Shown: one piece after another, positions 1 through 34,818 of the stretch
Layout: the number at the start of each line of letters is the position of its first letter
How positions within the stretch are numbered: the stretch's first letter is position 1
Notes under the pieces: generated by a model
Seen by the model: only the letters and a program-made list of their open reading frames with translations
The model's database searches: none
Told to the model about the DNA's origin: nothing
Source: Actinomycetota bacterium
GTDB taxonomy: Bacteria; Actinomycetota; Aquicultoria; Aquicultorales; Aquicultoraceae
Assembly: GCA_018333515.1 (NCBI GenBank)
Contig: JAGXSZ010000018.1
Coordinates: 1 to 34,818 of the forward strand
DNA length: 34,818 nt
Reading direction: 5' to 3'
Program-made: the position numbers and the translations under genes

Positions 1-106
1 TTACCCGTTTGCCTGACATCAAAGAGGGCACTATTTGAGCATTTACAACGGCTACAATTCCTAAAAAAGCGAGAACTAACAACCCTAAAATGATTATTCT
101 TTTCAT
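1..106 (-). CDS. Small exported or membrane-anchored protein, 5' end only
   Basis: An open frame reads leftward from an ATG at 106-104 to the window edge without a stop, giving 35 residues. The N-terminus is MKRIIILGLLVLAFLGIVAVVNAQ: two positive residues, about 18 hydrophobic residues, then a small-polar boundary (VNA-Q). This is a signal peptide or N-terminal anchor. A strong SD (AGGGGG, 111-116 on the minus strand) lies 5 bases before the ATG, which supports the start. The rest of the protein is outside the window, so no function can be assigned. It has its own promoter just upstream and is separated from the ABC operon by a long hairpin, so it is probably a separate transcript. Confidence 0.6.
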   Translation of the reverse strand, partial: MKRIIILGLLVLAFLGIVAVVNAQIVPSLMSGKRV

Positions 107-122
107 TTTTACCCCCTGTTAC

Positions 123-137
123 TGATAGCGGCTATCA
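123..137. promoter_or_regulatory. Palindrome overlapping the -10 box, possible operator
   Basis: TGATAGC and GCTATCA are perfect 7-bp inverted arms around one central base. The site covers part of the -10 box and the likely start of transcription of the leftmost gene, the classic place for a repressor site. The regulator is not identifiable. Confidence 0.35.
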
Positions 138-162
138 TATATACTAAACTCACTGCTGCTAA
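134..162 (-). promoter_or_regulatory. Predicted sigma-70-type promoter of the leftmost gene
   Basis: On the minus strand, TTAGCA (162-157) and TATGAT (139-134) are separated by exactly 17 bases, matching 4/6 and 5/6 of the -35 and -10 consensus. Transcription would begin near 127, about 20 bases before the ATG at 106. The -10 box overlaps a palindrome (123-137). Confidence 0.45.
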
Positions 163-166
163 CCGA

Positions 167-238
167 ATAAAGCTTGTGGTTACTGAGCGTGCCTTCCCTT
201 TTTAGAAGGTTGGCTCGCGACCAGTAACCGAGCTTTAT
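167..238. repeat. 72-base long imperfect hairpin
   Basis: Three nested pairs of arms are visible: ATAAAGCT (167-174) with AGCTTTAT (231-238), GGTTACTG (178-185) with CAGTAACC (222-229), and CCTTC (192-196) with GAAGG (205-209). All arms match perfectly, with small internal loops between them. It lies between the 3' end of the ABC operon and the promoter of the leftmost gene. No T-run follows on the minus strand, so it is not a textbook intrinsic terminator. It could be a processing or terminator structure, or a miniature palindromic repeat element. Confidence 0.55.
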
Positions 239-330
239 ATCAAGATAGACATTTCTTAAGCTCCGTTCACGATTGTAAGCATCTGTTCTTTGGCGGGGAC
301 AATACTAACGAACGCTAAAAATGCTTTCTG

Positions 331-1115
331 TTATTTAATCAAACGCCGGCGCATGATGGCGATCGGTATTAGAAAGAGCACGGCCGTCAATGCGACCGTA
401 ATGAATATGCTGGTGAATACGTCTTGGTCGAGCCTGCCGAGGGTGAGCCCGCGACAGACTAGCACCACGTGATAGAGCGGCGTAAACAGCGCGAGTTTTT
501 GCGCCCACGCCGGCAGCGTCGAGATGGGGAAGAAGATACCGGAGAACAAGAAGAGCGGCGTGATAAAGAGCGTGAAGTAATAGTTGAAGAGATTTATATT
601 AGAGACCAGCGCCGTATATATCATGCCGACAATCGCGAAGAGCGCCGCGAAGACGAAGAGCAGCGGTATGAGCAGCAGCGCCGCCGCCGAATCGACATAG
701 CCAAAGACGGCGATGACCCCGAGGAAAGTAAGCGCGTTGATATAGCCGCGCGTCGCGCCCCAGAGAATCTCACCCGCGATAACGTCTTCTATGCTCAGCG
801 GCGTTGCCAGCACCGCGTCGTAGGTTTTCTCATACTTCATCCTGATGAAACTGCTGTAGGTCGTCTCAAAGGAGGACGCGTACATCACCGTCGAGCCGAG
901 AAGGCCCGGGGCTAGAAATTGAACATAGCTCAGGCCTTCGATATCCCGGACTAAAAGGCCTAGGCCGATTCCGAGAGCCGTGAGATATATTACCGGCTCG
1001 AGAAAGTTCGGGGCCGCCGCGAACCAGAAGACCTTCCGAAATATCTTCCAGTTCCGATACCACATCCTTATGACTCCGGCGGGCGATATGGAACGCGCGG
1101 TCTTAATGAGCGGGT

Positions 1116-1119
<4 letters not shown>
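331..1119 (-). CDS. ABC-2 type transporter permease (NodJ/DrrB-like)
   Basis: This is the membrane subunit of an ABC exporter, working with the ATPase encoded just upstream. The 262 residues contain about six hydrophobic segments (near residues 40-60, 70-85, 125-145, 150-175, 185-205 and 235-255). A cytoplasmic segment, YEKTYDAVLATPLSIEDVIAGE, is typical of the NodJ/ABC-2 family. The length is normal. The start is a TTG that overlaps the TGA of the ATPase gene (TTGA, 1119-1116), with GGAAGG about 11 bases upstream, so the two are translationally coupled. The substrate cannot be read from sequence; relatives export drugs, lipo-oligosaccharides or polysaccharides. A later in-frame ATG (residue 19) is possible but would cut into the conserved N-terminal region. 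Confidence 0.88.
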
Positions 1120-2030
<911 letters not shown>

Positions 2031-2170
2031 TCTTTCCCTCTCTGTGTTAGACTCGATATTAGCCACTGTTTTAATATACCCGAGAAAGCACCAAAAGTTT
2101 AACGGATTGGGAACTTTTTTGCGGTACACAAATTTTAAAGCGTCAAGCGGATAGGGAAGGGAGACGGATT

Positions 2171-4384
2171 ATGTGGGTGAAAGGAAGAGTTAAGACGAGG
2201 GTCGCTCGCTCGATAATCGCGTCCCTTATACTCGTTCTTGTCATGACTTTATTTCTGCCGGGCGGTGTTTTCGCCGCCGTCAAGAAGCATTGGGGCGGCG
2301 GCGTTCGAGTCGCCGAGAACGCGGGAACGCCCTGGGAGATGACTCAGCTCATCCCGGACAAGGACGGCAACCTTTTTGTCGTGTGGCTGGAGCGCAGGAA
2401 GGCCGAGGTCAAGCTGTTTGCTCAAAAACTAGGACCGGATGGACGTTTGCTCTGGGACAGGCCGGTACTAGTTATTGGCGGAACCTATTTTAATTACGGA
2501 TATCCGCCGGTCTGTCTTTCGGGAGACTCGCTAATCGTAACTTGGACAGACAATCGCAACCGCAGAAAACCGGATGTATATGCGCAGAAAATCGACGCCG
2601 GCGGCAACAAAAAATGGGGGGACATGGGCGCGACCGTCTATGTCGGCGCTGGCGCTCAGAGCATCAGATCGACAGTGTCGGATGAGGAAGGCGGCGCGAT
2701 TATTGTCTGGCGCGATGATGAGCGCCCCGGCTTTTATATGCAGCGGATGAGTTCGGGCGGCACCCGGATGTGGAGAGAGGAGGGCGTTTCCGTCAACGAG
2801 GCACTCGGCATAGAGCAGCTGGAAAACGTATCTTACTACGGCTACGACCCGACGGGGGAGTCGGTAAACATGGTATCCGACGGTGCGGGCGGGCTATATT
2901 TCAGCTGGAACGACCTGGCCGGCCATGAATACGGTTACTACGGTATGCCCGGTCCGAACCAGCGGATGAAAGACGGCCATATCTTTGTGCGGCGGCTCAA
3001 CAGACAGGGGTCTATGGTGTGGCCCTCTAAGTTGAGCATCGATGTCAAGGGGTTGCCTGCGGAACCCTGGTTCGGCCAGCTCCAGGTCGCCGATGATAAC
3101 TCGGCGATGTTAACCTGGACACAACCGAAAGGCATGCCTTACGTCGAGAGAAAGGAAGGTCCGGGCGGCTTCGGCTATTTCCCGAATCCGAACGTAAATT
3201 TCTTCGCGACAAAGGTCACCCCCGACGGAAAGGTCGTCTGGGACCACGGCAAGCCATTGATTTCCAAGGATGGCGACACCGGCTACTATGATCCCGGAAT
3301 GGTGACGGCCGTAGAGGGAGGGCTTCTTTATACCTGGCCGAAGATGCGTTTCGAGGAGCGGACCGACAAGATAATCGGCCCGAGGGGTGAAGTGGTCGAC
3401 ACTGTTATCAACAACGTTCCTATCCCGATCGGCATCGACCTGACGCTTATCGACGCTACAGGGAAAGTCGCCTGGAAAAAGACGATAGCCTCGAAAAACG
3501 CGTACCAGTATCCCGTCGCCGACAAGGCCGGAGGGTTTTTCTTAATCTCAAACTCATATACGGATTTCGGGCCGTTTCCGGCGGAGACGATGTCTGTGCA
3601 GCGATACGATTTTCAAGGAAAAGCGCTCTGGGGTCAAAACGGTGTCGTTCTCAAAGGCGGACAGATATTGACGGGAATCGGATTTGTGCCGGATGAAAAA
3701 GGCGGCCTTTTTTACGGCTGGCGGCTGATCAAGCAGACCAAGCCGCCCGTAGAGCCTGTTAAGTTTGGCTACTACGGGCCGCATCCGCCCGAGGAAGACG
3801 CGGAATCCGACATCTACGTCCAGCATATCGTCGATGACGGCAGCGGTTGGTCGGATATAGCTGTCGAAGAATGGCCTTTCCCATATGTCGATGGATTGGT
3901 CAAGCTGGAGGCCGTCCGAGGATATGCGGAAGGTGATTTCAAGCCGGACGCTCATATTACCAGGGCGGAGTTTGCCAAGATGGCGGTTACCGTGCTCGGT
4001 ATCGGCTCTGAGAGTACCGCCACGGCCGCCGGTAAGGCCAAATCGACCGATATCGCCGGCCACTGGTCGGAGCAGCATATGGTCAAAGCGACCGCGTCGG
4101 GAATCCTCAAGGGATATCCGAACGGCGCATTTAAGCCCGATGCCAAGATAACTCGCGCCGAGGCCGCCACTATTATTTACCGCGCTAAGGATATGAAGAC
4201 CATGGCCGCGGCGCAGGCGTTTCCAGATGTGCCCATTGGTCACTGGGCATTCCAGGGTATCGCCGGCGCTAGAAAGCTCGGCATAATCGAAGGCTATCCC
4301 AACGGCGAATTCAGGCCCGAGACCTATGCGACGCGGGCGGAAGCCGCAAAGATGATATTTAATCTGGTAAAAATGGGGCAATAG
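2171..4384 (+). CDS. Secreted surface protein with three C-terminal SLH domains
   Basis: This 737-residue protein has a signal peptide (basic residues, then a hydrophobic run at about 14-33 ending GGVFA-A). Its large middle region has recurring blocks of the form VxWxDxR...DVYAQKID..G...W. They recur near residues 70-110, 120-150 and 170-195, then more loosely to about 520, and resemble the blades of a beta-propeller. The last 180 residues hold three SLH domains (about 560-608, 624-670 and 684-731) with ITRAE, ITRAE and ATRAE motifs. SLH domains bind pyruvylated or similar secondary wall polymers, so the protein is probably held at the cell surface. The ligand of the propeller-like part is unknown. 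The ATG has a purine-rich SD (AGGGAAGGGAG) upstream. The gene stands alone and ends in a good terminator. Confidence 0.9.
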   Translation: MWVKGRVKTRVARSIIASLILVLVMTLFLPGGVFAAVKKHWGGGVRVAENAGTPWEMTQLIPDKDGNLFVVWLERRKAEVKLFAQKLGPDGRLLWDRPVLVIGGTYFNYGYPPVCLSGDSLIVTWTDNRNRRKPDVYAQKIDAGGNKKWGDMGATVYVGAGAQSIRSTVSDEEGGAIIVWRDDERPGFYMQRMSSGGTRMWREEGVSVNEALGIEQLENVSYYGYDPTGESVNMVSDGAGGLYFSWNDLAGHEYGYYGMPGPNQRMKDGHIFVRRLNRQGSMVWPSKLSIDVKGLPAEPWFGQLQVADDNSAMLTWTQPKGMPYVERKEGPGGFGYFPNPNVNFFATKVTPDGKVVWDHGKPLISKDGDTGYYDPGMVTAVEGGLLYTWPKMRFEERTDKIIGPRGEVVDTVINNVPIPIGIDLTLIDATGKVAWKKTIASKNAYQYPVADKAGGFFLISNSYTDFGPFPAETMSVQRYDFQGKALWGQNGVVLKGGQILTGIGFVPDEKGGLFYGWRLIKQTKPPVEPVKFGYYGPHPPEEDAESDIYVQHIVDDGSGWSDIAVEEWPFPYVDGLVKLEAVRGYAEGDFKPDAHITRAEFAKMAVTVLGIGSESTATAAGKAKSTDIAGHWSEQHMVKATASGILKGYPNGAFKPDAKITRAEAATIIYRAKDMKTMAAAQAFPDVPIGHWAFQGIAGARKLGIIEGYPNGEFRPETYATRAEAAKMIFNLVKMGQ

Positions 4385-4424
4385 CGACGCCGCGACAAAG
4401 TAGTTAAGCTCTTGTAATAAATCG

Positions 4425-4455
4425 ACGGGGTGGGCTTGTGCGCCCATCCCGTTTT
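4425..4455 (+). terminator. Rho-independent terminator of the SLH protein gene
   Basis: ACGGGGTGGGC (4425-4435) pairs with GCCCATCCCGT (4442-4452) with one G-T wobble. The loop has six bases and TTTT ends the stem side. It lies 40 bases after the stop codon. Confidence 0.8.
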
Positions 4456-5335
4456 GCTATTCCAACATCTCCCACGTTACTCCGGAAGGTATGTGGGCGA
4501 CTCATGAGGTAAAACCGCTCTAAACAGCCGTTCGCTCTGGCGCTAACCGGCGGCTCCAGGGGAGCGAGGGCTTAGATTGTAGCAGTGCATCGTAAAAGAT
4601 ATCACCCTAATGAGGGATATGTAACTTCAAATTAATCGGATATTATCAAATATAGGCGTGTAATAGGCTATTTCTAAGTGCTAGAACGTAACAATAGGTA
4701 CAAACAAGATTTGTATTCTGATGTTGCTGGGTTCTTTGCCTGGACATGATAAGCTTGCTACCAGGTAATATGTCTGTAATTGAAATAGGGCTAGGCGCGA
4801 GGAAGGTTCCGCAACACCCAATATTACGGGAAACGGTCGTATTTAAACTGTGAACGGCATTGTGTGTGATACGTGCTTAAGCAGTTCTTAATACTAGCGA
4901 TAAAATACCGGCAAATGTGATAACCAACCGCTAATCACCGTAAATGTACCGTTTATCTACCAATTCGACCGTTTACCAAAATCTTATTACAATTCCTTAA
5001 TTAGCAGGTAAACTTTGTGTGACGCTACACAACGGGAGTATTATATGGTCTTTTCGGAGCCATATGGCAAAGTAGGTATCGAAAGGTAAACGGTTAGAAG
5101 CGCCTTAGGGCTTGCGACTATATGTGGTGACCATGTACAAGTTGCCGAAAACAGGCAAAATGAACCGTGAACCGTTAAAAAACTACCGATAGCATCAGGT
5201 GCGGCAACTCGAACGTGTTCTTAAAGCTTAAGGTCAGGCTGGTGAGAACTCTAAGGCCCGGTCTTTGATGGTGTTACAAAGTATTTAAGAGAAGCCTCAA
5301 GTTAGCAAGTTCGGCGAAGATGGTTTGGAGGGCGC
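4456..5335. other. 880-bp AT-rich intergenic region without a convincing gene
   Basis: No frame here has both a start with an SD and protein-like composition. The DNA is clearly richer in A and T than its neighbours from about 4580 onward. The left end (4510-4570) can form GC-rich pairings, such as CGCTC near 4533 with GAGCG near 4562. The middle and right parts are rich in the core ACCG in both orientations, including a phased set at 4907-4971 and the inverted pair ACCGTTTACC (4968-4977) and GGTAAACGGT (5085-5094). I could not match it to a riboswitch class. It probably holds the regulatory region of the acetate cluster that follows. Confidence 0.6.
4907..4971. repeat. Helically phased ACCG repeat array, putative operator
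   Basis: ACCG occurs in the same orientation at 4907, 4927, 4937, 4948 and 4968, giving spacings of 20, 10, 11 and 20 bases, whole turns of the helix. The downstream bases are similar in each copy (AAAT, TAAT, TAAAT, TTTAT, TTTAC). More ACCG cores follow at 5164, 5171 and 5185, with inverted copies at 4833 and 5091. No protein is known for it from the sequence. Confidence 0.45.
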
Positions 5336-7237
5336 TTGATACTCAGTGATGTCGTGGAATTCCTGGAGAAAGTACCTCCGTTTCAGTTTCTAAAAAAGGG
5401 CACGTTGCGGATGATAGCCGGCAAAGTGTCGATGGAGTATTATCCAAAGGGAACCGAGATACTAACCCAGTCCGGACCGCCAAGCGAGCATCTTTATATC
5501 GTGCAAAAAGGCGGGGTCAAGATTTTTGTTCGGTCCGGCACCGATGAAATAATCATCGACTACAGGAACGAAGGGGACAGCTTCGGTTTCGTATCGTTAT
5601 ACAGCGGCGATAAATCGAGAACGAGTGTAGTCGCCGCCGATGACACGATTTGCTACCTCATCGACAAAGAGACCTTCTTGAGGTTGCACGACTCTTACCC
5701 GGCCTTCGCGGAGTATTTCCTCCGCTCATATCTTGGGAAGTACGTAGACACCACCTTCCGCGAACTTTACGACAAAGGTTTCTTATACAGGTCGGGGAAT
5801 ACCCTGCCGTTCACGACGCCGGTGGGCGACATCGCCACCCAGCGGCTCATAACGGCGTCTCCCGAAAAAAGTATCCGGGCGGCCGCCCGGTTGATGGCGG
5901 AACGTAAAATCAGCTCGCTTGTCGTCATCGACGAAGCGCGCAGACCTTTGGGAATCGTGACCGACCGGGATTTGCGAGAGAAGGTAGTCGCGACGGGTGC
6001 GAGCGTTACGGGTCCTTTGCGTGACATAATGACGACTTCATTGGTGACCATAGAGGTAGGCGAATTCTGCTTTGAGGCTCTTCTCAAGATGATTCGCCAC
6101 GGCATTCACCACCTACTGGTGATGGACAAAGACGTCTTAAAAGGCATAGTCACAAACCATGACCTCATGATGCTCCAGGGCCTTTCACCGATTACCATCG
6201 CGCGCGAGATAGAGAGCCGGCAGAATATCGAGTGCCTCATACCGATATCGTCCGAGATATCGAGCATGGTCGGCCTCTTGCTGAAAGAGGGCACGAAAGC
6301 AAGTAACATCTCGCGCATCATAACCGAACTCAACGAGCGGCTGCTCCAGAGGATTATCGAGATAGACCTAAGCGAGCACGGGCCGCCGCCGGTACCGTTT
6401 TGTTGGATTGTCTTCGGAAGTGAGGGCCGGAAAGAGCAGACCTTCAAGACCGACCAGGATAACGCCTTGATCTATGCCGACCCCGAGACTCCCGAGATGG
6501 AGAAAGAGGCGGCCGAGTATTTTCATGAATTCGCGGTTCGCATAAATGACGCACTGGTAAAGTGCGGTTTCCCGAAATGTCCCGCCGATTATATGGCCGG
6601 CAACCCCAAGTGGAGCCGGCCACTGAAGGTCTGGAAACGCAATTTCACCGAATGGATAACCTCCTCGACCCCTGAATCGATTTTGCTCTCGGTCATATTC
6701 TTCGATTTCAGGCCGGTCTATGGGGATTTGGACCTCGGTAAGATGTTGAGGCGCCACTTGAACCAAAAGCTCGAGCAGGAGCGCTTCTTCTTGGCGCGCA
6801 TGGCGGCTACAATCGTCGACAATCGTCCGCCGCTCGGCTTTTTCAAGACGTTTGTCGTGGAAAAAAGCGGTGAGCATAAGGACCAGTTGAACTTGAAGAT
6901 AAGCGCGCTGGCGCTAATAGTCGATATAGTGAGGCTCTTCAGTCTCGAGCGGGGCGTTAGTGAGACCTCGACGCTCGAGCGTATCGAGGCGCTCAAGGGA
7001 CAGCATGGTTTGATAGATGAGTTCGGGCTAGAGCTTGAGCAGTCTTTCGAGTTTATAATGCTGTTACGGGTTTTACGCCAGTTCGAGCAGATAGAACTCG
7101 GTTCCGAGCCGGACAATTTCATCAATCCCAACGAACTCAACACGCTCGAGAAGCAGACGTTGAAAGAGATATTTCAGCTGATATCGAGAGTCCAAGACCT
7201 AATAGACCAGCGCTATTCCTTGGGGACGGTGTCGTAA
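5336..7237 (+). CDS. cNMP-binding, CBS-pair, DUF294 nucleotidyltransferase-like signalling protein
   Basis: The 633-residue cytoplasmic protein has four parts. A cyclic-nucleotide-binding fold covers about 15-130 (FQFLKKGTL...GTEILTQSG...LYIVQKGGVKI). A CBS pair covers about 165-285 (VTDRDL and VTNHDL). A GlnD-like nucleotidyltransferase domain (DUF294) covers about 320-450 with G361-S362 and the metal-binding pair D373/D375. A C-terminal DUF294_C helical domain follows. Such proteins are thought to sense nucleotides and modify or regulate a partner, but no target is proven. The TTG start has GGAGG four bases upstream, and an overlapping ATG at 5319 is out of frame. The stop overlaps the exonuclease start (TAATG), so the two are coupled. 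The position ahead of yjcH-actP and acs suggests control of acetate uptake. Confidence 0.85.
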   Translation: MILSDVVEFLEKVPPFQFLKKGTLRMIAGKVSMEYYPKGTEILTQSGPPSEHLYIVQKGGVKIFVRSGTDEIIIDYRNEGDSFGFVSLYSGDKSRTSVVAADDTICYLIDKETFLRLHDSYPAFAEYFLRSYLGKYVDTTFRELYDKGFLYRSGNTLPFTTPVGDIATQRLITASPEKSIRAAARLMAERKISSLVVIDEARRPLGIVTDRDLREKVVATGASVTGPLRDIMTTSLVTIEVGEFCFEALLKMIRHGIHHLLVMDKDVLKGIVTNHDLMMLQGLSPITIAREIESRQNIECLIPISSEISSMVGLLLKEGTKASNISRIITELNERLLQRIIEIDLSEHGPPPVPFCWIVFGSEGRKEQTFKTDQDNALIYADPETPEMEKEAAEYFHEFAVRINDALVKCGFPKCPADYMAGNPKWSRPLKVWKRNFTEWITSSTPESILLSVIFFDFRPVYGDLDLGKMLRRHLNQKLEQERFFLARMAATIVDNRPPLGFFKTFVVEKSGEHKDQLNLKISALALIVDIVRLFSLERGVSETSTLERIEALKGQHGLIDEFGLELEQSFEFIMLLRVLRQFEQIELGSEPDNFINPNELNTLEKQTLKEIFQLISRVQDLIDQRYSLGTVS

Positions 7238-7989
7238 TGGGTTTTAGGGATTGGTCTAGAGGCAAAATGTCGGATATCAGCGAGTCGTATAGGCGGAAAT
7301 CGTCAAACTTCGGGGCGATGGAAGCGGCGGTCTTCGGGAGCGAAGACCTCGGCGTTCCAATCGATAAAGCGCGATATGTGGTCATCGATAGCGAGCTGAC
7401 CGGACTGGACGATAAGAAAGACTCGATCGTCTCGCTCGGCGCTATCCGAATGGCGGGAACGCGGATTTTACTCGGCGAGACCTTTGATAGGCTTATCAGT
7501 CCCGAGGCCAAGCTTACGGGTTCGAGCGTCGTGATACATGGGATAACGCCGGGCGAGGTCGCCGAAGAGCCTTCCATAGAGGAGGTCTTGCCGGAGTTTT
7601 TGAGTTTTTGCGGTGACGACATTATGGTCGGCTATATGCCTGCCATAGATTTGACTTTTCTCAATCGTGAGGCTAAGCGGCTCTATGGGGTATCGGTGAA
7701 AAATCCCATTTTAGACGTCTTTGCGCTCGATAAGTGGAGGAGGCAGCGGATTGGCGAGGATAGCTCGGGCCATCCGAGCCTATATGATATCGCCAAGAGT
7801 TTGGATGTGCCTGTAAAAGGGGCTCATAACGCTATAGCGGATGCCTTTATTACAGCGCAGGTCCTACAGCGGCTTCTACCCGCTTTAATAGACTTAGGCA
7901 TAAAGAGCGTGGGGGAGTTACTGGCCGTAAGTAATCCGGCAAAGGGGGGTGATAAGTTCCGTTTTTCGTTCAAGTTCGGCAACTTTTAG
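7237..7989 (+). CDS. DnaQ-like 3'-5' exonuclease (DEDDh family)
   Basis: A stand-alone exonuclease of 250 residues resembling the proofreading domain of DNA polymerase III epsilon. The acidic residues are D51 and E53 (VVIDSELTGLD), an Asp in the second block (YMPAIDLTFLN), and the final HNAIADA block with the H-x4-D pattern of DEDDh enzymes. The first 40 residues form an extra N-terminal arm. Its start ATG overlaps the previous stop (TAATG). Genes like this often sit next to DUF294 proteins and sodium:solute symporters. The true substrate, whether DNA, RNA or a small nucleotide signal, is unknown, and a role in replication is unlikely from this context. Confidence 0.82.
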   Translation: MGFRDWSRGKMSDISESYRRKSSNFGAMEAAVFGSEDLGVPIDKARYVVIDSELTGLDDKKDSIVSLGAIRMAGTRILLGETFDRLISPEAKLTGSSVVIHGITPGEVAEEPSIEEVLPEFLSFCGDDIMVGYMPAIDLTFLNREAKRLYGVSVKNPILDVFALDKWRRQRIGEDSSGHPSLYDIAKSLDVPVKGAHNAIADAFITAQVLQRLLPALIDLGIKSVGELLAVSNPAKGGDKFRFSFKFGNF

Positions 7990-8018
7990 ACTCAACTACA
8001 ACTTAGGGGGTGTTTACA

Positions 8019-8342
8019 TTGGCTGTAACAAGCGAGAAGCCTAAAATGGCTCATCAGAAGTATCTCGATAGCCCGGATTTTCAAAAAATGGTGTCGACGA
8101 GAAACAGCATCGTCGCGATACTGACCGTACTGACATTAATCACCTATTTCGGTTTCATCTTCCTTATGGCATACGGTAAAGAGACGTTGGGCGCAAAAAT
8201 CTCGGAGAACATTACCATCGGGCTGCCGATCGGCGTCGCGGTAATCGTGATTTCCTGGATACTGACGTTCACATACGCGAATTGGGCTAACAGAAAGTAC
8301 GACCAAATGGTCGAAGATATCAAAGGAAAGATCGGAGGCTAA
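8019..8342 (+). CDS. yjcH: DUF485 small membrane protein, partner of acetate symporter
   Basis: The protein has about 107 residues and two membrane helices (about 27-50 and 64-86), with a short N-terminal segment (YLDSPDFQKMVSTRNS) and a charged tail. This is the DUF485/YjcH pattern: a PEFQ-like motif, then YFGFIFLMAYG, then IPLGLG-like IGLPIGVAVIVI. YjcH is encoded with ActP in many bacteria and is thought to assist it. The open frame extends to a GTG at 8010, but that codon sits inside the SD. The TTG at 8019, eight bases after AGGGGG, is the better start. It lies 29 bases after the exonuclease gene and 3 bases before actP, so it belongs to that operon. Confidence 0.85.
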   Translation: MAVTSEKPKMAHQKYLDSPDFQKMVSTRNSIVAILTVLTLITYFGFIFLMAYGKETLGAKISENITIGLPIGVAVIVISWILTFTYANWANRKYDQMVEDIKGKIGG

Positions 8343-8345
8343 CAG

Positions 8346-9911
8346 ATGAATACACAATTCGGGGAACCGAATCCCATAGCAATATTCTTCTTCCTTCTGT
8401 TCGTAGCGGGAACCCTGGGCATTACCTACTGGGCGGCTAAGCGAACGAAGACGACAAAAGATTTTTATTCCGCGGGTCGAAGCATTACCGCGGGCCAGAA
8501 CGGAATGGCTATCGCCGGAGACTATATGAGCGCGGCCTCGTTTCTGGGTATCGCCGGTATGGTCTCGCTTAGCGGTTTTGACGGTCTCATCTATGCAATC
8601 GGCTTTTTGGTAGGTTGGCCGATAGTCATGTTCTTGATTGCCGAGCCGCTGCGGAATCTCGGAAAGTATACATTCTCGGATGTTGTCGCTTACAGGCTTC
8701 GTTCGGGTCCGGTCAAGACAGCGGCCGCGGTTTCGGCTGTGACCGTCGTCGTCATGTACTTGATTCCGCAGATGGTAGGAGCGGGCACGCTTATCAAGCT
8801 GCTCTTGGGTCTCCAGTATGAGGTGGCGGTCGTTCTCGTCGGAACCCTTATGATGGCTTATGTTCTTTTCGGGGGTATGATTTCGACGACTTGGGTTCAG
8901 ATCATCAAGGCCGGACTGCTTCTTTCCGGCTCGACGATTTTGTGTTTTCTAACACTGATGAAGTTCGGTTTTAGTCTCGACGCGTTCTTCGGCGCCGCCG
9001 TCCAAAAAGTCAACACGTTGACCAATACGACCGACGGCTTTAAAATGCTTCAACCGGGCAAGCTGCTGGAGAACCCGATTGGAACAGTATCGCTCGGACT
9101 GGCGCTCATGTTCGGTACCGCCGGTCTGCCGCATATTCTGATGAGGTTTTATACGGTGCCCGATGTTAAGGCCGCGAGGAACTCCGTCAATTACGGTACC
9201 GCATGGATCGGCTACTTCTATATCTTGACATTTATCATGGGCTTCGGCGCCGCCGCGCTCGTCGGCCAGGATGTTATAACAGGCGTCGACGCGAAGGGTA
9301 ATATGGCGGCGCCGCTTCTCGCGCAGGCCATCGGTGGCCCGATATTTCTCGGGTTTATCGCCGCCGTCGCTTTTGCGACGATCCTCGCGGTCGTCGCCGG
9401 ACTGACACTTGCGGGCGCAGCCGCTTTCAGCCACGACTTATATGCCGGCGTCTTCAAGAAAGGCAGATCCACTGAAGAAGAAGAGATGAAGGTAGCTAAA
9501 ATAGCTACGATCGGTTTTGGTATCGTCGCTGTAGTTCTCGGGATGGCCTTCAAGGGTCAAAACGTCGCGTTTATGGTCGGTCTTGCGTTTGCTATCGCGG
9601 CGAGCGCGAACTTCCCGGCGATTCTCATGTCGGTCTTTTGGAAAAAGTTCTCGACGAGCGGCGCGGTCGTCGCCATTTGGTCGGGCCTTCTATCGTCGGT
9701 CATCCTTATCGTTATCGGGCCTACGGTCTGGGTGGATATTCTGGGTAACGCCGCGCCTATCTTTCCGTTGGGCAACCCGGCTATCGTTTCGATGCCGCTG
9801 GCGTTTATCTCGGGCATTGTCGTATCGCTGCTCGCACCCGAGGCGGAAGCACAAGAGAAATATGAGGAGAAGAAGGTCCGCCTTTACATGGGCGTCGGCT
9901 CTGAGCAGTAG
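8346..9911 (+). CDS. actP: Cation/acetate symporter, sodium:solute symporter family
   Basis: A 521-residue polytopic membrane protein with about 13 hydrophobic helices. It takes up acetate or another short monocarboxylate with a cation. Family features include the early [44 protein letters not shown] segment, the [21 protein letters not shown] loop and the central [24 protein letters not shown] segment, all typical of ActP-like SSS proteins. It starts three bases after yjcH with an SD (AAAGATCGGAGG). Pairing with a DUF485 protein and with acetyl-CoA synthetase downstream points to acetate. Pyruvate or propionate uptake cannot be excluded. Confidence 0.9.
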
Positions 9912-10019
9912 AAAGCCGTTGTGCGTCGCGGTTTCTGTTCTTGCATAACAGCATAATCGTAAATAGGTCGGGCCCTGGGGAGAACTTCGACCGATTCCCA
10001 TGCAAGCCGGTTTAAAATC

Positions 10020-10028
10020 TGGTATACT
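10020..10028 (+). promoter_or_regulatory. Extended -10 promoter element before acs
   Basis: TG-G-TATACT at 10020-10028 is a good extended -10 element. The -35 region is weak, as is common for that promoter type. Transcription would begin near 10035, leaving a leader of about 115 bases with small hairpins (GCGGC 10032-10036 with GCCGC 10048-10052; GTGGA 10082-10086 with TCCAC 10093-10097). acs can therefore be transcribed apart from actP. Confidence 0.45.
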
Positions 10029-10149
10029 GTTGCGGCGTGTAGCTATTGCCGCGCACCTAAGGGAGTCGGGTTGAAGGTGTTGTGGAAGACAATCCACGGG
10101 GCCCGGCCTTTATCCGGCAAGTAAGGGGAAAGAAACAAAGGGGGAGAGT

Positions 10150-12117
10150 ATGACGGAAAAGCTAAATGTGGCCGAGGAAACGGTAATGAAGTTTCCTCCG
10201 CCTGCGGAGTTTAGCGCGAATGCTCACATTAAGAGCATGGAAGAGTACGAAGCGATGTACAAGAGGTCTATCGAAGACCCGGACGGTTTTTGGGCCGAGA
10301 TGGCCGAGAAGAACCTTACCTGGTACAAGAAGTGGGACAAGGTACTGGACTACGATTTTCACAAGCCGTACATCAAATGGTTCGAGGGCGGCAAGCTCAA
10401 CGCCTCGTTCAACTGCCTTGACAGACATCTCAACACTGCGAGAAAGAACAAAGCGGCTATCATCTGGGAGGGCGACGGCGGGGAGTCGAAGACCTATACT
10501 TACCAGCAACTTCATCGTGAAGTAAACAGATTCGCCAATGTTCTTAAGAAAAACGGCGTCTCCAAAGGGGATAGGGTGTCACTCTATCTGCCGATGATTC
10601 CCGAACTCGCGATTGCGATGCTCGCATGCGCGAGACTCGGCGCAATCCACAGCATAGTCTTCGGCGGCTTCAGCTCGAACGCACTCCGCGACCGGATTCA
10701 GGATTGCGCATCGTCACTTCTAATAACATGCGATAACGGTATGCGCGGCAGCAGAATCGTCCCGCTCAAAACCAACAGCGATGCCGCGCTCGAAGAATGC
10801 CCGACCGTTAAGACCTGTATCGTGGTCAACAGGGCCGGCGAGTGCGAGATGAAAGAAGGCCGCGACGTATGGTGGCACGAGGAGATGGCCGCAGCCGATA
10901 TCGCAAGCTTCTGCGAGCCGGTCGAGGTCGACGCCGAAGACCCGCTCTTTATTCTTTACACGTCGGGTTCGACCGGCAAGCCGAAAGGCGTTCTCCACAC
11001 CACCGGCGGATACCTGCTCTTCGCGAACATGACCTTTACGAATGTCTTTGATTACAAAGAAGAGGATACGCACTTCTGCACGGCGGATATCGGCTGGGTA
11101 ACCGGTCACAGCTATATCGTATACGGCCCGCTTTCGGCTGGCGCGACCAGCATCATGTTCGAAGGCGTACCGAGCTATCCCGACGCCGGAAGGTTCTGGG
11201 ATATCTGCGATAAGTACCAGGTCAATATCTTCTACACCGCGCCGACCGCTATCCGGGCGCTTATGAAAGAGGGCGACAGCTGGGTCGCGAAACACGACCT
11301 CTCCAGCCTGCGCGTGCTCGGAACGGTCGGCGAGCCTATCAACCCGGCCGCGTTTATGTGGTATTACGAGAAGGTCGGCCACAGCCGTTGCCCGTTGGTC
11401 GATACCTACTGGCAGACAGAGACCGGCGGCCACATCATAACGCCTCTACCGGGGGCTATGACATTGAAACCCGGCTCAGCGACGAGGCCGTTCTTCGGTG
11501 TTGTGCCGAAAGTCATCAAAGAGGACGGCTCACCGGCGGATGTGAATGAAAGCGGGTATCTCGTCATCGAGAAACCATGGCCCGGCATACTGCGCGGCAC
11601 CTACGGCGACCCCGAGAATGCCCGCATCAAAGAGGTCTATTTCAGCCGCTTCCCGGGTGTGTACTTCACCGGAGACGGCGCGCGCGTAGACGAGGACGGC
11701 GATTTCTGGGTGACCGGGCGCATCGACGACGTTATCAACGTCTCGGGTCACAGGATGGGTACCGCCGAGGTCGAGTCGGCGCTGGTAAGCCACCCGACAG
11801 TCGCCGAGGCCGCGGTGGTCGGCTTCCCGCACGACATCAAGGGCGAGGGTATCTACGTCTATGTGACGCTTAAAGACGGCAACAAGCCGTCTCCGGAACT
11901 CCAAAAAGAGCTTGTGCAGCATGTGCGCAAGGTCATCGGACCGATTGCCAGTCCCGATAAATTGCAGTTCACGCCGGGTCTGCCGAAGACCCGAAGCGGC
12001 AAGATCATGAGAAGGATTTTAAGGAAAATCGCGCACAACCAAATCGATGAGTTGGGCGATGTTTCGACGCTGGCCGATCCGTCGGTTGTCGATAGCCTGA
12101 TAAAGGACCGTCTCTAA
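10150..12117 (+). CDS. acs: Acetyl-CoA synthetase (AMP-forming)
   Basis: It converts acetate, ATP and CoA into acetyl-CoA, AMP and pyrophosphate through an acetyl-adenylate. The 655 residues match the family length. Visible motifs are the P-loop-like [11 protein letters not shown] (270-280), the adenine-binding YWQTETGG (420-427), the hinge region [15 protein letters not shown], and the C-terminal SGK motif with catalytic Lys618, the residue that protein acetyltransferases inactivate in homologues. The ATG is preceded by GGGGGAGAGT. The 238-base gap after actP holds a likely promoter. A strong terminator follows the stop. Together with actP this gives high-affinity acetate assimilation. Confidence 0.96.
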
Positions 12118-12142
12118 ACCCATACTGGTTAAACTGGTTAAC

Positions 12143-12173
12143 AAAAAAGGTCGGCTTAAAACCGGCCTTTTTT
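12143..12173 (+). terminator. Rho-independent terminator after acs
   Basis: AAAAAAGGTCGG (12143-12154) pairs with CCGGCCTTTTTT (12162-12173) with one wobble around a seven-base loop. The A-tract/T-tract ends mean it could work in both directions. It sits 25 bases after the acs stop. Confidence 0.88.
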
Positions 12174-12241
12174 ATATTGACAACCGGTTTCAAAAACACC
12201 AAACTCGTTAATAAAACCCGACTCAAGAGGGGATGGTTAGA

Positions 12242-12799
12242 GTGTTTATGAATAATTTCACCTTAAGCCGCGAGGACACGGTAATTGTCGTCGTCGACAT
12301 ACAGGATAGGCTGGCGGCCGCCATGCCTAAGCGCCAAAAGGTCATCGACAACTGCCTTCACATAATCGAACTGGCGAAGATGCTCGACATACCCGTCCTT
12401 GTGACCGAGCAATATCCGAAAGGGCTCGGCCCTACCGTGGCCGAGATAAGGGAAGCGCTTCCAGTCTATAAACCTATAGAGAAAGTCGCGTTTAATTGTT
12501 GTGACGCGCCGGATTTCTCGGCGGAGCTAAAGCAGGCATGCCGTCCTAAAGTCGTCGTGGTCGGAATGGAGACGCATATCTGTGTGCTGCAGACGACACT
12601 CGGCCTGATTCAGGAGGGATATGGCCCTCATATCGTCTCCGACGCGGTTTGCTCGCGCGTCGACCACAACTGGCGCGTCGGTTTGGAGTTTTTGCGGGAC
12701 GCCGGCGCGGCCATTACCTGCACCGAGACGGTCCTCTTTCAATTGCTGGGGGCCGCGGGCACCGAGGAATTCAAAGCGATATCGAAGCGGATAAAGTAG
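12242..12799 (+). CDS. Isochorismatase-family cysteine hydrolase
   Basis: A cytoplasmic alpha/beta hydrolase-like enzyme of about 185 residues with the family catalytic triad: Asp19 (VVVDIQDRL), Lys81 (PIEKVAFNCC) and Cys114 (GMETHICVLQT). It ends at the usual length. Members hydrolyse amides, hydroxamates or isochorismate, and this subgroup (YcaC/hydrolase-like, Q-x-Y-P-x-G-L-G motif) is mostly unassigned, so the substrate is open. The frame starts at ATG 12233, but that codon touches the SD. The GTG at 12242, nine bases after AGAGGGG, fits better, and ATG 12248 is a third choice. It stands alone between the acs terminator and the long OFA leader. A TTGACA at 12177 lacks a matching -10. Confidence 0.85.
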   Translation: MFMNNFTLSREDTVIVVVDIQDRLAAAMPKRQKVIDNCLHIIELAKMLDIPVLVTEQYPKGLGPTVAEIREALPVYKPIEKVAFNCCDAPDFSAELKQACRPKVVVVGMETHICVLQTTLGLIQEGYGPHIVSDAVCSRVDHNWRVGLEFLRDAGAAITCTETVLFQLLGAAGTEEFKAISKRIK

Positions 12800-12963
12800 C
12801 CTGGGCGGACTGAGCGGGTCCGGGAGCAATTATGAGTAAGCCCGGCCGCGTTCAATACACTCCTTCGGGTGATAGCTAAGTGCCGTTTACAAAAGCGCAG
12901 CTAAATATGGACGCGTAACCTATAAATCATGCGGGCGCAGGCTTCTGAGTGCTTATAAAAATG

Positions 12964-12992
12964 TTGACAGAAAAGCAATTTTTGTCTAGTCT
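12964..12992 (+). promoter_or_regulatory. Predicted promoter for the OFA transporter gene
   Basis: A perfect -35 TTGACA (12964-12969) and TAGTCT (12987-12992) are separated by 17 bases. The -10 box is weak (3/6). Transcription would start near 13000, giving a leader of about 370 bases before the transporter start. Confidence 0.5.
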
Positions 12993-12999
12993 AGGTCTA

Positions 13000-13367
13000 A
13001 TAGTCATGCTGTTGGGGAGCAGCAGCGCCGGCGAGACGTTTAGTAAATAGTCGAGTCCTTGGTTGATTCTATGTTGGGGGACGTAGTGTCAATAAATCGA
13101 AAACTTGAAACCACATACTCTGGATAGTTCTGCGTTTCCTTAAGCGTCTTTTTTCCGTGCGCAATAGCGGAAAGGTGTCCGATTCGCATTATAGCGGAAG
13201 AGAGATGGTCCGATATAAGCAGTAGGTAGGGGCGCCGACTATGCGGACGAGGGAATCCGGGCCCACATCGCTCGATATCGTCCTAGGGGGGCCGCGGGCG
13301 GAGATTTCAAAGCAGGGTAAACGGTTTTTTGTTTTTCAGGCCTGATTTTAACGAAAGAGGTGATTTA
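13000..13367 (+). other. Long untranslated leader with repeats upstream of the OFA gene
   Basis: About 370 bases without a convincing reading frame. It contains an imperfect direct repeat, ATAGCGGAA...GTCCGAT at 13164-13183 and 13191-13214, each copy with CGGA/TCCG inverted arms. It also has GGTAAACGGT at 13316-13325, identical to a decamer in the acetate-cluster upstream region. A T-rich run (13325-13337) follows that decamer. It may be a regulatory leader or a protein-binding region; I recognise no riboswitch class. Confidence 0.4.
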
Positions 13368-14720
13368 GTGAAGGAATCAAGCGATATCCGCGGGTGGATA
13401 GTGACGTTTTCCGGAACCGCCATAAACTTGGCGTTAGGAGTTCTGTATTCTTGGAGCATAATCGCAAAGTCTATGAAGATGCCGGTGAGCGACGGCGGTT
13501 GGGGTTGGACCGCGACCCAAACGCAGCTTCCCTACGCGGTCGCATGCGGTGTCTTCGCGATAATGATGGTATTCGCCGGAAGGGCTCAGGACAAGTTCGG
13601 ACCGCGTATCGTGGCGTCTATCGGCGGCGTGCTTACCGGTTTGGGTTTAATGGTGGCGAGTCTCGCATCGTCCAATAATGTCTTCTTCGCCGTTCTCGGC
13701 TTCGGGGTTATGGCGGGTGCCGGAATCGGTTTGGGTTATGCCTCGGCGACGCCGCCCGCGATAAAGTGGTTTCCGCCCGCCAAAAAGGGTCTGATCTCGG
13801 GTTTAGTCGTCGCCGGTTTCGGGCTGGCTTCGGTATACATCGCCCCTCTGACGACTATACTCATCGAGGGAAATGGGATCAACCAGACATTCTTACTTTT
13901 AGGCGGCGCGTTTCTGGTTATAAGTGTTGTCTTCGCGCAGTTCTTGAAGAATCCGCCGGCCGGCTATGTTCCGATTGAGAAGCAATCGAAGAAGAAAGCG
14001 GCCGCAACGACGCCGCCTCCCAAGAAGTATGATTATGACTGGCACGAGATGATCAAGACCCGCCAATTCTATCTGCTGTGGATAATGTTCGCGTTGGGTT
14101 CGGCGGCAGGTCTTTTAACGATTGGAAGCCTCGCGACTATAGTCTCATCGAAAATAGCCGGCGCCAGCACCGACGCGGCTGTCTTGGCCGAAGCGGCAAA
14201 ATGGTCGAGCCTGATAGTCGCCATCCTGGCCATTGCCAATGCCGGCGGGCGAGTCATAGCCGGTTTCTTCTCAGACCTCATCGGCCGCGTCCGCACGATG
14301 CGCCTCGTCTTCTTCTATCAAGCTGTCTGCATGCTGGTCTTCCCGGAGCTGGGCACGGTAACGTTTCTCGTTCTCGGCTCGATATTCGTCGGGTTTAACT
14401 ACGGGGCTCTCTTGGCGCTCTTCCCGTCGACGACCGGCGATTACTTCGGCACCAAGAATCTCGGCGTAAACTACGGACTTATCTTTACCGCCTGGGGTTT
14501 TGGCGGCGTCTTCGGTCCGGTCATGGCCGGTATGATACGGGATGCCACCGGCTCGTTCTCGCCGGCTTTTCAGATATCGGCGGCGCTCTGCCTGGTAGCG
14601 GCGTTAGTCTCCTTTATCACTAAGGCGCCGAAAGCCTCGCTAATCGGCGGCGCTGTTGAAAAAGAACAGGTCGGCGCGGAGCGCGGGCTGTTGGTCTTGG
14701 ATGGGTCGAGCGCGAGATAA
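13368..14720 (+). CDS. MFS transporter, oxalate/formate antiporter (OFA) family
   Basis: A 12-helix membrane transporter of 450 residues in two halves joined by a basic loop (about 195-220, KKKAAATTPPPKKYD). The first helix (NLALGVLYSWSIIAKSM) and the segment WTATQTQLPYAVACGVFAIMMVFAGRAQDKFGPR are typical of OFA proteins, which move oxalate, formate, lactate or similar monocarboxylates. The actual substrate is unknown. The frame is open to a TTG at 13329, but the GTG at 13368 has a strong SD (AAAGAGGTGA) and gives the expected N-terminus. The gene is a single transcription unit with a long leader and a terminator, and its neighbours suggest organic-acid transport. Confidence 0.88.
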   Translation: MKESSDIRGWIVTFSGTAINLALGVLYSWSIIAKSMKMPVSDGGWGWTATQTQLPYAVACGVFAIMMVFAGRAQDKFGPRIVASIGGVLTGLGLMVASLASSNNVFFAVLGFGVMAGAGIGLGYASATPPAIKWFPPAKKGLISGLVVAGFGLASVYIAPLTTILIEGNGINQTFLLLGGAFLVISVVFAQFLKNPPAGYVPIEKQSKKKAAATTPPPKKYDYDWHEMIKTRQFYLLWIMFALGSAAGLLTIGSLATIVSSKIAGASTDAAVLAEAAKWSSLIVAILAIANAGGRVIAGFFSDLIGRVRTMRLVFFYQAVCMLVFPELGTVTFLVLGSIFVGFNYGALLALFPSTTGDYFGTKNLGVNYGLIFTAWGFGGVFGPVMAGMIRDATGSFSPAFQISAALCLVAALVSFITKAPKASLIGGAVEKEQVGAERGLLVLDGSSAR

Positions 14721-14797
14721 GAGCGAGCGCATATTTAGCTAACGACGTATCGTTTACGACATTAGATTGCTTGCCGGGGTAAGGCCGCGAGTATAGG

Positions 14798-14829
14798 GCG
14801 GGGGGTCGGCTTTTGAGCCGGTCCCCCGC
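14798..14829 (+). terminator. Terminator after the OFA transporter gene
   Basis: GCGGGGGGTCGGCT (14798-14811) pairs with AGCCGGTCCCCCGC (14816-14829) around a four-base loop, giving a very stable stem. The following TATGTGTTTGTT is only moderately T-rich. Confidence 0.7.
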
Positions 14830-14855
14830 TATGTGTTTGTTGGGCTTCGGCGGAT

Positions 14856-14881
14856 GCCCCGATGTGGGTGCGCATCGGGGC
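14856..14881. repeat. Second GC-rich hairpin in the OFA-methyltransferase gap
   Basis: GCCCCGATG (14856-14864) and CATCGGGGC (14873-14881) form a perfect 9-bp stem with an eight-base loop. No T-run follows on the plus strand. It may reinforce termination or be a structural element. The rest of the 14721-15006 gap shows only the possible promoter described separately. Confidence 0.5.
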
Positions 14882-14946
14882 GGCCTTAAACTACTCCATC
14901 TGCGGCTTAATTCGCAAAAGCCGCCCCCATCAAGGAGCGCTTGTAT

Positions 14947-14975
14947 TAAACTAGGCCTAGAGCGCTAATTATAAG
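14947..14975 (+). promoter_or_regulatory. Possible methyltransferase promoter with a palindrome
   Basis: TATAAG (14970-14975) and a weak TAAACT (14947-14952) are 17 bases apart. The perfect palindrome CTAGGCCTAG (14951-14960) overlaps the edge of the -35 box. The start codon is about 31 bases downstream. The assignment is tentative. Confidence 0.3.
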
Positions 14976-15006
14976 TGACGCCCGACTTCGACCTGGGAGT
15001 AGATTG

Positions 15007-16035
15007 ATGGCAGGCAACAAGGACCCGCTCGGGGCAATCGGCGAAGAGACCGGTCTTTCCGGCGACGGCAAAATCGAGGGGGTAACCGCCGAGAGGCTGA
15101 AACGCCTCGATTTTCATAGCGCGTTAAGGCGAGAGGTACTGCCGTTATGCAGGCTCAAGGCGGGTGAGGTTTGGGAAGACCCGGTGCGCGGGCATCGCGT
15201 GGGCGTGCTCGACGCGACCGACCATGAGCACATCGCCGCGCTTACCGGCGGAAAGAGAGTCCGCCTGGTCGTCAACGACCCGCCGTATAATATCGCCGTA
15301 GGCGGGGCTAACACCGCGAACCTCTCCAAGCAAAGCCTCGAAGAATACCTGGGCTTTTCGCGCAAATGGGTCGTCAACGCCATCGATGTTCTAGCCGATG
15401 ATGCGCATCTCTATCTTTGGATTGGCGCGGACTACAAAGACGGGCTGCAGCCGCTGCCCGATTTTATTATCCTCATGCGCGATTTCCAAGAACTCACTGT
15501 GCGCAATTTAATCACGATGAGGAACCAGCGCGGCTACGGCACGCAGAAGAACTGGATGTGGGTTAGGCAAGAACTTCTATACTATGTCAAGGGAGACCCG
15601 GGCTTTAATATCGAGGCCGAGTACACCGACATACCGAAGATACTCCGTGGCTACTACAAAGAGGTCGACGGCGAACGCACCGAGAATTTGGAGCGCGGCA
15701 AATCGCAGTATATACGGGCGGGTAATGTCTGGGTCGATGTTCAGCAGGTATTCTACCGGATGGAGGAGAACGTGCCCGGTTGCTACGGGCAGAAACCGCT
15801 CAAAGCTATCGAGCGCATCGTGCGCTCGGCGAGCGATAAGGGTGAGACGTTAATCGATTTCTTCGCGCACGCGGGGACGACGCTCATCGCCGGCGAGCGC
15901 CTCGACAGGCGAGTATATACGTGCGACATCGACCCGGTCTTCGCCGAGATTACGATTCGCCGTCTCGAGAATCTAAGGCAGACCGGAAAAACCGGCTGGC
16001 AGTGGCGAAACCCCTTTCCCGAACTGGAGAAATAA
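15007..16035 (+). CDS. Beta-class DNA methyltransferase (N6-adenine or N4-cytosine), solitary
   Basis: A 342-residue DNA methylase of the PF01555 type that uses S-adenosylmethionine to methylate an exocyclic amino group. The catalytic motif IV NDPPYN (about 90-95) comes before the SAM-binding block DFFAHAGTT (about 284-292) followed by DIDP. That order defines the beta class, and DPPY favours N6-adenine. The SAM loop reads FAHAGTT where most members have FxGSGTT. GQKPLKAIERIV just before it is the usual lead-in. The start is ATG 15007 (an overlapping TTG at 15004 is also open) with GGGAG upstream. No restriction enzyme or specificity gene is next to it; its neighbours are a transporter and, convergently, lipA. 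Confidence 0.85.
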   Translation: MAGNKDPLGAIGEETGLSGDGKIEGVTAERLKRLDFHSALRREVLPLCRLKAGEVWEDPVRGHRVGVLDATDHEHIAALTGGKRVRLVVNDPPYNIAVGGANTANLSKQSLEEYLGFSRKWVVNAIDVLADDAHLYLWIGADYKDGLQPLPDFIILMRDFQELTVRNLITMRNQRGYGTQKNWMWVRQELLYYVKGDPGFNIEAEYTDIPKILRGYYKEVDGERTENLERGKSQYIRAGNVWVDVQQVFYRMEENVPGCYGQKPLKAIERIVRSASDKGETLIDFFAHAGTTLIAGERLDRRVYTCDIDPVFAEITIRRLENLRQTGKTGWQWRNPFPELEK

Positions 16036-16050
16036 TAGCGAAGCCGCTAT
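16035..16050. repeat. Small hairpin across the convergent stops of the methylase and lipA
   Basis: ATAGCG (16035-16040) and CGCTAT (16045-16050) form a 6-bp stem with a four-base loop, overlapping both stop codons. Only 11 bases separate the two genes. It lacks a T-run, so terminator function is doubtful. Confidence 0.35.
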
Positions 16051-16958
16051 CGACGATACTGCTCGCGGGCGTGATAGGAGCTTCGAACCAGCGGAGCCGA
16101 CTCGACGTGCGAGAATCCCAACCGGTAGCCGATTCGCTTCAGCTCGTCAAACTCCTGGGGGTCGTAGTACCTGGCGATGGGGAAGTGGTCCCTTGAGGGG
16201 GCGAGGTATTGGCCGATGGTGACGATATCGCAACCGTGGTCGCGCAAATCGGCGAGGACCTCCGCGACCTCTGCGTGCTCCTCGCCAAGCCCGACCATGA
16301 CGCCCGACTTGGTGCTTCCGCCAAAACCCTGTTCTTTTGCGACCGAGAGGAGCCGTAGCGAGCGCTTATATGCGGCCTCGGGTCGCACCGCCGAATAGAG
16401 GCGGGGCACCGTTTCGATATTGTGGTTTAGAACATCGGGCGCGGCGTCGATCACCGCTTGCAGGGCGCCCCAATCGCCGCCGAAGTCCGGTATCAAGACC
16501 TCGATAGCGCACGCCGGCGCTATCGAGCGCACCGCTTGTATCGCTCGGGCAAAGACCGAGGCGCCGCCGTCGGCGAGGTCATCCCTCGTCACCGAAGTTA
16601 TAACAACATGTTTCAGGCCGAGCGCGGCGACGGCATTGGCGACGTTCGTCGGCTCGTCGGTGTCGGGAGGGAGCGGTGTGCCGTCGCCTACCAGACAGAA
16701 CCGGCAATTGCGGGTACAGATATCGCCGAGAATAAGAAAGGTCGCTGTTTTAGCCTTAAAGCACTCATATATGTTGGGGCAACCCGCGGCTTCGCAGACC
16801 GTATGGAGATGAAGGCCCCTAAGTATCGATTTGACCGCACGGTAGTTTGTCCCTTGCGAAACCCTCACGCGAAGATGGAGAGGTTTACGCATCACCCCTG
16901 ACGAGCTGCTATTATTATTACTATAAACATCAACTTTAGGTAGATAGTTCTTAGGCAC
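16047..16958 (-). CDS. lipA: Lipoyl synthase
   Basis: A radical SAM enzyme that inserts two sulfurs into protein-bound octanoyl groups to make lipoyl cofactors. The 303 residues contain the auxiliary-cluster cysteines C55, C60 and C66 (CEAAGCPNIYEC), the radical SAM cluster C81, C85 and C88 (CTRNCRFC), and the C-terminal RSSYHA serine that also binds the auxiliary cluster. A Ser/Asn-rich stretch at 11-20 is an odd N-terminal extension. The start is a GTG with AAAGGA about six bases upstream. It is the last gene of the lpd-E1-E2-lipB-lipA operon, 53 bases after lipB, and supplies the cofactor of the E2 protein encoded two genes earlier. Confidence 0.96.
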   Translation of the reverse strand: MPKNYLPKVDVYSNNNSSSSGVMRKPLHLRVRVSQGTNYRAVKSILRGLHLHTVCEAAGCPNIYECFKAKTATFLILGDICTRNCRFCLVGDGTPLPPDTDEPTNVANAVAALGLKHVVITSVTRDDLADGGASVFARAIQAVRSIAPACAIEVLIPDFGGDWGALQAVIDAAPDVLNHNIETVPRLYSAVRPEAAYKRSLRLLSVAKEQGFGGSTKSGVMVGLGEEHAEVAEVLADLRDHGCDIVTIGQYLAPSRDHFPIARYYDPQEFDELKRIGYRLGFSHVESAPLVRSSYHAREQYRR

Positions 16959-17011
16959 TCAAATCCTTTCTTAAAAAGCGGCCCCTTACGATAGTCGTCG
17001 GCGTATTTGGC

Positions 17012-17704
17012 TTAGATGGGGACACCTTCGATCTCCGCTATCTTGAGGAGTTCGTCTTTCTCCACGATAGCGATGTCGGCGTCGAAGACCGCGGTGAAGC
17101 TCTTGACTATCGACAACTTAGCATCGCTCACGGCAATTCGCGTGTCGAGAATCCGCGATAGAGAGGTAGTCCCCTTATCGGCCAGCCCGCAGGGGATGAT
17201 ACCGTCGAAATAGGAAATATCGGTCGAGACGTTGAGGGCGAATCCGTGTTTAGTCACGCCGCGCGTCACGCGCAAGCCGATAGCCGCGAGTTTCTTGTTA
17301 TTTCGCCACACACCGGGGAGTCCAGGGAGACGCTCCGCGGAAACCCCGAAGTCGGCGGCGGTTCTTATTAACACCCCTTCGAGGCGGGTTAAGTACTCTC
17401 GTATCCTGGAGATGCCGCCGATTTTGACTATCGGATAGCCTACCAACTGACCCGGTCCGTGATAAGTCATCTCGCCGCCCCGGTCGACCCGAAAGAACTC
17501 GACGCCGCGGCGCTTTAGGTCGGCCCGGCTCAGCAGCAGTTGCGTTGGGTCGGCGCGTCTTCCCGCTGTATAGGTATGGCCGTGCTCGACAAGGAGCAGA
17601 GTATCGGGAATCCGTTCCGCACGGCGCAGCTCGACCAGGCGTGCCTGCAGCTCAAGCGCTTTAGAGTAATCGTATCGATTGATATCGGCGACTAAACAGT
17701 CCAT
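17012..17704 (-). CDS. lipB: Octanoyl-[acyl-carrier-protein]:protein octanoyltransferase
   Basis: It moves the octanoyl group from acyl carrier protein to the lysine of lipoyl domains, the step before LipA. The 230 residues show the signature RGGEMTYHGPGQLVGYPI (75-92), the catalytic Lys138 (NNKKLAAIGLRV) and Cys172 (IPCGLADKGTTSL). The length is normal. It begins 15 bases after the E2 stop and is read in the same operon. The SD is weak, so translation may depend on the upstream gene. With lipA next to it, the cell can make lipoate itself and need not scavenge it. Confidence 0.95.
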   Translation of the reverse strand: MDCLVADINRYDYSKALELQARLVELRRAERIPDTLLLVEHGHTYTAGRRADPTQLLLSRADLKRRGVEFFRVDRGGEMTYHGPGQLVGYPIVKIGGISRIREYLTRLEGVLIRTAADFGVSAERLPGLPGVWRNNKKLAAIGLRVTRGVTKHGFALNVSTDISYFDGIIPCGLADKGTTSLSRILDTRIAVSDAKLSIVKSFTAVFDADIAIVEKDELLKIAEIEGVPI

Positions 17705-17719
17705 TCGGGTACCCGCTAC

Positions 17720-19024
17720 TTATTCGAGGAAACTCGCCAGGTCGGGCGTGAAGTCCCACGTCTCGAGGTTATATTTTAACCGGCCCAGGAATTGCGCCGC
17801 GACCGCGCCGTCGACTATGCGGTGGTCGTAACTGAGCGGCATGTACACCATGTGGCGTATGGCGATGGCGTCATCGATGACGATTGCGCGCTTCTCTATC
17901 GCCTCAAGGCTCAAGATGGCGACGTTCGGCTGGTTGATGATGGGAGTCTGTATTATCGAGCCGAACGAGCCGGGGTTGGTGATTGTAAAGGTAGAGCCGG
18001 TGACCTCGTCGATCGAGAGTTTGCCCGCGCGGGCCTTATCGGCCAATTCATATATCTCGCGGGCGAGCCCGGTCAAGCTCATGTTCTCGGCGCCCTTTAT
18101 TACCGGCACGATTAGCCCGTCTTTTACGGCGACGGCGATGCCGAGGTTGACGTAGTCATGAAGGGCCATGCGCCGCTCGTCGATGATGCGCGCGTTGAGC
18201 GTCGGGAAGTTGCTGAGCGCGTCGACGGTGGCTTTGGCGACGAAGGCCAGGTAGGTGATGGGGAAGCCTTCGCGGCGCTTAAAGGTCTCTTTGATGCGCT
18301 CGCGCTGGGTGTGGACGTTGCCCATGTCTATCTCGATGATGGCCGTGACGTGGGCAGCGGTCTTGCGGCTGCGCACCATGTGCTGGGCGATTTCGCGCCT
18401 GAGACGGCTCATGGTCACGACGCGCTCGCCCGGCAGCCCGGCAGCTTCCATGGGAGTCACCTCCGCGGCCGGCGCCGGCGTTTTAACCGCAGGCGCGGCT
18501 TCCGGCGCGGGCGCCGGTTCGGTGGGCGCCGTCACCGGGGCGGCGGCCGGTTTTCGGGAAGCTAGGTGTTTCTCGACATCTTTCCTGGTTATTCTATCGT
18601 CCGCGCCTGTTCCTTGTACCTGGGCGAGGTCTATATCGTGCTCGGCGGCGAGCGCTCTGACGACGGGGGAGGCGAAACCCGCGGCGGCGGGCACCTCTTT
18701 CGCGGCGCTTGGCTGAGCCGGCGCTTTTTCAGCAGGCACCTCGGGGGTTATGCCCGTGTCCGCGGGCGTTTCTTGCGGCGGCGCGCCCGCTTCGTCGATG
18801 AGGGCCAGCTCGACGCCGACCTCGACCGTCTCTTCCTCTTGCACCAGTATCTTGGTCACCGTACCGCTGACCGGGGAGGGGATCTCCGTCTCGATTTTCG
18901 CGGTCGATATCTCGACTATGTTTTCGTCTTTTTCTACCGTTTCGCCCTCTCTCTTGAGCCATTTCAAAATCGTACCCTCGGTTACGGTCTCGCCGAGGCG
19001 CGGCATACTCAAAGGAACAGTCAT
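17720..19024 (-). CDS. 2-oxoacid dehydrogenase E2, dihydrolipoyl acyltransferase
   Basis: The core of the dehydrogenase complex, which passes the acyl group from its lipoyl arm to CoA. The 434 residues are, in order: one lipoyl domain (1-78) with the lipoylated Lys43 in STAKIETE; an Ala/Pro-rich linker; a peripheral-subunit-binding domain (118-155, SPVVRALAAEHDIDLAQVQGTG); a second Ala/Pro linker; and the catalytic domain with the active-site block YDHRIVDG (His401, Asp405). The ATG at 19024 has AGGGG eight bases upstream. A GTG at 19033 lies inside the SD and is rejected. Whether the acyl group is acetyl, branched-chain or other cannot be told from sequence. Confidence 0.94.
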   Translation of the reverse strand: MTVPLSMPRLGETVTEGTILKWLKREGETVEKDENIVEISTAKIETEIPSPVSGTVTKILVQEEETVEVGVELALIDEAGAPPQETPADTGITPEVPAEKAPAQPSAAKEVPAAAGFASPVVRALAAEHDIDLAQVQGTGADDRITRKDVEKHLASRKPAAAPVTAPTEPAPAPEAAPAVKTPAPAAEVTPMEAAGLPGERVVTMSRLRREIAQHMVRSRKTAAHVTAIIEIDMGNVHTQRERIKETFKRREGFPITYLAFVAKATVDALSNFPTLNARIIDERRMALHDYVNLGIAVAVKDGLIVPVIKGAENMSLTGLAREIYELADKARAGKLSIDEVTGSTFTITNPGSFGSIIQTPIINQPNVAILSLEAIEKRAIVIDDAIAIRHMVYMPLSYDHRIVDGAVAAQFLGRLKYNLETWDFTPDLASFLE

Positions 19025-19080
19025 ACAAAACACCCCTAGGTTATTTTAAATTCGCCTACCTTTATCTCCCAACCGGGCGA

Positions 19081-20073
19081 CTAATATGCGGACAGCCTGT
19101 CTATCGCCGCAAGGACATCATCGACCTGCGGGATAAAGTAATCCTCGAGCGGCGGGCTAAACGGCACCGGCGCGTCCGGCGCCGAGACCCTTATAATCGG
19201 CCCGTCGAGATGCTCGAAGCCCTCCTCGGCGATTATCGCCGCGACCTCGGCCCCGATGCCGAGAGTGCGCGTATCCTCATAGAGCATGACGGCCTTGCTC
19301 GTCTTGGCGACCGAGTTGAGAATCGTCGCTTTGTCGATGGGGAAGACGGTGCGAAGGTCGACGACCTCGACCGAGACCCCGCCGGCCCGCGCTTTTTCGG
19401 CCGCTTGGAGCGCGGTATGGACCATCGCCCCATAAGTCACAATGGTGAGGTCGCTACCCTCGCGCTGTACTTTTGCGGCACCTATGTGGCATACATAGTC
19501 CTCTTCGGGCAGAACCTCCTTAACCCGGCGGTAGAGGTATTTGTGCTCGAAATATAGGACCGGGTTGTCGTCGCGGATAGCCGCTTTGAGAAGCCCTTTC
19601 GCGTCGTGCGCCGTTCCCGGTACGATGACCTTTAAGCCCGGCACGTGCGCGAACCATCCTTCGGGGCTTTGGCTGTGGAACGGGCCGGCCCGCAAGCCGC
19701 CACCCGATGGGCCCCGTATTACCATAGGGACCGCGTCGCGTGTGCGGTAGTGCATCTTGGCGGCGACGTTGACTATCTGGTCCCAGCCGCACGAGATAAA
19801 GTCGGCGTATTGTACCTCCACGACGGGGCGCATCCCCATCAGAGCCGCTCCGATCGCCATACCGATAAAGCCCTGCTCGGCGATGGGCATTTCGATTATG
19901 CGCTCGGGCCCGAATTTATCGAGAAACCCCTCGGTGACCTTGAAGGCGCCCCCGTAGTCGCCGATATCCTCGCCGAGCATAAAGACGTTTTCGTCGCGCT
20001 CGAGTTCTTCCCACAGCGCCTGCGATATGGCTTCGATATAGCTGGTCTCTTTCGGTTTATTCGCGGTAGACAT
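19081..20073 (-). CDS. 2-oxoacid dehydrogenase E1 component, beta subunit
   Basis: It pairs with the alpha subunit to form the thiamine-diphosphate-dependent decarboxylase. The 330 residues match the transketolase-like pyrimidine domain (MLGEDIGDYGGAFKVTEGF...ERIIEMPIAEQGFIGMAIGAA) and the C-terminal domain (VEVVDLRTVFPIDKATI...VMLYEDTRTLGIGAEV). The open frame reaches back to 20118, but the ATG at 20073 has GGGAGG nine bases upstream and gives the normal N-terminus (MSTANKPKETSYIEAI). It overlaps the end of the alpha gene by 17 bases, so the subunits are translationally coupled. The operon continues to E2 after 56 bases. Confidence 0.94.
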   Translation of the reverse strand: MSTANKPKETSYIEAISQALWEELERDENVFMLGEDIGDYGGAFKVTEGFLDKFGPERIIEMPIAEQGFIGMAIGAALMGMRPVVEVQYADFISCGWDQIVNVAAKMHYRTRDAVPMVIRGPSGGGLRAGPFHSQSPEGWFAHVPGLKVIVPGTAHDAKGLLKAAIRDDNPVLYFEHKYLYRRVKEVLPEEDYVCHIGAAKVQREGSDLTIVTYGAMVHTALQAAEKARAGGVSVEVVDLRTVFPIDKATILNSVAKTSKAVMLYEDTRTLGIGAEVAAIIAEEGFEHLDGPIIRVSAPDAPVPFSPPLEDYFIPQVDDVLAAIDRLSAY

Positions 20074-21034
20074 CGGTAACGGCCTCCCGTCCCTCGGGGT
20101 AAGGGCTCTCCTCGGCAAATTTTAAAGCCTCGGCGACCTCTTGGGTCACGCGCCCGGTCATTTCTTTTATGCCGGCCTCATCGAGCAAGCCCTGGTTCGC
20201 AAGGTGTTTTTCAAACCGTTCGACGGGGTCTTTTTGCGCCCACTCCTCGATAAGCTCTTTCGACATATATTTCGCGGCGTCATGCCCGGCGTGCCCCCTC
20301 ATGCGCAAGGTCTTTGCTTCGATAAGGGTCGGGCCGCCGCCGTCTCTGGCCCGCTCGACCGCTTTTTTTACCTCGAGGTAACACTCGATGATGTTATTGC
20401 CGTCGACGATGACACCGGGTATGGCGTAGGCGTGTGCCCGCTCGGCCACATCCGAGAGCTTCATCTCCTTATAGGGCGGGGTGGAGTAGGCAAAGCCGTT
20501 GTTTATTACTATAAATACGACCGGCAGGTTGAGCACTGACGCGATATTGAGCGATTCGTGAAAATCTCCCCTCGAAGTCGCGCCCTCGCCGCAGAGGGGC
20601 ATCGCGACCCGTTTCTCACCGCGCAGCTTAAAGGCGAGCGCGGCGCCGGTCGCGACGGGGTAGAAGTCGGGGAGCATGCTCACGGTCGCAAAGAGCCCCC
20701 GCTTAAGGTCGCCCTGGTAGTTGGCTTCACCTTTGCCGCGCGTCAAACTGTTGGCGCGGGCGTAATGGTTGGTAAATACCTCTTTTGCCGTGAGCCCCTG
20801 CGGTAGCTGCGAAATCATGTCGCGGTGTGTCGGCGCCAGTACGTCGCCTTGCTCCAGCGCGTACGATGCCCCGACCTCGATGGCTTCTTGTCCGCGTCCG
20901 AGATAAATCGCCCCGGGTAACTTGCCGCCCTTATATTCCAGTTCGAGCCGCTCTTCTATCGCGCGCCCGAGCCGCATAAAGTAATACATCTCCCGCAGCT
21001 CTTTGGCGCCCGGCTCGATTGGTTTTACATCCAT
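20057..21034 (-). CDS. 2-oxoacid dehydrogenase E1 component, alpha subunit
   Basis: The thiamine-diphosphate-binding subunit of a 2-oxoacid decarboxylase, 325 residues. The cofactor motif spans GEGATSRGDFHE to the pair NN (149-179). Its first acidic residue is Glu150 where most relatives have Asp (GDG). The phosphorylation-loop region reads RGHAGHDAAKYMSKEL, unlike the standard pyruvate (RGHS.SDP), branched-chain or acetoin forms, so the substrate is left open. The start is an ATG with GAGG six bases upstream. It is separated from lpd by 181 bases with several hairpins and may have its own promoter. It overlaps the beta gene. Confidence 0.93.
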   Translation of the reverse strand: MDVKPIEPGAKELREMYYFMRLGRAIEERLELEYKGGKLPGAIYLGRGQEAIEVGASYALEQGDVLAPTHRDMISQLPQGLTAKEVFTNHYARANSLTRGKGEANYQGDLKRGLFATVSMLPDFYPVATGAALAFKLRGEKRVAMPLCGEGATSRGDFHESLNIASVLNLPVVFIVINNGFAYSTPPYKEMKLSDVAERAHAYAIPGVIVDGNNIIECYLEVKKAVERARDGGGPTLIEAKTLRMRGHAGHDAAKYMSKELIEEWAQKDPVERFEKHLANQGLLDEAGIKEMTGRVTQEVAEALKFAEESPYPEGREAVTDVYRE

Positions 21035-21215
21035 CTGTCACCTCGCTCTATGCTTAGCTTTTAGCTCTCCGAGCATGTATTGCTCGAACGCAATGCTTCT
21101 AAGTCATGGCTCTAGCCCTGATAAACTTAGCCCTGGTAGACAACGCAAAAGCTCAAGATTTAGTTATGCTTCTCAGCCCTAAAGGGCTGAGCTACGATAC
21201 TTAGCGCTTGCCACC
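21035..21215 (-). other. Structured 181-bp spacer between lpd and the E1 genes
   Basis: No gene is visible. It holds a perfect hairpin CTCAGCCC/GGGCTGAG (21172-21191, loop TAAA), a second CGAGCA/TGCTCG (21070-21086), and repeats of AGCCCT. Neither stem is followed by a T-run on the minus strand, so these look more like RNA-stability or processing structures than terminators. Confidence 0.4.
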
Positions 21216-22613
21216 CTAGAGCGCATGCAAAGGTTTTCCGGCCAGTTTTAGCGCGGCCTCGCCAATCGCCTCCGTAAACGTCGGGTGCGGGTGGAGAAAT
21301 TGCGCTAAGTCGGCCACGGTCGCTTCCCAGTTTGTGATGAGCATCGCTTCGGGAATCAGGTTTATGACGTCGGGCCCGATAAGATGGACGCCTATCAGCG
21401 GCCCGTCTTTTTCGGATACGATTTTTATATATCCGGTATCATCCTTGGCAATCGCCGAGCGCGGCAGCGCCTGGAAGGGAAGTTCGACCACGTCTATGTC
21501 GTAACCGGCTTCCCGCGCCTCTTCTTCGGTGTAGCCGACTTTGGCTATTTCCGGGTAGCCGAAGGTATATATAGGTATCTGCTTGAGGTTTAGCGTTGGT
21601 GGGTTTAGGCCCGCTATAGTCTCGGCCGCATGGATGCCCTCGGCGAACGCATAGTTTGCGAACTGGGGGTTATGGGTTACGTCGCCCACCGCGTAGATAT
21701 TCTCGACGGTCGTTCGCATGGAGTCGCCGGCCGTGATAAAGCCGTCCCGCGTCTCGATTCCAAGCGATTCGATATCGACGGCGCTGGTATTAGCGGTTCG
21801 GCCGACGGTCACCAGGAGCTTGTCCGAGAGTATGGTTTGGCGCGCCCCGTCTTTGTCGGAAACCTCTATCGAGACGCCGCCGCCGATTATTTGGGCTTCC
21901 TCGATTCCTACACCGGTATGTATCGCTATGCCGCGTTTCGCAAACGCTTTTTCCAAGTGTTTTGAGATAACGGGCTCGTCGCGCGGCAAAAGGCGCGGCT
22001 GCATCTCTATTATGGAGACCTCGGTCCCGAACGAGCGGAAGAGGGAGGCGAACTCGATTCCGTAAGCCCCGCCGCCGATTATCGTGACGGACCTGGGAAG
22101 TTCGGTGACTTCAAGCGCGTCGGTAGTGTTCATGATGAGGCCGTTGTCTCCTTGGAGCACCGGTATGTTCCGCGGCATCGAGCCGGTCGCGATGATAATA
22201 TCGCGGGCGCGAAGGGAATCGATGCCCGCGTCGCCTTCTATTTTGAGCACGCCGGGCTCCGTAAGCCGCGCCGACGCGCTTATCACCTCGACACCTCTAT
22301 TTTTAAGGAGGGAATTCAAGCCCGTAAAGAGGCGCTTTATCGCGACATTCTTGGCTGTTTGGACCGCCTTCCAGTCAAACGAAACGCCGTCGACGGTGAT
22401 GCCGAACTTGCCGGCGCGTCCGATGCTTTCAAGCATATTGGCGCATTGGAGCAGGCTGGTCGCGGGGATACAGCCGCGGTGCAGGCACGCTCCGCCGACC
22501 TTGTCTTTTTCGATTAAAGCGACCTTGAGGCCGAGCTGCGCCGCGCGCAAAGCGGCCGAGTACCCACCCGGGCCGCCGCCTATCACCGCAATATCATAAA
22601 CCGTCGCGCTCAA
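21216..22613 (-). CDS. lpdA: Dihydrolipoyl dehydrogenase (E3)
   Basis: It re-oxidises the dihydrolipoyl arm of E2 and passes electrons to NAD+ through FAD. From the chosen start it has 465 residues: the FAD-binding GGGPGG (12-17), the redox disulfide C43/C48 (GGACLHRGCIP), an NAD-binding GGGAYG block, the second FAD motif YAVGDV, and the C-terminal HPHPTFTEAIGE with the His-Glu pair (about H443, E448). The frame is open to 22712, but the TTG at 22613 has GGAGG five bases upstream and starts the protein where the family starts. It is the first gene of the dehydrogenase/lipoate operon. Confidence 0.95.
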   Translation of the reverse strand: MSATVYDIAVIGGGPGGYSAALRAAQLGLKVALIEKDKVGGACLHRGCIPATSLLQCANMLESIGRAGKFGITVDGVSFDWKAVQTAKNVAIKRLFTGLNSLLKNRGVEVISASARLTEPGVLKIEGDAGIDSLRARDIIIATGSMPRNIPVLQGDNGLIMNTTDALEVTELPRSVTIIGGGAYGIEFASLFRSFGTEVSIIEMQPRLLPRDEPVISKHLEKAFAKRGIAIHTGVGIEEAQIIGGGVSIEVSDKDGARQTILSDKLLVTVGRTANTSAVDIESLGIETRDGFITAGDSMRTTVENIYAVGDVTHNPQFANYAFAEGIHAAETIAGLNPPTLNLKQIPIYTFGYPEIAKVGYTEEEAREAGYDIDVVELPFQALPRSAIAKDDTGYIKIVSEKDGPLIGVHLIGPDVINLIPEAMLITNWEATVADLAQFLHPHPTFTEAIGEAALKLAGKPLHAL

Positions 22614-22870
22614 AGCAACCTCCAAAACCAGGAACGAGCAGGGGCGAGGGCGCCTGTCTCGACCGCGAACGCCAATGTTTGGCTGGGGCAAATACGCATG
22701 CTTGCCCAACAACCTTAATTTGATTGAGAATATACCCGTTAGCGTCGCGCCCTAATCGTTATACGGTGTAAAAATCGGCGTGGCGAGTTGCGTGAGATTC
22801 GCGGTGGAATATAGCAGACTCCCCTAAATCGACCGATATGGCCCTAGGCCTTAAAGTCGGCCGGCGGTTG

Positions 22871-22899
22871 ATGACATATGCGGAAGTATCCTATAGAAT
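22871..22899 (+). promoter_or_regulatory. Near-consensus promoter upstream of radC and the mre genes
   Basis: ATGACA (22871-22876) and TAGAAT (22894-22899) are separated by 17 bases, and each matches 5 of 6 consensus bases. Transcription would begin near 22906, about 40 to 70 bases before radC. Because radC and mreB are 33 bases apart, this promoter may also drive the shape genes. Confidence 0.6.
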
Positions 22900-22944
22900 A
22901 GACAGAGGAATTCTTGAGACACGTAAAACCGCACATCTCTTCGC

Positions 22945-23652
22945 ATGGAGGGGCAATTGACGGAGGGAGACGCGCACTTGACCATCAAGCAGCTTCCCCC
23001 TGAGCTTAGGCCCAGGGAGAGGCTTGTGAGTTACGGTGCGGGCAGTTTGTCAAACGCCGAATTACTGGCTATAGTGTTGGGGACCGGCACAAAAAACCGG
23101 ACTTCCGTACAGCTGAGCGCAGAGCTGCTCGTCAGCTTCGAAACGCTCGGCACAATCAGCAGCTCGACCGTCGAGGAACTCTGCGATATCGACGGGATAG
23201 GGGAGGCTAAAGCGGCAAAATTGCTGGCCTCGCTGGAGCTGGGAAAGCGTGTCTGCATGGCTTCGCCGTCAGAGAAAAGCGCGATCGGCAGCCCGCAAGA
23301 TGTCGCGGACTTGCTCATGGGAGAGATGCGCTACCTCGACCGCGAGCACTTCAAAGCGCTCGTGCTCGATACTAAACATCAGGTGTTACGGGTCGTCGAT
23401 ATCTCGATAGGGAGCTTGAGCTCGTCTATCGTTCACCCGAGGGAATTATACAAGAAAGTGATACGCCATAACGGCGCGGCGGTGATAGTGGCACACAATC
23501 ACCCGAGCGGGGATCCGACACCGAGCGCGGAGGATATCGCCGTGACTAAGCGCTTGGTAGAGGCGGGAACCCTGCTGGGAGTCGACTTATTAGACCATGT
23601 GATTTTGGGCGACGGTCGTTTCGTCAGCCTGAAGGAATACGATTTGATGTAG
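22945..23652 (+). CDS. radC: RadC-family JAMM-domain protein
   Basis: The 235-residue protein has an N-terminal helix-hairpin-helix region (about 65-95, LCDIDGIGEAKAAKLLASLELG) and a C-terminal JAMM metal-binding domain with H184-N-H186-PSGD190. The function is not settled; the old radiation-repair role is doubtful, and its gene commonly neighbours mreB. Three starts are possible: ATG 22945 (weak SD), TTG 22957, and TTG 22978, which follows GGAGGGAG and begins LTIKQLPPELRPRERL, the usual family start. I give the longest. It is 33 bases ahead of mreB and probably in the same transcript. Confidence 0.92.
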   Translation: MEGQLTEGDAHLTIKQLPPELRPRERLVSYGAGSLSNAELLAIVLGTGTKNRTSVQLSAELLVSFETLGTISSSTVEELCDIDGIGEAKAAKLLASLELGKRVCMASPSEKSAIGSPQDVADLLMGEMRYLDREHFKALVLDTKHQVLRVVDISIGSLSSSIVHPRELYKKVIRHNGAAVIVAHNHPSGDPTPSAEDIAVTKRLVEAGTLLGVDLLDHVILGDGRFVSLKEYDLM

Positions 23653-23685
23653 CTTTCATGTAGCCGAAAGGAGAAAAAGGCGAGG

Positions 23686-24720
23686 ATGTTTGATTTCGTA
23701 TCGATGCCGTTTAGTAGAGATATGGCTGTTGACCTCGGCACAGCTAATACTCTTGTCCATGTGAAGGGTAGGGGCATCGTTCTCGTTGAGCCTTCGGTCG
23801 TCGCCTACGATAAAGCTTCCGGCAAGATTTTGGCGGTCGGTATGGACGCAAAGCGCATGATAGGGCGCACCCCCGGAAACATCGTCGCTATCCGCCCGCT
23901 AAAAGACGGCGTCATAGCCGATTTCGATGTTACCGAAGCGATGCTGAGACATTTTATCCAGAAGGTACATAACCGCAAATGGGGAGTGCGGCCGAGGGTC
24001 GTCATCTGCGTCCCGTCGGGGGTGACCGAAGTGGAGCGAAGAGCGGTATTCGAGGCTACGCTGCAGGCCGGAGCCCGCGAGGCATATCTTATAGAAGAGC
24101 CGATGGCCGCCGCGATAGGGGCGGGCCTTCCCATAAACGAGGCGACCGGCAACATGGTCGTCGATATCGGCGGCGGCACCACCGAAGTCGCCGTTATCTC
24201 GCTCGGAGGCATCGTCACTTGCCAGTCGATCAGGATTGGCGGAGACGAGTTCGACGAGGCGATTATCGCCCACGTGAAAAAGGAATATAACGTGATGATA
24301 GGCGAGCGTACCTCCGAGGAGATAAAGATGGAGATAGGTTCGGCTTATCCGCAGGGCGACGAAGAGGACGCCGAGGTGCGCGGGCGCGACCTCATGACCG
24401 GGTTGCCCAAGAATATAATCGTCTCATCCGAAGAGATACGCTCGGCGATAGAGGAGCCTCTGTCGGCGATTATCATGGCGATAAAGGCGACCCTCGAGAC
24501 AACCCCACCGGAGCTTTCGAGTGATATTATGGATCGCGGCATCGTCCTTACCGGCGGCGGTTCCTTATTGAAGGGAATGGATGAGCGGATACGGCAGGAG
24601 ACCGGGATGCCGGTACATATAGCCGACGACCCGCTCAGCTGCGTCGCTATCGGCAGCGGCCAGGCGATAAGCGAAATACAGACATTGAGGAAAGTGCTGA
24701 TAGGCACCTCTTCGAGGTAG
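23686..24720 (+). CDS. mreB: Rod shape-determining actin homologue MreB
   Basis: It forms membrane-bound filaments that guide side-wall synthesis. The 344 residues hold all actin-fold nucleotide motifs: phosphate-1 DLGTANT (16-22), phosphate-2 [13 protein letters not shown] (about 158-170) and the adenosine motif [13 protein letters not shown] (about 285-297). The short N-terminus [13 protein letters not shown] could serve as membrane contact. The ATG has AAAGGAG and GCGAGG upstream. It starts the mreBCD-mrdA-rodA series, the standard elongation gene order. Confidence 0.97.
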
Positions 24721-24828
24721 TAAAAGAGCGATTAGTTGTCGGTATCGAGTGATATGTTTTGATTGTGGTTTTGATTCATACTAATAGTTGCAGGCTGATG
24801 GCTGATGGCTATTTATTTTGGGGGCTTC

Positions 24829-25680
24829 ATGCCTGAGTTTTTCAGCAAACGTAATTATCTCATCATACTAGGCCTCATATTCTTCGGCATGGCCATTCTA
24901 ACCATTCATTTCAGGGAGGGCGAAGACGGCCCCATCCACCGTCTTCAACGCTTGGTTATGGCGGTGACCGCCCCGGCGCAGATGGCTGTGAGCAGCTCGC
25001 TCCAGCCGGTCCGCGACGGCTGGGACTACCTCGCTCACTTCGGCGACATCAAGCGCGAAAATCGCCGGCTGAAAACGGAGGTAGGCGAACTCCGCCGGAA
25101 GGTGGGCGCACTACAGTCGCTCAAGAGCGAGAACACCCGTCTCAGAAAAATCGTAAAATTCAAAGACAAGGCCGAATACGCGAGTGTGCCCGCCCATGTC
25201 ATAGGGAAGCCATCGAGCAATTGGCGCTCCTCGGTCATTATCGACTGCGGTCTCGACGACGGCGTCGACCGCGGGATGCCGGTGGTCGTCGGCGGCACGC
25301 TCGTAGGCCAGGTGACCGAAGTCTCAGGGCGCGCGGCCAAGGTCACACTCCTAAACGATGTCCAAAGCGGGGTCTCGGTTCAGGTTCGGCGGACCAGCGA
25401 GGTCGGCATAGTCAAAGGACAGCTAAAGAACCAGCGGCTGGTTCTCCAATACATTTCAAGGGATTCATCGATAAACCAGGGCGACCGGGTCGTCACTTCG
25501 GGGCTCGGCGGCGTTTTCCCGAAAGGCCTCGAGGTCGGTAAGGTTTTAAAGGTCAGCCAATCTATCTACAGTCTCCACAAAATCGTGGAGATAGCCGTTC
25601 CGGTGAACTTTGCCGACCTTGAAGAGGTGCTGGTGATAGAGTATAAAAGCGACTTCGATTTTGGCCGGGGGAGCAGATAG
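24829..25680 (+). CDS. mreC: Rod shape-determining protein MreC
   Basis: A single-pass membrane protein that links MreB filaments to the outer cell-wall synthases. It has one N-terminal membrane helix (about 9-27), a coiled coil (about 72-110, with repeated leucine and charged residues in KRENRRLKTEVGELRRKVGALQ), and the extracytoplasmic beta-domain (about 115-270). The ATG at 24829 gives the usual N-terminus MPEFFSKRNYLIIL and follows GGGGG. The frame is also open from ATG 24805, which lies in a GCTGATG tandem repeat. It ends in TAG overlapping the GTG of mreD. Confidence 0.93.
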   Translation: MPEFFSKRNYLIILGLIFFGMAILTIHFREGEDGPIHRLQRLVMAVTAPAQMAVSSSLQPVRDGWDYLAHFGDIKRENRRLKTEVGELRRKVGALQSLKSENTRLRKIVKFKDKAEYASVPAHVIGKPSSNWRSSVIIDCGLDDGVDRGMPVVVGGTLVGQVTEVSGRAAKVTLLNDVQSGVSVQVRRTSEVGIVKGQLKNQRLVLQYISRDSSINQGDRVVTSGLGGVFPKGLEVGKVLKVSQSIYSLHKIVEIAVPVNFADLEEVLVIEYKSDFDFGRGSR

Positions 25681-26201
25681 TGTTGCCGGTATTCCAAGCA
25701 CTCCTCGTCATAGTGACAACTTTCATATTTCAGGCCGCCGTAGCGCCCCATATCTCGATCATGGGAGCCAAACCTAATGTGATTCTCATAGTAGCCGCTC
25801 TCTACGGCATCATGCACGGGCCTTCCGCCGGCGCGCTGGCCGGCTTCGCGGGAGGTCTTCTGTGCGACCTTTTATCCGGTGTCTATGTGGGCTTAGGCTT
25901 GCTCAGCAAGTCCCTGGTAGGGTTCTTCGCCGGGCTGGTACAAAGGGCCATTTTCGTGGAGAACATCATCTTGCCGATGGCGGCCATCTTCGTGGCGACC
26001 GGCATAAGCGAACTCGTCTATGTCGTCTTTCTGTTTTTGCTCGGCGAGACCGTCCCGCTCAAGATTCTTATTGTAAATATAATCCTGCCGACGGCGATCT
26101 ATAACGCGCTATTGACACCCTTCGTCTACGGCGCGGTACGCCGCTTCATGGCGGTAAGGCAGGATACGCCCGCGGTCAGAATCGGGGAGAAATATAATTA
26201 A
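25680..26201 (+). CDS. mreD: Rod shape-determining protein MreD
   Basis: A hydrophobic 173-residue protein with about five membrane helices, part of the elongation complex with MreC. Sequence features are weak in this family. The length, the hydrophobic pattern (NVILIVAALYGIMHGPSAGALAGFAGGLLCDLLSG) and the position right after mreC support the call. The GTG start overlaps the mreC stop (TAGTG) and has GGGAG six bases upstream, so translation is coupled. Confidence 0.92.
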   Translation: MLPVFQALLVIVTTFIFQAAVAPHISIMGAKPNVILIVAALYGIMHGPSAGALAGFAGGLLCDLLSGVYVGLGLLSKSLVGFFAGLVQRAIFVENIILPMAAIFVATGISELVYVVFLFLLGETVPLKILIVNIILPTAIYNALLTPFVYGAVRRFMAVRQDTPAVRIGEKYN

Positions 26202-26228
26202 CCAAAAACCGAACCCAAAGACCAAAAT

Positions 26229-28130
26229 ATGAAATTGACTGACGTGACTTTAGACAAAAACACAAAACCCGACGATGTGCGTCCGCGGCTTGTCGTGCTG
26301 ACATTTATCGTTGTCGGTCTGTTTCTCGTGCTCATAAGCCGGCTTTGGTTTATGCAGGTTATGGCCGGCGAGAAGTACATGGAGATGGCGCAAGGCAACT
26401 ATATCCGCTCCATACCGGTCGAGGCGCCGCGAGGTATCATCTATGACCGGAACGGACTGGTGCTCGTCGATAACCGGCCCAGCATCGGCGTGTCGATATC
26501 TCCGGCGGTCGCGAAGGAAGACCCCGAACTTCTCGAGAAGATGAGCGACGTTCTGCGCATGAGTGTGGATGAGATTAAGGAGCGGCTCACGGAGAAGAAA
26601 TCCGACCCGTTGAAGCCGAGAATCGTCAAGCGCGACCTCGACGACAAGACTCTGGCGAGCATAGAAGAGCATAAGATGTCGCTGCCGGGAGTCGATATCG
26701 TGACCGAGTCGATACGGGGCTACCCCCACGGCGAACTCGGCGCGCATCTCTTTGGATACTTGGGCGAAATCTCCGACCGGGAGATGGCGGAGTTCGAGCG
26801 GACCGGCGACTATTTGCTCGGCGATATCACAGGTAAAACCGGGGTTGAGAATATATATGAAGGACTGTTGCGCGGGCAAAAAGGGAGCCGGCAGCTCGAG
26901 GTTAACGCATCCGGGCGCCCGCTCAGCGTAATCAGGGATGAAGACCCCGTCCCCGGCCACAATCTTATGTTATCGATAGACCTCAAGATACAAAAAGCCG
27001 CCGAGCAGGCCCTCACGGATGCGATGAACCGCGCGCGCAGCGGGCCGGGCGAGCGTTTTGTCGCCGACGCCGGTGCCGCCATCGTTTTAGACCCGAGGAA
27101 CGGTGAAATACTCGCGATGGCGAGCAACCCGACATACAATCCCGAACTCTTTATCGGCGGAATATCCAAGAAGAACTGGAATGAGCTGACGGCGAAGGAG
27201 AACAATTACCCATTGAACAACCGAGCGCTGATGGCGTATGCCCCCGGCTCGACATTTAAACCGGTCACGTTGATAGCGGCTCTCGAGGACGGCCTGGCTA
27301 CGATCGACGATAGCTTCAACTGTACGGGCGTGTGGTATGGCCTTGGGAAGAAATGGGCCAAGGCCTGCTGGGAACGTTCCGGGCACGGCGGTATCGGAGT
27401 GCTCGGCGGCATGGCCGAATCGTGCGACATCGTTTTTTATGTGATGGGGCAAAATTTTCAAAAAGACGGGCGAGAGCGTCTCCAGTATTGGGCGAGAGCG
27501 CTTGGCTTTGAGGCGCGGACCGGGGTCGACCTTGCGACCGAAGCACAGGGGCGAATCCCGGACAAGGAATGGAAGCGCGATTTCAATAAGAACAACCCTG
27601 AGTACCGGCGCTGGTTTCCGGGTGATACCGTCAATATGGCCATTGGCCAAGGTGACGTGCTCGCGACGCCGTTGCAGGTCGCGACTTTTTATGGGGCTAT
27701 AGCAAACGGCGGAATGGTCTACCGGCCTCATATCGGAAAAGCGATGATATCATGGGACGGGAATGTAAAACGTGAATTCAAGCCTAAGCCGGAAGACAAG
27801 AAGAGACTGCCTGTCTCTAAGGACACAATAACGTATACGCAATCCTCGCTCGAGAAAGTGATCGAGCAGGGCACCGGCGCCGGCGCGTTCAACGGTTTTC
27901 CGATAAAAGTAGCGGGCAAGACCGGCACGTCCGAGGTGCGCGGAAAAGACGACTTCGCGTGGTTTGTCTGCTACGCGCCCGTCGATGAGCCCAAGTTCGT
28001 AGTCGTGGTACTGGTGGAGCAGGGCGGGGGCGGCGGTTCGACTGCCGCACCGGCGGCGCGTAAGATATTAGCCGCCGCCTTCGGTCTCAATGACCGGGGA
28101 GCGGGCTATGTTTACGACCCTTCAAGGTAA
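26229..28130 (+). CDS. mrdA: Penicillin-binding protein 2, elongation transpeptidase
   Basis: It cross-links new peptidoglycan in the side wall with its partner RodA. The 633 residues have one membrane helix (about 19-40), a dimerisation domain and a transpeptidase domain with the three active-site motifs: S341-T-F-K344, S398-C-D400 and K564-T-G566. The SxD form of the second motif is normal for PBP2. The ATG lies 27 bases after mreD in an A/C-rich stretch with no recognisable SD, which is unusual here. Context: fourth gene of mreBCD-mrdA-rodA. Confidence 0.96.
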   Translation: MKLTDVTLDKNTKPDDVRPRLVVLTFIVVGLFLVLISRLWFMQVMAGEKYMEMAQGNYIRSIPVEAPRGIIYDRNGLVLVDNRPSIGVSISPAVAKEDPELLEKMSDVLRMSVDEIKERLTEKKSDPLKPRIVKRDLDDKTLASIEEHKMSLPGVDIVTESIRGYPHGELGAHLFGYLGEISDREMAEFERTGDYLLGDITGKTGVENIYEGLLRGQKGSRQLEVNASGRPLSVIRDEDPVPGHNLMLSIDLKIQKAAEQALTDAMNRARSGPGERFVADAGAAIVLDPRNGEILAMASNPTYNPELFIGGISKKNWNELTAKENNYPLNNRALMAYAPGSTFKPVTLIAALEDGLATIDDSFNCTGVWYGLGKKWAKACWERSGHGGIGVLGGMAESCDIVFYVMGQNFQKDGRERLQYWARALGFEARTGVDLATEAQGRIPDKEWKRDFNKNNPEYRRWFPGDTVNMAIGQGDVLATPLQVATFYGAIANGGMVYRPHIGKAMISWDGNVKREFKPKPEDKKRLPVSKDTITYTQSSLEKVIEQGTGAGAFNGFPIKVAGKTGTSEVRGKDDFAWFVCYAPVDEPKFVVVVLVEQGGGGGSTAAPAARKILAAAFGLNDRGAGYVYDPSR

Positions 28131-28193
28131 AGGCCTCAGAGGTCGCAAAAGAACTAAGCATGAATTGCAGGCAGTCTCGTGGGAGATGCGCAA

Positions 28194-29318
28194 ATGAGTT
28201 TAAGAGACATAGATATCTTGAGTATAAATAAGAAGGTCGATTTGACGGTCGTTGTGACCGTCGTGCTTCTAGTCGCCTACAGTATCGTAATGGTATATAG
28301 CGCAACCCAATCGAACGCCGCTACCAGCGACGACCCGTATTTCTTCATCAAGAAGCAGGTTGTGGCACTGGCCATCGGCATCGCGGCTCTTTTGCCGGCC
28401 GCTTTAGCTAACTATAACCGGTGGCGAAGCGCGTATGCTCCTCTCTACATACTCAACATCTTTATGCTTGCGCTCGTCCTGTTTATAGGTGTCGAGCACA
28501 AGGGCGCGTTAAGCTGGATTGAGGTAGGCGGCTTTCAGCTTCAACCGTCGGAGATATCGAAGGTATTGCTGATAATCACCTTGGCCGGTTTTTTTGCGAC
28601 AAGAAAAAACCAGCTCCCCGGTGTCGGGGACGCCCTGATGGCGCTGGCGCATATCGGCTTGCCGCTAACCCTGGTAATGGTCCAGCCCGATTTGGGAACG
28701 GCGCTCTGCTATATCGCCATTCTCGTGGGCATGATGCTCGTAGCCGGGTTCCCGGCCCGATACTTCGGCTATATCGCCATCGCGGGCTCTTTATTGACGC
28801 TCGTGGCTGTCAAGTTCAACTTTTTCAAGGAGTACCAGATAAACCGCTTAATGGTCTTTGTGGACCCCAGCAACGACCCCCAGGGGGCGGGCTATAACCT
28901 CTTGCAATCGAAGATAGCCATTGGCTCCGGTCAGTTCAGCGGGAAAGGACTGCTCTCGGGAACCCAGGCTAAGTTGCAGTTCTTGCCTGAGCGCCATACC
29001 GATTTTATCTTCTCCGTCGTCGGCGAAGAACTCGGTTTCATAGGGACCGCTTTTTTGCTCGTCCTCTTCTTCACACTCATCATGAGGGGACTTCGTACCG
29101 CCGCGTATTCTAAGAATTACTTCGGGACGCTCCTCGTCACGGGGGTTGTTTCGCTATGGTTGTTTCAGATGATCGTCAATATCGGTATGACCATCGGCCT
29201 TATGCCCATTACCGGGATACCGCTTCCTTTTATGAGCTACGGCAACAGCTCCCTCATCACTCATCTGGCGGCAGTCGGTGTGTTGCTCAATGTCTATGCC
29301 AGACGCTTTTCCCAATAA
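28194..29318 (+). CDS. rodA: RodA, SEDS-family peptidoglycan polymerase
   Basis: It makes glycan strands in the elongation complex together with PBP2. The 374 residues contain about ten membrane helices and SEDS signatures such as GFQLQPSEISKVLLI and FLPERHTDFIFSVVGEELGFIG, followed by the C-terminal GIPLPFMSYGNSSL. The frame is open from a GTG at 28179, but the ATG at 28194 has GGGAG eight bases upstream and is preferred. It lies 63 bases after mrdA, in the same operon. Confidence 0.95.
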   Translation: MSLRDIDILSINKKVDLTVVVTVVLLVAYSIVMVYSATQSNAATSDDPYFFIKKQVVALAIGIAALLPAALANYNRWRSAYAPLYILNIFMLALVLFIGVEHKGALSWIEVGGFQLQPSEISKVLLIITLAGFFATRKNQLPGVGDALMALAHIGLPLTLVMVQPDLGTALCYIAILVGMMLVAGFPARYFGYIAIAGSLLTLVAVKFNFFKEYQINRLMVFVDPSNDPQGAGYNLLQSKIAIGSGQFSGKGLLSGTQAKLQFLPERHTDFIFSVVGEELGFIGTAFLLVLFFTLIMRGLRTAAYSKNYFGTLLVTGVVSLWLFQMIVNIGMTIGLMPITGIPLPFMSYGNSSLITHLAAVGVLLNVYARRFSQ

Positions 29319-29432
29319 ACGATTGCGCGCGCCTTGTTTAGCGGCGGTTTCATTATGTCGATAGACCAGGTAGAATAGATTCAGAGGCAAGAATCCGGAT
29401 CGAGGAATCTCATTTGCTCAGGTGGGGGCGGC

Positions 29433-30278
29433 ATGTCTATCTACGGTAAGATTAAGAAGGTCAAGAGTTGGAACAAGGCGCTCGACACCGTCCGCAAGGA
29501 TGCGGAAAAATCGATCTCGATAGCGATAATAGGTAAACCTCAAGTAGAGGTAGATATAATAGCGCTATTGCAGGTAGATGCCGCCGAAAAGGCGGTTTTC
29601 GGGGCGAGCGAACATAAGCGAGAAGCAGACCGGAGCGCGCAATTGCGCGGCGCCGACCTGGCAATCGCGGTCGTGGAAAAAGGCGAAAGCAAGAGCCGGC
29701 TCAAGGCGGTCGCCGAGCAGGCCCGTATGTCGCAGGCGCGGCTCGTGGTCGTCGGCGGGAGCGACTACGATGAGGCGTTCGCCGCCGAATTAAAGGAATT
29801 ATTCAGAATCGTCGGCGCCGGAATGCTCTTCGTTTCCGCCCCGGACGCCGGGCTTATCGCAAAGGCCATCATGCCGGCGGTCGTGAAGAAACTGGCGAAA
29901 AAAGAGGTATCGCTCGCGTTAAAACTACCCGCGTTCAGGGATGAAGTCGTAAAGAGCATCATCGCCGAGACCGCCCGGCGGAACGCGCTTATCGGGGTCG
30001 CGGTCTTTGTGCCCGGAGCCGATATGCCGCTCTTGACGTTCAATCAGGTGAGAATGGTGATGAGGATGGCCGCGGCATACGGCGAAGAACTCACCGCCAA
30101 GCGTCTCAATGAGATATTGGCGGTCATAGGAAGCGGCCTTGTGTTGCGAGCCGCCGCGCGGCAGCTTCTCGGTTTAGTTCCGGTCGCGGGGTGGGCGGTA
30201 AAGGGCGGCATCGCTTATGGCGGCACCTATGCGATGGGCGAGGCGGCGAAGAAATACTTCGATTCGAAGCCTGCTTAA
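29433..30278 (+). CDS. DUF697-like membrane-associated protein of unknown function
   Basis: A 281-residue protein in two halves. The N-terminal half (1-150) looks like a degenerate GTPase fold: ISIAIIGKPQVEVDII stands where a G1 loop would be but lacks GKS/GKT, and LRGADLAIAVVEKGESK resembles a G3-G4 stretch without the NKxD motif. The C-terminal half (about 165-275) matches the DUF697 pattern: ARRNALIGVAVFVPGADMPLLTFNQVRMVMRMAAAYG, then two hydrophobic segments (LRAARQLLGLVPVAGW and GGIAYGGTYAMGEAAKKYF). SD GGTGGGGG precedes the ATG. It sits between rodA and a radical SAM gene, 114 bases after rodA, so a link to the cell envelope is an inference only. Confidence 0.7.
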   Translation: MSIYGKIKKVKSWNKALDTVRKDAEKSISIAIIGKPQVEVDIIALLQVDAAEKAVFGASEHKREADRSAQLRGADLAIAVVEKGESKSRLKAVAEQARMSQARLVVVGGSDYDEAFAAELKELFRIVGAGMLFVSAPDAGLIAKAIMPAVVKKLAKKEVSLALKLPAFRDEVVKSIIAETARRNALIGVAVFVPGADMPLLTFNQVRMVMRMAAAYGEELTAKRLNEILAVIGSGLVLRAAARQLLGLVPVAGWAVKGGIAYGGTYAMGEAAKKYFDSKPA

Positions 30279-30377
30279 GAGAAGCGGCGCGCCGAGCCGA
30301 GCCGAGCCGCGAACAGCCGGCAAATTGTAAGCATCCCGGCATCTTTGCAAAAAAACGGATAATTTAGTACATTGTGT

Positions 30378-30408
30378 GGGCAATAGCTGATTGCCCTGTT
30401 TGTTTTAG
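30378..30408 (+). terminator. Hairpin with T-rich tail upstream of the radical SAM gene
   Basis: GGGCAAT (30378-30384) pairs with ATTGCCC (30390-30396) around five bases, followed by TGTTTGTTTT. It may end the transcript of the DUF697 gene or act as an attenuator for the radical SAM gene 40 bases later. The stem is short, so read-through is likely. Confidence 0.45.
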
Positions 30409-30448
30409 GAGCGTCAAGTTGTAGTAAGAGCTTTAAGGTGGTATAAGA

Positions 30449-32296
30449 ATGAGCCTATGGCCGCGGGTCGAGCGGGTTTTACGGAGGGTCGAGAAGCCGA
30501 CCCGCTATATCAACGGCGAACTTAACTCCGTACATAAAACAGTCACCGGCGAGGGAGTGCGCGTAGCGTTGGCCTACCCGGACGTATATGAAGTGGGCCT
30601 GCCCAATATGGGTCTGCAGATACTATATGAACTCCTGAACGGCGGGGAGAACGTCGTCGCCGAGCGCGCGTATGCGCCGTGGCTCGATATGGAAGCCGTC
30701 ATGCGCGAGCAATCGATACCGCTCTTTACGCTCGAAAGTCACACCGCGCTCGCCGACTTCGATATCTTGGGGTTCACGCTCCAACACGAGTTCATCTATA
30801 CGAATGTTCTCAACATGCTCGACCTTGCCGGGCTTCCGGTCCTCGCCGCCGAGAGGGGCGATGAGCACCCGCTGGTGGTAGCGGGCGGGCCCGGGGCGGT
30901 CAACCCCGAGCCGATGACGCCGTTTATCGATGTATTCGTCGTCGGCGAGGCCGAAGAGCTTATCTTTGAATTAGTAGACGCCGTCAAAGAGTTCAAGCGG
31001 GCGCGCGCCGGCAGGGAAGAGGCCTTGCGGCGCCTGGCCCGGATACCGGGCGTTTACATCCCGACGCTCTATAGCGTCGAATACAATGATGACGGCACAG
31101 TCGGCAAGATAAAGGCGGCGCCAAGCGCACCGTCCTCGATAACCAGGCGTATCGTAAAAGATTTTAGCGCCATTCCGGTGCCACAGCGGCCGATTGTCCC
31201 GTTTATGGACGCGGTCCATGACCGCTGTGCGGTAGAGGTGATGCGCGGCTGCACTCGCGGCTGCCGTTTCTGCCAGGCCGGCATTGTATACAGGCCGGTC
31301 CGCGAACGGACGCAGGAGCAGGTGGTGTCGGGCATCTCCCAGATACTGGAGACTACCGGCTACGAGGAGATATCTCTCTCCTCGTTGAGCAGCGCCGATT
31401 ACAGCGCGGTCGCCGGCACCCTCAAAGAGCTGTCCGAGAAGTATGACGGGCGGAACGTATCGCTGTCGTTGCCGTCACTAAGGGTGGATGCTTTCTCTAT
31501 AGGGCTGGTAAAAGAGATAGCCAAAGTCAAGAAGACGGGCCTGACATTCGCCCCCGAGGCGGGGACCCGGCGGATGCGTGATTTTATCAACAAAAACGTC
31601 ACCGAAGAGGATGTTCTAAATACCGTTACCCTTGCTTTTCAGGAGGGATGGCAAAGAATAAAGCTCTACTTTATGATTGGTCTTCCCACGGAGACCGAAG
31701 AAGACTTGGAGGGCATCGTCGATCTTTCGCAAAAAGTGGTGGAGGCCGGGTTGGCGACGCTTTCGGGAGCGGCTAAGTCTCGCCTTACGGTTACGGTCAG
31801 CGCTTCCGCGTTTGTGCCTAAGCCTCATACGCCGTTCCAATGGGTCGCCCAGGATACGCTCGAGGAATTCGAGGCGAAACAAGGGTATCTGGCCGCGCGG
31901 CTCAAGGGCAGGCACCTCTCATTCAAGTGGCATAACGCTAAATCGAGCGTGGTGGAGGGTGCTATCGCCAGGGGCGACCGGCGTGTCGGCGACGCGATAT
32001 ATCGCGCCTGGCTTTTAGGGTGCAAGTTCGACGCTTGGACGAAGGAGTTCAACTACGAGAACTGGCGGCAGGCTTTTGCCGAAGCCGGATTGGCAGGCTC
32101 TTTTTATGCCGGCAGAGAGCGGGGCTTCGACGAAGTCTTGCCCTGGAGCCACATCGAAACCGGCGTCGACGCGGAGTTTTTGAGAGACGAGTTTCTCAGG
32201 GCGACACGCGGCGAGACGACCGCGGATTGTCGCTTCGACGGATGCGGCGATTGCGGTGTGTGTCCCAATCTGGACGCGGAGAATATCATTTTTTAG
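30449..32296 (+). CDS. B12-binding-domain radical SAM protein, TIGR03960 family
   Basis: A 615-residue enzyme with an N-terminal cobalamin-binding-like domain (about 35-170) and a radical SAM core with C268, C272 and C275 (CTRGCRFC). The C-terminal tail carries four more cysteines in the spacing C594-x4-C-x2-C-x2-C605, which could bind another iron-sulfur cluster or zinc. The N-terminus MSLWPRVERVLRRVEKPTRYINGE matches the family start, and AAGGTGG precedes the ATG. The substrate is unknown. In many bacteria it is encoded with a TIGR03936 protein, rng and the L21/L27 genes, exactly as here, which suggests an RNA or ribosome modification role. Confidence 0.88.
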   Translation: MSLWPRVERVLRRVEKPTRYINGELNSVHKTVTGEGVRVALAYPDVYEVGLPNMGLQILYELLNGGENVVAERAYAPWLDMEAVMREQSIPLFTLESHTALADFDILGFTLQHEFIYTNVLNMLDLAGLPVLAAERGDEHPLVVAGGPGAVNPEPMTPFIDVFVVGEAEELIFELVDAVKEFKRARAGREEALRRLARIPGVYIPTLYSVEYNDDGTVGKIKAAPSAPSSITRRIVKDFSAIPVPQRPIVPFMDAVHDRCAVEVMRGCTRGCRFCQAGIVYRPVRERTQEQVVSGISQILETTGYEEISLSSLSSADYSAVAGTLKELSEKYDGRNVSLSLPSLRVDAFSIGLVKEIAKVKKTGLTFAPEAGTRRMRDFINKNVTEEDVLNTVTLAFQEGWQRIKLYFMIGLPTETEEDLEGIVDLSQKVVEAGLATLSGAAKSRLTVTVSASAFVPKPHTPFQWVAQDTLEEFEAKQGYLAARLKGRHLSFKWHNAKSSVVEGAIARGDRRVGDAIYRAWLLGCKFDAWTKEFNYENWRQAFAEAGLAGSFYAGRERGFDEVLPWSHIETGVDAEFLRDEFLRATRGETTADCRFDGCGDCGVCPNLDAENIIF

Positions 32297-32311
32297 CCGG
32301 AGATGGGTCTA

Positions 32312-33037
32312 TTGGCAAAATTACTTCTGCATTACGGGAAAGACGGGCCTCTAAAATATCTGTCGCACCTCGAACTCATTCGCGCGCTTGCGCGCTCATT
32401 TCGTCGAGCCGGTATCGAGGTCGAGGCGAGTGGCGGCTTTAACCCGAGGCCTAAAATATCATACGGGCCGCCGCTGCCGGTCGGTACGAGCAGCCGCGCG
32501 GAGTATCTCGTCGCGGAAGTCAAATCGACTTTGTGTGACGACGATATAGTCGGCCGGATTTCTCGCGTGCTGCCGAAGGGATTGAGCGTGTTTAGGGCGA
32601 AATATATTGCGGAGAAGCAGCCGTCCATAGCGAGCATTATTGAGTCTGCGGCATATAAGGTCGAGGTCAAAACGTTAGTTGGTGCCGGTGAACTCGCATC
32701 GCTCGTCGGGCTCTTAAGAAACGAGGAGCGGCTGCTAATAACACATAAGGGAAAAGAAAAACGGGTAGATACTAAGGAGTCGATTTTAGGCTGGAATACC
32801 GAGGAAGCGGGCGGCGGAAGAGTCGTTTTTCATATGATTCTTGCCGCTGGTGAAAGAAACAGTGTGCGTCCGGAGGTCTTAATCGACAAACTGACTCAGA
32901 GTTATCCCCAGATGCCGGATATAGAGGTAATAAGCATAGAGCGTGTCGCGGAGTATGTTAACCGGGATATCCCGTTAATAGATATTTATGATTTCTACAA
33001 AAATGTGACGATTGGAAGTGAGTGTGAAAAGTCGTGA
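32312..33037 (+). CDS. TIGR03936/DUF2344 family protein
   Basis: About 241 residues with the conserved opening LLLHYGKDGPLKYLSHLELIRALARSFRRAGIEVEASGGFNPRPKISYGPPLPVGTSS, the hallmark of DUF2344. The function is unknown; in some genomes it is fused to the TIGR03960 radical SAM protein, so the two likely act together. The frame is also open from ATG 32303, but that ATG touches the GGAG. The TTG at 32312, about eight bases after GGAG, gives better spacing and the family start. Its end overlaps the beginning of rng. Confidence 0.85.
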   Translation: MAKLLLHYGKDGPLKYLSHLELIRALARSFRRAGIEVEASGGFNPRPKISYGPPLPVGTSSRAEYLVAEVKSTLCDDDIVGRISRVLPKGLSVFRAKYIAEKQPSIASIIESAAYKVEVKTLVGAGELASLVGLLRNEERLLITHKGKEKRVDTKESILGWNTEEAGGGRVVFHMILAAGERNSVRPEVLIDKLTQSYPQMPDIEVISIERVAEYVNRDIPLIDIYDFYKNVTIGSECEKS

Positions 33038-34514
33038 GCTGATGATCTCCGTCGATGACTTCGAGACGAGGGCCGCCGTTCTCGAAGACCGTGAACTCGT
33101 CGAAATATATCTGGAACGCCGCGAAACGCCATCGATTGTCGGTAATGTCTACCTCGGCAGGGTCAAAGATATCTTGCCCGGGATGCAGGCGGCTTTTATT
33201 GATATCGGAATCGAGAGAAACGCGTTTCTCTATGTCGAGGAGATCGTATACCCCAGGGAGAACGAGGATGAGCCGATGCCGCCGATTCAGCATCTTCTCA
33301 AACCGGGGCAGGACATTCTCGTGCAAATAGTGAAAGAGCCGATGGATTCCAAGGGGGCCCGGGTTACCACGCAGATAACCCTCCCCGGACGCTATCTGGT
33401 TCTCTTGCCGTACTCGAGCTTTCTCGGAGTTTCACGACGCCTGCCCGAAGACGAGCGCCACCGGCTTAAAGAGATTTGCGAACAGATAAGGCCGCGCGAC
33501 AAAGGACTGATAGCGCGCACGGCGGCCGAGGGGGCCGAAGTCGAGGAACTCCGAGAAGATGTCGAGCGGCTGCTGCTGTACTGGAGAAAGATAGAGCGCA
33601 AGGTAAAATCGTCCACTCCGGTCAAGCTCATCTACCAGGAGCCGCAACTAGCGCTAAGAATCGTCAGAGACCTTTTTTCTCATGACTTCAAGCGTCTGCT
33701 CATCGACGACAAAGAGGATCACGGCCAAATCATCGATTTTCTCGAGTCGACCGACCCCGAACTCAAGCGAAAGGTCGATTTATATACCGACGGGTTGCCC
33801 TTATTCGATAAATACAACATCAACCAGGATATCGAGAATGCGATGAGGCGCAAGGTGTGGCTCCGTTCCGGCGGGTACATCAGCATCGACCATACCGAAG
33901 CGCTGACCGCGGTCGACGTCAACACCGGTAAGTATATAGGCAAGACCAATCTCGAACAGACTATTTTCAAAACCAACTTGGAGGCGGCCGGGGAAATAGT
34001 CCGACAATTGCGGTTGCGAGACATAGGCGGCATCATCGTCATAGACTTCATCGATATGCAGGACTTAGACCATCGTGAAGAGCTTTTCACCACGCTCAAC
34101 GCGGCGTTGGCGACGGATCGGACGAAGACGAGGGTAATCGAGATATCCAAACTCGGTCTGGTCGAGATGACGCGAAAGAACGTAAGCCAGGGGCTTCTCG
34201 ATTTCCAAGCTGAATCCTGCCCGCGCTGTCGCGGTCTCGGCGTCGTGCTCTCCGAGACTACTCTCGGGATTCAGACCTATCGGCAAATCAAGAAATTTGC
34301 CGCCACCCACTCGGCGGAATCGTTTATATTCAAGGTCAACCCGCACAGTCGGGGTTTTCTTGAGCGCGAAGGTAAGTTGGCTGGCGACATCTTGGAGCTG
34401 GGTTGGGGCAAAAGGGCCTATCTGGTCTTCGAGGAGACCGTCGCTCCCGGCAAGCCGGAGATGGTAGAGGAAGGTTCAGGGGACCAAATAGAAAGAATGT
34501 TCAGACATGGATAA
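33024..34514 (+). CDS. rng: Ribonuclease G/E family endoribonuclease
   Basis: An endoribonuclease that processes rRNA and cuts mRNA. The 496 residues have an S1 RNA-binding domain (about 35-120, GNVYLGRVKDILPGMQAAFIDIG), the 5'-sensor/RNase H-like core, catalytic Asp298 (VDVNTGK) and Asp341 (IIVIDFIDMQD), and the zinc-link CPRC (C399, C402). There is no long C-terminal scaffold, so it is RNase G-like in length. Several in-frame starts lie inside the end of the previous gene (33012 TTG, 33018 GTG, 33024 GTG, 33042 ATG). GTG 33024, five bases after GGAAG, is chosen. The overlap implies coupling to the DUF2344 gene. A terminator follows. Confidence 0.94.
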   Translation: MKSRELMISVDDFETRAAVLEDRELVEIYLERRETPSIVGNVYLGRVKDILPGMQAAFIDIGIERNAFLYVEEIVYPRENEDEPMPPIQHLLKPGQDILVQIVKEPMDSKGARVTTQITLPGRYLVLLPYSSFLGVSRRLPEDERHRLKEICEQIRPRDKGLIARTAAEGAEVEELREDVERLLLYWRKIERKVKSSTPVKLIYQEPQLALRIVRDLFSHDFKRLLIDDKEDHGQIIDFLESTDPELKRKVDLYTDGLPLFDKYNINQDIENAMRRKVWLRSGGYISIDHTEALTAVDVNTGKYIGKTNLEQTIFKTNLEAAGEIVRQLRLRDIGGIIVIDFIDMQDLDHREELFTTLNAALATDRTKTRVIEISKLGLVEMTRKNVSQGLLDFQAESCPRCRGLGVVLSETTLGIQTYRQIKKFAATHSAESFIFKVNPHSRGFLEREGKLAGDILELGWGKRAYLVFEETVAPGKPEMVEEGSGDQIERMFRHG

Positions 34515-34677
34515 CTTTGTATACCCCTGGGGCTATTGTGAAGCGAACGCTTTGCTGTTATATTGTAATTTACAAGAGTTCCTGTCAGCGATACTTCACA
34601 TATCAACCGGTGCTTATTTAAGTAATATGGCGTATGTTTATAAACAATAATAACAACTACAAACCGAATAAGCAAGG

Positions 34678-34710
34678 ACAAGCCGGAAAACGGCTTGTTT
34701 TTTGTTTTTG
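34678..34710 (+). terminator. Rho-independent terminator after rng
   Basis: ACAAGCCG (34678-34685) and CGGCTTGT (34691-34698) form a perfect 8-bp stem with loop GAAAA, followed by TTTTTTGTTTTT. The 160 bases between the rng stop and this stem are AT-rich, with a 10-bp palindrome GTTTATAAAC at 34636-34645 and no gene. Confidence 0.9.
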
Positions 34711-34766
34711 CGGACTAAGTTAAAATTTTCACATGCAAGTACGAGAATTCACAAACGCATTAAATG

Positions 34767-34795
34767 TTGACAGGGGGTACTACACTCTATACCTG
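34767..34795 (+). promoter_or_regulatory. Promoter at the right edge, probably for the next gene
   Basis: A perfect -35 TTGACA (34767-34772) is followed by TATACC (34788-34793, 15-base spacer) or TACCTG (17-base spacer). ACAGG (34770-34774) and CCTGT (34792-34796) are inverted repeats framing the promoter. In related gene orders the next gene is rplU (L21), but it lies outside the window. Confidence 0.45.
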
Positions 34796-34818
34796 TAAAC
34801 CAAGGGAGAAACCGGCAG

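Follow-up and report, generated by a model that had tools for sequence, protein, structure and literature searches.

The long gene-free stretch that precedes the acetate cluster of this actinobacterium contains a phased series of ACCG words, which raises the question of which regulator, if any, would read them. The window, i.e. the whole stretch of DNA analyzed (34,818 nucleotides), is contig C18 of a 2.33-Mb genome. In it, the gene for an SLH protein ends at 4384 and is followed by a terminator-like hairpin (4424–4453) and then by the gene-free stretch. The proposed first controlled gene, which has a TTG start and encodes a cNMP-binding/CBS/DUF294 protein, lies on the forward strand at 5336–7237. 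On the same strand, it is followed by genes for an RNase T/DnaQ-type 3′–5′ exonuclease (7237–7989), a DUF485 (YjcH-like) protein (8010–8342), an ActP-like acetate symporter (SSF; 8346–9911) and an acetyl-CoA synthetase (AcsA; 10150–12117). The gap between actP and acs is 238 bp, and acs may have its own promoter. The original prediction described the surroundings of the ACCG words as gene-free and AT-rich, and this was borne out: a gene search of 4454–5335 found none, and the GC content of this region is 43.9%, as compared to 55.2% for the window. No family was matched in an Rfam scan of the window, which excludes a known riboswitch or other known RNA as the reason for the gene-free stretch.

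Plus-strand ACCG words were located at 4907, 4927, 4937, 4948 and 4968, with gaps of 20, 10, 11 and 20, exactly as predicted, and further cores were present in both orientations at 4834 (−), 5091 (−), 5164, 5171, 5185 and 5259 (−), again as claimed. Five phased same-strand ACCG words did not occur in any of 3,000 dinucleotide-preserving shuffles of the stretch, indicating that such periodicity is not common at this base composition. A five-core phased chain of any of the 256 tetramers appeared in approximately 1 in 300 such shuffles, and the pattern is thus unlikely by chance even if the word may be chosen freely. No tetramer of the window other than ACCG (counted with its reverse complement) formed a five-core phased chain.

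The array was then compared with those of two congeners (G001 and G002), a member of another genus (G007) and other relatives. This comparison defined the repeat unit as a 9-mer, approximately ACCGTTTAC, which occurs at 4907, 4927, 4948 and 4968 with gaps of 20, 21 and 20, i.e. in steps of two helical turns. Core 1 (ACCGGCAAA, 4907–4915) is the most degenerate, but its ACCG is kept in G001. Core 2 (ACCGCTAAT, 4927–4935) reads ACCGCTTAA in G001, which is near the core ACCGCTTAC of Escherichia coli btsT. Core 3 (ACCGTTTAT, 4948–4956) is kept in relatives, and the promoter-proximal core 4 (ACCGTTTAC, 4968–4976) is identical in G001 and aligns with ACCGTCGGT in G007. The ACCG at 4937–4940 is not part of a unit and reads ATTG in G001; this word and the 10- and 11-bp steps that it creates are therefore probably incidental. 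The five-core array of the original prediction was accordingly not upheld, because only four of its cores are kept in G001. Likewise, the phasing itself is kept, but the repeat corresponds to two turns (20–21 bp) and not to the predicted 10–11 bp.

G001 (protein 94% identical) retains the four cores with their 20/21/20 gaps, and identity to our genome (G000) is 81% in the cores, 53% in the spacers and 86% over the promoter stretch after the array. In G007 (protein 67% identical), ACCG occurs at 1091, 1112 and 1132 of locus L004, forming three cores at 21/20 approximately 410 bp upstream of the gene, as in the window. In G002 (locus L003), a stretch of approximately 535 bp (about 4715–5249 of the window), which includes the array and the promoter, is missing, yet the acetate cluster and the LytTR gene are present. 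The comparable position of the array in G007 makes a deletion from G002 the simpler reading. No array was found upstream of DUF294 in G005, and no upstream score exceeded 8.7 at 48 DUF294 ortholog loci from beyond the family, whose titles are nearly all those of Nitrospirota or their relatives. The expected conservation in orthologous clusters was thus found in G001 and G007, for both core sequence and spacing, but the array is not general to DUF294–exonuclease–yjcH–actP clusters, because it is absent from G002, G005 and the 48 outside loci. It is a predicted lineage-specific wiring of the acetate cluster into a LytTR regulon.

Arrays of the same class occur before other acetate and C1 genes of the family, all with steps of 20–21 bp, and this recurrence agrees with the predicted control of the cNMP/CBS/DUF294 gene and the acetate cluster. 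In our genome, the cores ACCGTTTAA, AACGCTCGC and ACCGTTCAC lie 20 and 21 bp apart upstream of the formate-THF ligase gene (L121:8853, 8873 and 8894). Triple-core arrays were detected at this position in 9 of the 11 family genomes (G000–G004, G006, G007, G009 and G010); of the remaining two, G008 gave a weak match (E 0.007) and G005 none. The G007 copy lies within sequence that cannot be aligned to the others, indicating that the formate-THF ligase array does not reflect mere block descent. A plain pattern search first revealed the four-core array (20/20/20) that precedes one acetyl-CoA synthetase gene of G005 (acs1, matrix score 33.4), and a second one (acs2) perhaps has an array as well, with a score of 14.3 that is above the 95th percentile of background. 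No array was found upstream of acs in our genome, G001–G004, G006–G008, G011, G012 or G014. Arrays also precede the pyruvate:ferredoxin oxidoreductase gene in G005 and a formate dehydrogenase gene with an in-frame split in G009, each in this single relative. A weaker second array lies upstream of the main formate-THF ligase array (L121, about 8622–8704; G000:C13:74621–74703), and G004 has two similar copies 229 bp apart (L161 −7572/−7343).

Genome-wide matches to the pattern ACCGYTN{14,15}ACCGYT did not exceed those of the reversed control in most genomes, and a pair of cores is therefore too weak a signal by itself; three are needed. Several weak matches were not relied on, namely G000:C28:5326 (beside DUF5674 and DNA polymerase III delta genes), the orthologous intergenic site G000:C13:47960/G001:C16:4235 (with a PEPCK-like gene downstream in G001 only), G007:C3:44195 and a site on G006:C15. 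A core matrix was trained exclusively on the relatives' arrays outside the acetate cluster. It scored the window array at 30.9, as compared to 12.6 for the next-best site in the window and 20.9 for the best site in 4.6 Mb of Markov random sequence. The BtsR site of E. coli btsT scored 22.0, a value reached by none of 20,000 shuffles, and the YpdB site scored −4.7. A full-length profile (R2), from whose training acetate-cluster arrays were likewise left out, detected the G001 array genome-wide (E 0.0016) and the G007 array weakly (E 0.023, four loci searched), but did not report the window array at E values up to 1. The signal common to the arrays lies in the cores and not in the spacers. The matrix, having been checked against other promoters, is usable for finding further targets.

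What kind of protein would read such repeats? LytTR operators consist of direct repeats of 8–11 bp with 11–13-bp spacers, giving a step of about 20–22 bp (PMC11347149, PMC6193735, PMC4847170). The steps of the window array (20/21/20 in our genome and G001, 21/20 in G007) fit this geometry, and its core resembles the published half-sites ACCGCTTAT, ACCACTTAC and, for AlgR, CCGTTCGTC. One of the closest likenesses is the BtsR (YehT) site before E. coli btsT/yjiY, where GCCGCTCAA, ACCGCTTAC and ACCACTCAG follow one another at 20 and 21 bp (oligonucleotide, PMC4847170). The 20/21 triple is common to both systems, and both transporters handle small carboxylates: pyruvate for BtsT and acetate for the symporter of the window. 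Promoters of the HdrRM/BrsRM type carry the 9-mers ACCGCTTAT and ACCACTTAC 12 bp apart (21-bp step), approximately 10 bp before the −35 (PMC6193735), a distance that the weak candidate −35 of the window would also have; however, that type has a repeat pair, a membrane inhibitor and autoregulation, whereas the repeats here number three or four and the regulator belongs to a two-component pair. The CO-responsive regulators RcoM and CoxC share with our system the triplet of direct repeats at two-helical-turn intervals (18–21 bp; PMC11347149) and a link to C1 metabolism, but their core is TTCNNGCA/TTNNNGCN, they are one-component sensors, and CoxC represses. Because LytTR operators have no one common consensus, the assignment to this class is based on the spacing, the gene context and the similarity to the BtsR site.

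A PF04397 search found a single LytTR protein in our genome, which is rated 100% complete, and every one of the 13 genomes searched has one or more. This response regulator (receiver plus LytTR; G000:C13, L121:7829–8575) is encoded next to a LytS-type histidine kinase. The gene order is kinase, LytTR regulator, approximately 670 bp, and formate-THF ligase, followed by genes for an AcsV-like protein, a CooC-like ATPase, FolD and CdhD (the Wood-Ljungdahl operon). The synteny of kinase, LytTR and formate-THF ligase genes holds even in G012, which belongs to another family of the class. The top NCBIfam match of the regulator is BtsR, but its 219.4 bits are below the equivalog cut-off of 246. The system also differs from BtsS/BtsR in its targets, which would be acetate and Wood-Ljungdahl genes, and in its kinase. 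Pfam detected His_kinase, HATPase and a GAF/SpoVT_C-like region in the kinase and no 5TM LytS domain; there was no match to a 5TM/7TM LytS sensor, i.e. to a multi-TM pyruvate receptor, and about two hydrophobic stretches were seen by eye at the N-terminus. Given the GAF-like domain, the signal may be an internal metabolite, although this is a guess. No array was detected upstream of the kinase gene.

Other features were noted near this operon and at a further locus. The region before formate-THF ligase (L121:8760–9040) contains the inverted repeats GTAACAATCTTGCAGTTTTGTTAC and GGTTTGTAG..TGTTACAAACC, and the similar words GTAACAAT and TGTTACAAA occur at about 4690 and 5270 of the window; a second regulator is possibly common to both upstream regions. 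The protein encoded at L121:1665–3473 combines a [FeFe]-hydrogenase large-subunit C-terminal domain, FeS domains and a GGDEF diguanylate cyclase domain, and could be a hydrogen-sensing cyclase. At L197:2060–6229 (−), the Molybdopterin domain of a formate dehydrogenase-like molybdopterin protein is interrupted without a change of frame, giving pieces of 846 and 538 aa. The interruption may be a selenocysteine codon.

After core 4, which ends at 4976, a weak −35/−10 pair is kept in G001. The candidate −35, ATTACA (4986–4991), follows the core by 9–10 bp, in the geometry of PMC6193735, and the putative −10, TAAACT (5009–5014), has TAGAAT at the matching place in G007; both are poor matches. The order of core, 10 bp, hexamer, 17 bp and hexamer is found at several arrays, and the core-to-hexamer spacing fits those of our genome, G001, G007, G005 and the formate-THF ligase sites, with weak hexamers. 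With transcription starting near 5021, the leader would be approximately 315 nt long. The proposed promoters, if correct, would leave both the acetate cluster (5021–5335) and formate-THF ligase (L121:8948–9242) with an untranslated leader of some 300 nt. The location of the array upstream of the −35, together with the fact that most LytTR regulators activate (PMC11347149), suggests activation rather than repression. Farther upstream, a block at 4575–4715 is approximately 90% identical among the three congeners and has the inverted repeat ATATCACCCTAATGAGGGATAT at about 4600–4625; G007 has part of this block, CACCCTAATGAGCGATTTGTAAC, ahead of its own copy of the gene (L004:851). G002 keeps this block though it has no array. 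The block is possibly a second operator or promoter.

Three other explanations of the array were considered. The gaps of 10 and 11 around 4937 fit the boxes of an OmpR/PhoB-type regulator, which would use 10–11-bp direct repeats on all five cores with one dimer per adjacent pair; this is improbable, because G001 has lost the 4937 core and no step other than 20–21 bp is seen in G007 or the remaining arrays of the family. We give about equally little credence to control by another acetate regulator, of the CrbR/ErdR type or acting through a second site, with the ACCG array as a bystander or minor site. CrbS/CrbR (MxtR/ErdR) does control acs and actP (PMC5715377), and the inverted-repeat block is better kept than the array, being present in all three congeners, including the array-less G002, and partly in G007. 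However, CrbR sites are imperfect palindromes such as TTTGACCATAGTCGGGT (PMC5715377), unlike the direct-repeat array when compared by eye, independent copies of the array stand at other acetate and C1 genes, and the block may be a second input and not a replacement.

Least probable of all is a chance cluster kept merely through the close kinship of the congeners. The whole segment is 71% identical between our genome and G001, so some tetramers would persist by descent, but 8 of 10 ACCG cores are kept, against an expectation of 3.2 (binomial P 0.002), three correctly spaced cores occur in G007, from another genus, and the window array is predicted by a matrix trained on other promoters. The original prediction of a regulator binding cooperatively to one face of the DNA is in line with these data: the cores and their spacing are kept, exceed chance, recur at acetate and C1 genes, and match the LytTR class.

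As a whole, this information leads us to propose, with a probability of roughly 85%, that the array is a multi-site operator, with a promoter, for the only LytTR regulator of the genome, controlling acetate uptake together with C1 metabolism. LytTR binding to the array is inferred from sequence comparison. Phosphorylated LytTR dimers would occupy one face of the DNA, on direct repeats of approximately ACCGTTTAC with a step of 20–21 bp, and would bring RNA polymerase to the promoter around 4986–5014, switching on DUF294–exonuclease–yjcH–actP and probably acs as well. Since the same regulator would also act on the Wood-Ljungdahl operon beside its own gene, acetate uptake and activation would be tied to C1 metabolism.

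The recurrence of the arrays points to one small regulon joining acetate uptake to the Wood-Ljungdahl pathway. The kind of operator is known, and the regulon appears to be undescribed so far; a limited full-text literature search for both terms together turned up no description of the Wood-Ljungdahl pathway being under LytTR control. We consider it somewhat better than an even chance that, more broadly, one LytS/LytTR system, conserved next to formate-THF ligase in the family and outside it, acts as a master switch for both acetate and Wood-Ljungdahl metabolism among actinobacteria of the Aquicultor type, with operators moving freely between the promoters of the acetate cluster, acs, pyruvate:ferredoxin oxidoreductase and formate dehydrogenase as gene order changes. 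The proposed LytTR operator would take the logic of BtsR-like operators beyond enterobacterial pyruvate uptake, to the uptake of acetate and the Wood-Ljungdahl pathway, and it provides a specific candidate regulator of acetate and C1 metabolism in a lineage (Candidatus Aquicultor) met here as metagenome assemblies only.
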